From assembly GCA_947624875.1 (NCBI GenBank), contig CANQMA010000006.1, positions 1-60,560 on the forward strand: DNA of 60,560 nt. Direction: 5' to 3'. This DNA is from an uncultured Lachnospiraceae bacterium. GTDB taxonomy: Bacteria; Bacillota; Clostridia; Lachnospirales; Lachnospiraceae. Shown here one piece after another: positions 1 to 60,560 of the stretch (its first letter is position 1; the number at the start of each line of letters is the position of its first letter). The position numbers and the translations under genes were made by a program. Under the pieces are notes generated by a model. The model ran no database searches and was not told the origin of the DNA. It saw nothing but the letters and a program-made list of their open reading frames with translations.

Positions 1-1
1 G

Positions 2-898
2 CCGGAGGGAAAAGCGAAAGTGCCGTCCGTTGTGGGATTAAGCCAACAGGATGCGGAAACCAGACTCAATGAAAATTTCCTTGGATGTGATGTCACAGGA
101 TGGGAATATAGCGATGAGTATAAGCAGGGGCAGATTATCAGCCAGGATGTTGCGCCGGGAACAGTCGTTGATACCGGTTCTACAACTGTTCACTTAGTGG
201 CAAGTTATGGCAGTCAGAAAGTCCGGGTGCCAAGCGGACTGGAAGGTGAGAAAATCAGCGAAGCAATCAGCCAGTTAGAAGCACAGGGATTTGAATACGA
301 AGTCACTTACGAATTCAGTCCAGAAGAAATTGATACGGTCATTTCCTATTCGCCGAATGAAAAAGCGGAAGTGACCAAAGGCGAGGTCATTCAATTGACA
401 GTGAGCCGCGGAAAACAGTCCACAGGACAGCTTTCTGTCGGTACAGTTCCAAATGTCGTTGGAAAAACACAGGCCAAAGCGCAGGATGCAATTTCATCAG
501 CCGGATATAATACCGGTTCCGTGAAGCGGATTCATAGCGAGGACGTGAAAAAGGACTGCGTCATCAGACAAAGCATCCAGCCGGGCGCAGCTCCATATGG
601 AATCAGTATTGCACTGGTAATCAGCGATGGATCTGAAAATGAAGAAAAACAGTATACGGCAGACTATACCGTGGCGCTGGAGGATTTGTTGGATGAGAAT
701 GGAAATCCAATCACTTCCGGTACAGTAACCGCAGTCTTAAATGGTGAGCCAATTGAAATTGACGAGGCGTATGTAAATGTGGAAGACTGGGATGGTGATT
801 ACACAATGCATCTGACCGGCAGTGAAAAAGGAAATGCGACTTTGTATATTTATGTAAATGGTGTAGAAGCATTTCAAACGAATGTAAAACTAAAATAA
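2..898 (+). CDS. prkC: PASTA-domain C-terminus of a PrkC/StkP-type Ser/Thr kinase (5' truncated by window)
   Basis: The frame is open from the first bases of the window, so this is the 3' part of a longer gene. The 298 visible residues hold about three PASTA repeats (roughly 5-75, 76-140 and 145-215), recognisable from VPSVVGLS, the VRVPSGL region and VPNVVGKT starts and GxxV/QxPG cores. A beta-rich C-terminal domain of about 80 residues follows. PASTA repeats form the extracellular muropeptide or lipid II sensing stalk of PrkC-type membrane kinases. The kinase and transmembrane parts lie outside the window, so the kinase identity is inferred from the PASTA repeats and from the prkC-rsgA-rpe gene order typical of Firmicutes. 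A class B PBP with PASTA repeats is a less likely alternative. A hairpin terminator follows 8 bases after the stop. Confidence 0.85.
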   Translation, partial: PEGKAKVPSVVGLSQQDAETRLNENFLGCDVTGWEYSDEYKQGQIISQDVAPGTVVDTGSTTVHLVASYGSQKVRVPSGLEGEKISEAISQLEAQGFEYEVTYEFSPEEIDTVISYSPNEKAEVTKGEVIQLTVSRGKQSTGQLSVGTVPNVVGKTQAKAQDAISSAGYNTGSVKRIHSEDVKKDCVIRQSIQPGAAPYGISIALVISDGSENEEKQYTADYTVALEDLLDENGNPITSGTVTAVLNGEPIEIDEAYVNVEDWDGDYTMHLTGSEKGNATLYIYVNGVEAFQTNVKLK

Positions 899-904
899 AC
901 AAAT

Positions 905-929
905 ATGCCCACCCGACTTGGGTGGGCAT
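905..929 (+). terminator. Hairpin terminator after the PASTA kinase gene
   Basis: An 8-bp GC-rich stem (GCCCACCC, 907-914, with GGGTGGGC, 920-927) encloses the 5-base loop GACTT. Two flanking A-T pairs extend it. The T-tract is weak (ATTTGTAT), so readthrough into rsgA, which starts 25 bases later, is likely. Confidence 0.7.
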
Positions 930-953
930 TTGTATCATACGGAAAGGAAGCGG

Positions 954-1838
954 ATGAAAGGCAGGATTGTAAAAGGAATTGCAGGCTTTTATTATGTATA
1001 TACAGCAGAGCAGGGAGTGTATGAATGTAAGGCGAAAGGAATTTTTCGAAATCAGAAAATTAAGCCTGTTGTAGGCGATTATGTAGAAATCCGGGTGATT
1101 GACGAAAAAGAGAAAACGGGAAATGTCGTAGAAATATTACCGAGGGAGAATGAATTGATTAGGCCTGCGGTAGCCAATGTGGATCAGGCGCTGATTGTAT
1201 TTTCTGTGCGGCAGCCGAACCCAAATATGAATCTTTTAGATAAATTTTTGGTGATGATGGAGTATCAAAATATTGAAACCGTCATCTGCTTTAATAAAAC
1301 GGATTTGGGAGAGGATTCCTTTATGGATGAATTAAAGCAGATTTACAATCAGGCAGGATATCCGGTTTTCTTTACCAGCACAACCAATCAGATTGGAGTG
1401 GAACAGATAAAGAAAGAATTGGAGGGGAAAAGTACTGTTCTTGCCGGGCCTTCCGGCGTCGGAAAATCTTCTATGCTCAATGCATTGACAAAAAACTATT
1501 CGATGGAAACCGGACAAATCAGCGAGAAAATTGGGCGTGGAAAACATACGACGAGACATTCGGAAATTTTTTGCTTGGGGGAAAATACATACGTATTTGA
1601 CACTCCCGGATTTAGCTCGCTATATGTACCCGGAATGATAAAAGAAACTTTAGAAGATTGTTTTCCTGAATTTTTCCCATATCTCGGTCAGTGCAGATTT
1701 TCAGGATGCGCTCATATCAATGAACCTGACTGTCAGATAAAAAAAGCATTGCAGACTGGAAAAATTCATCAGAGCAGATACCAAAATTATAAAATGATGT
1801 ATGAGGAGTTAAAGGAGAAGGAGAAACATTATGATTAA
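954..1838 (+). CDS. rsgA: Ribosome small subunit-dependent GTPase A
   Basis: RsgA is a circularly permuted GTPase that helps 30S subunit maturation. The protein (294 aa) has an N-terminal OB-fold (about 1-65) and a permuted G domain with NKTD (G4), the P-loop GPSGVGKSS and DTPGF (G3). The C-terminal zinc knuckle is visible as CRFSGCAHINEPDC, giving the expected CxxxxC-H-C set. The start chosen is ATG 954, preceded by GGAAAGGAAG; an in-frame upstream start at 918 would lie in the preceding terminator. The gene overlaps rpe by 8 bases, indicating translational coupling. Confidence 0.95.
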   Translation: MKGRIVKGIAGFYYVYTAEQGVYECKAKGIFRNQKIKPVVGDYVEIRVIDEKEKTGNVVEILPRENELIRPAVANVDQALIVFSVRQPNPNMNLLDKFLVMMEYQNIETVICFNKTDLGEDSFMDELKQIYNQAGYPVFFTSTTNQIGVEQIKKELEGKSTVLAGPSGVGKSSMLNALTKNYSMETGQISEKIGRGKHTTRHSEIFCLGENTYVFDTPGFSSLYVPGMIKETLEDCFPEFFPYLGQCRFSGCAHINEPDCQIKKALQTGKIHQSRYQNYKMMYEELKEKEKHYD

Positions 1839-2502
1839 GTTAGCGCCGTCCATTTTGTCAGCGGATTTTGCAAATCTGGGAAAAGAAATTCAGAAAATAG
1901 ATGAGGCGGGCTGCGACTGGATTCATGTCGATGTTATGGACGGGATGTTCGTGCCAAATATTTCTATGGGAATACCGGTCGTCCGCGATGCAAGAAAACA
2001 TACCGATAAATATTTTGACGTACACCTGATGATTGAAGAGCCGATTCGCTATATCAGGGAATTTAAAAAAGCGGGAGCAGATATGCTGACGGTTCATGTG
2101 GAAGCGTGCGAAGACGTCCAGAAAACGATTGATGCAATTCATGCAGAGGGACTGGATGCAGGATTAGCGTGTAATCCGGAAACCCCTGTGGAGGATTTGG
2201 TACCTTATATCAATTCTGTAGAAATGATTCTGATTATGACGGTGCATCCGGGATTTGGCGGACAGTCCTACATTGATGAATGTACGGAAAAAATAGAAGT
2301 GGTCAATGCGATCGTGCAGGAGTATCATTTGAAAACCCTGATTGAAGTGGACGGCGGGGTAAACCTGTCTAATGTAAAGACGCCGCTGGAAGCGGGAGCC
2401 GACGTCGTAGTGGCGGGCTCTGCAGTATACAATGGAAATGTAAAAGAAAATATAGAGGCTTTTCAATCCGTCTTTGCCGAGACTTTTACTGAACATCAAT
2501 AA
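1831..2502 (+). CDS. rpe: Ribulose-phosphate 3-epimerase
   Basis: Rpe interconverts ribulose 5-phosphate and xylulose 5-phosphate in the pentose phosphate pathway. The 223-aa TIM barrel is full length. It shows the N-terminal LAPSILSADF motif, the metal and catalytic segments HVDVMDG and HLMIE, MTVHPGFGGQ in the phosphate-binding half, and IEVDGGV with the second catalytic Asp. It starts inside the rsgA stop region (8-base overlap). A thiamine pyrophosphokinase gene (thiN) that commonly follows in related genomes is absent; a terminator comes next instead. Confidence 0.95.
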   Translation: MIKLAPSILSADFANLGKEIQKIDEAGCDWIHVDVMDGMFVPNISMGIPVVRDARKHTDKYFDVHLMIEEPIRYIREFKKAGADMLTVHVEACEDVQKTIDAIHAEGLDAGLACNPETPVEDLVPYINSVEMILIMTVHPGFGGQSYIDECTEKIEVVNAIVQEYHLKTLIEVDGGVNLSNVKTPLEAGADVVVAGSAVYNGNVKENIEAFQSVFAETFTEHQ

Positions 2503-2549
2503 AAGTTTGATGCCGGATTGGCAAGCGGTGGGAAACGACACTGTATTAT

Positions 2550-2578
2550 AGAGACTTTCAAAAAGAGAGTCTCTTTTT
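2550..2578 (+). terminator. Rho-independent terminator after rpe
   Basis: The stem AGAGACT (2550-2556) pairs with AGTCTCT (2568-2574) and is followed by a run of five T residues. It closes the prkC-rsgA-rpe unit. Confidence 0.8.
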
Positions 2579-2637
2579 GATTGGATAAAAACTTGTTTTG
2601 TACGAATTGCGACAGACATAAAGTTCAAAAAATATGA

Positions 2638-2665
2638 TTGACATACTGTATATACTGTGTATAAT
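2638..2665 (+). promoter_or_regulatory. Sigma-A-type promoter of the GntR-ABC operon
   Basis: TTGACA (2638-2643) and TATAAT (2660-2665) are both perfect consensus, separated by 16 bp. The predicted start near 2672 falls at the edge of the palindromic operator, so a bound repressor would block initiation. Confidence 0.85.
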
Positions 2666-2672
2666 GTAATAT

Positions 2673-2690
2673 ATATAGTATATACTATAT
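2673..2690. promoter_or_regulatory. 18-bp perfect palindrome, probable operator of the GntR/YtrA regulator
   Basis: ATATAGTATATACTATAT is a perfect 18-bp inverted repeat lying just downstream of the -10 element, at about +1 to +19. YtrA-type regulators are usually encoded as the first gene of the ABC operon they repress and bind dyads near their own promoter. A degenerate related half (TATACTGTATATACTG) lies at the -35/spacer. Confidence 0.75.
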
Positions 2691-2761
2691 TAAATATGCG
2701 GAAAAGATGCTCCACAGACAGGAGAGAGCTTTCTGCATATTGGAGAAAGGGAGAGCAATCC

Positions 2762-3139
2762 TTGAAAATTATTATTTCAAACCAATCAGAACTTCCGATT
2801 TATGCGCAGATTCGGGAGCAGATGAAAGAACAGATTTTAAACGGAACTATTCCGGAGGGAAGCGTTATGCCGTCTATCAGAAACCTTGCAAAGGAAACCG
2901 GAGTCAGCGTTATTACAACGACCCGCGCTTACAATGATTTAGAGGCGGAAGGGTTTATCGCAACAATGCAGGGAAAGGGAAGCGTTGTACTGCCGAAGAA
3001 CAACAAAGTTCTGCGGGAGCAGTATCTTGCCCGCGTTGAACAGGAGATTGAAAGCGCAGTAAAAACCGCCGGTCAGATTGGCATGACGAAAGCAGAATTG
3101 AAAAAAATCATAGACGCCTTCTGGGAGTCGGAGGTTTAA
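2762..3139 (+). CDS. GntR-family (YtrA subfamily) transcriptional regulator
   Basis: This is a 125-aa protein with an N-terminal winged helix of the GntR type (about 8-75: LPIYAQIREQMKEQI, then MPSIRNLAKE and the TTTRAYNDLE recognition region). It has only a short helical C-terminal tail, as in the YtrA subfamily that regulates ABC exporters. The start is TTG 2762, chosen because AAAGGGAGAG lies just upstream and because the family begins a few residues before the LPIYxQI motif. An upstream ATG at 2657 would place the start inside the promoter. It sits between its own promoter/operator and the ABC genes, implying autoregulation by an unknown signal, often cell-envelope stress or a peptide antibiotic. 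Confidence 0.9.
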   Translation: MKIIISNQSELPIYAQIREQMKEQILNGTIPEGSVMPSIRNLAKETGVSVITTTRAYNDLEAEGFIATMQGKGSVVLPKNNKVLREQYLARVEQEIESAVKTAGQIGMTKAELKKIIDAFWESEV

Positions 3140-3235
3140 GGAGAGGATTTTATTTCCGGAATGGTTTTATGGCGGAATGCCGCCGGATAATGAGGACGGC
3201 ACAACAGGCAGAACGCCCGATAGGAGCAGAATAAT

Positions 3236-4102
3236 ATGAATGTTTTAGAAATTGAAAATTTATGCAAAGAATACAAAGGTTTTTCATTGAAAGATATCAG
3301 TTTCAGTCTTCCGGCAGGTTATATTATGGGATATGTCGGACAAAACGGCGCGGGAAAGACGACGACGATTCAGTTAATCAATCACATCTGCAAATTTTCA
3401 AAGGGAACTGTCAGAATCAATGGAAAAACATTTGAGGAAAATCCGCTGCAATATAAGGAAGCCATTGCCTACGTGGGAGATGAATCCTATTTTCCATACA
3501 ACTTCCGTATCAGGCATATCCGCAGCGTCCTAAAATCTTTTTACAGTTCTTTTGACGAGAAACGCTTTAACCGGTTAATCGAAGAATTCAGACTTCCGGA
3601 AAATAAACCGGTTGGACAGTTTTCACGCGGAATGAAAATAAAAATGATGTTTGCGGCGGCTTTCAGTCATGACGCCAGTCTGCTGATTTTAGACGAGGCA
3701 ACCAACGGACTCGATCCGGTCGTAAAGGCGGATTTGATGAAAAAAATTCAGGAATACATTGAGGACGGAAATCGGAGCGTATTTTTTTCAACGCATATTC
3801 TGGAGGACTTAGAAGAAATAGCGGATTATATTGTGATGATTGAAGACGGCGAAATTGTCTTTGATTGTACCAAAGATGATCTGCAGGAGGGATATGTCCT
3901 GATTAAAGGAGATTATGAACAATTAAGCCCGCAGCAGAAATCAAAACTGATTGGCATTGAACAGAAAAAATATGGATTTGAGGCGGTAGCGAAAAGTGAT
4001 GACGCAGCGCTGTTTGACCGACGGTTTGTTTTTGAAAAAGCAGACATTGAACAGATTATGCTGCACAGTATTCGGGAGAGGAGAAGTCATGAGAGCCGTT
4101 AA
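3236..4102 (+). CDS. ABC transporter ATP-binding protein (YtrB/BcrA-like)
   Basis: This ATPase (288 aa) shows Walker A GQNGAGKTT near residue 35-43, a degenerate signature FSRGMKIKM near 130, Walker B LLILDEATNGLDP near 150 and the H-loop STHILEDLEE. The C-terminal extension of about 70 residues is usual for drug or bacteriocin-type exporters. It follows the GntR gene by 96 bases and overlaps the permease by 14 bases, so all three form one operon. The substrate cannot be read from sequence. The spacer before it contains a small GGCGG/CCGCC hairpin that may tune expression. Confidence 0.9.
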   Translation: MNVLEIENLCKEYKGFSLKDISFSLPAGYIMGYVGQNGAGKTTTIQLINHICKFSKGTVRINGKTFEENPLQYKEAIAYVGDESYFPYNFRIRHIRSVLKSFYSSFDEKRFNRLIEEFRLPENKPVGQFSRGMKIKMMFAAAFSHDASLLILDEATNGLDPVVKADLMKKIQEYIEDGNRSVFFSTHILEDLEEIADYIVMIEDGEIVFDCTKDDLQEGYVLIKGDYEQLSPQQKSKLIGIEQKKYGFEAVAKSDDAALFDRRFVFEKADIEQIMLHSIRERRSHESR

Positions 4103-4736
4103 TTTTATTAAAATAGATCTGATTAAATCAAAAATGCACATTATAAGTATGTTTTTATTGGGAGCGCTGGGGTGCGTGATGGCTTTTGAAAGTGGAATGA
4201 TTGCAGATATCGCCTATATGCTTTTTGTGGTTGGCGTCATGCAGGGCGCAGTATTTGTAAATGACAGAAAGAGCGACACCGGATTGCTTCATCTGCTTCC
4301 GGCGACGGATAGAGACAGGGTGCTTGGACGGACTTTGACCGGATTTGTGCTTACCCTGATTGGCGTAATCAATATTTTGGGCTGCAGCGTAGTCCTTACG
4401 GTGCTTGGAAAAACTGTCGGGCCATATTTGCTGGAAGGGATTTTATTGTTTATTGGAGTCGCCCTGATTTTTCTTGCGGTACAAAATACAATCTTTTATC
4501 TGCTGGGGTTAAACTTAAGTAAGCAGATTAGTGGTATTGTTCATATCATTCCGGCATTTCTATTCCTGTTTCCGCTATTTTCATTTTCAGTATCCGAAAA
4601 CATAAGTATTCTTATGTGGGCAATCAATCATCTGATGCCTTTTGCAATCTGCATGATTGCAGTCGGACTGGTGCTGTCTGCAATGAGCGTATTTATTTCG
4701 GAAAGGATTGTGCGGCGTAAGGATTTCTCAGCGTAA
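4089..4736 (+). CDS. ABC-2 type transporter permease
   Basis: This 215-aa membrane protein has about six hydrophobic segments, beginning with the stretch after [10 protein letters not shown] and ending before the basic tail [10 protein letters not shown]. It is the membrane partner of the preceding ATPase. The start is ATG 4089, preceded by GGGAGAGGAG; an earlier in-frame ATG at 3996 lies deep within the ATPase gene and has no support. The small size and single permease suggest a simple ATPase-permease exporter of the YtrBC type rather than a large multidrug system. Confidence 0.85.
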
Positions 4737-4774
4737 AAACAGCGCGCAAAAAATATAAGGGAAAGGATACAGAG

Positions 4775-5080
4775 ATGTATTATACATATATATTGCGTTG
4801 TGTGGACAACACGCTTTATACGGGAATAACAACCGATGTAAAGCGGCGCTTGGGTGAGCATTGCGGTAAAAAGGAAAAAGGCGCGAAATATACCCGTATG
4901 CATACGGTCAAAAACCTTGAAGCAGTCTGGGAGAGCGCCGACAGGGCATCGGCCATGAAACTGGAATATCAGATTAAGAGGCTGTCAAAAGCGCAGAAAG
5001 AAACGCTGATTCAAAAAAATAATCTGGCCGATTGTTTTTCGGAGAAAATTTCCTGCGAGCAATATCAAAGAATTCAATAA
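4775..5080 (+). CDS. GIY-YIG nuclease family protein (UPF0213/YhbQ-like)
   Basis: The 101-aa protein carries a GIY-YIG fold near the N-terminus (YYTYIL then LYTGITTD), the conserved Arg in KRRLGEH, and a Glu in KLEYQIKRL. This matches the short stand-alone YhbQ/UPF0213 group, for which weak DNA nuclease activity has been reported but whose role is unclear. ATG 4775 has GGGAAAGG upstream. It is co-directional with the ABC operon, 38 bases behind the permease, but likely unrelated in function. Confidence 0.9.
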
Positions 5081-5083
5081 AAA

Positions 5084-5122
5084 TACCGGAATGAGAGTGT
5101 AGAACTTACTTTCATTCCGGTA
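5084..5122. terminator. Terminator hairpin between convergent GIY-YIG and rpn genes
   Basis: An 11-bp perfect stem (TACCGGAATGA, 5084-5094, with TCATTCCGGTA, 5112-5122) lies between genes on opposite strands. It can serve both directions. Confidence 0.7.
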
Positions 5123-5161
5123 AAACAGCATACATTATCTGAGCGCTGCCGCGCGAGCGTT

Positions 5162-5353
5162 TTATTTTATGTTGATTTCCCCTGCAAAAGCCTGTACTTT
5201 TTCAATGTCAATCTGATATTTCTGCGCGGTCTGCTCCACAGACATTCCATTCTTCAAATCTTGAATAATAGCAATACTGTTTTCTATGCCAGCAGTATGT
5301 CCTTTCGCCTCGCCTGCTTGAAACTGTTCCTTCAGTGCCATTTCCAGTGTCAT
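5162..5353 (-). CDS. Putative intragenic small protein (C-terminal 63 aa of Rpn copy 1; RpnS-like antitoxin candidate)
   Basis: Within the rpn gene, codon M221 is preceded by GGAGG (complement of 5363-5367) with a 9-base spacer, as strong a ribosome binding site as that of the full-length gene. Translation here would give the 63 C-terminal residues in frame, starting MTLEMALKEQF. Established: E. coli rpn genes encode intragenic small proteins from their 3' ends that inhibit the toxic full-length nuclease. Inference: the same architecture exists here. The second rpn copy has the same internal site but a different tail. Confidence 0.45.
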   Translation of the reverse strand: MTLEMALKEQFQAGEAKGHTAGIENSIAIIQDLKNGMSVEQTAQKYQIDIEKVQAFAGEINIK

Positions 5354-6013
5354 ATACTCTCGCCTCCATTCCCTGCTTTCCTTAATCCGATCATATTCTT
5401 CCCTGATTGTAGCAGAAAATTCATCATCTGGAAATAGCCCGGCTACACATTTTAGAAAAGTTTTTAAATCTTCACTGACGTTTCCTTCCGTTCCCATGGT
5501 ATTTAAAATAATCATGGTCGTCTGGTCGCCATATTCCAGTCCGTCTATTTCCTTGCACTGGTAGGTAAACGTATACCGGTACTGATTCTTTCCATACAAG
5601 TCGTAAGTGCAGATAAAGATGATAAAACTGCGGCAGAGCATGCTGTAATCCTGACCCCGTTCCAGCAGGTCAAGATCGATCAAGTCCCTGTAATATCTTC
5701 CGCGTTTCGGGAGCTCCCCGCTTCTGGCATTCTGCATCTCAATGTTGTAGACTTCATCATCACCCCGGACATAGACATCCAGACGGATGCCCTTTGCGTC
5801 ATGGCGGATGCCGATTACCTTTTCATACTCAGGATATTCAATCTTTAAGATTTCTTTCCCAAGGATTTCCCCGAGAATCTTTTTACAGAGAGATTCATTT
5901 CTCATGAACTTCTGAAAGATAAAGTTGTCTGCAAGCGTCAGGTCTTCCCAGCGCTTCATCTGCGGCTGTTCACTGACATTCTTTTGTAATTGGTTCAGGT
6001 TGTACTTTTCCAT
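5162..6013 (-). CDS. Rpn-family PD-(D/E)XK nuclease / putative transposase-like protein, copy 1
   Basis: This 283-aa protein belongs to the Rpn (recombination-promoting nuclease, PDDEXK_2) family. The core motif is RLDVYV (D79), then IEMQ (E92, Q94), the D-x(12)-E-x-Q form typical of Rpn enzymes. The C-terminal third (from about 215) is helical and contains GEAKGH-type Gly/Glu/His repeats. Start: the upstream in-frame ATG at 6028 contains GGAGG that is ideally placed (8 bases) for ATG 6013, so 6013 is preferred. E. coli Rpn proteins promote RecA-independent recombination in vivo and act in phage defence. A second copy lies at 32629-33495: the first about 239 residues are identical or nearly so, but the C-terminal tails differ. 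No terminal inverted repeats or target duplications were seen, so it is not an obvious transposon. Confidence 0.85.
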   Translation of the reverse strand: MEKYNLNQLQKNVSEQPQMKRWEDLTLADNFIFQKFMRNESLCKKILGEILGKEILKIEYPEYEKVIGIRHDAKGIRLDVYVRGDDEVYNIEMQNARSGELPKRGRYYRDLIDLDLLERGQDYSMLCRSFIIFICTYDLYGKNQYRYTFTYQCKEIDGLEYGDQTTMIILNTMGTEGNVSEDLKTFLKCVAGLFPDDEFSATIREEYDRIKESREWRREYMTLEMALKEQFQAGEAKGHTAGIENSIAIIQDLKNGMSVEQTAQKYQIDIEKVQAFAGEINIK

Positions 6014-6174
6014 ACTTGTGTCCTCCATATCGTTTTTCTAAAAGGTTCTGACCGGTTTTAGATAACCGGCTAAAAAAGAAGGGGCTTCCGGCCTTCTTTA
6101 AGAACCATTATACGAAAAAGAAACGGAAAAACCATAGCGTCGTCCCCAATGATGTGATTTTCGTTCCGAACATG
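5304..6174 (-). repeat. Near-identical 871-bp rpn block, copy A (pairs with 32786-33656)
   Basis: By eye this block matches 32786-33656 with no indel and about four substitutions. It spans the 5' about 84% of the rpn gene plus about 160 bp upstream of the start, including the structured leader. Identity stops abruptly inside the C-terminal coding part on one side and at the tandem repeat on the other. Confidence 0.9.
6044..6106 (-). promoter_or_regulatory. Structured leader of rpn copy 1 (possible three-way junction / attenuator)
   Basis: Read on the minus strand, GGTTCT (6106-6101) can pair with AGAACC (6049-6044). The outer stem encloses a terminator-like hairpin (AAAGAAGG, 9-base loop, CCTTCTTT followed by TTT; 6099-6075) and a second hairpin (CCGGTT, ATCTAA loop, AACCGG; 6069-6052). 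A TATAAT (6112-6107, minus) abuts the outer stem with only a weak TGGTTT-like -35. The start site is therefore uncertain: with this -10, transcription would begin inside the structure. The same structure occurs at 33526-33588. Confidence 0.55.
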
Positions 6175-6180
6175 AAAAAA

Positions 6181-6381
6181 AGAGTCATGCTCCATTCGGT
6201 GTACACTGCGTATACACCTCATGTACGACATTCGTCGTATTAAAAAAAGAGTCATGCTTCATTCGGTGTACACTGCGTATACACCTCATGTACGACATTC
6301 GTCGTATTAAAAAAAGAGTCATGCTCCATTCGGTGTACACTGCGTATACACCTCATGTACGACATTCGTCGTATTAAAATA
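6181..6381. repeat. Three tandem 67-bp repeats, each with two hairpins
   Basis: Units start at 6181, 6248 and 6315 with exact 67-bp period; I see one mismatch (GCTCC versus GCTTC in unit 2). Each unit carries GGTGTA with TACACC (6-bp stem, 9-base loop) and TACGAC-ATTC-GTCGTA (perfect 6-bp stem, 4-base loop), and units are joined by poly-A. The third unit runs into the ychF terminator and loses its A-run. Spacerless, so not CRISPR. The array separates ychF from rpn copy 1 and is absent upstream of rpn copy 2. Confidence 0.9.
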
Positions 6382-6438
6382 AAAGAGATAAAACTTCCCG
6401 GCAGGCAAGCCCGCCGTCAGTCTTATCTCTTTTATTTT
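6376..6438 (-). terminator. Long-stem terminator after ychF
   Basis: A perfect 16-bp stem (AAAATAAAAGAGATAA, 6376-6391, with its complement at 6423-6438) encloses a 31-base loop that itself contains a GGC/GCC hairpin. The A/T-rich arms supply the T-tract in either direction. It lies 18 bases past the ychF stop. Confidence 0.8.
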
Positions 6439-6455
6439 AGCATGACTCAAAGTTT

Positions 6456-7553
6456 TTACACGTTGAAGCGGAATGTGATAACATCGCCATCTTGTACCAC
6501 ATAATCTTTTCCCTGCAGTCCGACCAGCCCTTTTTCCTTTGCTTTGGCAAGAGAGCCGCAGGAAATAAGGTCTGTGTATTTGACAACTTCGGCGCAGATA
6601 AAGCCGCGCTCAAAATCTGTATGGATTTTCCCGGCAGCCTGCGGCGCCTTGGTACCGGTATGAATGGTCCAGGCTTTTGTTTCGTCCTCGCCGGAAGTCA
6701 GAAAACTAATCAGGCCCAGAAGAGAGTAACTCGCCTTGATCAATTTATCTAAACCGGATTCCTGAATCCCTAAATCCTCGAGAAACATTTCTTTTTCTTC
6801 GTCTTCCAATTCTGCAATTTCCTGCTCGATTTCTGCGCTGATAACGAAAACCTCGCTGTTATTTTGACTGGCAAACCTGCGGACGGATGAGACATATTCA
6901 TTAGAAGAACCGTCATCACTCAAATCATCCTCGGAAACATTTGCTGCAAAGATTACCGGTTTTGCCGTAAGCAGATTATATTCGGAAATCCATGCCTGTT
7001 CATCTTCATCTTCAATTTCCAGTTTAATTGCCAGATTGCCGTCCTCCAAAAACTTTTTCACTTTTTCCTGAAAAGCGAGTTCTTTTGCAAGCGTTTTATC
7101 GTTTCTGGCACCGCGGGTTGTTTTTGCAATTCTTCGTTCCAAAATTTCAATGTCAGAAAAAATCAATTCCAGATTAATCGTTTCAATATCCCGAAGAGGG
7201 TCAATGCTGCCATCTACATGGATAATATTCGTATTTTCAAAACATCGTACCACATGCACAATGGCGTCAACCTCGCGGATGTTGGCCAGAAACTGGTTCC
7301 CCAGACCTTCTCCTTTGGAAGCCCCTTTTACAAGCCCTGCAATATCGACAAATTCAATGACTGCAGGGATTGTCTTTTTAGAATGATATAAATCGGTAAG
7401 CCTGTCCAGCCGTTCGTCCGGGACAGGAACTACGCCGACATTCGGGTCGATGGTGCAGAAAGGATAGTTTGCGGATTCTGCGCCAGCCTTTGTTAATGAA
7501 TTAAAAAGTGTGCTTTTGCCCACATTGGGCAGACCGACAATGCCTAATTTCAT
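6456..7553 (-). CDS. ychF: Redox-regulated ATPase YchF (Obg-family)
   Basis: YchF is a universally conserved P-loop NTPase of the Obg family that binds ribosomes and prefers ATP. The 365-aa protein has the usual family length. It shows the P-loop GLPNVGKST near residue 7, DPNVGVV and DIAGLVKGASKGEGLGN (G3/switch), ANVSEDD in place of NKxD (the basis of ATP preference), an inserted coiled coil (about 130-200) and a C-terminal TGS domain with FERGFICAEV. ATG 7553 is chosen because it begins MKLGIVG directly before the P-loop; AAAGGAG precedes it at a slightly long spacing (about 13 bases). An in-frame ATG ten codons earlier is less likely. Confidence 0.95.
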   Translation of the reverse strand: MKLGIVGLPNVGKSTLFNSLTKAGAESANYPFCTIDPNVGVVPVPDERLDRLTDLYHSKKTIPAVIEFVDIAGLVKGASKGEGLGNQFLANIREVDAIVHVVRCFENTNIIHVDGSIDPLRDIETINLELIFSDIEILERRIAKTTRGARNDKTLAKELAFQEKVKKFLEDGNLAIKLEIEDEDEQAWISEYNLLTAKPVIFAANVSEDDLSDDGSSNEYVSSVRRFASQNNSEVFVISAEIEQEIAELEDEEKEMFLEDLGIQESGLDKLIKASYSLLGLISFLTSGEDETKAWTIHTGTKAPQAAGKIHTDFERGFICAEVVKYTDLISCGSLAKAKEKGLVGLQGKDYVVQDGDVITFRFNV

Positions 7554-7689
7554 AGTTGTATCTAATCTCCTTTGTTTGTTCATTTAAGACATTATTATAG
7601 AATAAAAAGAGGGGAAAGTCTATCTTTTTCCGGAGGCAAACCGGCGGCTGTAAAAAAATGTTATCCGCAGTTTGTGAAAAATGACACGA

Positions 7690-7719
7690 TTGGTTTGGGT
7701 TGATTTTGCAAATTATAAT
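7690..7719 (+). promoter_or_regulatory. Probable promoter of lgt
   Basis: A consensus -10 TATAAT (7714-7719) lies 18 bp after a weaker -35 TTGGTT (7690-7695). It is about 45 bases ahead of the lgt start. Confidence 0.6.
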
Positions 7720-7765
7720 AGGTACAATAAAGAAACATAATCAAATGTAAAACAGGAGGAATCAT

Positions 7766-8665
7766 ATGCTTTTGACATCCATTCAGTTTCCAAACCTTCA
7801 TATCAATATAGAAAATCTTCCAAAATCATTCAGTCTGTTTGGAATTGATATCGCCTTTTACGGACTGATTATTGCAACCGGAATGATCTGTGGAATTCTC
7901 ATTGCGTGCCGGGAGGCAAAGAGAACAGGGCAAAATCCAAATCACTATCTGGACTTTGCTATTTATGCGATTATTTTCAGCGTTATTGGAGCGCGCATCT
8001 ATTATGTTGTCTTTTCATGGGATTACTACAAAAACAATCTTTCAGAAATCATTAATATTAGAAATGGCGGTCTGGCGATCTATGGCGCCATCATTGCAGG
8101 AGTACTCACTTGTTTTATTTATACCAGAATTAAAAAAATGTCTTTTCGCACGTTCTGTGATACCGCCATTTTGGGATTGATGGTGGGGCAGATTATCGGA
8201 CGCTGGGGAAACTTTTTTAACCGGGAGGCGTTTGGCGGGGTGACGCCGGATGGCAATCCACTTGCAATGCGGATCTATTTTGACCAGTATTATCACACTT
8301 ATCAGGTACCGCAGGCAGTGGCGGCCGGGATGCAGGAAATGACCGGAAAGACCATGGAACAGCTCGGGTATATTCAGGTGCAGCCCACATTTTTGTATGA
8401 ATCGTTGTGGAATCTGGCGTTGCTGGTTGTCATTTTAATTTTCCGTAAAAAGAAAAAGTTTGAAGGCGAAGTGACACTGTGGTATGTTATGGGATATGGA
8501 CTGGGAAGAGCCATTATTGAAGGCTTTCGAACCGATCAGCTTATCATGCCGATGACCGGATGGCCGGTATCTCAATTCTTATCTATTGTTCTGTTGACTG
8601 CAGCGCTCATTGTATGGGGTGTGATAAGGTACAAAATAATGTTGAAAACAAAAACAAAAAAGTAA
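7766..8665 (+). CDS. lgt: Prolipoprotein diacylglyceryl transferase
   Basis: Lgt attaches diacylglycerol to the lipobox cysteine of prolipoproteins in the cytoplasmic membrane. The 299-aa protein has about seven membrane segments. It shows the GGLAIYGAII region and the Lgt signature GRWGNFFNREAFGG near residue 150, plus the EGFRTDQL motif near the C-terminal third. The ATG follows ACAGGAGG at good spacing. It forms a single-gene unit with its own promoter and terminator. A substrate candidate in this window is the small acidic lipoprotein at 46804. Confidence 0.95.
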   Translation: MLLTSIQFPNLHINIENLPKSFSLFGIDIAFYGLIIATGMICGILIACREAKRTGQNPNHYLDFAIYAIIFSVIGARIYYVVFSWDYYKNNLSEIINIRNGGLAIYGAIIAGVLTCFIYTRIKKMSFRTFCDTAILGLMVGQIIGRWGNFFNREAFGGVTPDGNPLAMRIYFDQYYHTYQVPQAVAAGMQEMTGKTMEQLGYIQVQPTFLYESLWNLALLVVILIFRKKKKFEGEVTLWYVMGYGLGRAIIEGFRTDQLIMPMTGWPVSQFLSIVLLTAALIVWGVIRYKIMLKTKTKK

Positions 8666-8688
8666 ATAGGAAAAAGAATCATGAAATT

Positions 8689-8738
8689 GAGATTTTGCTT
8701 TGATGTCATTCAAGGGACAGAGCAAAGTCTCTTTTTTT
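8689..8738 (+). terminator. Terminator after lgt
   Basis: An 11-bp stem (GAGATTTTGCT, 8689-8699, with AGCAAAGTCTC, 8721-8731, one T-G wobble) is followed by seven T residues. Confidence 0.85.
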
Positions 8739-8803
8739 GTGCCAAAACAGTATTTCCCGGCAAAAATAAGTAAAAATTTGCAAAAAAAATTTCAAAATAA
8801 GGG

Positions 8804-8832
8804 TTGCAATTATCAATAAAATGGTATAGAAT
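8804..8832 (+). promoter_or_regulatory. Promoter of the division/cell-wall cluster
   Basis: TTGCAA (8804-8809) and TAGAAT (8827-8832) are spaced 17 bp apart. The predicted start near 8839 lies immediately before the AGTGG repeats. Most of the 282-base gap between lgt and mraZ is accounted for by terminator, promoter and MraZ boxes. Confidence 0.75.
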
Positions 8833-8840
8833 TTGCATAT

Positions 8841-8880
8841 AAGTGGTAAATTAGTGTCAATAAGTGGTAAAAAGTGGAAA
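8841..8880 (+). promoter_or_regulatory. MraZ-box direct repeats
   Basis: Four direct copies of AGTGG/AGTGT occur at about 8842, 8853, 8863 and 8873, with 10-11 bp periodicity. MraZ is known to bind arrays of GTG-containing repeats at one helical turn near its own promoter. The repeats begin at the predicted transcription start, so binding would repress the cluster. Confidence 0.8.
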
Positions 8881-8947
8881 AAATAATGCCACATTTCATG
8901 AAAATCAGCTTCGCGAACTGATTTTGTACGATTAAAAGGAAAAGACA

Positions 8948-9397
8948 ATGTTTACAGGAGAACATACGCAAAAAATGGATACGAAGGGCAGAACAATTGT
9001 CCCTGCAAAGTTCCGTGAAGAACTCGGTACCAGCGTTGTGGTGACCAGAGGTTTGGACGGATGTCTTTTTGCGTACTCTAAAGAAGCTTGGGAAGCATTG
9101 GAAGCAAAATTGAGCAGTTTGCCATTTACGGACAGGAAAGTCAGAGATTTCAATAGATTTTTCCTCGCGGGCGCATCCGACCTTGAAACTGATAAACTGG
9201 GACGAGTTCTCATGCCTTCAGTTTTAAGGGGATTCGCCTCACTGGACAAAGAAGTGGTCTGGGTAGGAGTTGGAAATCGAATTGAAATCTGGGATATAGA
9301 TAAGTGGAATGAACGGATGTCAATGTACATGGAAGGCGATGATTTAGAAGAAAAGATTGACGATTTGGCGGCCTACATGGCGGAGAAAGGCATTTAA
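8948..9397 (+). CDS. mraZ: Transcriptional regulator MraZ
   Basis: MraZ is a ring-forming DNA-binding protein with two SpoVT/AbrB-like halves that controls the division cluster. The 149-aa protein has the two characteristic DxKGR-type loops: MDTKGRTIVPAKFR near residue 10-23 and LETDKLGRVLMP near 80. It is the first gene of the cluster, 25 bases before rsmH. The AGTGG array in its leader makes autorepression likely. Confidence 0.95.
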   Translation: MFTGEHTQKMDTKGRTIVPAKFREELGTSVVVTRGLDGCLFAYSKEAWEALEAKLSSLPFTDRKVRDFNRFFLAGASDLETDKLGRVLMPSVLRGFASLDKEVVWVGVGNRIEIWDIDKWNERMSMYMEGDDLEEKIDDLAAYMAEKGI

Positions 9398-9422
9398 GGA
9401 TTATTGAAAGGAAGGCGCAGAT

Positions 9423-10355
9423 ATGGATTTCAGGCATATATCAGTATTGCCGGAGGAAACCATTGAAGGCTTAAATATAAATCCTGATGGAATCTATGTT
9501 GATGGGACGCTGGGCGGCGGCGGACATTCTTATGAAATATGCAAACGATTATCCGATAAGGGACGACTCATCGGAATAGACCAGGATGGAGATGCATTAG
9601 AGGCAGCAAGAGAACGCCTGAGCAGATATGAACATAAAATTACGTTAGTGCGGAGTAACTTTTGCGAGATAGCGACCATATTAAAGGATTTAGAAGTCTC
9701 AAAGGTCGACGGTATCATTTTAGATTTAGGAGTTTCGTCCTATCAGTTGGATAACGGGGAACGCGGGTTTTCATATAAAAACGACGCGCCGCTGGATATG
9801 CGGATGGACACGAGGCAGGGCACGACGGCAGCCGGTGTGGTCAATCATTACAGCGAATCGGAACTGTTTCATGTGATTCGGGACTATGGGGAAGAGCGGT
9901 TTGCAAAAAACATTGCGAAACATATTTGTATCGCAAGACAGAAGCACCCGATTGAAACGACCGGTCAGCTTTCCGAGATTATCAAGGGCGCTGTTCCAAT
10001 GAAATTTCAAAAGAACGGACATCCTGCAAAAAGGACCTTTCAGGCAATTCGGATTGAAGTCAACAGAGAACTCACCGTATTAGAAGAATCAATTGACCAG
10101 ATGATTGACTGTTTAAAGCCGGGAGGCCGGATCTGTATTATTACATTTCACTCGCTCGAAGACAGGATTGTAAAAAACAAATTTAAAGAGAACGAAAACC
10201 CATGCACATGTCCACCGGACTTTCCGGTATGTGTATGCGGGAAAAAATCTAAGGGAAGAATGATTACGAGAAAACCGATTCTCCCTACTGAAAAAGAGAT
10301 AGAAAATAATAAAAGATCAAAAAGTTCGAAACTGAGAATATTTGAAAAAGTTTAA
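9423..10355 (+). CDS. rsmH: 16S rRNA (cytosine(1402)-N4)-methyltransferase
   Basis: RsmH methylates N4 of C1402 in the 30S P site using S-adenosylmethionine. The 310-aa protein shows the SAM-binding GTLGGGGHS loop near residue 30, [15 protein letters not shown] near 100, the RxDTRQG motif and the C-terminal [10 protein letters not shown]. The start is preceded by GAAAGGAAGG. It sits in its conserved place after mraZ (mraW position). Confidence 0.95.
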
Positions 10356-10415
10356 AGAAATTAAACTGTTGCGCCAAAACAAAGGGACGAGCTGTTTGGT
10401 TCAACGGGAGGCAAT

Positions 10416-10880
10416 ATGAGTCAAAGAAGAGGGTCTTATACAAACGCATATATTGATGGAAATACCGTTAGAAAGACGGCACCGCAAAGGCAGCGGCCTG
10501 ACGTACAAAGGAGAACCCGGCAGGTTCGCCGGGAACATTCCGCAAGCCGCAAGGCACTGCCTGTGAATGGAACCGCCGTATTTTTCATGGGCATGGTATC
10601 TCTTGCGTGCATTTTTATGTGTGTGTTATACTTAAATGTACAGTCTGGGATTTCAGCAGCCAGGACAAGCATTTCCAGTCTGAAAAATCAGATTAACACG
10701 GTGCAGTCACAAAATGACGCACTCAATTATTCTATCAATAGTTATATTGATACGGATTATATTTATAATACGGCAAAAAAGGAACTTGGTATGAAACAGG
10801 CGGGAGAAGACCAGATTGTGACCTATCATTCCAGCGACAGCGGGTACATGGTACAATATGGTGACATTCCTGTAAAGTAG
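10416..10880 (+). CDS. ftsL: FtsL-like cell division protein (septum formation initiator family)
   Basis: This 154-aa bitopic protein has a basic cytoplasmic N-terminus (about 1-50), one membrane segment (about 51-72) and an extracellular coiled coil (about 75-115, SSLKNQINTVQSQND). A short segment ending in an AKKELGMKQAGEDQIV stretch follows, typical of FtsL/DivIC proteins. Position between rsmH and the class B PBP is the canonical ftsL slot. FtsL forms the FtsQLB (DivIB-FtsL-DivIC) complex that activates septal synthesis. Sequence conservation in this family is low, so the name rests on topology and context. It is preceded by CGGGAGG and is 2 bases from the next gene. Confidence 0.85.
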   Translation: MSQRRGSYTNAYIDGNTVRKTAPQRQRPDVQRRTRQVRREHSASRKALPVNGTAVFFMGMVSLACIFMCVLYLNVQSGISAARTSISSLKNQINTVQSQNDALNYSINSYIDTDYIYNTAKKELGMKQAGEDQIVTYHSSDSGYMVQYGDIPVK

Positions 10881-10882
10881 TT

Positions 10883-12841
10883 ATGAGATCGGGAAAAATC
10901 AGAAAAAAGACAAAAAAGTTAAGATTCAATAAACGCATGTATACAAAGCTAGCAATCCTCTTCTGGGTGATTGTTCTAGCTTTATTTGCGTTATGTGCGC
11001 GGATTGTTTACCTGAATGTGAAAAAAGGAAATGAGTATTCCATACAGGTATTGGCACAGCAGAGTTTCAACAGCGCGACCATTCCATACAAGAGAGGCGA
11101 TATCAAAGACCGCAACGGGAATGTCCTCGCGACAAGCGTCATGGTGTACAATTTAGTTGTAGACTCAAAGATTATCATGAGCGGGGAAAAATATTTGGAA
11201 CCGACGACGAGGGCGCTTTCCAAATATTTTGACCTGAATCAGGAGGATCTGATTACGACAATCCAAGAAAAGAAAAACAACAGTTACTGGGTTGTCTTGA
11301 AAAATCTCGAATATAAAGACATCGAAGATTTTCAGGCCTACCTGAACTACGAGTATGCAAAAGACGCACAGGACCGGGAGAATGTGGACAATACCAAAGG
11401 CGTCTGGTTTGAAAAAAAATACAAGCGGATGTATCCGTATAATGATCTGGCTTCAACAGTTTTGGGTTTTGTCAACAGTGACAACAGCGCAAGTGTCGGG
11501 ATTGAATCTTCTTATGGTGACGACCTGAAAGGGGTTGACGGAAGAGAATATGGCTACGTTGGCGCGGACAATGACATGGAAACGGTCATTAAGGACGCTC
11601 AGGATGGCAATACCGTCGTTTCTTCCATTGATATGAACATTCAGAGGATTGTCCAAAAGGCAATCAAAAAATATATGAAAAAATATAGCCCAAAGAGAAT
11701 TGCAGTCGTCGTTGCAGACCCGAATAACGGAGAAATCCTTGCAATGGCAGATGACATTACATTTGATTTGAACGACCCGTACGACTTATCCGATTACTAT
11801 ACAGAAAAGCAGATTGGAAACTTATCGCAGAATAAACAGTCGGAAGCGCTCAATAAAATTTGGAATAATTACTGTATCACCGATTCATACGAACCGGGTT
11901 CGACAGCGAAAGCCTTTACGATTGCGGGCGCGTTGGAAGAAGGCGTTTTGAAAAAGAATGAAACCTTTTTCTGCGATGGATATCAACAGGTTGATATCTT
12001 TAAAATAAAATGCCATAGTTATGAAAAAGGCGGACATGGAACATTGGACGTCAAGGGAGCGATTGCACAGTCCTGCAATGATTACCTGATGTACGCCGGA
12101 AGAAAACTGGGCAAAGAAAATTTCGTAAAGTATCAGGAGATTTTCGGATTTGGGACGAAAACGGGCATTGATCTTCCGGGTGAAACCAGAGGACTTGTTT
12201 ATGATAAAGATATGGGCATGTCTACGTTGGAGACCAATGCGTTCGGACAAAACTTTACAGTCAATATGATTCAGATGACTGCAGCATTTTCTTCTATTAT
12301 AAACGGCGGAAATTATTATGAGCCGCATGTTGTCAAACAGATTGTCACGCCGGAGGGAGAAGTCGTAAAAAATTATTCGAAAACACTGGTGAAACAGACA
12401 GTGACCAGAGACACTTCAAACTTTCTAAAGCAGTGCATTCGTGCCGTGGTCACAGAGGGTACCGGTTCAACGGCGGCAATCGACGGTTATACCGTTGGCG
12501 GAAAGACCGGAACCGCGGAAAAAGTGGACACATCCGGAAAAGGAAAAGGACGTCTGTACAATCAATATATTTTATCTTTCTTAGGCTGCGTTCCGTGTGA
12601 AAACCCTCAGGTAGTATGTTACACACTGATGGATACGCCGAAAGAAAATCCACAGGCTACCGCTTTTAACACAGACCTGTGGACCTATATCATGAAACAG
12701 GTTCTTCCGTATCTCGGTGTGGAAAAAACAGCCGGCGTGGAGAAAAAAGCAATCAAACAGAATCTGCAGACAGAATTTTATTCTAACGGCATTATAGAAG
12801 GGGATGACGGTTCCCTCGTTTTAAAAGAGGAAGAAGAATAG
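10883..12841 (+). CDS. Class B penicillin-binding protein (PBP2B/FtsI-like transpeptidase)
   Basis: The 652-aa protein has a cytoplasmic basic N-terminus, one membrane anchor (about 20-45), a pedestal/dimerisation domain and a C-terminal transpeptidase domain. Catalytic motifs are STAK (S340, K343), SCN (in AQSCNDY) and KTG (K541-G543). It cross-links peptidoglycan and, as the first of two class B PBPs in the cluster, is the probable vegetative septal enzyme working with FtsW. No PASTA domains are present. It is 2 bases after ftsL, consistent with coupled translation. Confidence 0.9.
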   Translation: MRSGKIRKKTKKLRFNKRMYTKLAILFWVIVLALFALCARIVYLNVKKGNEYSIQVLAQQSFNSATIPYKRGDIKDRNGNVLATSVMVYNLVVDSKIIMSGEKYLEPTTRALSKYFDLNQEDLITTIQEKKNNSYWVVLKNLEYKDIEDFQAYLNYEYAKDAQDRENVDNTKGVWFEKKYKRMYPYNDLASTVLGFVNSDNSASVGIESSYGDDLKGVDGREYGYVGADNDMETVIKDAQDGNTVVSSIDMNIQRIVQKAIKKYMKKYSPKRIAVVVADPNNGEILAMADDITFDLNDPYDLSDYYTEKQIGNLSQNKQSEALNKIWNNYCITDSYEPGSTAKAFTIAGALEEGVLKKNETFFCDGYQQVDIFKIKCHSYEKGGHGTLDVKGAIAQSCNDYLMYAGRKLGKENFVKYQEIFGFGTKTGIDLPGETRGLVYDKDMGMSTLETNAFGQNFTVNMIQMTAAFSSIINGGNYYEPHVVKQIVTPEGEVVKNYSKTLVKQTVTRDTSNFLKQCIRAVVTEGTGSTAAIDGYTVGGKTGTAEKVDTSGKGKGRLYNQYILSFLGCVPCENPQVVCYTLMDTPKENPQATAFNTDLWTYIMKQVLPYLGVEKTAGVEKKAIKQNLQTEFYSNGIIEGDDGSLVLKEEEE

Positions 12842-12888
12842 AACCAAAAATAGTAGAATAGATTATAATAAAAAGCCAAGGAGTCGTT

Positions 12889-14619
12889 TTGAAAACCATA
12901 AAAACCGCCCAAAGGAAGCTTTTGTTAATCTATTCTATTAGTATGATTGTATGTTTTACTGCGCTGAGTGGAAGACTGATCTGGCTGATGGTGTACAAAT
13001 CGCAATATTATTCTGAGCGCGCGGCAGAAGTACAGGAACGGCAGCGTAAAATTAAAGCGCCGAGAGGCAGAATCCTGGACCGAAACGGAAAGGTTCTTGC
13101 CGGCAACCGGACTGTTTGTACGGTTTCCGTCATTTATAATCAGATGAAGGACCCTGAAAAAGTGATTGAGGTCTTATCCAAAGAATTGGAATTATCAAAG
13201 GAGGAAGTCCGGAAAAAAGTCACGAAAAAGAGTTCCCGGGAAAAGATAAAATCCAACGTGGAGAAAGAAGTCGGGGACAAAATCCGCGCCTATGACCTGC
13301 CCGGCGTAAAGGTTGACGAAGACTATAAAAGGTATTATCCTTATGATGGCCTGGGTTCAAAAGTTTTGGGCTTTACCGGAGCCGACAATCAGGGAATTAT
13401 CGGTCTTGAAATTCAATATGACAAATATCTGATGGGGACAGACGGACTGATTTTAACGCCGACAGATTCCAAAGGAATCGAGCAGGAAGGCGCGCTGGAG
13501 AGCAGGGTAGAACCGATTGCGGGCGGAGATTTGACGACAACGCTGGATTTGAACATTCAAAAATATGCCCAGCAGATTGCAGACAATGCGCGAAAGGCAA
13601 AGGGCGCCAATTATGTTTCCATCATTGTCATGAATCCAAACAATGGTGAAATTTATGCGATGGTAAACAGCCCTGAATTCAATCTCAATGACCCTTATAC
13701 GCTGACGGATTCCTCCGTGAAGGCCACTCAGAAAAACAAGCAGGATCTGCTCAATCGGATGTGGAGAAATCCCTGCATCAACGACACATACGAGCCGGGT
13801 TCGACATTTAAGATTGTCACTGCCACAGCGGCGCTCGAGGAAAATGTCGTCAATGTCAATTCGAGATTTTACTGTCCCGGTTACAAAATGGTCGATGACC
13901 GCAGGATCCGGTGCCACAAAACAACCGGCCACGGAAGCGAAACATTTATGGAGGGGACAATGAACTCCTGCAATCCGGTCTTTATACAGGTTGGGCTGGA
14001 TGTTGGAAAAGAAAGATTTTATAAATATTTCGACAAACTTGGTCTGCTCACAAAAACCGGAATTGACCTTCCGGGAGAAGCGTCGACCATTATTCATAAA
14101 ATAGAAAATGTAGGAAATGTAGAACTGGCAACAATGTCTTTCGGGCAGTCCTTTCAGATTACCCCGATACAGTATCTTGTGGCTGCCAGCGCCATTGTAA
14201 ACGGCGGGAAACTGGTCACGCCGCATCTGGCGGTTAAGGCAGAACGCCCCAGCGGGGAACTGATGGAAGCTTTTCAGTTCGAGGAAAAGCAGGGAGCGAT
14301 TGAAAAGAAAACTTCTGACACGATGCGGGATATCTTAGAGCACGTTGTCGCGGAAGGGACTGGAAGCAAAGGCCAGGTTGAGGGATTCCGTGTTGGTGGA
14401 AAGACTGCCACGTCCCAGAAGCTTCCGAGAGGTTCCGGCAAATATATTGCTTCTTATATGGGATTTGCTCCGGCAGATAACCCACAGGTCATTGCGATGG
14501 CAATCGTAGACGAACCCACGGGCATCTATTATGGAGGACAGGTCGCTGCCCCGCTGATTGCCAGATTGTACGAAAATATCCTCCCATATCTGTTGGAGGG
14601 AGAAAAACAAGGAGAGTAA
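12889..14619 (+). CDS. spoVD: Class B penicillin-binding protein, SpoVD-like
   Basis: This 576-aa transpeptidase has a single N-terminal membrane segment (about 10-32) followed by the pedestal domain beginning KAPRGRILDRNGKVLA. Motifs are STFK (S305, K308), SCN (in MNSCNP) and, unusually, KTA (K505-A507) in place of KTG. The second class B PBP of the mra cluster in sporulating Firmicutes is SpoVD, needed for spore cortex, so a sporulation role is inferred; PASTA repeats found in some SpoVD are absent. The start is TTG 12889, five bases after AAGGAG, which gives the basic N-terminus expected before the membrane segment. Confidence 0.8.
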   Translation: MKTIKTAQRKLLLIYSISMIVCFTALSGRLIWLMVYKSQYYSERAAEVQERQRKIKAPRGRILDRNGKVLAGNRTVCTVSVIYNQMKDPEKVIEVLSKELELSKEEVRKKVTKKSSREKIKSNVEKEVGDKIRAYDLPGVKVDEDYKRYYPYDGLGSKVLGFTGADNQGIIGLEIQYDKYLMGTDGLILTPTDSKGIEQEGALESRVEPIAGGDLTTTLDLNIQKYAQQIADNARKAKGANYVSIIVMNPNNGEIYAMVNSPEFNLNDPYTLTDSSVKATQKNKQDLLNRMWRNPCINDTYEPGSTFKIVTATAALEENVVNVNSRFYCPGYKMVDDRRIRCHKTTGHGSETFMEGTMNSCNPVFIQVGLDVGKERFYKYFDKLGLLTKTGIDLPGEASTIIHKIENVGNVELATMSFGQSFQITPIQYLVAASAIVNGGKLVTPHLAVKAERPSGELMEAFQFEEKQGAIEKKTSDTMRDILEHVVAEGTGSKGQVEGFRVGGKTATSQKLPRGSGKYIASYMGFAPADNPQVIAMAIVDEPTGIYYGGQVAAPLIARLYENILPYLLEGEKQGE

Positions 14620-14621
14620 AG

Positions 14622-15602
14622 ATGAGTACCAGTACATCAATTATCGCTGCAATTATTATCTCATTTGCAGTCAGTATTATTTTATGTCCGATATTTATTC
14701 CGCTGTTGAAGAAAATGAAATTCGGACAGCATATCCGTGAGGAGGGTCCGCAGTCGCACCAGAGCAAATCCGGGACGCCGACGATGGGTGGCGTCATTAT
14801 ACTGGCAGGGGTAATTGTGACTTCTCTGGTGTTTATCATTTTTGAAAAAGATTATCAGATTGTGCCGATTTTGTTTTTGACGGTTGGATTTGGGATTATC
14901 GGGTTTTTAGACGATTTTATTAAGGTACTAAAGAAAAGAAATCTGGGGTTGACGGAAAAGCAGAAGATGATTGGACAGATTGTTGTGACAGCTGTTTTCT
15001 GCGTTTATCTGATGCAGTATTCCGAAAATGGAACGAATGTCATCATTCCATTTACCCGGGGAGCAGAATGGGAAATGCCTTCGTGGCTGTTTGTGATCTT
15101 TGTGTTTATCGCAGTCATTGGAACCGTCAATGGGGCAAACTTTACCGATGGACTGGATGGACTTGCTACGAGTGTTACCATTGTCATTGCAGTATTTTTT
15201 ACCGCGGTATCAGCGGGTACCGGGATGGAGCCGATTTCCGCGGCGCTCGTCGGAGCCCTGATGGGATTTTTTCTTTACAATGTATATCCGGCAAGAGTCT
15301 TTATGGGAGACACCGGTTCGCTGGCACTCGGCGGCTATGTGGCAGGAATTGCCTTTATGCTGAAAATGCCGTTTTTTATTCTAATCGTGGCATTTATTTA
15401 TCTGATTGAAGTGATTTCCGTTATGCTGCAGGTATCCTGGTTTAAATATACGAAGAAAAAATACGGAGAGGGCAGACGGATTTTTAGAATGGCACCGCTG
15501 CATCATCATTTTCAGGAGGGCGGCGCCAGCGAGACGCAGGTTGTCGCAGCGTTTGCAGTGATTACGGCGATTCTCTGTATGATTGGATATATTGCATTAT
15601 AA
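14622..15602 (+). CDS. mraY: Phospho-N-acetylmuramoyl-pentapeptide-transferase
   Basis: MraY transfers phospho-MurNAc-pentapeptide to undecaprenyl phosphate, giving lipid I. The 326-aa protein has about ten membrane segments. Family motifs are visible: QSHQSKSGTPTMGG near residue 45, the catalytic DDFIKVLKKRNLGL, NFTDGLDGLA near 178 and the MAPLHHHF box near 290. It begins 2 bases after the SpoVD-like gene. Confidence 0.97.
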   Translation: MSTSTSIIAAIIISFAVSIILCPIFIPLLKKMKFGQHIREEGPQSHQSKSGTPTMGGVIILAGVIVTSLVFIIFEKDYQIVPILFLTVGFGIIGFLDDFIKVLKKRNLGLTEKQKMIGQIVVTAVFCVYLMQYSENGTNVIIPFTRGAEWEMPSWLFVIFVFIAVIGTVNGANFTDGLDGLATSVTIVIAVFFTAVSAGTGMEPISAALVGALMGFFLYNVYPARVFMGDTGSLALGGYVAGIAFMLKMPFFILIVAFIYLIEVISVMLQVSWFKYTKKKYGEGRRIFRMAPLHHHFQEGGASETQVVAAFAVITAILCMIGYIAL

Positions 15603-15630
15603 ACAGATTCGAAAAGAAACGAGGCATATC

Positions 15631-16986
15631 ATGGATTTAAGGAAAAGCAGAGTTTTAGTGGCAGGTTCCGGAAAAAGTGGAATCGGCGCCGCAAATTTAT
15701 TAAAAAAATATGGTGCAGATATTACCATCTATGACGGAAATGAAAAACTGAAACCGGAAGATGTATTACATAAACTTGACGATGGTACCGGGGTAAAAGT
15801 TGTTTTGGGATCCCTGACGCCGGAAATCGTTGAAACGACCGATTTGATGATTTTAAGTCCGGGGATTGCAATTGACGCGCCTTTTGTGAATCAGGTAAGA
15901 GAAGCGGGAATCCCAATCTGGGGTGAGATTGAACTGGCATATGCCGCATCGAAAGGAAAGCTGATCGCGATTACCGGGACAAACGGGAAAACGACTACGA
16001 CAGCGCTGGTTGGAGAGATTATGGCGGCTTATTATGATAAAGTAAATGTCGTTGGAAATATTGGAAATCCATATACGGCAGCTGCCGGCCAGTCAGATGA
16101 GGATACTGTTACGGTGGCGGAAGTCAGCAGTTTTCAGTTGGAGGCGGTCCACACCTTTCACCCGAATGTCAGTGCTGTTTTAAACATTACGCCGGATCAT
16201 CTGAACCGGCACTATACCATGGAATGTTATACCGACTGTAAAATGCGGGTAACACAAAACCAGAATCCGGACGAACCGGTCATTTTAAATTATGAGGATT
16301 CGATTCTGCGTTCGTATGCGCCGAAACTGAAAAACCGTATCGTGTGGTTTAGCAGTAAGCAGAAAGTCAATCCCGGCGTTTATCTGGATGGTGAAAAGAT
16401 CTGTTATCAGGACGAACACGGGGAAATTTTCGTGACGACAGTGCATGACACGACACTGGTCGGCATTCACAATACCGAGAATATTATGGCGGCCATTGCC
16501 ATATCTATAAACATGGGAGTGCCTGTCGAAGTCATTCGGGAGGTAATCAAAAAATTCCAGGCAGTTCCACATCGGATTGAATATGTGCGGACACTGGATG
16601 ATGTCATTTATTATAACGATTCCAAGGGAACGAACACAGACGCGTCTATCAAGGCGATTGAGGCGATGGAGAGACCGACTGTCCTGATTGCCGGCGGATA
16701 TGATAAAAAAGTGTCTTTTGATACATGGGCGGACGCATTCGGGGGAAAAATCAAGTATCTGGTGCTCCTTGGAGAGACTGCGCAGCAGATTGCAAAGACG
16801 GTCAGGGCGAAAGGATTTGACCATATTGTCTTTGCTGAATCGCTGGAAGAAACCGTCCGTGTGAGCAGAGAACTTGCAAAACCGGGCGACGCAGTCCTGT
16901 TGTCCCCGGCATGCGCCAGCTGGGATATGTTCGACAGTTATGAACAGAGAGGAAATCTGTTCAAAGAATACGTAAATCAATTGTAA
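15631..16986 (+). CDS. murD: UDP-N-acetylmuramoylalanine--D-glutamate ligase
   Basis: MurD adds D-glutamate to UDP-MurNAc-L-alanine. The 451-aa protein has an N-terminal Rossmann-like UDP-binding domain (LVAGSGKSG), the ATP-binding TGTNGKTTTT near residue 115, the ligase segments NITPDHLNRH and NDSKGTN, and a C-terminal domain with the SPACASWDMFDSYEQRG motif typical of MurD. ATG 15631 lies after AAACGAGG; an in-frame ATG at 15583 would overlap mraY and is not needed. Confidence 0.97.
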   Translation: MDLRKSRVLVAGSGKSGIGAANLLKKYGADITIYDGNEKLKPEDVLHKLDDGTGVKVVLGSLTPEIVETTDLMILSPGIAIDAPFVNQVREAGIPIWGEIELAYAASKGKLIAITGTNGKTTTTALVGEIMAAYYDKVNVVGNIGNPYTAAAGQSDEDTVTVAEVSSFQLEAVHTFHPNVSAVLNITPDHLNRHYTMECYTDCKMRVTQNQNPDEPVILNYEDSILRSYAPKLKNRIVWFSSKQKVNPGVYLDGEKICYQDEHGEIFVTTVHDTTLVGIHNTENIMAAIAISINMGVPVEVIREVIKKFQAVPHRIEYVRTLDDVIYYNDSKGTNTDASIKAIEAMERPTVLIAGGYDKKVSFDTWADAFGGKIKYLVLLGETAQQIAKTVRAKGFDHIVFAESLEETVRVSRELAKPGDAVLLSPACASWDMFDSYEQRGNLFKEYVNQL

Positions 16987-16996
16987 GGAAAATTTT

Positions 16997-18175
16997 ATGG
17001 CTAAAATGACCTATGATCCGGTAAGCGGAGAAGAAATTGCAAACAGACCAAGAAGAAGATATAAAGAAAAATATTTTGATTACAGCCTGCTTTTGCTGTG
17101 GATTTTTATCATGCTTCTAGGATATGTTGTTCTGTACAGCGCTAGTTCCTATATCGGTATTACGGTTCAAAATGATGCGACCTTTTATTTGAAGCGACAG
17201 ATTTTTGCTACCGGAATCGGACTGCTGGGCATGATTCCGGCCATTTTTATCGATTACCGCTGGTGGAAAAAACTGGATAAACTGATTTATTTCGGCTCTC
17301 TTGTAACCGTTCTCTTAGTAAAAACGCCGCTGGGAATTGAAAGCCACGGAGCAACACGGTGGGTCGGACTGGGATCCGTGCAGTTTCAGCCGGCGGAGCT
17401 GGTTAAAATCGGCGTGATTGTCATGGTCGCTTATATGATTTCCAAATGTGGCGCGACTGCACTGGATAATGTAAAAACGTGTTATCAGATTTTTGCGGTT
17501 GCTCTGTTCGGAGCGGGGCTGGTGGGACTGGTTACTTCAAACTTAAGTTCGGCGGTCATTATTGTGGGAATCGGCGCGGTCATGCTGATTATTGGCGGCG
17601 CCTGTGTGAAATTCATTCTCTCTTTGGGAATTTTGGGCGTCAGCGGGCTTTCCCTGATTGTCCTGGCAAGTTCCCTGACCGGGAAAAGCTTTCGAATGTC
17701 CCGTGTCCTCGTCTGGATGCATCCGGAACAATATTCAGATTCCGGGGGATATCAGGTTATGCAGGGACTGTATGCCATTGGCTCAGGAGGACTCTTTGGA
17801 AAAGGGCTTGGAAACAGCGCACAAAAACTTGGATTTGTACCGGAGCCGAATAACGACATGATTTTTTCAATCATCTGTGAAGAATTAGGAATTTTTGGCG
17901 CCGTCTGTATTATGCTGCTGTTTATTTTTATGATCCGCCGTATGAGGGTCATTGCCAGCAATGCAGCCGATTTATATGGTTCAATGCTGGTTATCGGTGT
18001 GTTGGCGCATATTTCCATTCAAGTAGTGTTAAATATTGCAGTTGTCACCAACAGCATTCCAAACACCGGCGTGTCTTTGCCGTTTATCAGTTATGGAGGT
18101 ACCTCTCTCGCATTTTTAATGATTGAAATAGGAATTGTTCTCTCGGTATCGCGCAGAATTAAGCGCATCCGATAA
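16997..18175 (+). CDS. ftsW: SEDS glycosyltransferase FtsW
   Basis: FtsW polymerises lipid II at the septum together with a class B PBP. The 392-aa protein has about ten membrane segments. SEDS motifs are present: VVLYSAS near the first membrane segment, GATRWVGLG, FQPAEL and the C-terminal PNTGVSLPFISYGGTS. It follows murD by 10 bases. The slot after it, where murG normally sits, is empty. Confidence 0.93.
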   Translation: MAKMTYDPVSGEEIANRPRRRYKEKYFDYSLLLLWIFIMLLGYVVLYSASSYIGITVQNDATFYLKRQIFATGIGLLGMIPAIFIDYRWWKKLDKLIYFGSLVTVLLVKTPLGIESHGATRWVGLGSVQFQPAELVKIGVIVMVAYMISKCGATALDNVKTCYQIFAVALFGAGLVGLVTSNLSSAVIIVGIGAVMLIIGGACVKFILSLGILGVSGLSLIVLASSLTGKSFRMSRVLVWMHPEQYSDSGGYQVMQGLYAIGSGGLFGKGLGNSAQKLGFVPEPNNDMIFSIICEELGIFGAVCIMLLFIFMIRRMRVIASNAADLYGSMLVIGVLAHISIQVVLNIAVVTNSIPNTGVSLPFISYGGTSLAFLMIEIGIVLSVSRRIKRIR

Positions 18176-18193
18176 ATTCAGGCAGGTAAAGTT

Positions 18194-19051
18194 ATGGTAA
18201 GCAGAAGAAAAAAGAAGAGAAAATTAAAAAAAATTTTACGGAATATGCTGATTGCCCTGCCGATTGCAGCTGGTGTTTTTCTGCTTTTGTTTTTTGGGTT
18301 CCGGATTAAAACAGTCGATTATGTTTCCGATATAAATCAGTTTCGCGCAGACGAAGTGCAAAACTATTTAGTCAGCCACAAGATTGAAAATTCACTGTGG
18401 TTCTGGTTTCGGGATCTTATCGGTCTGGAAAAAGACATTGACCTGTTTGAAAGTTATTCCGTTTCACTCAAATCTCCAGTGAAAATTAAGATTGACGCGC
18501 AGGAGAAAAAACTACGCGGCAGTTTTATTGATGCAGACAATGAATATTATTTTGACAGCGCCGGGGAAATTTTAAAGTCGGAATTATGCAATTATAAAAA
18601 GACGAAAAAAGGGAAAAAGAAACTGCAGGCAAATTCGTTAGGAATCTGCAGATTTACCGGGATTTCTTTTCAAAAGCCAGCCCTCTATCAGCAGATCAAC
18701 ACGACAGAAAAAGAGGGCAGAGAAACGATACGCCATATGATTGAAGCGTTCGATGAAATGGAAATTGCTCTCGATAAAGTTTCAGAGGAAAATGGAAAGC
18801 AGCCGGGTATTTCGATAAATAAAATCGCAGTATCCGACCAATATGAAATCGTGATGCACCTTAAAAAAGGATTGAAGGTGGCCCTGGGAAAAGATAATCA
18901 GCTGAAAGAAAAGATGGATGCGTTTGTCGATATTTATTCCAGTACGAAAGCGCAGCTGACAGCAGTGCCTGGCACTTTGCAAATGCAGTGGATTATGACC
19001 GACGGTTCGTACACTTTCATTAAAGATGAGAAGAAAAGCACAAAAAAATAA
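18194..19051 (+). CDS. divIB: Cell division protein DivIB/FtsQ
   Basis: This 285-aa bitopic protein has a strongly basic N-terminus (RRKKKRKLKK), a membrane segment at about 17-37 and a POTRA-like FtsQ domain after it (FRIKTVDYVSDINQF). An FtsQ/DivIB beta domain follows, including FIDADNEYYFDSAG. FtsQ-type proteins organise FtsL and DivIC at the septum. Position directly before ftsZ supports the call. Divergence in the C-terminal half is usual for this family. Confidence 0.8.
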   Translation: MVSRRKKKRKLKKILRNMLIALPIAAGVFLLLFFGFRIKTVDYVSDINQFRADEVQNYLVSHKIENSLWFWFRDLIGLEKDIDLFESYSVSLKSPVKIKIDAQEKKLRGSFIDADNEYYFDSAGEILKSELCNYKKTKKGKKKLQANSLGICRFTGISFQKPALYQQINTTEKEGRETIRHMIEAFDEMEIALDKVSEENGKQPGISINKIAVSDQYEIVMHLKKGLKVALGKDNQLKEKMDAFVDIYSSTKAQLTAVPGTLQMQWIMTDGSYTFIKDEKKSTKK

Positions 19052-19111
19052 CAAATTTACATAAAATCAGAGAGAAAAGTGATAATATTTTCACAAAATA
19101 AAATTTTCTGG

Positions 19112-19140
19112 TTGATATTTTCTGAAAACAATTATATGAT
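19112..19140 (+). promoter_or_regulatory. Probable ftsZ promoter
   Basis: TTGATA (19112-19117) and TATGAT (19135-19140) are 17 bp apart in the AT-rich 167-base gap before ftsZ. This suggests ftsZ can be transcribed apart from the upstream cluster. Confidence 0.6.
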
Positions 19141-19218
19141 ATATATATGTGTAAGTGGGTATATTATGCCTGTTTATAAATTTTAATAGGAAAAGAAAAA
19201 ACAAAGGAGGATAAACTT

Positions 19219-20337
19219 TTGTTAGAAATTACTACAAACGAAAATGAATCATTAGCAAGGATTATTGTTGTAGGTGTTGGCGGCGCAGGAAATAATGCAG
19301 TCAACAGAATGATAAATGAAAATATTGGAGGAGTCGAATTTATTTCTGTAAATTCTGACGCGCAGATTTTAAAGAGAAGCAAGGCGCCAACGACATTGCA
19401 GATTGGAGAAAAAGTGACCAAGGGACTTGGCGCAGGCGCAAAGCCGGAAGTTGGCGAAGCCGCAGCAGAAGAAAACGTTGAGGAACTCGCGCAGCTGTTA
19501 AAAGGAGCCGACATGGTATTTGTTACCTGTGGTATGGGCGGCGGTACCGGTACCGGAGCAGCGCCGGTTGTTGCGAGAATTGCAAAAGAGCAGGGTGCTT
19601 TGACTGTCGGCGTTGTGACAAAACCATTCCGTTTTGAAGCAAGGACACGTATGAATAATGCGTTAGGCGGTATCGAGAGATTAAAAGAAAATGTGGATAC
19701 CCTGATTGTTATTCCAAATGATAAATTATTAGAGATTGTTGACAAGAGAACGACGATGCCGGAAGCGTTAAAGAAAGCGGACGAAGTATTGCAGCAGTCC
19801 GTACAGGGAATTACCGACCTGATTAACGTTCCTGCATTGATTAACTTAGACTTTGCAGATGTACAGACCGTTATGAGAGATGCGGGCATTGCGCATATTG
19901 GTATCGGCGAGGCAAGCGGAGACGAAAAGGCTGCAGAGGCTGTTCAGCAGGCAGTAACATCTCCACTTCTTGAAACCAGCATTAACGGTGCAAAAAATGT
20001 CATCATCAACATTACCGGTGATGTCAGTCTGTTTGAAGCCAATGAGGCGGCAAGTTATGTACAGGATTTAGCAGGCGAAGATGCAAACATTATCTTTGGT
20101 GTACGCTACGATGATACATATCCGGATGAATGTTCTATCACTGTTATGGCGACAGGCATCGGAGAGCCGGCAGCAAAGGCACAGGGATTTGGATTTGGCG
20201 GTGCTGCCAAAAAGAGTTTTACGTTTAACAGCAGCGCAACACCAAAGACAGACTACACGAGAAACGCTTCCGCTGCACCAAGAGGAACCGTAGAAGAAAA
20301 GCCATTAAAGATTCCGGAGTTTTTACAAAACAAATAA
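19219..20337 (+). CDS. ftsZ: Cell division protein FtsZ
   Basis: FtsZ is the tubulin-like GTPase that forms the division ring. The 372-aa protein has [13 protein letters not shown] near the N-terminus, the tubulin signature [10 protein letters not shown] near residue 108, and the T7 loop region NLDFADVQ. The disordered linker after about 315 leads to the C-terminal peptide [12 protein letters not shown] that binds FtsA/SepF-type anchors. The start is TTG 19219, placed 8 bases after a perfect AAAGGAGG. Confidence 0.98.
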
Positions 20338-20357
20338 ATTAGGTTTCATGATATGTT

Positions 20358-20395
20358 GAAAAACAGTCGTAGATATCTTTCTGCGACTGTTTTTC
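20358..20395 (+). terminator. Terminator after ftsZ
   Basis: The stem GAAAAACAGTCG (20358-20369) pairs with CGACTGTTTTTC (20384-20395), with T residues included in the 3' arm. It ends the division cluster. Confidence 0.9.
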
Positions 20396-20472
20396 AATTT
20401 TAGAGGAAAATCCAAGACAGTGGAACAAAAGTGAAAAATAGGTTTACAAAAGAGAAAAAGTGAGGCAAAATC

Positions 20473-21018
20473 ATGGTAACAATACTGGGAGTAATTGAAT
20501 CCATTGAAAACGATGAACAGAGATTACTGATTGAAAAACTATATCGGAAATACAGTGCGTGGGTATTAAAGATAGCATACGAGATTGTTCAAAACTATGA
20601 TACTGCAAAGGATATCTTAAATGACACATTTATCAGATTGATTCAATACGTGGACGTTCTCATGGAGATTGAGGAATACAAAATCGGAAGTTATGTAAAA
20701 CAGACTACCTATCGCTGCGCCTATACCTATATGTCCAAAGAAAAGCATGAACGGGAAAAGGTAGAGAAGTGGATTCAAATCAAAGAGGACGCTGCCGATA
20801 TCGATTTTGATATTGAAAAAGTAATTGACAATCTGGATTTCTATGAAATCCTGAAGCAGTTGAACGAGCGCGACAGGGAACTGTTAATCTATCGATATGG
20901 ACTATGCCTCAATTATAAAGAGATTGGAGAGAGGTGTTCGATTCCTGCCCGCAATGTCCCAACCTATTTAAACCGTGCTAAAAACCGTATGAAAAAACTT
21001 TTGGAAAGGGAGATGTGA
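20473..21018 (+). CDS. RNA polymerase sigma factor, ECF-like (sigma-70 family)
   Basis: This 181-aa protein has a region 2 (about 20-95: LYRKYSAWVLKIAYEIVQN, then AKDILNDTFIRLIQY) and a region 4 helix-turn-helix (about 125-181: LLIYRYGLCLNYKEIGERC then VPTYLNRAKNRMKKLL). This is the two-domain ECF layout. Together with the next gene it forms a sigma/anti-sigma-like pair. It interrupts the usual ftsZ to spoIIGA neighbourhood. The regulon and signal are not evident. Confidence 0.85.
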   Translation: MVTILGVIESIENDEQRLLIEKLYRKYSAWVLKIAYEIVQNYDTAKDILNDTFIRLIQYVDVLMEIEEYKIGSYVKQTTYRCAYTYMSKEKHEREKVEKWIQIKEDAADIDFDIEKVIDNLDFYEILKQLNERDRELLIYRYGLCLNYKEIGERCSIPARNVPTYLNRAKNRMKKLLEREM

Positions 21019-21024
21019 GAAGAG

Positions 21025-21744
21025 ATGAAAAAATATTTAGAAGAAAAACTGATACAGGATGCAGTTGAAGAATATATGCGAAAAGAAAATGAGCAGATTG
21101 AAGAAGAATTGACGCAGGTAGATGAACCATTTGTCCAAATGGCAAAAGAAAACAGGAAATTTGCAAAAATACTGCGCAAAAGTTTTCCAAAGAAAAAGAA
21201 AAGCCGTTTGGTTTCGTTTTACAAGGCCGCTACCGTGGCGGCGGCAGTTCTTTTGGTGTTTGATCTGTTCTTTCTGACAGTTCCGGCAGTCCGAAACGCA
21301 ACAATCGGACTGGTTAATTATGTCGACGATCAGTATACGGATATGGGGCAGCCGACCGGAGAATGGGCTACCGGGGGAGAGGAAAATAATGAAATCGCAC
21401 AGATTAAACCGGAAAAAGAATATCAGATAACTTATTTGCCGGAAGGAATGGTGCTGGAAGATTATTCGATTACTTATGGAAAAATCACTTATAATTATGC
21501 AGGAGAGGGGGATAAACACCTTTCTTTTATACAGGAAACTAAAAATATTTCTGCCGGAGTGGATACCGAGGATGCAGACGCCACACCGATTTCTATCAAT
21601 GGAGTCGATGCGGCTTTGATAAAAAAAGAGGAAGGAACACAGATTGTTTTTGCAATCGGCGACAATGTGTTTATACTGGTTGGTTTTGGGTTCTCTGATG
21701 AGACGATGATTCAAATCGCCGAAAGCATCCGGGAAATCCAATAG
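21025..21744 (+). CDS. Membrane-anchored anti-sigma-like protein with DUF4367-type extracellular domain
   Basis: This 239-aa protein has a cytoplasmic charged and helical part (about 1-65), one membrane segment (about 68-88: AATVAAAVLLVFDLFFLTV) and an extracytoplasmic domain resembling DUF4367 (YQITYLPEGMVLED to the C-terminus). Domain order and the 6-base gap behind an ECF sigma gene are typical of anti-sigma partners. No zinc-binding HxxxCxxC motif was seen, so ZAS-type anti-sigma function is not shown. Inference: it senses an envelope signal and sequesters the sigma factor. Confidence 0.7.
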   Translation: MKKYLEEKLIQDAVEEYMRKENEQIEEELTQVDEPFVQMAKENRKFAKILRKSFPKKKKSRLVSFYKAATVAAAVLLVFDLFFLTVPAVRNATIGLVNYVDDQYTDMGQPTGEWATGGEENNEIAQIKPEKEYQITYLPEGMVLEDYSITYGKITYNYAGEGDKHLSFIQETKNISAGVDTEDADATPISINGVDAALIKKEEGTQIVFAIGDNVFILVGFGFSDETMIQIAESIREIQ

Positions 21745-21841
21745 ATTAATCGATGTCCAAAATTTTTTAAAGTGAATGCTGTTATATTTCTTCCAAAAGT
21801 TCTGTCTTTATTATGTAGAGAGAAGAGAGGAGGACTTTGTG

Positions 21842-22279
21842 ATGAAGAAACTGTTCGCTCTACTGATGTTAACCGTTATGCTGACGCAGACGCTGCGGGT
21901 GTCTGCAAACGCACAGGCGCCGGGTGCGATACCGGGCGGAGACGCTTCGGTGCAGTATACGAATGTGGCGGTAGTTACTACCGGGTTTTATATTGCAAGC
22001 GGAGGAATTGCGGTATGCAGTTCTGGTGCGACGATTTCTAAAAACTATAAATCCAGACTGACGATAACGCTGATGAAGAGCAAAGACAAGACCACCTACA
22101 CTGATGTTGCATCATGGAGTAAGGATTTTACCGGTCTTGGAACAAAGAATTTTGTAAAGAGCAAATCGGTCAGCAAAGGATATTACTACCGGTTTAAACT
22201 GGTAGTCAGAATTATTTCTGGAGATACGGTCATTGAAAAAATCACCAGATACTCCAGCGGAGTCGCATACGGCGTTTAA
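21842..22279 (+). CDS. Small secreted protein of unknown function
   Basis: This 145-aa protein has a clear signal peptide (MKKLFALLMLTVMLTQTL, cleavage probably near residue 24-27, SANA). The mature beta-rich domain contains many Thr/Ser/Tyr. ATG 21842 is placed 8 bases after AGAGAGGAGG. The mature part (VAVVTTGFYIASGGIAVC, then repeated polar strands) resembles small exported proteins of DUF6147-like type seen in Clostridia, but I cannot assign it firmly. It follows the sigma/anti-sigma pair by about 100 bases and could be its target. Confidence 0.7.
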   Translation: MKKLFALLMLTVMLTQTLRVSANAQAPGAIPGGDASVQYTNVAVVTTGFYIASGGIAVCSSGATISKNYKSRLTITLMKSKDKTTYTDVASWSKDFTGLGTKNFVKSKSVSKGYYYRFKLVVRIISGDTVIEKITRYSSGVAYGV

Positions 22280-22551
22280 AAATTTAAAAATAAATTGAGT
22301 TTTTTGTTGGAGACAGGAGCAGTAACCTGTTTATATTTAATTCAATGAAGATGAAGAATTAGGGAAAATAAAATACAGTGATGGACAAAGAAGGAATTGG
22401 GGGAACCTTGATATGAATAGAATACTTCACAAAGAATAGAAAAAGAGAAACCATGAGAGATAAATAGTAGTGAAGAATTCCTTCTTGGCAATGAAAACTG
22501 AATATTGAATGCAATCAAAAAACGAAAGCATACGGTTAACAACGTAACAAG

Positions 22552-22577
22552 GGCACCGGTTAAATCCGGTGCCTTTT
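22552..22577 (+). terminator. Terminator in the 406-base gap before spoIIGA
   Basis: A perfect 8-bp GC-rich stem (GGCACCGG with CCGGTGCC, loop TTAAAT) is followed by TTTT. The remaining part of the gap (22280-22550) is AT-rich and shows no convincing gene. Confidence 0.8.
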
Positions 22578-22630
22578 CCATATGGTTTTCAATCCGGGCG
22601 CTCAGAAAAAAGATTTTGTTCTCTCATATT

Positions 22631-22664
22631 TTCGACGGACTTTTTATCGGAAGCCAGATAGAAT
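22631..22664 (+). promoter_or_regulatory. Candidate spoIIG-type promoter with overlapping Spo0A box
   Basis: TTCGACG (22631-22637) differs by one base from the complement of the 0A box (TGTCGAA) and overlaps a -35-like TTCGAC. TAGAAT (22659-22664) lies 22 bp downstream. The B. subtilis spoIIG promoter is known for its 22-bp spacer and Spo0A activation. The leader to SpoIIGA would be only about 15 bases. Confidence 0.45.
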
Positions 22665-22685
22665 ACAACATATAAGGAGTCTGCA

Positions 22686-23579
22686 ATGAAATACTACCTT
22701 TATGTTGATGTATATGTTGCTTTTAACTTTTTTATGGATTCTCTGCTGCTGCTGATTCTGCACCGCTGGAATCGCTGCAGCCGGAATCGGTGGTGCTGCC
22801 TTTTGGGCGGGCTGGCAGGGGCAGTGTATGCGGGAGTGATGGTGACCCATCCGATTTCAGGCGTTCTCAGCTGGATTCTGACTTATTGCTGCATGGGTCC
22901 GGTATTATCATTGATCGCACTGGATTTTAGAGGTTTCCGGGCGCTGGGAGGTTTTGTGCTGCAGCTTTATGTCGCTGCGTTTTTTTTAAGCGGGATTCTT
23001 GTTGTGTGCGGCAGTCTGTCCGGAACCAGACAGCAAATCTACGCCTGTACGGGAATTCAAAGAGTGCCCGATTTCAAATTTTGTATCGGCATGACCTTTT
23101 TTGCGTATTTGATTTTTTCTGCATTGACGCAGCGGATTCGGCAGCAGATTTTAATGCGGCAGAGAATTGTTCCCGTCAAGGTCGCAGCCGGTGGCAAAAC
23201 CATCAGTCTGCGGGGGCTTTGCGATACGGGAAATTTTTTGGTGGAACCAATCACAGGAAAGCCTGCCTGTGTAATTGACAGGGCGGCCGCCGGAAAGCTG
23301 TTTGAAAAAAATCAAAAGCCGGTGATGCTGCCGTACAGCAGTATCGACTGTCCGCACGGTATTTTGGAAGGATTCTGGGCGGACCGGGTGACGGTAAGCC
23401 GTCAGGTTTTCCAAAAAATTCCGATTGGAATCCGTGAAAAAGTCAGTCAGCATCATCAATATGAAATAATATTGCCTCCTGAGATTTTTGAGAGAAAGGG
23501 GAATTTTGATGAAGCAGCGCTTCGTCAGCGAAAAGAGAATGATTTTAGAAAAAAGGGAAAGGTATCAGAAAATACATAA
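22686..23579 (+). CDS. spoIIGA: Sigma-E processing peptidase SpoIIGA
   Basis: SpoIIGA is the membrane aspartic protease that cleaves pro-sigma-E in the mother cell. The 297-aa protein has about five membrane segments in its N-terminal half, starting [17 protein letters not shown] cytoplasmic protease domain follows, with the catalytic-type GLCDTGNFL (D-T-G) near residue 180. AAGGAG is 7 bases before ATG 22686. The stop overlaps sigE by 71 bases. Confidence 0.93.
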
Positions 23580-24279
23580 AAAAATTTATCAGATTCAGGG
23601 ATGGATTCTGCCGGTAGAGGGAGAGTTAAAATACATCGGCGGGAATGATGTGCTGCCGCCGCCATTGGAGAGCGATGTCGAGGAAGACTGCATTATGCGG
23701 TTATGTGAAAATCAGGATCCGGAAGCGAAAAGCAGACTGATTGAACACAATCTCCGCCTGGTCGTTTACATTGCAAAAAAATTTGACAATACGGGCGTCG
23801 GCGTCGAGGATTTGATTTCCATTGGAACCATCGGTCTGATCAAGGGAATTAACACGTTTCGTTCCGATAAAAAAATCAAACTTGCCACTTATGCTTCCCG
23901 CTGCATTGAAAACGAAATTTTAATGTATCTGCGGAAAAACAACAAGACCAAATTGGAGGTTTCGATTGATGAGCCGCTCAACGTAGACTGGGATGGAAAC
24001 GAATTGCTGCTTTCCGATATTCTCGGAACGGATGAAGATGTGATCTCGCGCGATATCGAGAACGAAGTCGAAAAGAAACTGCTGTATAAAGCGATTGACA
24101 AACTAAAACCGCGGGAGCGGATTATCGTGGAAATGCGGTATGGATTAAACGACAGCAGAGGGGAAGAACTGACGCAGAAACAGGTGGCGGACGCACTGGG
24201 AATTTCCCAGTCGTACATCTCCAGACTGGAAAAGAAGATTATTAAACGGTTAAAGCGGGAAATCGTCAAATATGAATAA
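23509..24279 (+). CDS. sigE: Sporulation sigma factor sigma-E
   Basis: Sigma-E is the early mother-cell sigma factor. The 256-aa protein has an N-terminal pro-like extension, region 2 (about 75-140: [31 protein letters not shown]) and region 4 (about 185-250, ending with the helix [24 protein letters not shown]). The start ATG 23509 follows AAAGGGG by about 7 bases and lies within the spoIIGA gene. Another in-frame ATG at 23539 is possible but has no good ribosome site. Overlap with its protease gene indicates coupled synthesis of protease and substrate. Confidence 0.93.
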
Positions 24280-24356
24280 ATAAACAGCGAAGTCCTGTAT
24301 AAAGAGCCGCAAAAATGTCAATGCTATATAGGTAATACAGCATGGAGGTTTTTGTA

Positions 24357-25133
24357 ATGGCTCTTTATAAAGTAGAAATCTGCGGGGTAAACACCTCAAA
24401 ACTGCCATTACTTTCAGAGGAAGAAAAGAAAGAACTTTTTAAAAAGATAAAGCAGGGGGATTTGGAAGCGAGAAAAAAATTTATTCAGGGAAATTTACGT
24501 CTTGTACTGAGCATACTGCAGCGGTTTTCCGGCACCAAGGAAAACATGGACGACCTGTTTCAAATCGGGTGTATCGGGCTCATCAAAGCGGTGGACAATT
24601 TTGACGATACGCTGAACGTCAAATTTTCCACCTATGCAGTGCCCATGGTGGCAGGGGAATTAAAACGATATCTGCGCGACAATGCAGCCATCCGCGTCAG
24701 CCGCTCCATTAAAGACATTGCGTATAAGGCAATCTACTGCAGAGAGCGGATTATGAAAACGACCAATCATGATCCGACCATTCAGGAAATCGCAAAGGAA
24801 CTGGAAGTAGAACCGGAGGAAGTGACTTATGCGCTGGATGCCATTCAAAGTCCGATTTCCCTGTTTGACCCGGTTTACGACCAGGGAGGCGATACGCTGT
24901 ATGTGATGGACCAGATCAGCGATAAAAAGAACAAAGAGGACAAATGGGTGGAAAAAATTGTGCTGCGGGAAGCGTTCGACAAACTTTCCAGCCGGGAGCG
25001 CAAAATTATTGACATGCGCTTTTTTAATGGGAAAACCCAGATGGAAATCGCAGAAGAAATCGGAATTTCACAGGCACAGGTCAGTCGTCTGGAAAAAAAC
25101 GCGTTAAAGACAATGAAGAACTATATCCGGTAG
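24357..25133 (+). CDS. sigG: Sporulation sigma factor sigma-G
   Basis: Sigma-G is the late forespore sigma factor. The 258-aa protein matches the family length. It begins with the typical VEICGVNTSKLPLLS segment and has region 2 (DDLFQIGCIGLIKAVDNFD), region 3 and a region 4 ending in a AEEIGISQAQVSRLEKNALK helix. ATG 24357 is 8 bases after GGAGG. It is 77 bases behind sigE. I found no convincing sigma-F promoter in that gap. Confidence 0.95.
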   Translation: MALYKVEICGVNTSKLPLLSEEEKKELFKKIKQGDLEARKKFIQGNLRLVLSILQRFSGTKENMDDLFQIGCIGLIKAVDNFDDTLNVKFSTYAVPMVAGELKRYLRDNAAIRVSRSIKDIAYKAIYCRERIMKTTNHDPTIQEIAKELEVEPEEVTYALDAIQSPISLFDPVYDQGGDTLYVMDQISDKKNKEDKWVEKIVLREAFDKLSSRERKIIDMRFFNGKTQMEIAEEIGISQAQVSRLEKNALKTMKNYIR

Positions 25134-25161
25134 GACAGCATAAAATAAAATAAAAAAGAAA

Positions 25162-25425
25162 ATGAGAATCCAGGATTTAAAAAAGAAAGAAATTATCAAC
25201 GTCTGTTCCTGCCGTGTGCTCGGGTGTGCCAGAGATTTAGAATTTGATCTGCAGTCGGGCTGTATCTGTTCCCTGATTGTTACGGCGCCTTCCAAATGGA
25301 ACGGCTGGTTCACCGGTGATTATGAGTATGTCATTCCGATTTCATGCATTACGCAGGTGGGTCCTGATATTATCTTAGTCGAAGTGGAGGAAAGCCGCGT
25401 CCGTCAAAAAATCAAAATGGCTTGA
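25162..25425 (+). CDS. YlmC/YmxH family sporulation protein (PRC-barrel)
   Basis: The 87-aa protein has a single PRC-barrel-like beta domain. It starts MRIQDLKKKEIINV and contains RDLEFDLQSGCICSLIV and YVIPISCITQVGPDIILVEV, matching the YlmC/YmxH group found next to sigG or in sporulation clusters of Clostridia. The function is unknown. It lies 28 bases after sigG and is probably co-transcribed; the ribosome binding site is poor (AAAAAAGAAA). Confidence 0.88.
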   Translation: MRIQDLKKKEIINVCSCRVLGCARDLEFDLQSGCICSLIVTAPSKWNGWFTGDYEYVIPISCITQVGPDIILVEVEESRVRQKIKMA

Positions 25426-25450
25426 CCAATTGTTTGAACTTCTTTATAAT
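25422..25450 (+). promoter_or_regulatory. Promoter of nrdR
   Basis: TTGACC (25422-25427) and TATAAT (25445-25450) are separated by 17 bp. The -35 overlaps the stop codon of the preceding gene. Confidence 0.75.
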
Positions 25451-25492
25451 CATGTTATGTGAACCAGAAAAGGAAGTACGGAGGATAGACAG

Positions 25493-25942
25493 ATGAAATG
25501 TCCATATTGTGGAGAAGACAATACCAAAGTCATCGATTCAAGGCCGGCCGAGGATAACAGCGCAATCCGAAGAAGGAGACAATGTGAAAAATGTTCCAAA
25601 CGATTTACCACCTATGAAAAAGTGGAGAGTATTCCTTTGATTGTGATTAAAAAGGGAAATATCAGGGAGCCTTACGACCGGGGAAAAATCGAAGCCGGGA
25701 TTCTTCGTTCCTGCCATAAGAGACCGGTATCTTATGACCAGATTGCTGCAATGGTTGAAGACATTGAAAATACGATTTTTAACACGGAACAGAAAGAAGT
25801 TCAAAGTGAAGAAATCGGTGAACTGGTCATGGAACATCTCAAGACATTGGATCAGGTTGCCTATGTTCGTTTTGCATCCGTATATCGGGAATTTAAAGAT
25901 GTCAATACGTTTATGGATGAGCTGTCCAAACTGCTGAAATAA
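25493..25942 (+). CDS. nrdR: Transcriptional repressor NrdR
   Basis: NrdR represses ribonucleotide reductase genes in response to ATP/dATP. The 149-aa protein has the N-terminal zinc ribbon ([16 protein letters not shown] then [12 protein letters not shown]) and the ATP-cone domain starting near residue 47 ([17 protein letters not shown]). It is full length and 9 bases before yqeG. Confidence 0.97.
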
Positions 25943-25951
25943 GGAGTTGCC

Positions 25952-26476
25952 ATGTTTGAATGTTTTTATCCGGATGAATATCTGGATTCTGTCTATGAGA
26001 TGGACTGGGAACACTATTACCGGCAGGGAATCCGGGGTGTGATCTTTGATATTGACAATACATTGGTTCCCCATGGAGCGCCGGCGGACCGGCGTGCGGT
26101 TCAATTGTTTGAAAAGATCCATCAGCAGAAAATTGATACTTGCCTGATATCGAACAATCAAAAACCGCGGGTTGAGCCCTTCGCCGCAGCGGTTCATTCG
26201 AAATATATTTATAATGCGCATAAGCCATCCAAAAAAAACTATCTGAAATCCATGGAACTGATGGGAACGGACCGCACTACCACGCTGTTTGTCGGCGACC
26301 AGATTTTTACGGATATCTGGGGCGCAAAAAATGCAGGGATTCCGAATGTTTTATTGAAACAAATTGATAAAAAAGAAGAAATCCAGATTGTGTTAAAACG
26401 GATTCCTGAGAAATTTATTTTATGGAGATGGCGTAAAAAGCAGAGAAAACAGAGCGCACAAAAAAAGAAACAGTAG
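25952..26476 (+). CDS. yqeG: YqeG family HAD-type phosphatase
   Basis: This 174-aa HAD IIIA phosphatase has motif I in GVIFDIDNTLVPHG (nucleophile and acid Asp) near residue 28, motif II Ser in CLISNN, and the motif IV acidic site in GDQIFTDIWG near 110. The tail is very basic (RWRKKQRKQSAQKKK). In Firmicutes yqeG often precedes yqeH and aroE; here aroE follows on the opposite strand. Physiological substrate unknown. Confidence 0.9.
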   Translation: MFECFYPDEYLDSVYEMDWEHYYRQGIRGVIFDIDNTLVPHGAPADRRAVQLFEKIHQQKIDTCLISNNQKPRVEPFAAAVHSKYIYNAHKPSKKNYLKSMELMGTDRTTTLFVGDQIFTDIWGAKNAGIPNVLLKQIDKKEEIQIVLKRIPEKFILWRWRKKQRKQSAQKKKQ

Positions 26477-26513
26477 CAGACCATATTCAATGGCTTGCTG
26501 CTGTTTCTTTTTT
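26461..26513. terminator. Bidirectional terminator between yqeG and aroE
   Basis: AAAAAAGAAACAG (26461-26473) pairs with CTGTTTCTTTTTT (26501-26513), with extra GCAG/CTGC pairing inside across a small bulge. The arms overlap the ends of both convergent genes. Confidence 0.8.
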
Positions 26514-27387
26514 ATTGAAAGTATTTTTCCTTGATGATATCAACCGGCATCTCTTTTCCGGTCCAGAGCCGGAATGCTTCTGCTCCCTGATAGAGCAGCA
26601 TATACATTCCGTTGAGGACAGAGCATCCGGCGTTCTTTGCCATTTGAAACAAGAGAGTCTCTCTTGGATTATAAATAATATCGGAAACGATTAACCCTTC
26701 CCGAAGCATTTTCGGGTCGTGAATCAGACATTGGTCGGTATGGTTTGGCGCCATGCCGATTGGCGTCGCATTACACAGGATATCGCTCTCTGCAATCGAA
26801 GCGCCCAGCCGGTCATCTGAAGTCATTTCGATTAATGCCGCCTTACAGTTTGTGCGTTCATTGATAGCGGCAATCATTTCTTCCGCCTTCCCCCAAAATT
26901 GGTCTTTGATACTGTAAACATCGATTGCGCGCGCTCCGTCCAGCGCAGACTGCACCATAATGGAAGAAGCGGCACCGCCGGCGCCGAGCAGAGTCATTTT
27001 TTTATTCTGAATATCATGTCCGCTGTCTTTTAACGACATCACATAACCGATGCCGTCTGTATTGTGTCCGATAAACGTACCGCGCTCATTGACGACTGTA
27101 TTGACAGCGCCAATGATGGAAGCAGCGGGAGACAACTGGTCGACGAGCTGTGCCATGCGCGTTTTGTCAGGCATGGTGCAGTTGAAACCGGCAACGCCCA
27201 GTTTCTTTAATCCCTCGTATGCAGTGTCCAGATTTTCCACCGGAACGTCAAAACAAAGGTAAACATAATCCAGTCCCAGGAGACGGAAAGCTTCATTGTG
27301 CATTTTTGGAGATACACTGTGTGCAACCGGACTCCCCAAAAGCCCGGTCAGCTTTGTATGTCCTGTAATTTCATTGATACATCCCAT
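26512..27387 (-). CDS. aroE: Shikimate 5-dehydrogenase
   Basis: AroE reduces 3-dehydroshikimate with NADPH. The 291-aa protein has the substrate site GSPVAHSVSPKMHNEAF near residue 20, NCTMPDKTRM with a Lys/Asp-type catalytic region, NTDGIGY, and the Rossmann loop LGAGGAASS near 135. ATG 27387 is chosen because AGGTG lies just upstream and an earlier GTG three codons before would contain that site. It is divergent from the aroD-aroK fusion, placing consecutive shikimate steps under back-to-back promoters. Confidence 0.95.
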   Translation of the reverse strand: MGCINEITGHTKLTGLLGSPVAHSVSPKMHNEAFRLLGLDYVYLCFDVPVENLDTAYEGLKKLGVAGFNCTMPDKTRMAQLVDQLSPAASIIGAVNTVVNERGTFIGHNTDGIGYVMSLKDSGHDIQNKKMTLLGAGGAASSIMVQSALDGARAIDVYSIKDQFWGKAEEMIAAINERTNCKAALIEMTSDDRLGASIAESDILCNATPIGMAPNHTDQCLIHDPKMLREGLIVSDIIYNPRETLLFQMAKNAGCSVLNGMYMLLYQGAEAFRLWTGKEMPVDIIKEKYFQ

Positions 27388-27430
27388 GATATTCACCTAT
27401 TCTATGCCTTTCCGTAAAGATTTCCTATTC

Positions 27431-27459
27431 AGTATAAGTGCATTCAAAAAAAATGTAAA
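27431..27459 (-). promoter_or_regulatory. Promoter of aroE
   Basis: On the minus strand TTTACA (27459-27454) and TATACT (27436-27431) have a 17-bp spacer. The aroE start is about 44 bases downstream. Confidence 0.75.
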
Positions 27460-27466
27460 CCATACA

Positions 27467-27495
27467 TTGACGAAATTTTCCCGCTCCCTTATACT
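27467..27495 (+). promoter_or_regulatory. Promoter of the aroD-aroK fusion gene
   Basis: TTGACG (27467-27472) and TATACT (27490-27495) have a 17-bp spacer. The -35 elements of the two divergent promoters are only 7 bp apart, so one regulator could act on both. Confidence 0.8.
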
Positions 27496-27523
27496 GAAAT
27501 TATTGTAGAGCGGAGGCGTACCA

Positions 27524-28840
27524 ATGAAAATAATCAAAAGCAGACATCTTACATTGACGAACAACAATCCCAAAATCTGTGTTCCACTGACCGGAAAGAA
27601 TTTCAGCGAAATTGCGGCACAGGCAAAAGCGGTTGCAGGGATGCATCCGGATCTGGCAGAATGGAGAGCGGATTTTCTGGAAGAAATCATCAAGGAACCA
27701 TCAGCCGGGTCGTTCTTACGTCTGGCAAAACCGATTCTGGAAGAACTAAAAAAAATCCTTCCGGATACGCCGCTGATTTTCACACTCCGGACGAAAGAGG
27801 AAGGAGGAATGGTCTCTTTCTCAGAGGATGCATACCGGGAGATTTGTATTGCAGCCGCAAAGACTGCCGGGGATTATCCAATCGATTTTATCGATGTGGA
27901 GGCAGTGAGGATTGCAGATGCAAAAAGTTTCATCAAAGAAATTCATGATGCGGGATGCCTTGTGATTGGGTCCAATCATCATTTCAGCAAAACACCGCCG
28001 CAATCCGGGATGGTGGAGATTTTAAGGCAAATTGAAAAGACCGGTGCGGACATTGCAAAACTCGCCGTGATGCCTTTAGAAAAAGAAGACGTCACAGCGC
28101 TGATGGAGGCGTCAAAAGAAGCGGATGCCTGCCTAAAGATTCCGTTGATTACGATGTCCATGTCGGAATTAGGAGCCATTACAAGAGTCTGTACCAAACA
28201 GACCGGATCAGTGATCACCTTTGCGTCCGGTATCGAAGCTTCGGCACCCGGTCAGGAAAGCATTGAGGTTGTCCGCAGCCTGCTTTCTTTTCATAGGAAC
28301 TGCGCATTGCAGGGAAATATTGCGCTGATTGGTTTTATGGGAACCGGAAAGACGACGGTTTCAAAAGCGCTTTCCAGAATCACAGGTTTTGAGGAAGTGG
28401 ATGTAGACCAATGCATTGTTTCCAATGAGGGAATGACAATCAACGATATTTTTGCCGAAAAAGGCGAACAGGGATTCCGAGATATCGAAACCGAAACATT
28501 GCAAAACCTCACAAAAAAAGAGGGACAGATTATTTCCTGCGGCGGCGGAGCTGTACTTCGGGATGAAAACGTCCGGATACTAAAACAGGCGGGCACGATT
28601 GTTCTGCTGACAGCAACGCCGGAAACGATTTTCGAGCGGGTCAAAGACCATACACACCGGCCGATTTTAAATCAGGATATGAGCCTTTCCCATGTAAAAA
28701 AACTGATGGCAGGCAGAGAGCCGCGTTATCAGGAAGTTGCAGACCTGAAAGTTTCCGTGGACAGCAATGACCGCGTAAAGACCTGCCTGGAAATTTTAAG
28801 GAAACTGCAGGAAATGGGAAAAATCACATTGTTGGCTTAG
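27524..28840 (+). CDS. aroDK: Bifunctional type I 3-dehydroquinate dehydratase / shikimate kinase
   Basis: This 438-aa fusion joins two shikimate-pathway enzymes. Residues about 1-255 are a type I dehydroquinase with EWRADFLEE, the catalytic His in GSNHHFSKTP and the Schiff-base Lys in IAKLAVMP. Residues about 262-438 are a shikimate kinase with Walker A GFMGTGKTT, DVDQCI in the substrate-binding DxD position, FRDIETETL, the CGGGAVLR shikimate loop and the lid Arg in DHTHRPIL. They act before and after the AroE step, and aroE is divergently encoded 136 bases away. No internal start or frameshift was seen between the domains, so the fusion is real. Confidence 0.93.
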   Translation: MKIIKSRHLTLTNNNPKICVPLTGKNFSEIAAQAKAVAGMHPDLAEWRADFLEEIIKEPSAGSFLRLAKPILEELKKILPDTPLIFTLRTKEEGGMVSFSEDAYREICIAAAKTAGDYPIDFIDVEAVRIADAKSFIKEIHDAGCLVIGSNHHFSKTPPQSGMVEILRQIEKTGADIAKLAVMPLEKEDVTALMEASKEADACLKIPLITMSMSELGAITRVCTKQTGSVITFASGIEASAPGQESIEVVRSLLSFHRNCALQGNIALIGFMGTGKTTVSKALSRITGFEEVDVDQCIVSNEGMTINDIFAEKGEQGFRDIETETLQNLTKKEGQIISCGGGAVLRDENVRILKQAGTIVLLTATPETIFERVKDHTHRPILNQDMSLSHVKKLMAGREPRYQEVADLKVSVDSNDRVKTCLEILRKLQEMGKITLLA

Positions 28841-28863
28841 AACGCAAAAGGTGTGCAAAAGGG

Positions 28864-28892
28864 TTGAATTCTGGAGGAGTATCCCTTATAAT
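28864..28892 (+). promoter_or_regulatory. Promoter and long structured leader of efp
   Basis: TTGAAT (28864-28869) and TATAAT (28887-28892) have a 17-bp spacer. The transcript would carry a leader of about 126 bases (28899-29024) containing a CAGATATCTG palindrome enclosed by GGAAACC/GGGTTCC complementarity. It matches no riboswitch class I recognise. Confidence 0.7.
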
Positions 28893-29024
28893 ATAACGAG
28901 ATATGCGAAAAACGCAGAACTGAAGAGCGGAAACCAAATGAACAGATATCTGTTTTGGGATGGGTTCCGGTCATATGCCGCCGAAGGAAACGAGGGGGCG
29001 ACACAATGATTAGGAGGAAAAGTT

Positions 29025-29582
29025 ATGGTATCAGCAGGCGATTTTAAAAATGGAATTACGATTGAATATGATGGAAAGATTTATCAGATTATCGAATTTC
29101 AGCATGTAAAGCCGGGAAAGGGCGCAGCCTTTGTCAGAACAAAATTAAAAAACATTAAAGACGGTGGTGTGGTAGAAACTTCATTCCGTCCGACGGAAAA
29201 ATTTGAAAATGCGCATATTGACAGAAAGAATATGCAGTATTTATATAATGATGGAGATTTATATTACTTCATGGACGGCGAAACCTACGACCAGATCGCA
29301 GTCGGTAAAGATAAGGTTGGAGATGCATTGAAATTCGTCAAAGAAAATGAGGAAGTAAAGATCTGCTCCTGCAAGGGCGATATCTTTGCAATTGAACCGC
29401 CAATCACCGTGGAACTGGTGATTACGGAAACAGAACCGGGCTTTAAGGGAAACACTGCAACCAACGCGACAAAACCGGCGACGGTAGAAACCGGAGCGAC
29501 GGTCTATGTTCCATTGTTTGTAGAACAGGGTGAAAAGATTGTCATTGACACCCGTACAGGCGAGTATTCAAAACGTGTTTAA
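29025..29582 (+). CDS. efp: Elongation factor P
   Basis: EF-P relieves ribosome stalling at polyproline stretches. The 185-aa, three-domain protein is full length. The loop tip [10 protein letters not shown] carries Lys32, the position modified in many bacteria. The C-terminal OB domain ends in [27 protein letters not shown] precedes the ATG. No modification enzyme (epmA or ymfI) is encoded nearby. Confidence 0.97.
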
Positions 29583-29597
29583 TTTTTTGTTTTTTAT

Positions 29598-29632
29598 GAA
29601 AAAGCTGCGTTTTTAGCGTGGCTTTTTCTTTT
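29598..29632 (+). terminator. Terminator after efp
   Basis: GAAAAAGC (29598-29605) pairs with GCTTTTTC (29621-29628), with inner GCG/CGC-like pairing. The T-tract follows. Confidence 0.8.
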
Positions 29633-29654
29633 GCTTACAAAAGGAGAGTGGATG

Positions 29655-30626
29655 ATGAAAATTGTAATCTTAGATGCGGAAACATTATCGATCGATGGGG
29701 ATATTGATTTTTCTATCTTTGACCAATATGGCGAGGTGACTGTTTATCCGTTTACAAGGGATGAACAGGTGGGAGAGCGGATCCGGGATGCCGAGGTGGT
29801 TTTATGCAACAAATCCATCATGGATGAACAGACACTTTCTCAGGCGTCGAGACTAAAATATATCGGCTTGTTTGCAACAGGCTATAATAACATTGACATC
29901 GCATATACCAATGCACATGGCATTACGGTGTGCAATGCGGGCAGCTATTCCACCGAGGCAGTTGCGCAGCATGTGTTTGCCCTGATCCTTCACGTCTATA
30001 ATAAGGTGGCGGATTATAATACTTTTGTTCAGCAGGAGGGGTGGATTCATACGCATAAATTTTCTCCGTTCATCGAAATGAAGGAGCTATATGGAAAGAC
30101 AATCGGCATTATCGGATATGGCTCGATTGGGAAAAAGGTAGCCCGGATTGCAGAAGCATTTGGAATGCATGTGCTGGCGTACAGTAGAAACATTGCAAAA
30201 AATCCGCAGATGCAGACCGGTGAAGACAAATCGATTCAGTATGCAGATATCCCTGCCATTCTCGCCGCGTCAGATATTGTAACCGTGCACTGCCCGCTCA
30301 ATAAAGATTCAGAGAAAATGTGCAGCAAAGACTTTTTTACGAAAATGAAAAGAGATGCACTGTTTATTAACACAGCGCGGGGCGGCATTGTGAATGAAAA
30401 CGACTTAGTGTGGGCACTCACACATGATGAGATTGCAGGAGCGGCGATTGATGTTATTTCAAAGGAACCGATGGAACCAAATTGTCCGCTGCTTCATGTA
30501 AAAAATCTGGTCATCACACCCCATGCTGCGTGGGCTCCGCTGGAGACCAGAATGAGGCTGATTCAAATTGTTTCGGAAAATTTAAAAAAATGGCTTGCAG
30601 GAACCCCCACTTATGTTATAAAATAA
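29655..30626 (+). CDS. D-2-hydroxyacid dehydrogenase (NAD-dependent)
   Basis: This 323-aa protein has the substrate-binding halves and an inserted Rossmann domain with GIIGYGSIGKKVARI near residue 147. Catalytic residues are the Arg in NTARGGIVNENDL, the Glu near VISKEPM and the His in ITPHAAW. It resembles glycerate/hydroxypyruvate or phenyllactate-type dehydrogenases; the substrate cannot be fixed. ATG 29655 is 8 bases after AAGGAG (29641-29646); ATG 29652 is equally in frame. A TTGCAG/TATAAA pair at 30595-30622, inside the gene end, may drive the next gene. Confidence 0.88.
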   Translation: MKIVILDAETLSIDGDIDFSIFDQYGEVTVYPFTRDEQVGERIRDAEVVLCNKSIMDEQTLSQASRLKYIGLFATGYNNIDIAYTNAHGITVCNAGSYSTEAVAQHVFALILHVYNKVADYNTFVQQEGWIHTHKFSPFIEMKELYGKTIGIIGYGSIGKKVARIAEAFGMHVLAYSRNIAKNPQMQTGEDKSIQYADIPAILAASDIVTVHCPLNKDSEKMCSKDFFTKMKRDALFINTARGGIVNENDLVWALTHDEIAGAAIDVISKEPMEPNCPLLHVKNLVITPHAAWAPLETRMRLIQIVSENLKKWLAGTPTYVIK

Positions 30627-30729
30627 GTGTAAGAAGTGTTGGACAAGACACAAAATCTTATAAAGTTATGATGACAGGGTTCAACATAATTTTATGAAAA
30701 TTTTTATTTATTTAAGGAGGAACACAATC

Positions 30730-31590
30730 ATGGGAAGATTGGCAAAAAAAATTGCAGCATCCGTTTTGGCGGTTACTTTAGCTCTGGCTATGACGACGAC
30801 ATGTTTTGCTGCAGGATGGGAAAGTTACTTCGGACAAAATGAAGGATGGTACGAAGGATCATTAGGTTCATTGACAGCAAACACAGATACCGGTTGGACT
30901 GCAAATCTTGAAGCAATCGGCTGGGGTGGTATCTGGGGCGGACAGGTGAAGAAAGCCGTTTCCGTTAAGAAGGATCAGAACTATACCATTTCCTTTACGA
31001 TTAGTTCAAGCAACTGTAACAAATGGGTCTATATCAAGATGGCTGCTGATGATGAAAATGAAACATTAGCATTTGGTGACTGGGTTCAGTTGACCAGAGG
31101 AGAAACCAAAAAGTACACAAAAACTTTTACTGCTGCAGTTGATTCCAACCTGATTACCTTTGGTATCGGTGGAGAAATGATGGACAGAGAAAGTTCTGAT
31201 AAAGATGCAGAGGCAAGATATGCACGGTTACCGGCAGGTGGAAAGAGCATGCCGGATGCAGACCCAACAGCCGCAACGGTAGTAAAATTAACAAACTTTA
31301 GTCTTGGCCTTGCAAAGCCGGATACTGTGAAGTTAAAGAGCGTTAAAGCACTCAAGGGCGGAAAAGCAAAAGTTACTTTCAAAAAAGTAGCCGGCGCTAA
31401 AAAGTATCAGGTTCAGTATTCATTAAAGAAGAATATGAAGAAGGCAAAGACCGTTTCTTCTAAGAAGACAACAGTTACGATTAAGAAACTGAAAAAAGGT
31501 AAAAAATACTTTGTAAGAGTAAGAGTTTACAACAGCAAGAGTGAAATTGGCGACTGGAGTAACAAGAAGTCAGTCAAAGTAAAAAAATAA
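30730..31590 (+). CDS. Secreted carbohydrate-binding-like protein with Fn3-type C-terminal domain
   Basis: The 286-aa protein has a signal peptide (MGRLAKKIAASVLAVTLALA, cleavage near residue 27). A CBM4_9-like beta domain (about 30-195) contains aromatic-rich GWGGIWGGQ and NYTISFTISS segments. The C-terminal lysine-rich Fn3-like domain (about 200-286) includes GAKKYQVQYSLKK and KYFVRVRVYN. No catalytic domain is present, so binding is the likely role. ATG 30730 is 9 bases after AAGGAGG. It belongs to the same family as the proteins at 36136-40131 but is separated from them by the SSB-like gene and rpn copy 2. A strong terminator follows. Confidence 0.75.
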   Translation: MGRLAKKIAASVLAVTLALAMTTTCFAAGWESYFGQNEGWYEGSLGSLTANTDTGWTANLEAIGWGGIWGGQVKKAVSVKKDQNYTISFTISSSNCNKWVYIKMAADDENETLAFGDWVQLTRGETKKYTKTFTAAVDSNLITFGIGGEMMDRESSDKDAEARYARLPAGGKSMPDADPTAATVVKLTNFSLGLAKPDTVKLKSVKALKGGKAKVTFKKVAGAKKYQVQYSLKKNMKKAKTVSSKKTTVTIKKLKKGKKYFVRVRVYNSKSEIGDWSNKKSVKVKK

Positions 31591-31614
31591 AAATATAAAC
31601 ATATTAAAACAGTT

Positions 31615-31644
31615 CCCCGTATCATAAGATACGGGGATTTTTTT
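31615..31644 (+). terminator. Strong terminator after the first CBM-like gene
   Basis: The perfect 9-bp stem CCCCGTATC/GATACGGGG with loop ATAA is followed by seven T residues. Downstream, an AT-rich stretch holds TTTACA (31757) and TATAAT (31782-31787) with long 19-bp spacing, a possible promoter for the next gene. Confidence 0.92.
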
Positions 31645-31836
31645 GCCTGATTTCAGACTCCGTTTATATTGGTAAGAATCCGCAAGATTACTTGCTTTTT
31701 TGAGGACTTGCATTACTGGTTTTATGCAGAAAAGGTCGAGATAAGTCGAACGATTTTTTACATTTTTTTGTATTTTTTGAATATAATAGTAATGATAAAA
31801 AATAATAAACCAAAGTAAGGTAAAGGGGGAAATACT

Positions 31837-32466
31837 ATGATTGACAAAGTCATTGAAAACAACAGGGTAAGTATGATAGGAGAAATTGTATCTGAGTTCC
31901 GGTACAGTCACGAAGTGTTTGGTGAGGGGTTTTATACGGTAGATATTTCTGTAGACCGGTTAAGCGAACTGACAGATGTGATTCCGGTAATGGTTTCAGA
32001 ACGTCTGGTGGATGTAACAGAAGATTACATAGGAAAACTGGTAGAAGTATCCGGACAGTTTCGTTCTTATAACCGTCATGAAGGAACAAAGAATAAATTA
32101 ATTTTATCCATATTTGCAAGAGAATGGGAAGAGGTAGAAGAAAATCTGGACGCCGGAAGAACAAATCAGATTTTCTTAGACGGGTATCTCTGTAAAATGC
32201 CGATATACCGGAAAACGCCTCTCGGCAGAGAAATCGCCGATTTGTTGGTTGCGGTCAACAGACCATATGGCAAGTCCGATTACATCCCATGCATCGCATG
32301 GGGACGAAATGCCCGGTATGCTTCTACATTTGAAGTGGGCGGACACATTCAGCTGTGGGGCAGAGTGCAAAGCCGTGAATATGTAAAAAAAATCAGCGAA
32401 GAGGAGACAGAGAAGCACATTGCTTATGAGGTTTCTGTCAACAAACTCGAATATCTAGACGAGTAA
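31837..32466 (+). CDS. SSB-like protein with two OB-type halves
   Basis: In this 209-aa protein the C-terminal half (about 105-205) reads as a single-stranded DNA-binding OB fold: GYLCKMPIYRKTPLGREIAD, NRPYGKSDYIPCIAWGRNA and GGHIQLWGRVQSREY. The N-terminal half (about 8-95) has a similar strand pattern (RVSMIGEIVSEF to SIFAREWEEVEE) and looks like a second, more divergent OB domain. There is no acidic SSB tail for partner binding, so it is not the main replicative SSB. It has a GGGGG ribosome site and its own terminator, and adjoins rpn copy 2. Role unknown; ssDNA binding is inferred. Confidence 0.75.
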   Translation: MIDKVIENNRVSMIGEIVSEFRYSHEVFGEGFYTVDISVDRLSELTDVIPVMVSERLVDVTEDYIGKLVEVSGQFRSYNRHEGTKNKLILSIFAREWEEVEENLDAGRTNQIFLDGYLCKMPIYRKTPLGREIADLLVAVNRPYGKSDYIPCIAWGRNARYASTFEVGGHIQLWGRVQSREYVKKISEEETEKHIAYEVSVNKLEYLDE

Positions 32467-32497
32467 TACGTCAACCGAATAAAATTTATTCGTAATC

Positions 32498-32548
32498 AAA
32501 AAAGGAATCAAATGAGTTTCCGTGAGAAAACCAGTTGATTCCTTTTTT
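32498..32548 (+). terminator. Terminator after the SSB-like gene
   Basis: A 14-bp perfect stem (AAAAAAGGAATCAA, 32498-32511, with TTGATTCCTTTTTT, 32535-32548) has a built-in T-tract. It also faces the end of rpn copy 2. Confidence 0.9.
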
Positions 32549-32628
32549 GTTATAGCGAATTTATAAACAATTCGCCAAAGCATAGAGTTTTTTTATTGGA
32601 ATAGATGATTAAAGTATCAATGAAAATA

Positions 32629-32835
32629 CTAAATCAATTCGCTTAAGGCCTGTACCTTGTCCGGGTCAACCTGATATTTCTGAGCAATCCATTCCACAGA
32701 TTTTCCGTTTTTTAAGTCGCGGATGATAGCAATACTGTCTTCTATGCCCTCAGTATGTCCTTCGGCAAGTCCGGCCTCGTGTCCCTTCGCCTCGCCTGCT
32801 TGAAACTGTTCCTTCAGCGCCATTTCCAGTGTCAT
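32629..32835 (-). CDS. Putative intragenic small protein (C-terminal 68 aa of Rpn copy 2; RpnS-like antitoxin candidate)
   Basis: The in-frame ATG at 32835 has GGAGG (complement of 32845-32849) 9 bases upstream, identical to copy 1. The product would share its first 19 residues with the copy-1 small protein and then diverge. Divergent tails on identical toxins are what would be expected if the tail carried pair specificity (inference). Confidence 0.45.
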   Translation of the reverse strand: MTLEMALKEQFQAGEAKGHEAGLAEGHTEGIEDSIAIIRDLKNGKSVEWIAQKYQVDPDKVQALSELI

Positions 32836-33495
32836 ATACTCTCGCCTCCATTCCCTGCTTTCTTTTATCCGATCATATTCTTCCCTGATTGTAGCAGAAA
32901 ATTCATCATCTGGAAATAGCCCGGCTACACATTTTAGAAAAGTTTTTAAATCTTCACTGACGTTTCCTTCCGTTCCCATGGTATTTAAAATAATCATGGT
33001 CGTCTGGTCGCCATATTCCAGTCCGTCTATTTCCTTGCACTGGTAGGTAAACGTATACCGGTACTGATTCTTTCCATACAAGTCGTAAGTGCAGATAAAG
33101 ATGATAAAACTGCGGCAGAGCATGCTGTAATCCTGACCCCGTTCCAGCAGGTCAAGATCGATCAAGTCCCTGTAATATCTTCCGCGTTTCGGGAGCTCCC
33201 CGCTTCTGGCATTCTGCATCTCAATGTTGTAGACTTCATCATCACCCCGGACATAGACATCCAGACGGATGCCCTTTGCGTCATGGCGGATGCCGATTAC
33301 CTTTTCATACTCAGGATATTCAATCTTTAAGATTTCTTTCCCAAGGATTTCCCCGAGAATCTTTTTACAGAGAGATTCATTTCTCATGAACTTCTGAAAG
33401 ATAAAGTTGTCTGCAAGCGTCAGGTCTTCCCAGCGCTTCATCTGCGGCTGTTCACTGACATTCTTTTGTAATTGGTTCAGGTTGTACTTTTCCAT
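32629..33495 (-). CDS. Rpn-family PD-(D/E)XK nuclease, copy 2
   Basis: This 288-aa paralogue matches the gene at 5162-6013 through about residue 239, including D79, E92 and Q94. After GEAKGH the tails part: this copy has an extra EAGLAEGHTEGI repeat and ends DPDKVQALSELI. Both tails keep the same plan, an IAII(Q/R)DLKNG helix and a (Q/W)xAQKYQ helix. The start ATG 33495 uses the same GGAGG at 8 bases. It lies inside the secreted-protein region, between the SSB-like gene and the first GH128 gene, so this region appears to have been an insertion or expansion site. Role as for copy 1: DNA nuclease, possibly phage defence. Confidence 0.85.
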   Translation of the reverse strand: MEKYNLNQLQKNVSEQPQMKRWEDLTLADNFIFQKFMRNESLCKKILGEILGKEILKIEYPEYEKVIGIRHDAKGIRLDVYVRGDDEVYNIEMQNARSGELPKRGRYYRDLIDLDLLERGQDYSMLCRSFIIFICTYDLYGKNQYRYTFTYQCKEIDGLEYGDQTTMIILNTMGTEGNVSEDLKTFLKCVAGLFPDDEFSATIREEYDRIKESREWRREYMTLEMALKEQFQAGEAKGHEAGLAEGHTEGIEDSIAIIRDLKNGKSVEWIAQKYQVDPDKVQALSELI

Positions 33496-33656
33496 ACTTG
33501 TGTCCTCCATATCGTTTTTCTAAAAGGTTCTGACCGGTTTTAGATAACCGGCTAAAAAAGAAGGGGCTTCCGGCCTTCTTTAAGAACCATTATACGAAAA
33601 AGAAACGGAAAAACCATAGCGTCGTCCCCAATGATGTGATTTTCGTCCCGAACATG
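32786..33656 (-). repeat. Near-identical 871-bp rpn block, copy B
   Basis: Partner of 5304-6174 at a constant offset of 27482 bases, with about four substitutions seen by eye. On the leader side homology ends at CGAACATG; the tandem 67-bp array present at locus A is missing here. Confidence 0.9.
33526..33588 (-). promoter_or_regulatory. Structured leader of rpn copy 2
   Basis: Identical to the copy-1 leader: GGTTCT/AGAACC outer stem enclosing a terminator-like hairpin and a CCGGTT/AACCGG hairpin. Confidence 0.55.
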
Positions 33657-33757
33657 CTAAAAAGAGTAAAAAATACATAAATTTTATAATTCGATATTGC
33701 AAAAGCCTAAATTGGAATCACAGACTTTTTCAATGAACATTCTCTTTCATATTTTCA

Positions 33758-33786
33758 TTGAGAAGAAAGAATTTTTATGTTACTAT
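33758..33786 (+). promoter_or_regulatory. Promoter of the first GH128 gene
   Basis: TTGAGA (33758-33763) and TACTAT (33781-33786) are 17 bp apart, with TTATGT just before the -10. The leader contains a CTCTTTTT/AAAAAAGAG hairpin before the AAGGAG ribosome site. Together with the rpn leader this accounts for the 336-base gap. Confidence 0.65.
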
Positions 33787-33846
33787 TATCTTATCAAAAA
33801 CTCTTTTTGACAGAACAAAAAAGAGAAAAAAAGAAGGAGAAAAAAG

Positions 33847-35820
33847 ATGAGAAAAGTGATGAAGAAAGCAATTTCAATGATGCTTGCAGTCGCACTTACG
33901 GTGAGTGGAATTACCTACACGCAAAGCGTAAATGCAGCTACTGAAATTGACGAGTGGAAAGCAGCTGCAGTAAAGGTTCCGGAAGAGGGAGCACTGGTCG
34001 CAGCCGGTTATATCGATGTTGAGTTTGACAATTCGATGGAAGGGTATACCTATGAGGTTTATCTGGATGACAAGCCGGTGTATTGGATTGGAGATGATAT
34101 CGTAAGAACAGATATCGGCGAAACAGCAACCGATGAAGCGGTTGAAAAGACATTTACGTCAGAGGACGAAGGAAAGACGGAAGTCTACACTACGACAGTC
34201 AGCAAACATGAGCTCACGGTAAAGGCAAGAAAGGATTCTGAGGAAGTGGTTTCAGAGACCAGGACATTTTACGTATCTAAAAAAGGACTTGCTCTGGGCG
34301 GAGACATGAGCAATAAAATTTCTTTGAAGCAGCTCAATTGTTCATGGTATTATAACTGGTCCACAGAAGCATTTAACAACAGTATCGATGCAGGGGTTTC
34401 TCATATCCCGATGATGTGGGGCAGTGGGGACGACAATAAAGAAGCCATGGATACTTTTAATAGCAGTTCAAACTATATTTTAGGCTTTAACGAGCCGGAT
34501 ATTGAGACACAGGCAAATATGTTTTTTGCTGATGCGATTGACACATGGAAAGAGTATATTTCTCGATTAAACAAACGAAAAGTATCTCCGGCTCCGGCCT
34601 CTCCTAGTGGCACTTCTTCATGGTTGTCTGATTTTATGAACGGTCAGTATAAATGTCTTATTCCTGGTGGAAATGGAGCATGGGGATTATATTCAGATTA
34701 TCGTGACGATAGTTCCAAAACATTTGTTGAAGGAATTGGCGAAGATGTGGATGCTGTATGTCTGCACTATTACATGGCAACAATTGATCTTGGCGGACTG
34801 CTGAATGCAGTAGATAATCTTTGGAATACATATCATAAACCAATTTGGATTACAGAGATTTCCGTGTTTGGAACGAAGGGATTCAAAAATGACTACAGTT
34901 ATGACGCAGAAGGAAGAACAGAGGAAATGGCAGAATACATTCGGGAAATTGTCAGCAATCTGGATGAGAATCCGCATGTAGAGAGATACTGCTGGTTTGC
35001 TTATGATATTGACAGCGCAAATGCGATTGACAGCTTTGATGGATCTGGTGCAACAGCACTGTTCGAATATGCCACAGGAAAATATACCCCACTTGGAAAA
35101 CTTTACTCCAGTATTGGAAATCCGGAAGGATATGAAGGAACCGATATTCAGGATGCCCCTGAATTTAAATGGGAAGAAAGAGTCGGTGCGGATGCGGTAT
35201 ATAATGATAATGACAATACGGTTACTGTCACATGGAATACTTCTGATTTGAATGTTGCACGTCATGAAATTCTTATTGACGATACACCGTATGATATAGA
35301 AAATGGGTCATCCATTGATGCCGGCGCGTGGAAAGCTGGAAAGCATACATTACAGTTTGTACTATATGATAATGAAGAAAATATACTGTTTAATAAAACT
35401 AAAAAATTTACGATTGAAAGGACGGAAACTCCGACAAATAAACCAGAGCAAAATACGAATGAAACAACGAATGAAACAACGACTGTAGAAAAAACAACTC
35501 AGTCACTGGTAACGACAACAGCACCGTCACCTTCACGGGAAAGCAAACCGGCAAAGGTGAAGCTGAGCAAAATAAAGAAAATGAAGAAGCGTTCTGTGAA
35601 ACTTACATGGAAACGTACTGCAAGAGCTAAGAAATATCAGGTACAGTATGCGCTAAACAAAAAATTTACAAAAAAGGTAAAAAGCAGAACCACCGCGAAA
35701 TTAACGATAAAGATTGCAAAACTTGCAAAAAAGAAAATATATTATTTCAGAGTCAGAGCAATCAATTCTGCCGGAAAAGGCAAATGGTCTAATATTAAGA
35801 AAATTAAAATAACAAAATAG
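33847..35820 (+). CDS. Secreted GH128-type (Asl1-like) glycoside hydrolase with Fn3-like domains
   Basis: This 657-aa protein has a signal peptide (about 1-30), an N-terminal Fn3-like domain (about 35-145, YEVYLDD to RTFYVSKKGL) and a Glyco_hydro_cc/GH128 TIM barrel (about 155-425). A second Fn3-like domain (about 440-525), a Thr/Asn/Glu linker and a lysine-rich C-terminal Fn3-like domain (about 567-657) follow. Barrel motifs are CSWYYNW, ILGFNEPD (acid/base E216), LHYYM, PIWITEIS (nucleophile E337) and VERYCWF. GH128 members are endo-beta-1,3-glucanases, so extracellular beta-1,3-glucan cleavage is inferred. It is the largest of four paralogues here and has its own promoter and terminator. 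Confidence 0.85.
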   Translation: MRKVMKKAISMMLAVALTVSGITYTQSVNAATEIDEWKAAAVKVPEEGALVAAGYIDVEFDNSMEGYTYEVYLDDKPVYWIGDDIVRTDIGETATDEAVEKTFTSEDEGKTEVYTTTVSKHELTVKARKDSEEVVSETRTFYVSKKGLALGGDMSNKISLKQLNCSWYYNWSTEAFNNSIDAGVSHIPMMWGSGDDNKEAMDTFNSSSNYILGFNEPDIETQANMFFADAIDTWKEYISRLNKRKVSPAPASPSGTSSWLSDFMNGQYKCLIPGGNGAWGLYSDYRDDSSKTFVEGIGEDVDAVCLHYYMATIDLGGLLNAVDNLWNTYHKPIWITEISVFGTKGFKNDYSYDAEGRTEEMAEYIREIVSNLDENPHVERYCWFAYDIDSANAIDSFDGSGATALFEYATGKYTPLGKLYSSIGNPEGYEGTDIQDAPEFKWEERVGADAVYNDNDNTVTVTWNTSDLNVARHEILIDDTPYDIENGSSIDAGAWKAGKHTLQFVLYDNEENILFNKTKKFTIERTETPTNKPEQNTNETTNETTTVEKTTQSLVTTTAPSPSRESKPAKVKLSKIKKMKKRSVKLTWKRTARAKKYQVQYALNKKFTKKVKSRTTAKLTIKIAKLAKKKIYYFRVRAINSAGKGKWSNIKKIKITK

Positions 35821-35848
35821 TCAAAACTGTTTTTTATGAACGAATGAG

Positions 35849-35883
35849 AGGAACACACCGGATATCGAGTAGGGTGTGTTCCT
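35849..35883 (+). terminator. Terminator after the first GH128 gene
   Basis: AGGAACACACC (35849-35859) pairs with GGTGTGTTCCT (35873-35883), followed by TTTATTTTT. The rest of the 315-base gap is AT-rich and contains only the next promoter. Confidence 0.9.
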
Positions 35884-36051
35884 TTTATTTTTAATTCAAA
35901 ATAATTTTGCTGTCGAAATGTTCCAAAAACAAATTTTGAACGAAAAAGCAAAGTCACGAACAATAATATCATTGTTTATCCTATGTATGTGAAAAATATC
36001 CATGTTTTTGGAGTAAAAACTTTTTTATTTGTATAAAATCACATTTTTTCG

Positions 36052-36080
36052 TTGTAGTAAAAAGATTGTTATGTTATAAT
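36052..36080 (+). promoter_or_regulatory. Promoter of the CBM-like gene at 36136
   Basis: TTGTAG (36052-36057) and a perfect TATAAT (36075-36080) are 17 bp apart, with the extended -10 context TTATGT. Confidence 0.75.
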
Positions 36081-36135
36081 TTAATCAACTGCAAACTCAG
36101 TAAATTTTATAAAATAATTAATTAGGAGGATTGAA

Positions 36136-37317
36136 ATGAGAAAAGTAGTTAAGAAAGTATTTGCAGGCATTATGTCTGTAACATTAGTGGCATCACTAAT
36201 GATTGGTGTAAATTTCACCAAAAATGTTAAGGCTGCTGATACTGTAGAACTTCCGATGTGGTCATTTTCACAAGGTGGTGACTATACACTGAATGGGGAA
36301 CAGTATGAGGGCGGAAATGGAAATGTAGGTGTGATTAATTCTGTAGAACTTCCGGATGAAACCTTGACCGGTTGGTTGGGAACAGGTGATCCTGATTCTG
36401 TTAATCAGACGATGAGCGCAACAAAAGCTTCCAATGAATTTACCATTGATATTAAGAATACCGGATGGGATTGCCAGTGGAGTGCTGTGACGGGACTTCC
36501 GGAAAACAGAATCAACCCATGGTCTATTCAGGCAAATCTACATAATATTCCTGTAACACCGGGATATTCTTATACAGTTTCATTTAAGGCGCATGCCACA
36601 AAAGCCAAATTGGCATATATAGCATTTGGCACGGATATGGAGGGTAAGCCAGCGCCTTATGGAGATGGAAATGCTCCGGAAGGAGATCAGGCAATTATTC
36701 AACTGACTCCGACAGAAAAAGAATATACTTATACTTTTACGAACTGGGTAAGTGCTGAAACTATCAACATGGATATTATGCTTGGTGCATTTGATGCAGA
36801 GTATGATTTTGCTGGAAATTTAATTACAGAGTATGTTCCGGAGTATGCTATTGAGACTAATTGGACTGGAACAGTATATATTAATGATTTTCAGATTATT
36901 TCCAATGGATTAGATTCTGGGTTCGTGCCAAAACCAACTCCATGGATTCCTGAAACCACAACAGCTGCACCAAATAACAATACTCCAACGGGAGGCTCCA
37001 CAATACCTACACCAAATAATAATACTTCAACAGTGGGAACCCCTCAGGCACCAAAGAAATTTGCTAAGGTTAAAAATGTTAAAGCAAAAAATAACAAAAA
37101 AGGCACAGTAACCGTAACATGGAAAAAGGTTGCAAAAGCAAAGAAATATCAGGTTAAAGTCGGAAGCAAGAATTACACAGCAAAGAAAACGAAGCTTGTT
37201 GTAAAGAAAGGCTTGAAGAAAGGAAAAACTTACAAGGTTAGGGTTCGTGCACAGGCAGCAAACGGATATAAAACAGGTGCGTGGAGCAAGACTGTCAAAG
37301 TTAAAATTAAAAAGTAA
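36136..37317 (+). CDS. Secreted carbohydrate-binding-like protein with Fn3-type C-terminal domain
   Basis: This 393-aa protein has a signal peptide ending near VKA (residue 33). The CBM4_9-like domain (about 36-250) carries an aromatic face (NTGWDCQW, NRINPWSIQ, YTVSFKAHA). A Pro/Thr/Asn linker (about 255-300) leads to the lysine-rich Fn3-like domain (about 305-393, AKAKKYQVKVGSKNY). No hydrolase motif is present. The next gene is a clear tandem paralogue. Codon use is more AT-rich than in the flanking housekeeping genes. Probable role: binding polysaccharide at or near the cell wall next to the GH128 enzymes. Confidence 0.75.
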   Translation: MRKVVKKVFAGIMSVTLVASLMIGVNFTKNVKAADTVELPMWSFSQGGDYTLNGEQYEGGNGNVGVINSVELPDETLTGWLGTGDPDSVNQTMSATKASNEFTIDIKNTGWDCQWSAVTGLPENRINPWSIQANLHNIPVTPGYSYTVSFKAHATKAKLAYIAFGTDMEGKPAPYGDGNAPEGDQAIIQLTPTEKEYTYTFTNWVSAETINMDIMLGAFDAEYDFAGNLITEYVPEYAIETNWTGTVYINDFQIISNGLDSGFVPKPTPWIPETTTAAPNNNTPTGGSTIPTPNNNTSTVGTPQAPKKFAKVKNVKAKNNKKGTVTVTWKKVAKAKKYQVKVGSKNYTAKKTKLVVKKGLKKGKTYKVRVRAQAANGYKTGAWSKTVKVKIKK

Positions 37318-37324
37318 GTTCACA

Positions 37325-37353
37325 TTGTAATGTAAAAAAGTTTATGCTATAAT
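37325..37353 (+). promoter_or_regulatory. Promoter of the CBM-like gene at 37416
   Basis: TTGTAA (37325-37330) and TATAAT (37348-37353) are 17 bp apart, with TTATGC before the -10, nearly the same layout as the promoter at 36052. It starts only 8 bases after the preceding stop. Confidence 0.75.
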
Positions 37354-37415
37354 AAATAACAACTGAAACGATGTGTTTTCAAGTAAAAAGAAATTTATTT
37401 AGGAGGAAAATGAAA

Positions 37416-38720
37416 ATGCGAAAGATTTTCAAAAAAGCAATGGCAGGGATGATGTCTGTTGCTTTGGTGGCAACTTTATTGATTGGTGTTGACATGTCAA
37501 AGAGCGTAAAGGCAGAAGACACCCCGGTTGAACTTGGCAAATGGACTTTTACTCAAGGTGGTCAGTTTAACGATACTGAACTTTGGAATGCAGGGTATAT
37601 TACTTCAGTTTCTATGCATGGCACGGACGAGGTGATATCAGGATGGCTTAAAGGTGATGATAATATTCCAGCAGCGCAGGATCCATCATTTAATCAGAAG
37701 CAGACAGCTAATGATGTATCAGATGGGTTTGATCTTGAGATTGAAGCCAACAGTCAGGATAAAGACTGGACTAATGATAGAATCAACCCATGGGCAATTG
37801 AAGCTGAAATGCAGGACATTAGTGTAGAAGCAGGGCATAAGTATACAGTTTCTTTTAAAGCCCATGCTTCAACGAGAAAATATTGTTATGTTTCTTTTGG
37901 ATGTGATATTGAGGGAACAGCACCTTATGGAGAGGCTCCATTAGATGGAAATCCACTCATTGCATTTACTACGGAGGATCAGACATTTACATATCAGTTT
38001 ACAAATTTTGTTTCAGCAACAAAAATGTCTGTTGAATTACTATTAGGTGCATTTAACTCTCAGAACGATTTTGCAGGAAATAATGTTTCAGACATTATTA
38101 CTTCAGTTGAATCAATGTGGGGTGGTAGTGTTTATGTAAGCGAATTTACTATTGTAGATAACGGTTTAGATCCTGAGTTTGTAGATCCTAATGCTCCAGA
38201 AACTGAATCTACAGCAGAAGAAACCACATTAGCAGATGCTTCAGGTGATGCAGAAGTTACAACAGTAGCACCAACAACTCCGGAAGTTCCTACAATACCA
38301 TCAACTTCAGAAGTTACAACAGCAGCACCAGCTCCAGTTACAACAGTAGCACCAAATAACAATCCGGGCGGAAATGTAACTCCAGCTACAACTGCAAATA
38401 ACAATAGTGTAACTACACCAAACAATAATACACCGGCAACCCCTGCTCAGTCTGCTAAGAAACTGGGTAAAGTGAAAAAGGTTAAAGCGAAAAATAACAA
38501 AAAAGGCCGCGTAACCGTAACATGGAAAAAGGTTGCTCATGCAAAGAAATATCAGGTTAAGGTTGGAAAGAAATCTTATACATCAAAGAAGACGAAATAT
38601 GTCGTAAAGAAAGGTCTGAAGAAGGGCAAAACTTATAAGATTAAAGTTCGTGCAAAAGCTGCAAATGGATATAAAGCAGGTGCATGGAGCAAGGCCGTAA
38701 AGGTTAAAATTAAAAAGTAA
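37416..38720 (+). CDS. Secreted carbohydrate-binding-like protein, tandem paralogue
   Basis: The 434-aa protein is organised like its upstream neighbour: signal peptide to about residue 33 (SVKA), CBM4_9-like domain (about 36-250, with NDRINPWAIE and YTVSFKAHAS) and a long Thr/Val/Ala/Pro linker (about 255-345) with repeated TTVAP-like units. The Fn3-like C-terminus (about 346-434) is almost identical to that of the neighbour. ATG 37416 is preferred because AGGAGG is 9 bases upstream and the paralogue also begins MRK; an ATG two codons earlier is too close. The linker length differs strongly between the paralogues, which suggests spacing varies rather than binding. Confidence 0.75.
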   Translation: MRKIFKKAMAGMMSVALVATLLIGVDMSKSVKAEDTPVELGKWTFTQGGQFNDTELWNAGYITSVSMHGTDEVISGWLKGDDNIPAAQDPSFNQKQTANDVSDGFDLEIEANSQDKDWTNDRINPWAIEAEMQDISVEAGHKYTVSFKAHASTRKYCYVSFGCDIEGTAPYGEAPLDGNPLIAFTTEDQTFTYQFTNFVSATKMSVELLLGAFNSQNDFAGNNVSDIITSVESMWGGSVYVSEFTIVDNGLDPEFVDPNAPETESTAEETTLADASGDAEVTTVAPTTPEVPTIPSTSEVTTAAPAPVTTVAPNNNPGGNVTPATTANNNSVTTPNNNTPATPAQSAKKLGKVKKVKAKNNKKGRVTVTWKKVAHAKKYQVKVGKKSYTSKKTKYVVKKGLKKGKTYKIKVRAKAANGYKAGAWSKAVKVKIKK

Positions 38721-38743
38721 TTTACATGATAAGATGTGATTTT

Positions 38744-38773
38744 CAGTACCCAATGCCTGTGCATTGGGTACTG
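38744..38773 (+). terminator. Perfect 13-bp hairpin terminator/attenuator
   Basis: CAGTACCCAATGC (38744-38756), loop CTGT, then the exact complement (38761-38773) followed by only three T residues. It lies 42 bases before the next start codon. No separate promoter was seen after it, so partial readthrough is likely. Confidence 0.75.
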
Positions 38774-38814
38774 TTTACCACAAAGGTTTAGACGAAAGTC
38801 AGGAGGAGTTTATA

Positions 38815-40131
38815 GTGAAAAAGAGTTTCGTTAAAAAATTGACAGCAGTGGCACTGTCTCTGTCAATGGTGCTTGGATCTACCGGTGCAGCATTTGGCGC
38901 TGTACATGCCGGTAATGGTGAAAACATTGCAGGTTCCACTGGATGGACGAGTTTTTCTGTTCGTGATGACTTGCATGGTCTGCCGATTACAGAGTGGGAA
39001 CAGTCCTTATTGGACGAGATTGCAAAAGCAAAAGCAGAAGGAAATGAAGAGGCAGATAATTATCAGAGTTATACCGAAGGATATTTTGCTGCACAGCCTG
39101 CTGCTACAGGATTTAATTTTTATGTAGTAAATTCCGGATGGGATGGAGAGTACAATCCATATACCGGTGAACTGATGGGAGATAATCCTTGGGGAATGAC
39201 TGTACAGACTGGAAATTTACCGATTGAAAAGCAGCGTAAGTATACGATTTCCTTTAATATTAAGAGTACTTTAGAGGGTTCTGTTACGAAGAAAGATGCA
39301 AACGGAAATGTTTTGAAAGACGAGAAGGGAAATGATGTAACAGAAAAAACCTATGTTAAGCATGTTGGATTTAAAGCGTATGATCCGGTTTCACAGGGTG
39401 GTCCGGCAGTAGATTTCGATGTGATTGACGGTGCTAATACTTCCGGTATTATTGAACTGGATTCCAGAAAAGTGGAAGGAGTCAATGTGACTGCAACGAT
39501 TACAATTCCGTCTACTTATGGCAGCGAGTCTTTAGCAGTAATGTTTGCATTGGGCGCTCGTTTATCTACTTATCCGGATGAAATCGCTATGAAAGGCAAC
39601 ATCACTGTATCCAACTTTAAGATTACTGCAGGAGATCAGTATTCTGTGACATTTACAGGAAACGGCAAGAGTGTTACCTCTTATGTCAACGGTGGTTCTT
39701 CTATTGCAACGCCGGGCACTGCGCTGTTTGGTAAGAAAGGCTATAATATTGATTATTTCACATTTAATGGTGCAAAGTATACGACTACAGTTGGTCCTGT
39801 AAACAGCAACATGACCTTAAGCGCACATTATGCAAAGACAAAGAAACCTTCCAAACCAACAATTTCTAAAGTAAACAACAAATCAAAGAAGAAAGTAAAA
39901 CTGACAATCAAAAAGACAAAAAATGCCGTTGGTTATCAGATTAAATATTCTTTGAAGAAAAACATGAAGAAGGCAAAAACGAAGACAACGACGAAGAAGA
40001 CCTACACGATTAAGAAAGGTCTGAAGTCAGGGAAACTTGTTTATATTCAGGTAAGAGGATATAACAAGGACGATCTGGGAAATAAGGTCTTTGGAAAATG
40101 GTCTAAAAAGAAAAAGACTGTCGTAAGATAA
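38815..40131 (+). CDS. Secreted carbohydrate-binding-like protein with additional InlB/Flg_new-like repeat
   Basis: This 438-aa protein has a signal peptide to about residue 29. A CBM-like domain (about 35-270) has NSGWDGEYNPYTGEL, DNPWGMTVQ and YTISFNIKS. A beta repeat resembling the Listeria-Bacteroides Flg_new type (about 275-345, YSVTFTGNGKSVTSYVNGG) precedes the lysine-rich Fn3-like domain (about 350-438). GTG 38815 is the start: AGGAGG is 8 bases upstream and it directly gives a KKSFVKKL signal peptide; an upstream ATG at 38764 lies inside the hairpin arm. No catalytic motif was found. Confidence 0.72.
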   Translation: MKKSFVKKLTAVALSLSMVLGSTGAAFGAVHAGNGENIAGSTGWTSFSVRDDLHGLPITEWEQSLLDEIAKAKAEGNEEADNYQSYTEGYFAAQPAATGFNFYVVNSGWDGEYNPYTGELMGDNPWGMTVQTGNLPIEKQRKYTISFNIKSTLEGSVTKKDANGNVLKDEKGNDVTEKTYVKHVGFKAYDPVSQGGPAVDFDVIDGANTSGIIELDSRKVEGVNVTATITIPSTYGSESLAVMFALGARLSTYPDEIAMKGNITVSNFKITAGDQYSVTFTGNGKSVTSYVNGGSSIATPGTALFGKKGYNIDYFTFNGAKYTTTVGPVNSNMTLSAHYAKTKKPSKPTISKVNNKSKKKVKLTIKKTKNAVGYQIKYSLKKNMKKAKTKTTTKKTYTIKKGLKSGKLVYIQVRGYNKDDLGNKVFGKWSKKKKTVVR

Positions 40132-40149
40132 TAATTCTTGAAACAGATG

Positions 40150-40199
40150 AAAGGGTGGAAGGATTATATGGATTTCATATAAATCATTCTGCCCTTTTT
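40150..40199 (+). terminator. Terminator before the second GH128 gene
   Basis: AAAGGGTGGAAGGATT (40150-40165) can pair with AATCATTCTGCCCTTT (40182-40197) with a few G-T wobbles; T residues follow. Confidence 0.75.
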
Positions 40200-40236
40200 A
40201 TTGACAACTTAGTTTGAGTGGAGGTGGAAGAAAACC

Positions 40237-41775
40237 ATGAAAAAAATCACTTCAATTTTATTGGCGCTGGTGATGCTCTTTAGTGGAGCATTTGTCGCTG
40301 CACCGGTGAGTGTGGATGCTGCGGATGCCAATGCATGGAGCAATTCAGCAATTATCGCTCCGGAACAGGGAAAATTAATTGGCGCAGGTTATATTAATAT
40401 TATATGGAACAATGATTTGGAAAACGTATCGTCCTATACGGTTTATGTAGATGGCAATGTATTGACCACAGTCAATGCAAACTCTGCAGCAACGATGGGT
40501 GCGGAAATGTACACGACCTCCGTGAGCGCCCATACGACATACATTGTTGCAAAATTAAATAGTGGAGCTACGGTACAGACAAATACAAGAACTTTTTATG
40601 TAACGAAAAAGGGAATTTGCGTCAACACCCGAGATATGGGTGCCACTGTGGATCCAAAAGATTTAAATTTGGGCTGGTATTATAACTGGGGAACACAGTC
40701 TTTTAAAGAGTCCGGATATAAAAACACAAAATTTTATGACTTAGAGTTTGTTCCAATGATTTACGGAGAACCGACAAAAGACTACAAAACGGTATTTAAT
40801 GAAGCAAATGCCGCAGGTTACAAATATATGTTAGGATTTAATGAGCCGGACTTAGGAAGTGAGTCAAATATTCAGGCAACGACGGCAGCTTCCCGTTGGA
40901 CGAATTATTATGTTCCGCTAAAAGGGAATTTACGTTTAGGTTCGCCTGCGATTTCGACTGCAAGTCCACTGGTTGAATCAAAATGGTGGGATACTTACTG
41001 GAATACGCTCTCTGCGTCCGATAAGGCAAATACTTCATTTATTGCGGTTCATAAGTATTATGAATATTATAATGCTGAGACAGCTTACGAGTTCCTGATG
41101 CTGATTGATGAAACTTATAGTAAATATCAAAAGCCGATCTGGGTGACAGAGTTTGCATTATGGAGATTTGATATTCATTCAGCGGATGCAAAGAAAGCGG
41201 AAGAGTTCTTGAAAATTGTCTGCAAGGGACTCAATGAGAGAAGTTATGTAGAACGTTACTCATGGTTCTGTACGGACATTAATAATCCTGCTGCAAGTTC
41301 ATCTGCGCTGTTTAACTACAGTACAGGTGAGTTGTCAAATATCGGAAAGATTTATGCGCAGATTGGAAATCCGGCAGGATATAATGCAAAAACCTATGGA
41401 GTGGTTTCCGATACGACCGCAGATACTTCCATCACAGGTTGTGCTGCAAAAATGCCAACAATGGTTTATGAATGTGTTGGAAAGAAAAAAGCAATTAAGT
41501 TTTCCATCAATCCGGTGAAAAGGGCTGCCGGATACCAGCTTCAGTACGGTACCAAAAAGAGTATGAAAGGTGCAAAGAAGAAGATCTTTAAGAAGGCCTC
41601 TTCAAAGATTAAGATTAAATTTACAAAGAAGCAAAAGAAAAAACTGAAAAAGATTAAAAAGAAGAAAAAGAGAAAATTTACCTATTATGTCAGAGCACGT
41701 GCTTATAAGACAATTTTAGGAAGAAAAGTTTACTATAAGTGGAGTAGTAAAAAGAAAGTATCTGTAAAAGCATAA
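40237..41775 (+). CDS. Secreted GH128-type glycoside hydrolase
   Basis: This 512-aa protein has a signal peptide to about residue 29 (SVDA), an N-terminal Fn3-like domain (about 33-125, YTVYVDG to RTFYVTKKG) and a GH128 barrel (about 143-385). Barrel motifs are LGWYYNW, FVPMIYG, MLGFNEPD (E203), AVHKYY, PIWVTEFA (E305) and VERYSWF. A C-terminal Fn3-like domain (about 405-512) is exceptionally lysine-rich, with a run of K residues near 455-480. Both catalytic glutamates are intact. It is followed by two more GH128 genes on the same strand. Confidence 0.85.
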   Translation: MKKITSILLALVMLFSGAFVAAPVSVDAADANAWSNSAIIAPEQGKLIGAGYINIIWNNDLENVSSYTVYVDGNVLTTVNANSAATMGAEMYTTSVSAHTTYIVAKLNSGATVQTNTRTFYVTKKGICVNTRDMGATVDPKDLNLGWYYNWGTQSFKESGYKNTKFYDLEFVPMIYGEPTKDYKTVFNEANAAGYKYMLGFNEPDLGSESNIQATTAASRWTNYYVPLKGNLRLGSPAISTASPLVESKWWDTYWNTLSASDKANTSFIAVHKYYEYYNAETAYEFLMLIDETYSKYQKPIWVTEFALWRFDIHSADAKKAEEFLKIVCKGLNERSYVERYSWFCTDINNPAASSSALFNYSTGELSNIGKIYAQIGNPAGYNAKTYGVVSDTTADTSITGCAAKMPTMVYECVGKKKAIKFSINPVKRAAGYQLQYGTKKSMKGAKKKIFKKASSKIKIKFTKKQKKKLKKIKKKKKRKFTYYVRARAYKTILGRKVYYKWSSKKKVSVKA

Positions 41776-41810
41776 GTTTTTACGATCTTGGTTATCAATA
41801 GAAGTGAGTG

Positions 41811-41833
41811 CCCGGAAGAGAAATTCTTCCGGG
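41811..41833 (+). promoter_or_regulatory. Hairpin immediately before the ribosome site of the third GH128 gene
   Basis: CCCGGAAGA/TCTTCCGGG, a perfect 9-bp stem with loop GAAAT, lies 14 bases before ATG 41848. It has no T-tract, so it is a weak terminator at best; it could protect a processed mRNA end or limit translation. Confidence 0.5.
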
Positions 41834-41847
41834 TGTAAGGAGAAAGA

Positions 41848-43326
41848 ATGAATAGTATAAAACGGATGATTGCATTGATGCTGATTGCTTCATTCCTATT
41901 TGGCGTTCCGTTGATGGATGTAAAGGAAGTCCGGGCGCAGGACATATTTACGATCACTGCCCCGACGGCATCAGAAGTAAAGGCGGCGGGCTATATTGAT
42001 ATTCAGTGGACCAGCGCGGCTTCAGAGGGGACGGTAAAGGATTATGATGTTTATGTAGATGGCAAGTTGGCGGGTTCTACGACAGGGCAAACCTATACCT
42101 ACTATACGACGGAGGTAAAATACCATAATGTCTGGGTGAAGGCAGATTATGCTAATGGACAAAGTGCATATACATCGACAGTTCAATTTGGCATCACGAA
42201 AAAAGGGCTTGCTGTCAATGATCAGATGGGAAAATATCTTGATCCGGTCAGCATGAACATGGGCTGGTATTATACTTGGGGCACAACGCCATTTTCCTAT
42301 ACCCGATATAGTCAAATTGAATTTGTTCCGATGATTTGGGGAATTCAGCATAATAGCTCAATTCCGGCTGTACGGGCAAAAAATTATCAATATGTATTAG
42401 GATATAATGAGCCTGATATGGGAGGAAATGTAGGCGGCAGTAATATCAAAGTGAATACGGCAATTGCAAGCTGGGGGCTCTTTAAAGGCATCGGCAGACA
42501 TGTTGGTTCGCCTGCACCGGCGCTATGTCCGGCATGGGACAACGGTACATGGTTTAAAACGTTTATGAGCGGTGTGGATCATAATACGATAGATTTTATC
42601 CCGTTACACTGCTATTATGGGCAATATGGCGGAAAGGCAGGAGCAAATACATTCTTAAAAGAGGTTGTTGATGCGACTTATCAGATGTATCATAAGCCGA
42701 TTTGGGTTACAGAGTTTGCAGTGAGCGGCTGGGGATATGATAACGTCTCTGCAAGACAGTCCGTTAAAGAATTTCTTCAGACGGCCATTGACGGATTAAA
42801 TCAGAGAGATTATGTAGAGAGATTTTCATGGTTTTCATTTGATACGACAGACAGAAATAATGGGGCTTCCGCATTGTGGACAAATTCCACAGGAAATTTA
42901 ACGGAATTAGGCCGTACATATGTTGATTATGGAAATCCTGTTGAAACGGCTGTGCAGGGCAGTACTGTAAACCCGGGCGCCACACAGGTCGGAGAACTCA
43001 ACACAACAAAGCAGCCGACGAGTGTTGTCACGACGACAAATGCGAAAGTGACTGTAAAAAAAGCGGTCATCAAATCGCTGAAAAATCTGAAAAAGAGAAG
43101 AGCAAAATTGACGATTAAAAAGATTTCAGGAGCTGTCGGATATCAGGTACGCTGGTGTGATAACAAAAAATTCCAGGGATATGATCTGAGGACAATCAAG
43201 AAAAGAACGCTGATCATCAAACATTTAGATTTAAAAACAACCTATTTCTTTAAAGTGAGAGCCTACAAGAAAAACGGAAAGAAAAAGGTTTGGGGAAAAT
43301 GGAGTAAAGTGAAAATTCAAAAATAG
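41848..43326 (+). CDS. Secreted GH128-type glycoside hydrolase
   Basis: This 492-aa protein has a signal peptide to about residue 30 (EVRA), an N-terminal Fn3-like domain (about 35-120, YDVYVDG) and a GH128 barrel (about 135-365). Motifs are MGWYYTWG, FVPMIWG, VLGYNEPD (E188), PLHCYY, PIWVTEFA (E289) and VERFSWF. A Thr-rich linker and a C-terminal Fn3-like domain (about 400-492) follow. It is about 70 bases behind the second GH128 gene. Both catalytic glutamates are present. Confidence 0.85.
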   Translation: MNSIKRMIALMLIASFLFGVPLMDVKEVRAQDIFTITAPTASEVKAAGYIDIQWTSAASEGTVKDYDVYVDGKLAGSTTGQTYTYYTTEVKYHNVWVKADYANGQSAYTSTVQFGITKKGLAVNDQMGKYLDPVSMNMGWYYTWGTTPFSYTRYSQIEFVPMIWGIQHNSSIPAVRAKNYQYVLGYNEPDMGGNVGGSNIKVNTAIASWGLFKGIGRHVGSPAPALCPAWDNGTWFKTFMSGVDHNTIDFIPLHCYYGQYGGKAGANTFLKEVVDATYQMYHKPIWVTEFAVSGWGYDNVSARQSVKEFLQTAIDGLNQRDYVERFSWFSFDTTDRNNGASALWTNSTGNLTELGRTYVDYGNPVETAVQGSTVNPGATQVGELNTTKQPTSVVTTTNAKVTVKKAVIKSLKNLKKRRAKLTIKKISGAVGYQVRWCDNKKFQGYDLRTIKKRTLIIKHLDLKTTYFFKVRAYKKNGKKKVWGKWSKVKIQK

Positions 43327-43335
43327 GAACTCAGG

Positions 43336-43362
43336 AGGCTGTAGATGATTCTGCAGCCTTTT
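43336..43362 (+). terminator. Hairpin terminator between third and fourth GH128 genes
   Basis: AGGCTGTAG (43336-43344) pairs with CTGCAGCCT (43351-43359), with one wobble, followed by four T residues. It is 23 bases before the next start, so it probably attenuates rather than separates the genes. Confidence 0.65.
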
Positions 43363-43384
43363 GAAACTGGAAATGGAGTGGCGG

Positions 43385-44632
43385 ATGAAAAAAAAGATAG
43401 GAATCCTGATTTTTATTTTGATTGTGATTGCTGCCGGAATCTGTGGAGGCATGTTTATAAAAAGCCAGCAGGAAAAGAAAACGCAGGAACAGAAACGGCA
43501 GGCGGAACAGGAAAATATAACAAAGCAGCAGGCAAATATCAAAGAGCATAAAGCAGAGTGGGAGTCTTCTGCGATTCTCACGCCGAAAGCAGGTTCGCTG
43601 CAGGCTGCCGGGTTCATTACCGTCAGTTGGAATGACGCAGAAAGCCTCGGCGAAGTATCCGGATACAAAGTCTATATTGACGGACAGTATGAGACGGAAG
43701 TGGACGGAAAGACGACGAGCTGCGAATATTACAGTACGGATGTGAAGGCGCATGAAGTATATGTGGAAGCGGATATGAAATATGGCGATATTTTATATTC
43801 TGATATTTCTACTTTTTTTGTCAATAAAAAGGGCTTCTGTACCAATAAAGATATGGCAATGGAACTCAATGCAAAAAAATGGGGTGTTTCCTGGTATTAT
43901 AACTGGGCAATGGAACCGTTTAAATATACTTCTTTTCAGGAATTGCAGTACGTGCCGATGCTCTGGACGATTGGCGCCTATGATGAGAGAAATATGCAGC
44001 TGTTTCAGGCATATCAGTATCAATATCTGTTGACATACAATGAACCGGATAGAGCAGACCAATCAGATTTGTCCGTAGAACAAGTGATGGAGGGCATGAA
44101 AACCGTTTTTGATAATCGGGGCAATATAAAGATTGGGTCTCCGGCGACGGCACTTCTTCCAAAATGGTCTAAAGACTGGTTTCAACCTTATATGAAAGAG
44201 ATGGATCAGGCAGGATATGATCTTGATTTTATTGCAATCCACCATTACTGGAACTGGTACGATGATGATGGCGTGGATGCGTTTATTGATTTGGTTCAGG
44301 ACGCCTATGACCGTTATCATAAGCCTGTCTGGATTACAGAGTTCGCAATCAGCGGGGTACCAAGCATCGATGAGAAAGCGGAAAAAGTGGTTCAAAATTA
44401 TATGAAAAAGGTGACCAAAAAACTCGACCAATTGGAATATGTAGAGCGGTATGCGTGGTTCTCGTTCCAGACCACAGACCGGAAAAACAGCGCTTCCGCA
44501 ATGTTTAATCACTACACCGGAGAGATTACGGATTTAGGGTTGCTGTATCAGAAAGTCGGCATGCCAAAGGGCTATGGAGATCAAAGTTACAAATCACCGA
44601 AAGAAAATCCAATCGAGGATGTACTTTCATAA
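43385..44632 (+). CDS. Membrane-anchored GH128-type glycoside hydrolase
   Basis: In this 415-aa protein (from ATG 43385, GGAG upstream) the N-terminal hydrophobic segment (about 5-25) lacks a clear cleavage site. A charged Gln/Lys/Glu helical stalk (about 26-57) follows, so it looks like a signal anchor. An Fn3-like domain (about 60-150) precedes the GH128 barrel (about 165-400), with VSWYYNW, LLTYNEPD (E220), AIHHYW, PVWITEFA (E319) and VERYAWF. It ends without the lysine-rich Fn3-like domain of its three paralogues. Expected location: outer face of the cytoplasmic membrane, so it may act on short products near the cell. Confidence 0.83.
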   Translation: MKKKIGILIFILIVIAAGICGGMFIKSQQEKKTQEQKRQAEQENITKQQANIKEHKAEWESSAILTPKAGSLQAAGFITVSWNDAESLGEVSGYKVYIDGQYETEVDGKTTSCEYYSTDVKAHEVYVEADMKYGDILYSDISTFFVNKKGFCTNKDMAMELNAKKWGVSWYYNWAMEPFKYTSFQELQYVPMLWTIGAYDERNMQLFQAYQYQYLLTYNEPDRADQSDLSVEQVMEGMKTVFDNRGNIKIGSPATALLPKWSKDWFQPYMKEMDQAGYDLDFIAIHHYWNWYDDDGVDAFIDLVQDAYDRYHKPVWITEFAISGVPSIDEKAEKVVQNYMKKVTKKLDQLEYVERYAWFSFQTTDRKNSASAMFNHYTGEITDLGLLYQKVGMPKGYGDQSYKSPKENPIEDVLS

Positions 44633-44666
44633 AGTTTTGGCATATCATATAGTATCCACGAAACGG

Positions 44667-44695
44667 TTGACACGTCAGGCATGGAATGTTATTAT
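44667..44695 (+). promoter_or_regulatory. Promoter of the lysine riboswitch-dapAB unit
   Basis: TTGACA (44667-44672, perfect) and TATTAT (44690-44695) are 17 bp apart. The start near 44702 lies just ahead of the aptamer. Confidence 0.8.
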
Positions 44696-44711
44696 AAATA
44701 TGGTTAAACAA

Positions 44712-44876
44712 TAGTAGAGGTTGCGCCGATATATGAGTATAATACAGGATGTCTCCGGGGACAGAGGAATGTATTAAAAAGGATACGGCGCCGAAGGAAA
44801 GACTTCCGGAAAATCTTATCCTGGGCATATGGTAAACAGCCATATGACTGTCATCGTTAGATGGAGAGCTACTTAT
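44712..44876 (+). ncRNA. Lysine riboswitch (L box) aptamer
   Basis: The conserved L-box landmarks appear in order: AGAGGTTGCG near 44716, ATGAGTA near 44733, GGCGCCGAAGGAAAGAC near 44788, CTGGGCATATGG near 44821, the ACAGCCATATGACTGTC core near 44836-44852, and GGAGAGCTAC closing the basal stem. It lies directly upstream of dapA, the first committed enzyme of lysine/DAP synthesis. It should repress when lysine is bound. Confidence 0.93.
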
Positions 44877-44892
44877 AAGCAGAGATACTTGT

Positions 44893-44924
44893 AGGGAGCT
44901 TGTCAGAAGTTCCCTTTCTTTTTT
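44893..44924 (+). terminator. Riboswitch-controlled terminator
   Basis: AGGGAGCTT (44893-44901), loop GTCAG, AAGTTCCCT (44907-44915) and a T-rich tract. GTAG (44891-44894) can instead pair with CTAC at the aptamer's closing stem (44869-44872), the expected antiterminator switch. Confidence 0.9.
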
Positions 44925-45014
44925 GTCTTGGTTTCTGTGTCAAAAAACAGAGTCTGCCAAAAAGTAGAGCACTAATGTTTAATGAAAATACATATTTTTT
45001 AGGAGGTTTTTAAA

Positions 45015-45899
45015 ATGGCTATTTTTACAGGAGCAGGTGTTGCTATTATTACACCGTTTAAGGAAGATGAAAGTGTAAATTATGAGGTGTTCGGACAGAT
45101 TATTGAAGACCAGATTTCTGCGGGAACCGATGCAATCATTGTTTGCGGAACAACCGGAGAGTCTTCTACAATGGATGATGATGAGCATCTGAAGACCATA
45201 AAGTATTGCATTGATAAGGTGGCAGGCAGAGTTCCGGTTATTGCGGGAACCGGGTCAAACTGTACAAGGGAAGCGGTCAATCTTTCGAGACAGGCAGAAG
45301 AACTTGGCGCAGACGCACTGCTCTGTGTGACTCCATATTACAACAAGGCAACACAGGACGGATTGTATGAATATTACAAAGCGATTTCTGATGCAGTAAA
45401 TATTCCGATTATCATGTATAATGTTCCGTCCAGAACAGGCACCAACATTCTCCCGGAAACCGCAGTCAAGATTGCAAAGGGAGTCAAAAATGTGGTTGCC
45501 ATTAAAGAAGCGTCCGGCAATATCAGTCAGGTCGCAAAGCTGGCAGCGCTCGCAGACGGATGTCTTGACATTTATTCAGGAAATGACGATCAGGTATTAC
45601 CGTTACTTTCTCTGGGCGGCAAGGGCGTAATCTCCGTATGGTCCAATGTGGCGCCGAAGCAGGTTCATGACATGGTAACTGCTTATCTGAACGGCGATTT
45701 TGAAACGGCGAAAAAACTTCAGCTTGACGCCATTGATTTGTGCGGCGCGCTGTTTTGTGAAGTCAACCCGATTCCGGTCAAAGCGGCAATGAATATGCTG
45801 GGCTATGATGCAGGGGTAGTGAGGGCGCCGCTGACAGAACTGACAGATGCAGGAAAAGCAAAGTTAGAAAAAGCGATGAAGGATTATGGCATTTTATAA
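45015..45899 (+). CDS. dapA: 4-hydroxy-tetrahydrodipicolinate synthase
   Basis: DapA condenses pyruvate with aspartate semialdehyde. The 294-aa TIM barrel is full length, with CGTTGESSTM near residue 43, the catalytic Tyr in IIMYNVPSRTG near 135 and the Schiff-base Lys in VAIKEASGN near 162. TTAGGAGG precedes the ATG. Expression is expected to be shut off by lysine via the upstream riboswitch. It supplies lysine, DAP for peptidoglycan and the precursor of spore dipicolinate. Confidence 0.97.
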   Translation: MAIFTGAGVAIITPFKEDESVNYEVFGQIIEDQISAGTDAIIVCGTTGESSTMDDDEHLKTIKYCIDKVAGRVPVIAGTGSNCTREAVNLSRQAEELGADALLCVTPYYNKATQDGLYEYYKAISDAVNIPIIMYNVPSRTGTNILPETAVKIAKGVKNVVAIKEASGNISQVAKLAALADGCLDIYSGNDDQVLPLLSLGGKGVISVWSNVAPKQVHDMVTAYLNGDFETAKKLQLDAIDLCGALFCEVNPIPVKAAMNMLGYDAGVVRAPLTELTDAGKAKLEKAMKDYGIL

Positions 45900-45923
45900 A
45901 AATAAAAATTTACGGAGGCGGAA

Positions 45924-46679
45924 ATGGTTAATGTAATAATGCATGGCTGTAATGGACATATGGGAAGAGTGATTACAGACCTGGTCAGTAAAGATTCAGA
46001 GATACAGATTGTAGCAGGCGTAGATGTGTTTACCGGTGTGGCAAATGATTATCCGGTATTTTCTTCCATTTTTGACTGCAATGTCGAGGCAGATGCCATT
46101 ATTGATTTTTCTTCGACAGCCGCAATAGATGATTTGCTTGCGTTTGCAGAACAGACGCAGACGCCGGTAGTTCTCTGTACGACCGGATTGTCAGCTGAGC
46201 AGCTGGAAAAGGTGCAGAAAACAGGAAAGAGTGTGGCAGTATTAAAATCTGCCAATATGTCTCTTGGAATTAATACGCTGATGAAACTTCTGCAGATGGC
46301 TGCAGAAATTCTGGCAGACCGCGGTTTTGACATTGAAATTGTCGAAAAACATCACAATCAGAAAGTGGATGCGCCAAGCGGGACAGCACTGGCATTAGCT
46401 GACTGTATCAATCAGGTATTGAATAACGAATATGATTATACGTACGACAGAAGTACTGTCAGGGAAAAGAGAAAGCAAAAGGAAATCGGGATTTCAGCGG
46501 TTCGGGGCGGAACGATTGTCGGCGACCATGATGTCATTTTTGCAGGAACGGATGAAGTCATCGAAATCAAACACCGCGCTTATTCAAAAGCGGTCTTTGC
46601 AAAGGGTGCGATTGACGCGGCAAAATTTTTAAAAGGAAAACCTGCAGGACTTTATAATATGGCAGATGTCATTGGATAA
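45924..46679 (+). CDS. dapB: 4-hydroxy-tetrahydrodipicolinate reductase
   Basis: The 251-aa protein has the N-terminal Rossmann loop GCNGHMGRVI near residue 8, the cofactor/substrate segment CTTGLSAEQL, the catalytic EKHHNQKVDAPSGTA signature near 140 and RGGTIVGDH. It follows dapA by 24 bases and is in the same riboswitch-controlled unit. Confidence 0.97.
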   Translation: MVNVIMHGCNGHMGRVITDLVSKDSEIQIVAGVDVFTGVANDYPVFSSIFDCNVEADAIIDFSSTAAIDDLLAFAEQTQTPVVLCTTGLSAEQLEKVQKTGKSVAVLKSANMSLGINTLMKLLQMAAEILADRGFDIEIVEKHHNQKVDAPSGTALALADCINQVLNNEYDYTYDRSTVREKRKQKEIGISAVRGGTIVGDHDVIFAGTDEVIEIKHRAYSKAVFAKGAIDAAKFLKGKPAGLYNMADVIG

Positions 46680-46684
46680 ATTTC

Positions 46685-46731
46685 AAAAAAAAAGACGAAC
46701 TTGTCAAAAAAAGACAGGTTCGTCTTTTTTT
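46685..46731 (+). terminator. Terminator after dapB
   Basis: GACGAACTTGTC (46694-46705) pairs with GACAGGTTCGTC (46713-46724), with one wobble, flanked by poly-A and poly-T arms. Confidence 0.92.
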
Positions 46732-46803
46732 GATTCCAATGAATATTTTTTGAAAAATTACAAAAAATATAATCGTATTAAGAAAGTAATTGGAGGATGA
46801 TCA

Positions 46804-47112
46804 ATGAAAGCAATAAAAACTATTATTTTAACATTTACTTTAGCAGTTGCAGCCGTTGGATTAATGGCATGTGGAAATGATGAAAATGCAGATGAAAGTA
46901 CAACAATCGAAACGACTATGGAAGCTGAAACAAACAATGATGATGTACTGGATGACGTTACGGCAGAGAGTGAAATGATAGAAACAACCGTAAAGGAAGA
47001 CAAAAATGACGATGAGACAAAAAAAGATGACAAAAACGACGGCGTCGTTGGCGACATTGTGGATGATGCAGAGACAAAAATGGATGAAATCGAATCTGAC
47101 ATGGAAGATTAG
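46804..47112 (+). CDS. Small acidic lipoprotein of unknown function
   Basis: This 102-aa protein has a lipoprotein signal peptide with lipobox LMAC (Cys about 23) and a mature part made almost wholly of Asp, Glu, Asn, Thr and Lys (DDETKKDDKNDGVVGD). It has no recognisable fold and is probably disordered. TTGGAGGATGATC lies before the ATG. It is flanked by terminators on both sides, so it is monocistronic. It could bind cations or basic surface proteins, but nothing in the sequence proves this. Confidence 0.8.
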   Translation: MKAIKTIILTFTLAVAAVGLMACGNDENADESTTIETTMEAETNNDDVLDDVTAESEMIETTVKEDKNDDETKKDDKNDGVVGDIVDDAETKMDEIESDMED

Positions 47113-47139
47113 TTCCCATTTCTGCGCTGAAAATGAAAT

Positions 47140-47169
47140 CCCCGGATGAGTATTCATTCGGGGGTTTTC
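47140..47169 (+). terminator. Terminator after the lipoprotein gene
   Basis: CCCCGGATGA (47140-47149), loop GTAT, TCATTCGGGG (47154-47163), then GTTTTC. Confidence 0.85.
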
Positions 47170-47239
47170 TTTTGTCTGAAACGAACGATTTAAAATCCAA
47201 GTGCATATAATATTTTGAGAAAACAGTTAGGGATTTGTT

Positions 47240-48013
47240 ATGGCATACAAAATTATGTTAGATGCCGGTCATGGAGGAAGCGACCCCGGCGCTGTGTATA
47301 TGGGAAGACAGGAAAAAGACGATACATTGGCGCTGACAATGAAAATCGGGGAACTGTTAAAAAACGCAGGATTTACCGTGGAATATACACGGACGACAGA
47401 TGTATATGACACGCCTTTTGAGAAAGCGACAAAGGGAAATGAGGCAGGCGCTGACCTGTTTGTATCGATTCATCGAAACTCATCACCGACTGCCAACACT
47501 TATAATGGTGTTCAGACGCTGGTCTACAACGATAGTGGTTTTAAGGCGGAATTGGCAAGAAACATTAACGAAAACCTCGTTGCAGTCGGATTTCAGGACA
47601 GGGGCGTTGTGGAACGTCCGAATCTTGTCGTTCTTAAACGGACAAAAATGCCTTCTGTTCTGGTTGAAGTCGGTTTTATCAATTCCGATGAAGATAATCA
47701 GCTGTTTGACAATGAAAATGATGCGATTGCACAGGCGATTGCGGATGCCATCATTGATACGCTCGCAGATAATGGAATTTATGCAGAAAAACAGACCAAT
47801 ACTTACCGTGTTCAGGTCGGCGCATTCAGAAACCGCAATCTGGCTGTAAATCTGGTTTACGAGCTGCGCAGTCAGGGATTTCAGGCAACTATCATCTATG
47901 AGGATGGGCTGTATAAGGTTCAGGTGGGAGATTTCCAATCAATTGACAATGCGGTTGCCATGGAACAAACGCTGCGGCTGGTCGGCTATAATACGTTTAT
48001 TGTGTCCGCATAA
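47240..48013 (+). CDS. N-acetylmuramoyl-L-alanine amidase with SPOR domain
   Basis: This 257-aa protein has an Amidase_3 domain (about 1-180) with zinc ligands in LDAGHGGSDPG (His11), the Glu of RQEKDDT, the His in FVSIHRNSS and the catalytic Glu in VEVGFINS. A C-terminal SPOR domain (about 187-257, YRVQVGAFRNRNLAVNL, then YKVQVGDF) follows, which in other proteins binds denuded septal glycan. It has no signal peptide: the catalytic domain begins at residue 3, so export by a non-Sec route or release on lysis must be considered. It may act at division or in mother-cell lysis. Confidence 0.9.
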   Translation: MAYKIMLDAGHGGSDPGAVYMGRQEKDDTLALTMKIGELLKNAGFTVEYTRTTDVYDTPFEKATKGNEAGADLFVSIHRNSSPTANTYNGVQTLVYNDSGFKAELARNINENLVAVGFQDRGVVERPNLVVLKRTKMPSVLVEVGFINSDEDNQLFDNENDAIAQAIADAIIDTLADNGIYAEKQTNTYRVQVGAFRNRNLAVNLVYELRSQGFQATIIYEDGLYKVQVGDFQSIDNAVAMEQTLRLVGYNTFIVSA

Positions 48014-48020
48014 AGAACTG

Positions 48021-48091
48021 CTTCCGGCCGGGGAATGAATCGTCTTAAAAACTTTTCTGTCCGGTGATTGATTCATTCCCAAAACCGGAAG
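48021..48091 (+). repeat. Long two-part inverted repeat after the amidase gene
   Basis: CTTCCGG (48021-48027) pairs with CCGGAAG (48085-48091), and inside it GGGAATGAATC (48031-48041) pairs with GATTCATTCCC (48070-48080). No T-tract follows, so it is not a standard intrinsic terminator. Confidence 0.7.
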
Positions 48092-48112
48092 ACTTTGAAT
48101 GGCGGCGCTGCA

Positions 48113-48141
48113 TTGACCGTATTTTTTTCAGATGTTATAAT
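48113..48141 (+). promoter_or_regulatory. Promoter of nadE
   Basis: TTGACC (48113-48118) and TATAAT (48136-48141) are 17 bp apart, with an extended TGT before the -10. The leader carries a CCGTTCT/AGAACGG hairpin (48202-48221) close to the start codon. Confidence 0.8.
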
Positions 48142-48236
48142 AAACAAATCAAAAATAAAAATATCAACAGAAAAGTATGATATTAGAAAGGAATACAGAC
48201 CCCGTTCTTTTTGGAGAACGGATGTATGGTTGATGA

Positions 48237-50171
48237 ATGAATAACGGATTTTTAAAAGCGGCGGCAGTGACGCCGAAGATTCAAGTAGGAGAATGCGCTT
48301 ATAATGCGGCGCAGATCTGCAAAAAAATAGACGAAGTGTATCAGCGGGGAGTTCAACTGGCAGTTTTCCCGGAACTTTGTATTACCGGGTATACCTGCGG
48401 CGATCTATTCTGGCAGACGACACTGCTTGACCATGCAAAAAAGCAATTGACAGAGATTGCAAAGTTTTGCGAGGGAAAAGAAATTACGGTTGTTGTCGGA
48501 CTTCCATATGTGTATGAGGAAAAACTTTATAATGTTGCGGCAGTCGTCTACGACGGAGAAATTTATGGATTGATTCCCAAAACGCACCTTCCAAACTATT
48601 CAGAATTTTATGAACTGAGACATTTCACTTCCGGGAAACATCTGGATGGGGAAACGGTACTTGGAGTAGATGAAGACGGAGATGAAATCTACGTACCGAT
48701 TTCTGACCGGCTGACGTTTCGCTTTGAGCAGTTTAACGGATTTACATTGGGTGTGGAAATCTGCGAGGATTTATGGGTGCCAAATCCCCCGAGTACAGAC
48801 CATGCACAAAACGGCGCGACGATTATCGCCAATTTGTCGGCAAGTGATGAGACGACGGGAAAGGATATTTACCGCCGGATGCTCGTGTCGTCACAGTCTG
48901 CAAAAACGATTTGCGGTTATATTTATGCGGATGCCGGAGAGGGAGAGTCTTCGACGGATTTCGTATTTGCCGGGCATAATCTGATTGCGGAAAACGGGAA
49001 TCTGCTGGCAGAGTCTTTGCGTTTTCACAATGAAACGGTCATTGCAGATATTGATTTGGACAGGCTCATGGCAGAACGAAAGAGAATGACGACTTATGAG
49101 ATGAAAAATCGGGAAGACTATCAGGTGGAAGATATTTCCATGAAACCGCTGGATTTTGAAATTGACCGTAAAATCGATTCTGCGCCATTTGTTCCGTCCA
49201 ATAGCGGGGAGAGAACAAAACGGTGCGAAGAGATTTTAAATATCCAATCCATGGGATTGAAAAAAAGACTTGAGCATACGAACAGCAAAGGCGCTGTGGT
49301 TGGAATTTCCGGAGGCCTGGATTCTACGCTTGCGTTGTTAGTCACGGTGCGCGCCTTTGATATGCTCGGATTAGACCGAAAAGACATTCTGGCTGTGACG
49401 ATGCCGGGATATGGAACGACGAACAGAACATATTCCAATGCGGTCACACTGATTGAGCGTCTTGGATGCAGTTTTAGAGAGGTCAATATCGCAGAGGCGG
49501 CAACACTTCATTTAAAACAGATTGGGCACGATATGAGTGTGCATGACATTACGTATGAAAATGCGCAGGCAAGACAGCGCACCTATCTTTTGATGGATTT
49601 TGCAAATGAATATAATAGTCTCGTCATTGGCACGGGAGATATGTCAGAACTGGCACTTGGCTGGGCGACCTACAACGGAGACCATATGTCGATGTATGGG
49701 GTCAACGCAGGAGTACCAAAAACACTGGTGAGGCATTTAGTGCGATATTTTGCGGATACATGTCAGGATGAGAACTTGGCAGAAATTCTTACAGATATTT
49801 TAGATACGCCTGTCAGTCCGGAACTTCTGCCTCCGGAAAACGGGGAAATCTCTCAGAAAACAGAAGATTTGGTGGGTCCATATGAACTGCATGATTTCTT
49901 TTTGTATTATGTACTGCGGTTTGGTTATTCTCCAAAAAAAGTACTGTTTTTAGCAGAACATGCATTTCAGGATCAATATGACAAAAAAACGATTCTGCAC
50001 TGGCTAAAAACTTTCTACCGGAGATTTTTTGCGCAGCAGTTTAAGCGCAGCTGTCTGCCGGACGGACCAAAAGTCGGTTCTGTTGCAGTTTCTCCGAGAG
50101 GGGATCTGCGCATGCCAAGCGATGCCAGCGTCCGTGGATGGCTGATGGAATTAGAGGAAGTTTCCGATTAG
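48237..50171 (+). CDS. nadE: Glutamine-dependent NAD+ synthetase
   Basis: The 644-aa protein fuses a nitrilase-type glutaminase (about 1-270; Glu in VFPELCITGY, Lys in KTHLPNYSEFYE, Cys in VEICEDLW) to an NAD synthetase domain (about 330-640; P-loop GISGGLDSTLAL, GTGDMSELALGW). It amidates deamido-NAD with ammonia channelled from glutamine. The ribosome site is weak; ATG 48237 overlaps a tiny ATG-TAT-GGT-TGA frame that has the better GGAG. Confidence 0.96.
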   Translation: MNNGFLKAAAVTPKIQVGECAYNAAQICKKIDEVYQRGVQLAVFPELCITGYTCGDLFWQTTLLDHAKKQLTEIAKFCEGKEITVVVGLPYVYEEKLYNVAAVVYDGEIYGLIPKTHLPNYSEFYELRHFTSGKHLDGETVLGVDEDGDEIYVPISDRLTFRFEQFNGFTLGVEICEDLWVPNPPSTDHAQNGATIIANLSASDETTGKDIYRRMLVSSQSAKTICGYIYADAGEGESSTDFVFAGHNLIAENGNLLAESLRFHNETVIADIDLDRLMAERKRMTTYEMKNREDYQVEDISMKPLDFEIDRKIDSAPFVPSNSGERTKRCEEILNIQSMGLKKRLEHTNSKGAVVGISGGLDSTLALLVTVRAFDMLGLDRKDILAVTMPGYGTTNRTYSNAVTLIERLGCSFREVNIAEAATLHLKQIGHDMSVHDITYENAQARQRTYLLMDFANEYNSLVIGTGDMSELALGWATYNGDHMSMYGVNAGVPKTLVRHLVRYFADTCQDENLAEILTDILDTPVSPELLPPENGEISQKTEDLVGPYELHDFFLYYVLRFGYSPKKVLFLAEHAFQDQYDKKTILHWLKTFYRRFFAQQFKRSCLPDGPKVGSVAVSPRGDLRMPSDASVRGWLMELEEVSD

Positions 50172-50239
50172 GGAAAAGATGGCAGCAGAGAGACTGCCGC
50201 CGGGCAATCAGAAACTCCCTCTATCCGGAGAAATGAACT

Positions 50240-50677
50240 TTAATTGGTAGCAGAGTCAATGATATTACAGATTTCATCATATAAAAGCGTGTATGTATAC
50301 TGATGGTCTTCGGAAAACTGGATATTGTTTAGAGACTGTGTTTCCACAATCTGTTCTGCAATATCTTCAAAGGCGGGCTGGACAAGCGGATACATGGTTG
50401 TGATAGCGTTGCTGACGTTTTCCATCGTAATGGAGTTGATATGGTTTGCATCCAGTGTGACTTTGATATCCATTGGATTTCCATTTAATGTAATGGAAGA
50501 GGTGTACACGCCGGGCTGATAGGTTCCGTCCGGAGTGGATGCCTCTTTTTTGCTGTCCGATTTTCCATGAAACATCAGGATCAGTGAAACTACCAGAATA
50601 ATGCCAAGAAGGATAAATACGGCTGTATATAAAAGTTCTCTGAGATGGAAAACCATAACTTTTGGATTTTTATTCAT
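50240..50677 (-). CDS. Membrane-anchored FMN_bind-like protein
   Basis: This 145-aa protein has one N-terminal membrane segment (about 14-38) and an extracytoplasmic domain (about 48-145). That domain starts DGTYQPGVYTSSITLNG and contains IKVTLDANHINSITMEN, a pattern like the FMN_bind domain of flavin-linked respiratory proteins. The S(T/S)AT flavinylation motif is not evident, so covalent FMN attachment is uncertain. It is convergent with nadE and divergent from addB. Function unknown. Confidence 0.65.
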   Translation of the reverse strand: MNKNPKVMVFHLRELLYTAVFILLGIILVVSLILMFHGKSDSKKEASTPDGTYQPGVYTSSITLNGNPMDIKVTLDANHINSITMENVSNAITTMYPLVQPAFEDIAEQIVETQSLNNIQFSEDHQYTYTLLYDEICNIIDSATN

Positions 50678-50763
50678 AGGCGCTCCTTAAGATGTTTTTA
50701 TTATATTCTAATGTATTAAGAAAAGCGGCAAAGTATGAGTTCATTTGTGAAAAAGATTCCTGA

Positions 50764-50792
50764 TTGCGGGAAAAGGAAAGAACGCTTATACT
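50764..50792 (+). promoter_or_regulatory. Promoter of addBA
   Basis: TTGCGG (50764-50769) and TATACT (50787-50792) are 17 bp apart, about 70 bases ahead of addB. Confidence 0.65.
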
Positions 50793-50863
50793 TATAGTGT
50801 GTGTTATTTTTGGGACACCACAGATGATAAAATTTATTGAAAAAGTATTTGAGGTATTATTCC

Positions 50864-53800
50864 ATGGCATTACAGTTTATTATCGGCCGGGCAGGCGCAG
50901 GAAAATCATATCGGATGCATGAGATGATGATTCAGGAATCAATGGCAGACCCGCAGCACCTCTGTGTAGCGGTGGTGCCCGAGCAGTATTCGATGGAGAC
51001 GCAGAAAGAAATCCTTATGCACCATCCGAATCATGGAAGTTTTAATATTGAAGTCACAAGTTTTCACCGTCTTGCCTACGGGATTTTTGAAGAACAGGGT
51101 TTTCAAGGGTATCAGGTGATGGACGACCTGGGCGCAGTGCTGGTGCTGCGCAAAGTACTTTCGGACTGTGAAAATGAATTAACAGTCTACCGGAAAAAAG
51201 CAAAAAATCCCGGATTTGCCGAAAAAATGAAAAGTGTTTTATCGGAATTAAAACAATATCATATTACCGGGGAAATGCTGGGGCAGATGATTCGTGATAC
51301 AGAGTCTCCGGGACTTGCTCATAAGCTGGCTGATATTGAGGTGATTTACCGCGCATTTGAAGCGTACAACCAAAATCAGAGAATTTTACCGGAAGATATT
51401 CTCTCAATTTTATGCCGATATCTTGGAAAATCAGAATCGATTAAAAATACTTCTTTTTATTTTGACGGATTTACCGGTTTTACGCCGGCGCAGTATCAGG
51501 TTTTAGAACTGCTGATCCGATACAGCAGGGAAGTCACGGTAGCGGTTACACTGCCGCAGCGGGAGGCGGCGTTTTCGGCTTATAAAAAAACGGAGTTGTT
51601 TTATCTGAGCAAAGAGACGATACAGAAACTTTCGGTGCTCGCGGAAAACAACGGAATTTCCACAAGAAAACTCATTGTGGCCGGTGCAGGACAAAAACCA
51701 AGGCGGATTGCAGACAATGCAAGTCTCTGCCATATCGAACAGAATCTATTTCAAAAGTGTGGTTCCAAGGCGGATGTTCAAGGCGACGCCATCGAAATCC
51801 ACGCGTTTGGCGATCCGCTTTCAGAAGTCAGTTTTGTTGCCGCAAAGATTGCAGAACTGGTGGCCAGGCAATCTTACCGCTACAATGATTTTGCAATCAT
51901 TACCGGTAATATGGAAGGATATCACCGGTATCTCGAACAGGAACTGGAGCGGTATCAGATTCCTTCGTTTATCGACCATAAGCGGACAGTCTGCGCAAAC
52001 CCGTTTATTGAGGGAATCCGTGCGGCGATTGAGATCATTGAAAAAGATTTCACTTATGAGACCGTCGTGCATCTGCTGAAACTGGGGCTGATTGATTTGG
52101 ACTATGAAGAAAAAGATGTCTTTGAAAACTATGTGCTTCGCTCCGGCAGACGCGGTTTCCGGAGTTATTCCACAGAATGGAAGAAACTTTACCGTGGAAT
52201 GGAAGAAGAAGAACTCATGCAGGTCAACAGGGTAAGGGAGAAAATCAAGCAGATGCTTGAACCGCTTCGGAGCGGGCTGGGCAGAAAAGACGCCACCGTT
52301 TTGAGTTTTACAAAAGCAGTGTACTCTTTTATTGTTTCGATGGATATCCAGCGCAAAATGGCTGAATATGCCGTGCAATTTAAAGAAAAGGAAAACTTAA
52401 GTCTGTCGAAGGAATACGAGCAGACCTATGATGCGCTGTTGAATCTGCTCGAACAGATGACCGGACTGATGGGAGAGGAATGTCTTTCCCTAGCGGAGTA
52501 TAAACAGATTTTAGTGACCGGATTTGAGACATTAAAAGTCGGTATTGTTCCCCCGGGCATGGATACGGTGATGGTGGGCGATATCGAGCGGACCCGTCTG
52601 AAAGACACCAAAAAGATTTTGTTTCTCTTAGGAGTGAATGACGGGGTGATTCCAAAGGAAGAAGCCGGCGGCAGTATTCTTTCCGATTTTGACAGGGAAC
52701 AGCTGGAGGAAAAAGGAATTGTACTTGCGCCGACAGCCAGGGAAAATATTTTCAGACAGAGACTGTATCTGTATTCGCTTTTTGCTAAGCCGACAGAGCA
52801 GTTGATACTCTGTTACAGCAGGAGCGCTTCCGACGGCAGTGTACTGAGAGAGTCCTATATTATTTCCGGAATCCGGGATTTGTTTCGAAATCTGGACGTG
52901 ATAGACGAGGGACAAAAGAAAACGCCTTATGAAAGTATTATCAGTGAACAGACGGCAAAGGCATATATCGCGGAAAATATCCGCGATTTCAAGACAGGAA
53001 ATTTGACGGAAAAGTTTTGGGATTTATGCGCCTATCTGTCCGAACAAAAAAACGGCAGAGCCGCGATAGAACAGATTCTGGACGGAGCGTTTTACCACAG
53101 TAAAAATCCAATGCTATCAAAAGAAACTGCAAAAAAACTTTACGGAAACGGCGCTATGTTAAGCGTCACCAAGTTGGAGCGGTATGCCGGATGCGCGTAT
53201 CGGTTTTTCCTGGCGGACGGTCTGCGTCTGAAAGAGCGGGAGCGCTTTCTTCTTGCCGCGTTTGATATCGGTAATATTTATCATGGGGCAATCGATGTTT
53301 TTTTCCGGGAAGTGCAGAAACAAAACATCCCATGGGAAAAACTCAGCAGAACAGACAGCCGCGATATCATTGATTCCTGTGTGGAAAAAGTGGTGGAAGA
53401 ATACGACCATGACGTGCTGGAATCGACTGCCAGAAATGCGTTTATTAAACAACAGGTAAAGCAGACCGCCGAGATTACGGTAGATGCGTTAATTCACCAT
53501 ATCCGCGCAGGGAAGTTTAAACCGGAAGCGTACGAACTCAGAGTAGAACACGGAAGGCTGGACCGCGTGGATCTTTTAGAACAGGAAAACCGCCTCTACG
53601 TCAAGGTGATTGACTACAAATCAGGAAGTACCACATTCAGTCTGAAAGATACCTTTCTGGGGTTACAGATGCAGCTGATGATTTATCTCAAAGATGCGAT
53701 TCATTATGAACAGAAAAAGCATCCGGACAAAGAAGTGCTTCCGGCGGCGGGACTTTATTTCCATATCGATAATCCGCGTATTGAAAAACCGGTTTACGAA

Positions 53801-54283
53801 AAAGAAATTCAGCGTTACAGACAGGATGGAAATGAAGCGATGACAGATGAGGAGATTATCCAAGAGGTCGTATGGGAGCAGAAATATAAGACGTACCGGA
53901 TGTCAGGACTGGTCAATTCTGACCTGGACGTCATTCGCGCCATGGACAAGGATGCGCTGACACGGAAAGGAAGTTCTGTCATTCTTCCGGTATCCGGTTC
54001 CACAGACAGGATAGACAGTCGCTCCAATGCTTTAAGCAGCGGGGAATATCAGAAACTGATGGAGTATGTATCTGATCTGGCAGACCAAATGACACAGGAT
54101 ATTCTGGAGGGACAGATTCCAATCAATCCCGTTTCAGGTGTCTGCGATTACTGCAAATTTCAATCTATTTGCGGTTTTGACCGAAAACTGGGAGACCATT
54201 ACCGCGATACAGCATCGTGGAAAATGGATGAAGTACGAAACTACTTAAATGGGGATGAAGAAAATCTTTCAGGAGAACAATAA
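50864..54283 (+). CDS. addB: ATP-dependent helicase/deoxyribonuclease subunit B
   Basis: AddB is the 1139-aa partner of AddA in double-strand break end resection. Features: Walker A GRAGAGKS near residue 8, an inactivated helicase-like core and a C-terminal RecB-type nuclease domain with VKVIDYKSG. The Fe-S cluster cysteines are visible: one in ERYAGCAYRFF and three in CDYCKFQSIC near the end. ATG 50864 follows GAGG by 9 bases; an upstream in-frame ATG at 50837 has no ribosome site. The stop abuts the addA start with no gap. Confidence 0.96.
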   Translation: MALQFIIGRAGAGKSYRMHEMMIQESMADPQHLCVAVVPEQYSMETQKEILMHHPNHGSFNIEVTSFHRLAYGIFEEQGFQGYQVMDDLGAVLVLRKVLSDCENELTVYRKKAKNPGFAEKMKSVLSELKQYHITGEMLGQMIRDTESPGLAHKLADIEVIYRAFEAYNQNQRILPEDILSILCRYLGKSESIKNTSFYFDGFTGFTPAQYQVLELLIRYSREVTVAVTLPQREAAFSAYKKTELFYLSKETIQKLSVLAENNGISTRKLIVAGAGQKPRRIADNASLCHIEQNLFQKCGSKADVQGDAIEIHAFGDPLSEVSFVAAKIAELVARQSYRYNDFAIITGNMEGYHRYLEQELERYQIPSFIDHKRTVCANPFIEGIRAAIEIIEKDFTYETVVHLLKLGLIDLDYEEKDVFENYVLRSGRRGFRSYSTEWKKLYRGMEEEELMQVNRVREKIKQMLEPLRSGLGRKDATVLSFTKAVYSFIVSMDIQRKMAEYAVQFKEKENLSLSKEYEQTYDALLNLLEQMTGLMGEECLSLAEYKQILVTGFETLKVGIVPPGMDTVMVGDIERTRLKDTKKILFLLGVNDGVIPKEEAGGSILSDFDREQLEEKGIVLAPTARENIFRQRLYLYSLFAKPTEQLILCYSRSASDGSVLRESYIISGIRDLFRNLDVIDEGQKKTPYESIISEQTAKAYIAENIRDFKTGNLTEKFWDLCAYLSEQKNGRAAIEQILDGAFYHSKNPMLSKETAKKLYGNGAMLSVTKLERYAGCAYRFFLADGLRLKERERFLLAAFDIGNIYHGAIDVFFREVQKQNIPWEKLSRTDSRDIIDSCVEKVVEEYDHDVLESTARNAFIKQQVKQTAEITVDALIHHIRAGKFKPEAYELRVEHGRLDRVDLLEQENRLYVKVIDYKSGSTTFSLKDTFLGLQMQLMIYLKDAIHYEQKKHPDKEVLPAAGLYFHIDNPRIEKPVYEKEIQRYRQDGNEAMTDEEIIQEVVWEQKYKTYRMSGLVNSDLDVIRAMDKDALTRKGSSVILPVSGSTDRIDSRSNALSSGEYQKLMEYVSDLADQMTQDILEGQIPINPVSGVCDYCKFQSICGFDRKLGDHYRDTASWKMDEVRNYLNGDEENLSGEQ

Positions 54284-57200
54284 ATGAATTGGACAGAGCA
54301 ACAATTAAAAGTAATTCAAACACATGGAAGGGATCTTTTGGTCTCTGCAGCAGCAGGTTCCGGCAAGACCGCTGTCTTAGTGGAGCGGATCATTCGGATG
54401 ATTACCGACCCGGAAAAGCCGGTACGCATTGATGAACTGCTGGTCGTTACTTTTACAAGGGCCGCGGCGGCAGAGATGAAAGAACGAATCAGGCAGGCGC
54501 TGGAGAGCCTTGCAAAGCAGCAGCCGGAGGATGAAAATATTCAAAGACAGCTTGCTTATATTCATCATGCCCGGATTATGACGATTGACAGTTTCTGCAG
54601 CAGAGTGGTGCGGGATCATTTTGAACAGATTGACATTGACCCGAATTACCGCATTGGTGATGAAGTGGAAATTGCGATGATGCAGGAAGACGTTCTCACA
54701 CAAATGTTAGAGGACTGTTTTGAACAAGGCGACGAAGATTTTATGTCGCTTGCGCAGCAATATACTTCAGCGAAAATGAAGGATTCGCTTGGAGAACTGA
54801 TTCTCTCCTTAAACCACCAGGCTTTCGCGCATTATAATCCGACAAAATGGCTTCAAAAGAGTATGCAGATTTATCAGGTTTCTTCTGCAGAAGAACTTGC
54901 AGAGAGTAATCTGGTCAAAGATTTTCTGGCGCATTATCAAAAGATTTTATCCGATATGGCAGATTCGTTGGAACATGCTGTGGAGATGCTTGATCGTTAT
55001 GAAGAAAAAAAGGCGGCGGAAAATCTGGAAAAAGTACTGTCCATTGTTAAAAATGCAGAGAAGGCAGAAGATTATGAAACACTTCGAAGAGAACTTGAGC
55101 CAATTGAAAAAACAATACAGGTGCGCACGGGCAAAAAATTTCCGGAGGAATTTAAGCAGTATATCAAAGAACTCAAAAGTTCTGTCGTAGATTTCTGCAA
55201 GAAAAAAATGCTTCAGGATGCGTTTTCACAAAGTTTTGAACAAATCTATTCGGACATTCACAAAAGCCGAAAAACAGTGGAAACAATTGTAAGACTGACT
55301 CTGGAATTTATGGAGCGTTACGAAAAACTGAAACTGGAAAAAGGAGTCATTGATTTTCAGGATCAGGAGCATCTTGCCCTGCGGATCTTAAATGATGAGA
55401 CGGAATGTGGAACTTTGATACCGTCTTCCGTTGCCAAAAATCTGTCTGAGAGATTCAAAGAAATCATGATTGATGAATATCAGGACAGCAATGAGATTCA
55501 GGAATATATTCTGTCCTCCATATCAAAAGGTGGAAATTCACCGAAAATGTTTATGGTGGGGGACGTCAAGCAGAGTATTTATCGATTCCGACAGGCGGAG
55601 CCAAAGCTGTTTTTAGACAAATTCAACCGGTTTTCTGAGGACCTGACAAAAGAGCAGTGCAAAATTACACTGGATCGAAATTTCCGAAGCCGCAGGGAGG
55701 TTATTGAAAGTGTCAATTTCCTATTTGATTATCTGATGCATCCACAACTGGGCGGAATTGATTATCAAAAAGACAACCGGCTGGCGCTTGGCGCGGATTT
55801 CGGGAAAGCGCCAAACAAACAGGATCATCGAAGTGAACTGATTATGATCCGGTCAGAGACAAGAGAAGAAGAAGCGGAGTATGTGGCGCAGAAAATTTTG
55901 GAGATCACCAATCCGGATACCGGAATGAAGATAACAAAAGACGGAGAGTACAGACCGGTACGTTATGGCGACATCGCCATTCTGCTTCGAAGTGTAAAAG
56001 GAGTCAGTGACGTTTATCAGGAGCATCTCGAAAATCATGGCGTTCCGGTCTATGCAGAAAACAGAACCGGTTTCTATGAAACGATTGAAATTCGGACGAT
56101 GCTGGACTTTTTGAGTGTGATTGACAATGCAAGACAGGACATTCCACTCGCCGCGACAATGAGCAGCCCGATGTTTGGGTTCACCTCAGAGGAACTTGCA
56201 GTCATTCAGAGCGCCAGCGTGTCCAATTGTCTTTTCGAAGCGGTAAACCGATACGGAATTGACGGAACAAATCAAAATCTTGTGCAGAAAACGAATCAAT
56301 TTTTACAGATACTCTTTGAATTTCGGGATATGACGCCGTATACGGGCGTTTATGATCTGATTCAACTGATTCTGCAAAGAACCGGATATGAATATTATCT
56401 CCGGGCAATGGTGAATGGAACCCGCCGGATTCGAAATCTCGAAATGCTCAAGACCAAAGCAGTGGCATATGATGAGACCAGTTATAAAGGTTTGTTTAAC
56501 TTTGTCCGATATGTGCAGCGGATTAAGGAAATGGAGAGCGATGAAGGGGAAAGCGCACTGCAGGGGGAAGAAGAAAATGTAGTAAAGATTATGACGATTC
56601 ATAAGAGTAAAGGACTGCAGTTTCCGATTGTATTTGTCTGTGACTGTGCGAGAAAAATGAGAGAGTTTCCGGATAAAATTGTGATGAATGATCAGGGAGA
56701 ACTCGGGATTGACTGTATTGACCCGATTCTCGGCACACAGGCAGAAACGCTCTACAAAAAAGCAATCAGGCTGGAAAATCGAAGGGAAGCCGTTGCGGAA
56801 GAATTGCGGATTTTGTATGTGGCGCTCACAAGAGCGGAAGAAAAACTTTTTATGACGGCGCGGAGCCGTAAAATGGAAGAGAAAGTACTCACATTTCGCG
56901 CAAACCGATTGAGTCAAAACCGCGTCTTGTCCTATGCAAGGCTTATGGAGTCTCCGTCATTTTTTGACTGGATCGGATATACGGTCGGAAGAAATAAAGC
57001 CTTTGCGGCGGTGGCAGGGGAACCTGCGTATGAAATGCCGGAGGAAAACGGAATTTACCACGCCGAAAGTAATTTTAAAGCAGCACTGATTGACCAGGAG
57101 GAGATTCTTCAACAGGAAATTGAAAAAAATGCAGAGTATATGGAGCAAAAAGAATGGCTTTGGATGCTCGGACAGAGAACGCTTTCGACAGAAAAGAAAA

Positions 57201-57925
57201 GAGAACTGGAAGAGCTGCTGCATTTTCGTTATCCATATCAGGAGTATGTATCAAAGTTTGCAAAAGCCAGTGTGACGGAAATCAAAAAGCAAAGTATGGC
57301 GTATGTGGAGGAACTGGACGGGTTTGCCGTATTTGGGGAAACGGCAGAACCTCCGCTGAAAGAAAGGATTCCGTTTTTTATGCAGGAAGACCGGTCGAAA
57401 GAGCAGAAACTGACCGGTGCAGAGCGGGGAACCGCATACCACAGGGTTTTGGAACTGTTAGACCTGAATGTGGAAGAATACACCAGGGAACAGGTTGTCC
57501 TGATGCTGGAAGACTTGGTATCCCATGGTTTGATGGAGCAGGCGCAGGCGGACTGCATCCGTCCGGAAGAGATTGTCAAATTTACAAAATCTTCTCTGTT
57601 TCATCGGATGAAACAGGCGCAGGAGCGAAAGGAACTCTTTCGGGAAAGAAAATTTTTATTGGGCATTGGCGGTCAGACTGCACAAAACAATTCCGAGGAT
57701 ATGATGATTGTTCAGGGAATTATTGACGTGTGCTTTATCGAAGATGGAAAATACGTGCTTGCAGATTACAAAACAGATCGGGTGCAGAAGATGTCGGAGC
57801 TGGTTGAAAAATACCATGTTCAATTGGAAAGTTATAAACAGGCACTGGAACAGATTTCAAAAATTCCTGTTTCTGAAATGATTATTTATTCAATTGAATT
57901 GCAGGATGAAATCACGATTTCGTAA
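54284..57925 (+). CDS. addA: ATP-dependent helicase/nuclease subunit A
   Basis: AddA is the 1213-aa UvrD/Rep-type 3'-5' helicase with a C-terminal nuclease. It shows Walker A SAAAGSGKTAVLVERI near residue 20, TFTRAAAAEMKERI (motif Ia region), IDEYQDSN (motif II), GDVKQSIYRFRQAEP (motif III), IHKSKGLQFPIVF (motif V) and LYVALTRAEEKL (motif VI). The nuclease core VQGIIDVCF followed by YVLADYKTDRV lies near 1150. AddAB replaces RecBCD in Firmicutes. Confidence 0.97.
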   Translation: MNWTEQQLKVIQTHGRDLLVSAAAGSGKTAVLVERIIRMITDPEKPVRIDELLVVTFTRAAAAEMKERIRQALESLAKQQPEDENIQRQLAYIHHARIMTIDSFCSRVVRDHFEQIDIDPNYRIGDEVEIAMMQEDVLTQMLEDCFEQGDEDFMSLAQQYTSAKMKDSLGELILSLNHQAFAHYNPTKWLQKSMQIYQVSSAEELAESNLVKDFLAHYQKILSDMADSLEHAVEMLDRYEEKKAAENLEKVLSIVKNAEKAEDYETLRRELEPIEKTIQVRTGKKFPEEFKQYIKELKSSVVDFCKKKMLQDAFSQSFEQIYSDIHKSRKTVETIVRLTLEFMERYEKLKLEKGVIDFQDQEHLALRILNDETECGTLIPSSVAKNLSERFKEIMIDEYQDSNEIQEYILSSISKGGNSPKMFMVGDVKQSIYRFRQAEPKLFLDKFNRFSEDLTKEQCKITLDRNFRSRREVIESVNFLFDYLMHPQLGGIDYQKDNRLALGADFGKAPNKQDHRSELIMIRSETREEEAEYVAQKILEITNPDTGMKITKDGEYRPVRYGDIAILLRSVKGVSDVYQEHLENHGVPVYAENRTGFYETIEIRTMLDFLSVIDNARQDIPLAATMSSPMFGFTSEELAVIQSASVSNCLFEAVNRYGIDGTNQNLVQKTNQFLQILFEFRDMTPYTGVYDLIQLILQRTGYEYYLRAMVNGTRRIRNLEMLKTKAVAYDETSYKGLFNFVRYVQRIKEMESDEGESALQGEEENVVKIMTIHKSKGLQFPIVFVCDCARKMREFPDKIVMNDQGELGIDCIDPILGTQAETLYKKAIRLENRREAVAEELRILYVALTRAEEKLFMTARSRKMEEKVLTFRANRLSQNRVLSYARLMESPSFFDWIGYTVGRNKAFAAVAGEPAYEMPEENGIYHAESNFKAALIDQEEILQQEIEKNAEYMEQKEWLWMLGQRTLSTEKKRELEELLHFRYPYQEYVSKFAKASVTEIKKQSMAYVEELDGFAVFGETAEPPLKERIPFFMQEDRSKEQKLTGAERGTAYHRVLELLDLNVEEYTREQVVLMLEDLVSHGLMEQAQADCIRPEEIVKFTKSSLFHRMKQAQERKELFRERKFLLGIGGQTAQNNSEDMMIVQGIIDVCFIEDGKYVLADYKTDRVQKMSELVEKYHVQLESYKQALEQISKIPVSEMIIYSIELQDEITIS

Positions 57926-57967
57926 AAAAATGCAATACAGGAAACTGTAAGCGGAAAGGAAGAAACA

Positions 57968-58978
57968 ATGATTATTCCAAAATTTATTAAGCCGGGCGAT
58001 ACGCTGGCAGTGACCGGAACTTCTAACGGGATTACCGATGAGTTCAAGAAAAAGCGCCTTGAAAATGGCGTCAAAAATCTGGAGCGGGAGGGATACCGCG
58101 TTTGTGTGAGTGAGAATGTATTTACTGCAGACCAGCGTGGATGCTGTTCTTCGGGAGAAAAACGGGCGCGGCTGTTCAACCGTCTGGTCAGAGACGAACA
58201 GGTTACGGCAATTTTTTCACCGGCAGGCGGAGATTATCTGATGGAAATGCTTGACATGGTCGATTTTGATCAAATCAGGAAAAATCCAAAGTGGTTTCAG
58301 GGATATTCAGATAATACCGGGCTGGTTTATCCGATTGTGACAGGTTGCGATGTTGCCGCAGTTTATGGCAGCAATTTTAGTGATTTTGGCATGGAACCAT
58401 GGCAGAAATCGGTCCGCGACAATCTCGGTGTCTTAACAGGAAGTCAGAAAACACTCCATTCCTATGATTGTTATGAAGCAGAGCGACACGCCCATGAAAC
58501 CGGTCTGGAAGGGTATTACCCGGATGCTCCGGTACAGTGGGTCAACGGACGCAGAGAAGACCGCATTGAAATCTCCGGAAGACTTTTGGGAGGATGTCTT
58601 GATGTGATTGTTTTTCTATTGGGAACCCGTTATGACAAAACGGCTGATTTTATAGAGCGCTATCGGGACGATGGAATTCTCTGGGTGCTGGAAAGTTTTG
58701 ACATGGAAGATGTTGTGCTGATCACCCACTTATGGCAGATGAAACAGCTGGGTTATTTCCGGCATGTGAAAGGGTTTGTTTTTGGCCGCCCTCTCATGTA
58801 TCGCAGTAGTATCGGACAGGAATATCAACAGGCCGTCATGGAGGTTTTATCGGATTTACATGTGCCTGTCATTTTTGATGCGGATATCGGGCACAAAGGA
58901 CCGCAATTTCCAATGATTATGGGAGCGGAGGCAAAAATCATCAGTGAAAAAGGAAAGGGAGTTCTAAAATATTTTTAA
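57968..58978 (+). CDS. S66 family peptidase (LD-carboxypeptidase/MccF-like)
   Basis: This 336-aa serine peptidase belongs to the S66 family. The nucleophile Ser is in GYSDNTGL near residue 118, the charge-relay Glu in VLESFDMED near 240 and the His in DIGHKGPQFP near 308. Family members trim L,D-bonds of muropeptides or inactivate microcin C-type compounds; the length and sequence do not separate these. It is 42 bases behind addA with GGAAAGGAAG as its ribosome site. Confidence 0.88.
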   Translation: MIIPKFIKPGDTLAVTGTSNGITDEFKKKRLENGVKNLEREGYRVCVSENVFTADQRGCCSSGEKRARLFNRLVRDEQVTAIFSPAGGDYLMEMLDMVDFDQIRKNPKWFQGYSDNTGLVYPIVTGCDVAAVYGSNFSDFGMEPWQKSVRDNLGVLTGSQKTLHSYDCYEAERHAHETGLEGYYPDAPVQWVNGRREDRIEISGRLLGGCLDVIVFLLGTRYDKTADFIERYRDDGILWVLESFDMEDVVLITHLWQMKQLGYFRHVKGFVFGRPLMYRSSIGQEYQQAVMEVLSDLHVPVIFDADIGHKGPQFPMIMGAEAKIISEKGKGVLKYF

Positions 58979-59049
58979 ATACAAAGTGTTGTTCCTGTTT
59001 CATATTGTGCCGTATCAGTCCCATATAATAAATAAAAAAAGATATGATA

Positions 59050-60560
59050 ATGAACGAAAAAATAGAAAATCAGCTGAATCTTGCACTGGAACTCTCTCCA
59101 CAGGAACTGAGAAAATCGCAGGACTTGTCTGTGGGATTTAACGAGGAGAGCCGCACATGGGATTTGATTGTTCGGTATCAGAGTCTGGAGCAGACCGGAC
59201 AGATTCCTGAAATACAAATCAAAGAATTATTAAACGGTTATGCGGTGCTGAATGTCCCTGCAGAGTATGTGGAACGGGTGGCGTCACTGCCGGAGATTAT
59301 TTTTGTGGAAAAACCGAAGCGCCTTGAATTTGCTGTCACAGAAGGGAGAAGAGTTTCCTGTATTCCCCAGGTGCAGGTTCACGATTTTGATGCGGTCAAT
59401 CAGCGGGGAGGAGCGCTGTTCGGAGAAGGCGTGATTATTGGGATTGTAGACAGCGGAATTGATTATACGCACTCCGCTTTTCGAAATCAGGACGGAACAA
59501 CCCGCATATTAAAACTATGGGATCAGATGACAGGAAGAGTCTATGATGAGACAGAAATCAATGAAGCTTTGCGGACGGATGATCCCTACGAACTGGTCAA
59601 TTCCATAGACAGTTCCGGCCATGGAACGCATGTGGCGGGGATTGCAGCGGGAAATTATGCGGAAAATAAAAATGATAATCTGGGAATTGCGACGCAGAGC
59701 CGGTTGATTATTGTGAAAATGGCAAATGCAACGGCGGATTCCTTTCCGTATACAACCCGGTTGATGGAGGGCGTTGACTTTATCATCCGACAGGCGAATG
59801 CTTACCAGATGCCCTTATCGCTCAATATCAGTTTTGGAAATTCCTATGGTTCCCATGACGGTACTTCGCTGTTGTCCACTTATTTGGATTCAGTCATCGA
59901 CGGCAATCAGGTTTCTGTACAGATTGGCGTGGGAAACGAGGGCGACAGTGCGGGGCATACGGGCGGATATGTCACGGAAGGAATGATTGAGGAAATTGAA
60001 CTTCAGGTATCTAATTACCAGAAGTCTTTCAGTATACAGCTTTGGAAAAATTTCTCGGATGTTTTTGAATTACAGATTATTGCGCCATCAGGAAATGCGA
60101 CGGGCGTTTTTAACGAGAGTGCGCGCATATGGAAGTTTTCGTTAGACAATACAAGGATTTCCGTTTTATATGGGACGCCGAAGCCGTTTAGCAGATTTCA
60201 GGAAATTTATATGGAACTGATTCCAAAAAATTCTTACACGGATCCCGGAATCTGGGTGATTCGGATTCTTCCAAAAAGAATTGTTGTCGGCAGATATGAT
60301 TTCTGGCTTCCGGGAACAGTGGCGGTCAATGTCAACACAAAGTTTTTTGCACCGGATCCGGATACGACGCTGACCATTCCGGGGACGACGCTCAAGGCAG
60401 TTTCCGTTGGGGCTTATGACAGCAGTACCGATGTGATGGCTTCTTTTTCAGGCAGAGGATTTTTGCGGGAAAATAATGAAGTAAAGCCAGACCTTGTCGC
60501 TCCGGGGGTCAATGTTATTTCCGCATCCGCCGGAGGAGGGCTGGAAGTGCGCTCTGGCAC
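59050..60560 (+). CDS. Csp-like subtilisin family (S8) protease, 3' truncated by window
   Basis: The 503 visible residues form an S8 protease: short propeptide (about 1-115), catalytic Asp in IIGIVDSGIDYTHS, His in SSGHGTHVAGIAAG and the oxyanion Asn region SLNISFGNS. After VGNEGDSAGHTGGY there is an insertion of about 120 residues before IPGTTLKAVSVGAYD, matching the jelly-roll insert of Csp germination proteases and related clostridial subtilases. The window ends at SGT, just before the expected catalytic Ser. No signal peptide is present, as in Csp proteins. ATG 59050 and ATG 59044 are both in frame with weak ribosome sites. Germination role is inferred from the family. Confidence 0.85.
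   Translation, partial: MNEKIENQLNLALELSPQELRKSQDLSVGFNEESRTWDLIVRYQSLEQTGQIPEIQIKELLNGYAVLNVPAEYVERVASLPEIIFVEKPKRLEFAVTEGRRVSCIPQVQVHDFDAVNQRGGALFGEGVIIGIVDSGIDYTHSAFRNQDGTTRILKLWDQMTGRVYDETEINEALRTDDPYELVNSIDSSGHGTHVAGIAAGNYAENKNDNLGIATQSRLIIVKMANATADSFPYTTRLMEGVDFIIRQANAYQMPLSLNISFGNSYGSHDGTSLLSTYLDSVIDGNQVSVQIGVGNEGDSAGHTGGYVTEGMIEEIELQVSNYQKSFSIQLWKNFSDVFELQIIAPSGNATGVFNESARIWKFSLDNTRISVLYGTPKPFSRFQEIYMELIPKNSYTDPGIWVIRILPKRIVVGRYDFWLPGTVAVNVNTKFFAPDPDTTLTIPGTTLKAVSVGAYDSSTDVMASFSGRGFLRENNEVKPDLVAPGVNVISASAGGGLEVRSG

Follow-up and report, generated by a model that had tools for sequence, protein, structure and literature searches.

Does the rpn gene at positions 5162 to 6013 encode a second, smaller protein that starts within its own coding sequence, and is that start site kept by selection in clostridial relatives? 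We addressed these questions in the window, the whole stretch of 60,560 nucleotides from an uncultured Lachnospiraceae bacterium that was analyzed. The window contains two full-length rpn genes, both on the minus strand. Copy 1 (5162..6013) encodes a predicted RpnL-like nuclease of 283 residues. It starts at the ATG at 6013, with GGAGG 8 nt ahead of the start, and its stop codon ends at 5162. An alternative in-frame ATG further 5', at 6028, has no Shine-Dalgarno (SD) sequence. Copy 2 (32629..33495) encodes a predicted nuclease of 288 residues and also has its own GGAGG-N8-ATG. On their profile scores, both genes are members of the Rpn nuclease family (COG5464, TIGR01784, PF12784). Copies 1 and 2 scored 91.3 and 87.0 bits against TIGR01784 (curated cut-off 52.1) and 34.2 and 34.8 bits against PF12784 (cut-off 27.4). 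Residues D79, E92, and Q94 were invariant across the 11 proteins that we aligned (alignment A1). According to the accessible sections of PMC5350276, the catalytic residues needed in RpnA are D63, E82, and Q84, i.e., a D and an E-x-Q. D79, E92, and Q94 are the equivalent PD-(D/E)XK residues by this pattern, which was matched without a structural alignment.

Codon 221 of copy 1 is an ATG (5353-5351) with GGAGG at 5363..5367 on the minus strand, and the spacer is 9 nt. This start would yield an RpnS-like small protein of 63 residues (5162..5353, minus strand), and the site is kept in homologues. M221 and T222 were invariant in all 11 aligned proteins. In copy 2, the ATG is also codon 221, with GGAGG at 32845..32849 (minus strand) again 9 nt ahead of it, and the predicted small protein has 68 residues (32629..32835, minus strand). 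Among the further in-frame ATG, GTG, and TTG codons listed for either copy, none except the gene's own start and codon 221 had GGAGG within 22 nt upstream. The earlier note had described this GGAGG-N9-ATG with its 63-residue product, and its coordinates, spacing, and length were all correct. It was also right to place the site in copy 2 at 32835, with 68 residues, but the two toxin parts are nearly one sequence. Their nucleotides are identical through most of the toxin part, and copy 2 is therefore not independent evidence for the internal site. The homology of the copies extends about 170 nt 5' of their starts (6014-6185 and 33496-33667), while the flanking genes differ. Therefore, the duplicated unit took in a 5' flank. 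The assembly is a draft, and because the copies lie in a single contig and are identical for more than 600 nt, they may partly reflect an assembly join. The shared flank holds a terminator-like hairpin ahead of the full-length start. This hairpin, at about 6075-6099 just 5' of rpn, was unremarkable (z of -0.98 for the whole stretch), and 35 of 200 shuffled sequences folded equally well.

Matches to rpn were present in 15 of 23 genomes of the genus, 134 of 200 of the family, and 37 of 196 of the class, to which we added named contigs. We sampled some of the listed loci, chiefly those ranked highest. A search profile built from 27 sampled rpn genes matched 183 open reading frames (ORFs) of at least 200 residues, some of them the same gene from overlapping loci. 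Keeping ORFs whose 5' end was not open, whose profile match began near the N terminus, and for which a start codon was found gave 154 distinct genes. These were thinned to 127, which lowers the kinship among them but does not remove it. A strong site was defined as GGAGG or AGGAG 5 to 10 nt before an ATG that lies 35 to 120 codons from the stop. For the null expectation, synonymous codons were shuffled 200 times within each gene, so that the protein and the codon usage were kept.

We found a strong internal site in 84 of the 127 clostridial rpn genes, and the shuffles gave 23.8 ± 3.8, with a maximum of 35. With stricter thinning, the count was 56 of 89 (expected, 16.7 ± 3.4). When any SD of at least four nucleotides was accepted, 101 of 127 genes had a site, compared with 62.6 under the null. 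Each group showed the excess: 10 of 15 genes in the genus against 2.9 under the null, 58 of 78 elsewhere in the family against 16.1, 12 of 29 elsewhere in the class against 3.7, and 4 of 5 on the named contigs against 1.1. As a negative control, we took 297 longest ORFs, rather than annotated genes, from the same loci and the window, removed 180 Rpn-like ones, and thinned the rest to 105. Only one of these 105 unrelated ORFs had a strong site (expected, 2.9 ± 1.5). For comparison, 78 of the 127 genes have a strong SD at their own start, with starts chosen by a script that used the SD as a criterion, and thus internal sites are roughly equally frequent. Across clostridial Rpn genes, where the earlier note had proposed to follow the GGAGG-ATG by alignment, the site has not been lost in most. 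These counts indicate that the internal start is held beyond coding constraint in many clostridial rpn genes.

The spacing between SD and ATG showed its main excess at 8 nt (31 versus 9.1 expected) and 9 nt (58 versus 12.7), with lesser excesses at 6 nt (12 versus 4.7) and 12 nt (11 versus 2.3). There was also an excess at 21 nt (24 versus 6.4), which is likely due to a second methionine four codons on. Eighteen of the 127 representatives have not even a four-nucleotide SD with an ATG within 35 to 130 codons of the stop, and 21 have only a weak site. We considered a downstream rpnS as compensation for genes without an internal site and rejected it. Of the 118 representatives with enough 3' sequence, 14 had a C-terminal match downstream, three of them weak (E values of 0.006 to 0.008). 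Genes with no site had such a match in 3 of 16 cases, weak-site genes in 1 of 19, and strong-site genes in 10 of 83.

Could the small protein also have its own transcript? Upstream of the internal start of copy 1, we predict a promoter, TTTCCA-N17-TACAAT with TG before the -10 (extended -10, TGCTACAAT), at 5406..5434 on the minus strand. It was identified by a consensus scan together with conservation in the genus. The same elements, in the same block, were found by the scan in copy 2 (32888..32916, minus strand). The scan by itself performed no better than chance, with 4 hits versus 2.9 expected in the copy 1 region and 4 versus 3.5 in that of copy 2. For the conservation test, we removed copy 2 and the copy on contig C9, which are near duplicates, from the 16 genus genes. 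In 11 of the remaining 14, the extended -10 motif TGnTANNNT ends 52 nt before the internal ATG; 5,000 synonymous shuffles gave 1.55 ± 1.14, with a maximum of 6. The motif was missing at this position in the other three. In 4 of the 14 genes GGAGA replaces GGAGG, and all four retain the extended -10. In this genus, therefore, the small protein seems to have its own promoter, a predicted internal extended -10.

Among the 88 representatives with an internal site, 8 have TGnTANNNT at exactly 52 nt, and 7 of the 8 are from this genus. We rejected a promoter general to clostridial rpn genes: in the same 88, TATAAT with at most one mismatch reached only 11 versus 7.5 and 20 versus 17.0 expected. With no general -10 enrichment over these representatives, the predicted promoter belongs to this lineage in particular. 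The prediction fits the known picture, because internal transcription starts are present in all E. coli rpn genes, as cited by Zhong et al. 2023 (PMC10327210; this paper is cited throughout from its accessible sections). A further, lesser excess of TGnTANNNT was noted in the 88 at 75 to 99 nt before the internal ATG (7 genes versus 2.5). Six of these genes, from several genera, have the motif at exactly 95 nt, including two genus genes without the 52-nt element (L019 and L030).

C-terminal units with no toxin part in front of them occur on contig C42 of the genome from which the window comes and in the close relative G021. In G021, they lie immediately after an rpn gene on contig C23 and in tandem on contig C3. 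In all, we found 33 distinct closed ORFs of 40 to 150 residues that comprise the C-terminal part alone (231 loci), and 17 of them have a strong SD before the start codon. Upstream of the 33, there is another C-terminal end in 12 cases (in L223 and L224 also an adjoining toxin fragment), no Rpn piece within 600 nt in 8, and too little sequence in 8. Five of the 33 are the ends of broken rpn genes (L051, L065, L071, L128, and L227). The assemblies are drafts, and many of the C-terminal units sit at contig ends.

For 12 of the C-terminal ORFs, the alignment with the closest full gene spans a strong internal site of that gene. Nine of the 12 have a strong-SD start at the very residue of the internal site, and 11 of the 12 do so when any SD is accepted; 3 of the 11 are broken-gene ends (L051, L065, and L128). 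The same-residue starts support, but do not prove, use of the site, because part of this agreement simply came along when the DNA was copied. We also inspected ten units or ends of the genus individually. In six of them, TGnTANNNT lies 52 nt ahead of the ATG (L062, the second units of L052 and L053, L066, L069, and L071), and the L070 unit has TACAAT without the TG. The element is missing in L065, in L027, whose closest full gene, L019, also has none, and in L028, in which the homology ends before it. Leaving out the broken genes L065 and L071, the extended -10 is present in 5 of 8 genus units. Therefore, the separate C-terminal units partly keep the promoter-RBS-ATG block.

We also noted three other loci. 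On the minus strand of L216 (G280, contig C119, 1-1301), a nuclease-like gene whose 5' end lies outside the sampled sequence has GGAGG and ATG before MTELGKSLIEEG near its end. Two separate small ORFs then follow, starting with MTELGKSLIEEG and MTELGRSLIEEG, each with an SD, and their starts coincide with the internal one. In another family of the window's own genome (L213 on G000 contig C1 and L212 on G000 contig C45), genes close to contig ends finish in EARGREEGIQIGE-type repeats, and in one of the two GGAGG-N8-ATG lies ahead of the repeat part.

The C-terminal part carries tetrapeptide repeats, and the arrays begin 14 residues past the internal methionine. This onset falls in the range of 8 to 20 residues reported for RpnS (PMC10327210). 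In copy 1, the repeat region is EAKGHTAGIE, residues 15 to 24 of the small protein (5282..5311, minus strand). The copy 2 small protein has 8 residues more in this region. We compared 14 units from two genomes, omitting the truncated second unit of G021 contig C3. The repeat regions all differ, and their lengths range from 10 to 42 residues in steps of four. One extra repeat in RpnC-S abolishes its counteraction of RpnC (PMC10327210). Because the repeat regions here differ and one added repeat inactivates RpnC-S, we predict that the units are mutually specific.

In the toxin part, copies 1 and 2 agree at all 470 nt that we compared (100%), but their tails after the repeats are only 71% identical. 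The tail of copy 1 is 83% identical to that of G021 contig C62, whereas their toxin parts are only 75% identical. The tail of the unit on C42 of the window's own genome is 92% identical to that of G021 contig C34. The 75 nt ahead of the internal ATG are 90 to 100% identical in nine copies from two genomes, and toxin parts between the groups are 74 to 76% identical. Judged by these identities, the toxin parts and the C-terminal tails have different histories. We tentatively suggest that the separate units of this lineage are private antitoxin genes and spare cassettes, and that recombination at the promoter-RBS block swaps the C-terminal domain. Such a cassette, a possible but rather doubtful entity, would comprise a toxin-gene end that bears the internal promoter, followed by the RBS and a C-terminal domain whose number of repeats is particular to it. 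If exchange does occur, toxin specificity and the matching antitoxin would change in one step. The identities fit such an exchange, but gene conversion of the toxin parts would give a similar pattern, and conclusions are restricted by the draft state of the assembly.

What, then, do these genes do? We think it very probable that both rpn genes are intragenic toxin-antitoxin modules of the Rpn kind. This is the best explanation of the internal site, of selection for it over and above the encoded protein, of the conserved promoter-like element, of the varying repeats, and of the separate units that carry the site. In this scenario, the full-length protein would be a PD-(D/E)XK nuclease able to damage DNA; toxicity is assumed from the work in E. 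coli. The GGAGG-N9-ATG at codon 221 would allow the C-terminal 63 or 68 residues to be made separately. By analogy to E. coli RpnA, this small protein may bind the same domain within the full-length protein and render the nuclease inactive. In this genus, it is probably also made from its own transcript, driven by the extended -10 inside the toxin coding sequence, which could let the antitoxin exceed the toxin. The number of four-residue repeats past the internal start probably sets the recognition between toxin and antitoxin. Phage defense by these genes would follow by extension of the published E. coli work. The C-terminal profile had no convincing match in the PDB (best E value, 0.098), and 7TH0, which shows the three-helix fold of RpnS, was not among the six sequence matches listed in that search (E values up to 10). 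PADLOC gave no match, and a scan of viral_contigs for phage-borne relatives returned 13 pattern matches and no confirmed relative.

Three other explanations have to be weighed against an intragenic toxin-antitoxin module. The GGAGG-ATG could be a by-product of the conserved peptide W-R-R-E-Y-M, with no small protein made. W-R-x-E-Y-M is indeed a common motif at the position of the internal start, and the peptides alone predict the 23.8 sites per 127 genes of the null. The sites seen are 3.5 times that number, however, and the codon choice is telling: in the 51 representatives with the R-x-x-Y-M peptide or a near form, the arginine codon within GGAGG is AGG in 41, compared with 17% of all 2,103 arginine codons. 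A second group of rpn genes builds a correctly spaced SD from another peptide (AAG-GAG-GAA-TTT-GAT-ATG type), and thus the SD does not depend on WRREYM. A conserved peptide therefore fails to account for the site. In the genus, a synonymous signal is present at the -10 element as well, and we regard a pure by-product as highly improbable. The small protein might instead be made without being an inhibitor, as a subunit or activator of the nuclease or as a DNA-binding regulator, which we consider very unlikely. The E. coli RpnS proteins tested for inhibition block their own RpnL (PMC10327210), and the repeat placement and site geometry here match E. coli RpnS. For such roles speak the known systems in which internal starts yield structural subunits, such as CRISPR Cas11d, and a predicted relation of RpnS to HTH motifs, both mentioned in PMC10327210.

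The weightiest alternative concerns the promoter, although we still hold it to be unlikely. The -10-like element may reflect another constraint on RNA or DNA, e.g., a recombination site, and the antitoxin may be translated from the full-length message alone. At codons -22 to -19, which hold the element, synonymous identity in the genus genes was 0.94, 1.00, 0.98, and 0.92 (48, 67, 46, and 13 same-residue pairs). This is the sole run of four adjacent codons at 0.92 to 1.00, and many codons around it have values of 0.2 to 0.8. Isolated codons off the element are conserved as strongly (offsets -15, with 1.00, and -3, +3, +7, and +10), and gene conversion could yield the high identity of the 75 nt before the ATG relative to the toxin parts. 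Yet the residue following S-A varies (T, K, R, or I) while TGnTANNNT stays constant, and E. coli rpn genes do have an internal transcription start (PMC10327210).

The intragenic toxin-antitoxin reading had been put forward in the earlier note, and it holds as the best one, with a site kept beyond coding constraint; the same note's suggestion that the arrangement would newly reach the Clostridia has been overtaken. This extension is already in print, since Zhong et al. 2023 introduced an rpn gene of Clostridioides difficile into E. coli and found that it made RpnS, which was abolished by mutating the predicted RBS and internal start (PMC10327210). Like the window genes, that gene is from the Gram-positive Clostridia and has an internal RBS and start; use of its site was shown by mutation, in the heterologous host E. 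coli. RpnS genes that stand alone, and whole rpn genes arrayed in tandem, have also been described (PMC10327210). Our search of titles and abstracts, with most subscription papers outside its reach, found RpnS treated in PMC10327210 alone, and in the accessible sections of that paper we saw neither an internal promoter in Clostridia nor separate rpnS units in tandem. The extended -10 that is conserved in the genus at 52 nt before the internal ATG is new here. In addition, our comparison shows selection on the DNA for the internal antitoxin start in many clostridial genes, beyond the single tested one.

The RpnL/RpnS pairs of E. coli (RpnA to RpnE) and RpnP2 share several features with the window genes: a PD-(D/E)XK nuclease with an internal RBS and start, repeats soon after the internal methionine, several copies per genome, separate RpnS genes that are in some cases downstream, and an internal transcription start, which is predicted here (PMC10327210). 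Unlike these pairs, the window genes are of the TIGR01784 type and are known from sequence alone; the predicted internal promoter is legible from base conservation in this genus; and some units hold a toxin-gene end with the -10 element and RBS, or lie in tandem. The E. coli genes ypaA (RpnE-S) and the downstream rpnC-S are also separate antitoxin-domain genes 3' of rpn (PMC10327210). The units here differ from them in being partly tandem and in that the conserved homology takes in the predicted promoter.

The polymorphic toxin systems CDI, Rhs, and MafB combine a constant toxin part with exchangeable C-terminal modules and have spare orphan cassettes nearby. The clostridial genes would be alike if the exchange reading is right, although we do not claim homology, and the module exchanged here would be an oligomerization and antitoxin domain, not a toxic domain. 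Our analysis offers predictions at the level of single bases for the internal RBS, the internal extended -10 promoter, and the repeat register. The putative toxin-antitoxin pairs, which vary naturally within single genomes, could be used to study repeat-number specificity and module exchange.

We also considered a defense island around the window genes and rejected it, as none of the 10 neighboring proteins scanned is a known defense protein. They comprise two ABC transporter parts, a GIY-YIG protein, a YchF-type GTPase, Lgt, an SSB-domain protein, three fibronectin-type or hydrolase proteins, and one dehydrogenase. The small GIY-YIG domain gene (4775-5080, 101 residues) adjoins rpn copy 1 on the opposite strand. 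Just 5' of copy 1, and 3' of the YchF-type GTPase gene, is a tandem array with a 67-bp unit (6175-6379; 3.1 copies, 98% matches). The unit contains the near-palindrome GTGTACACTGCGTATACACC, a 20-mer that occurs three times in the window, each time within this array.
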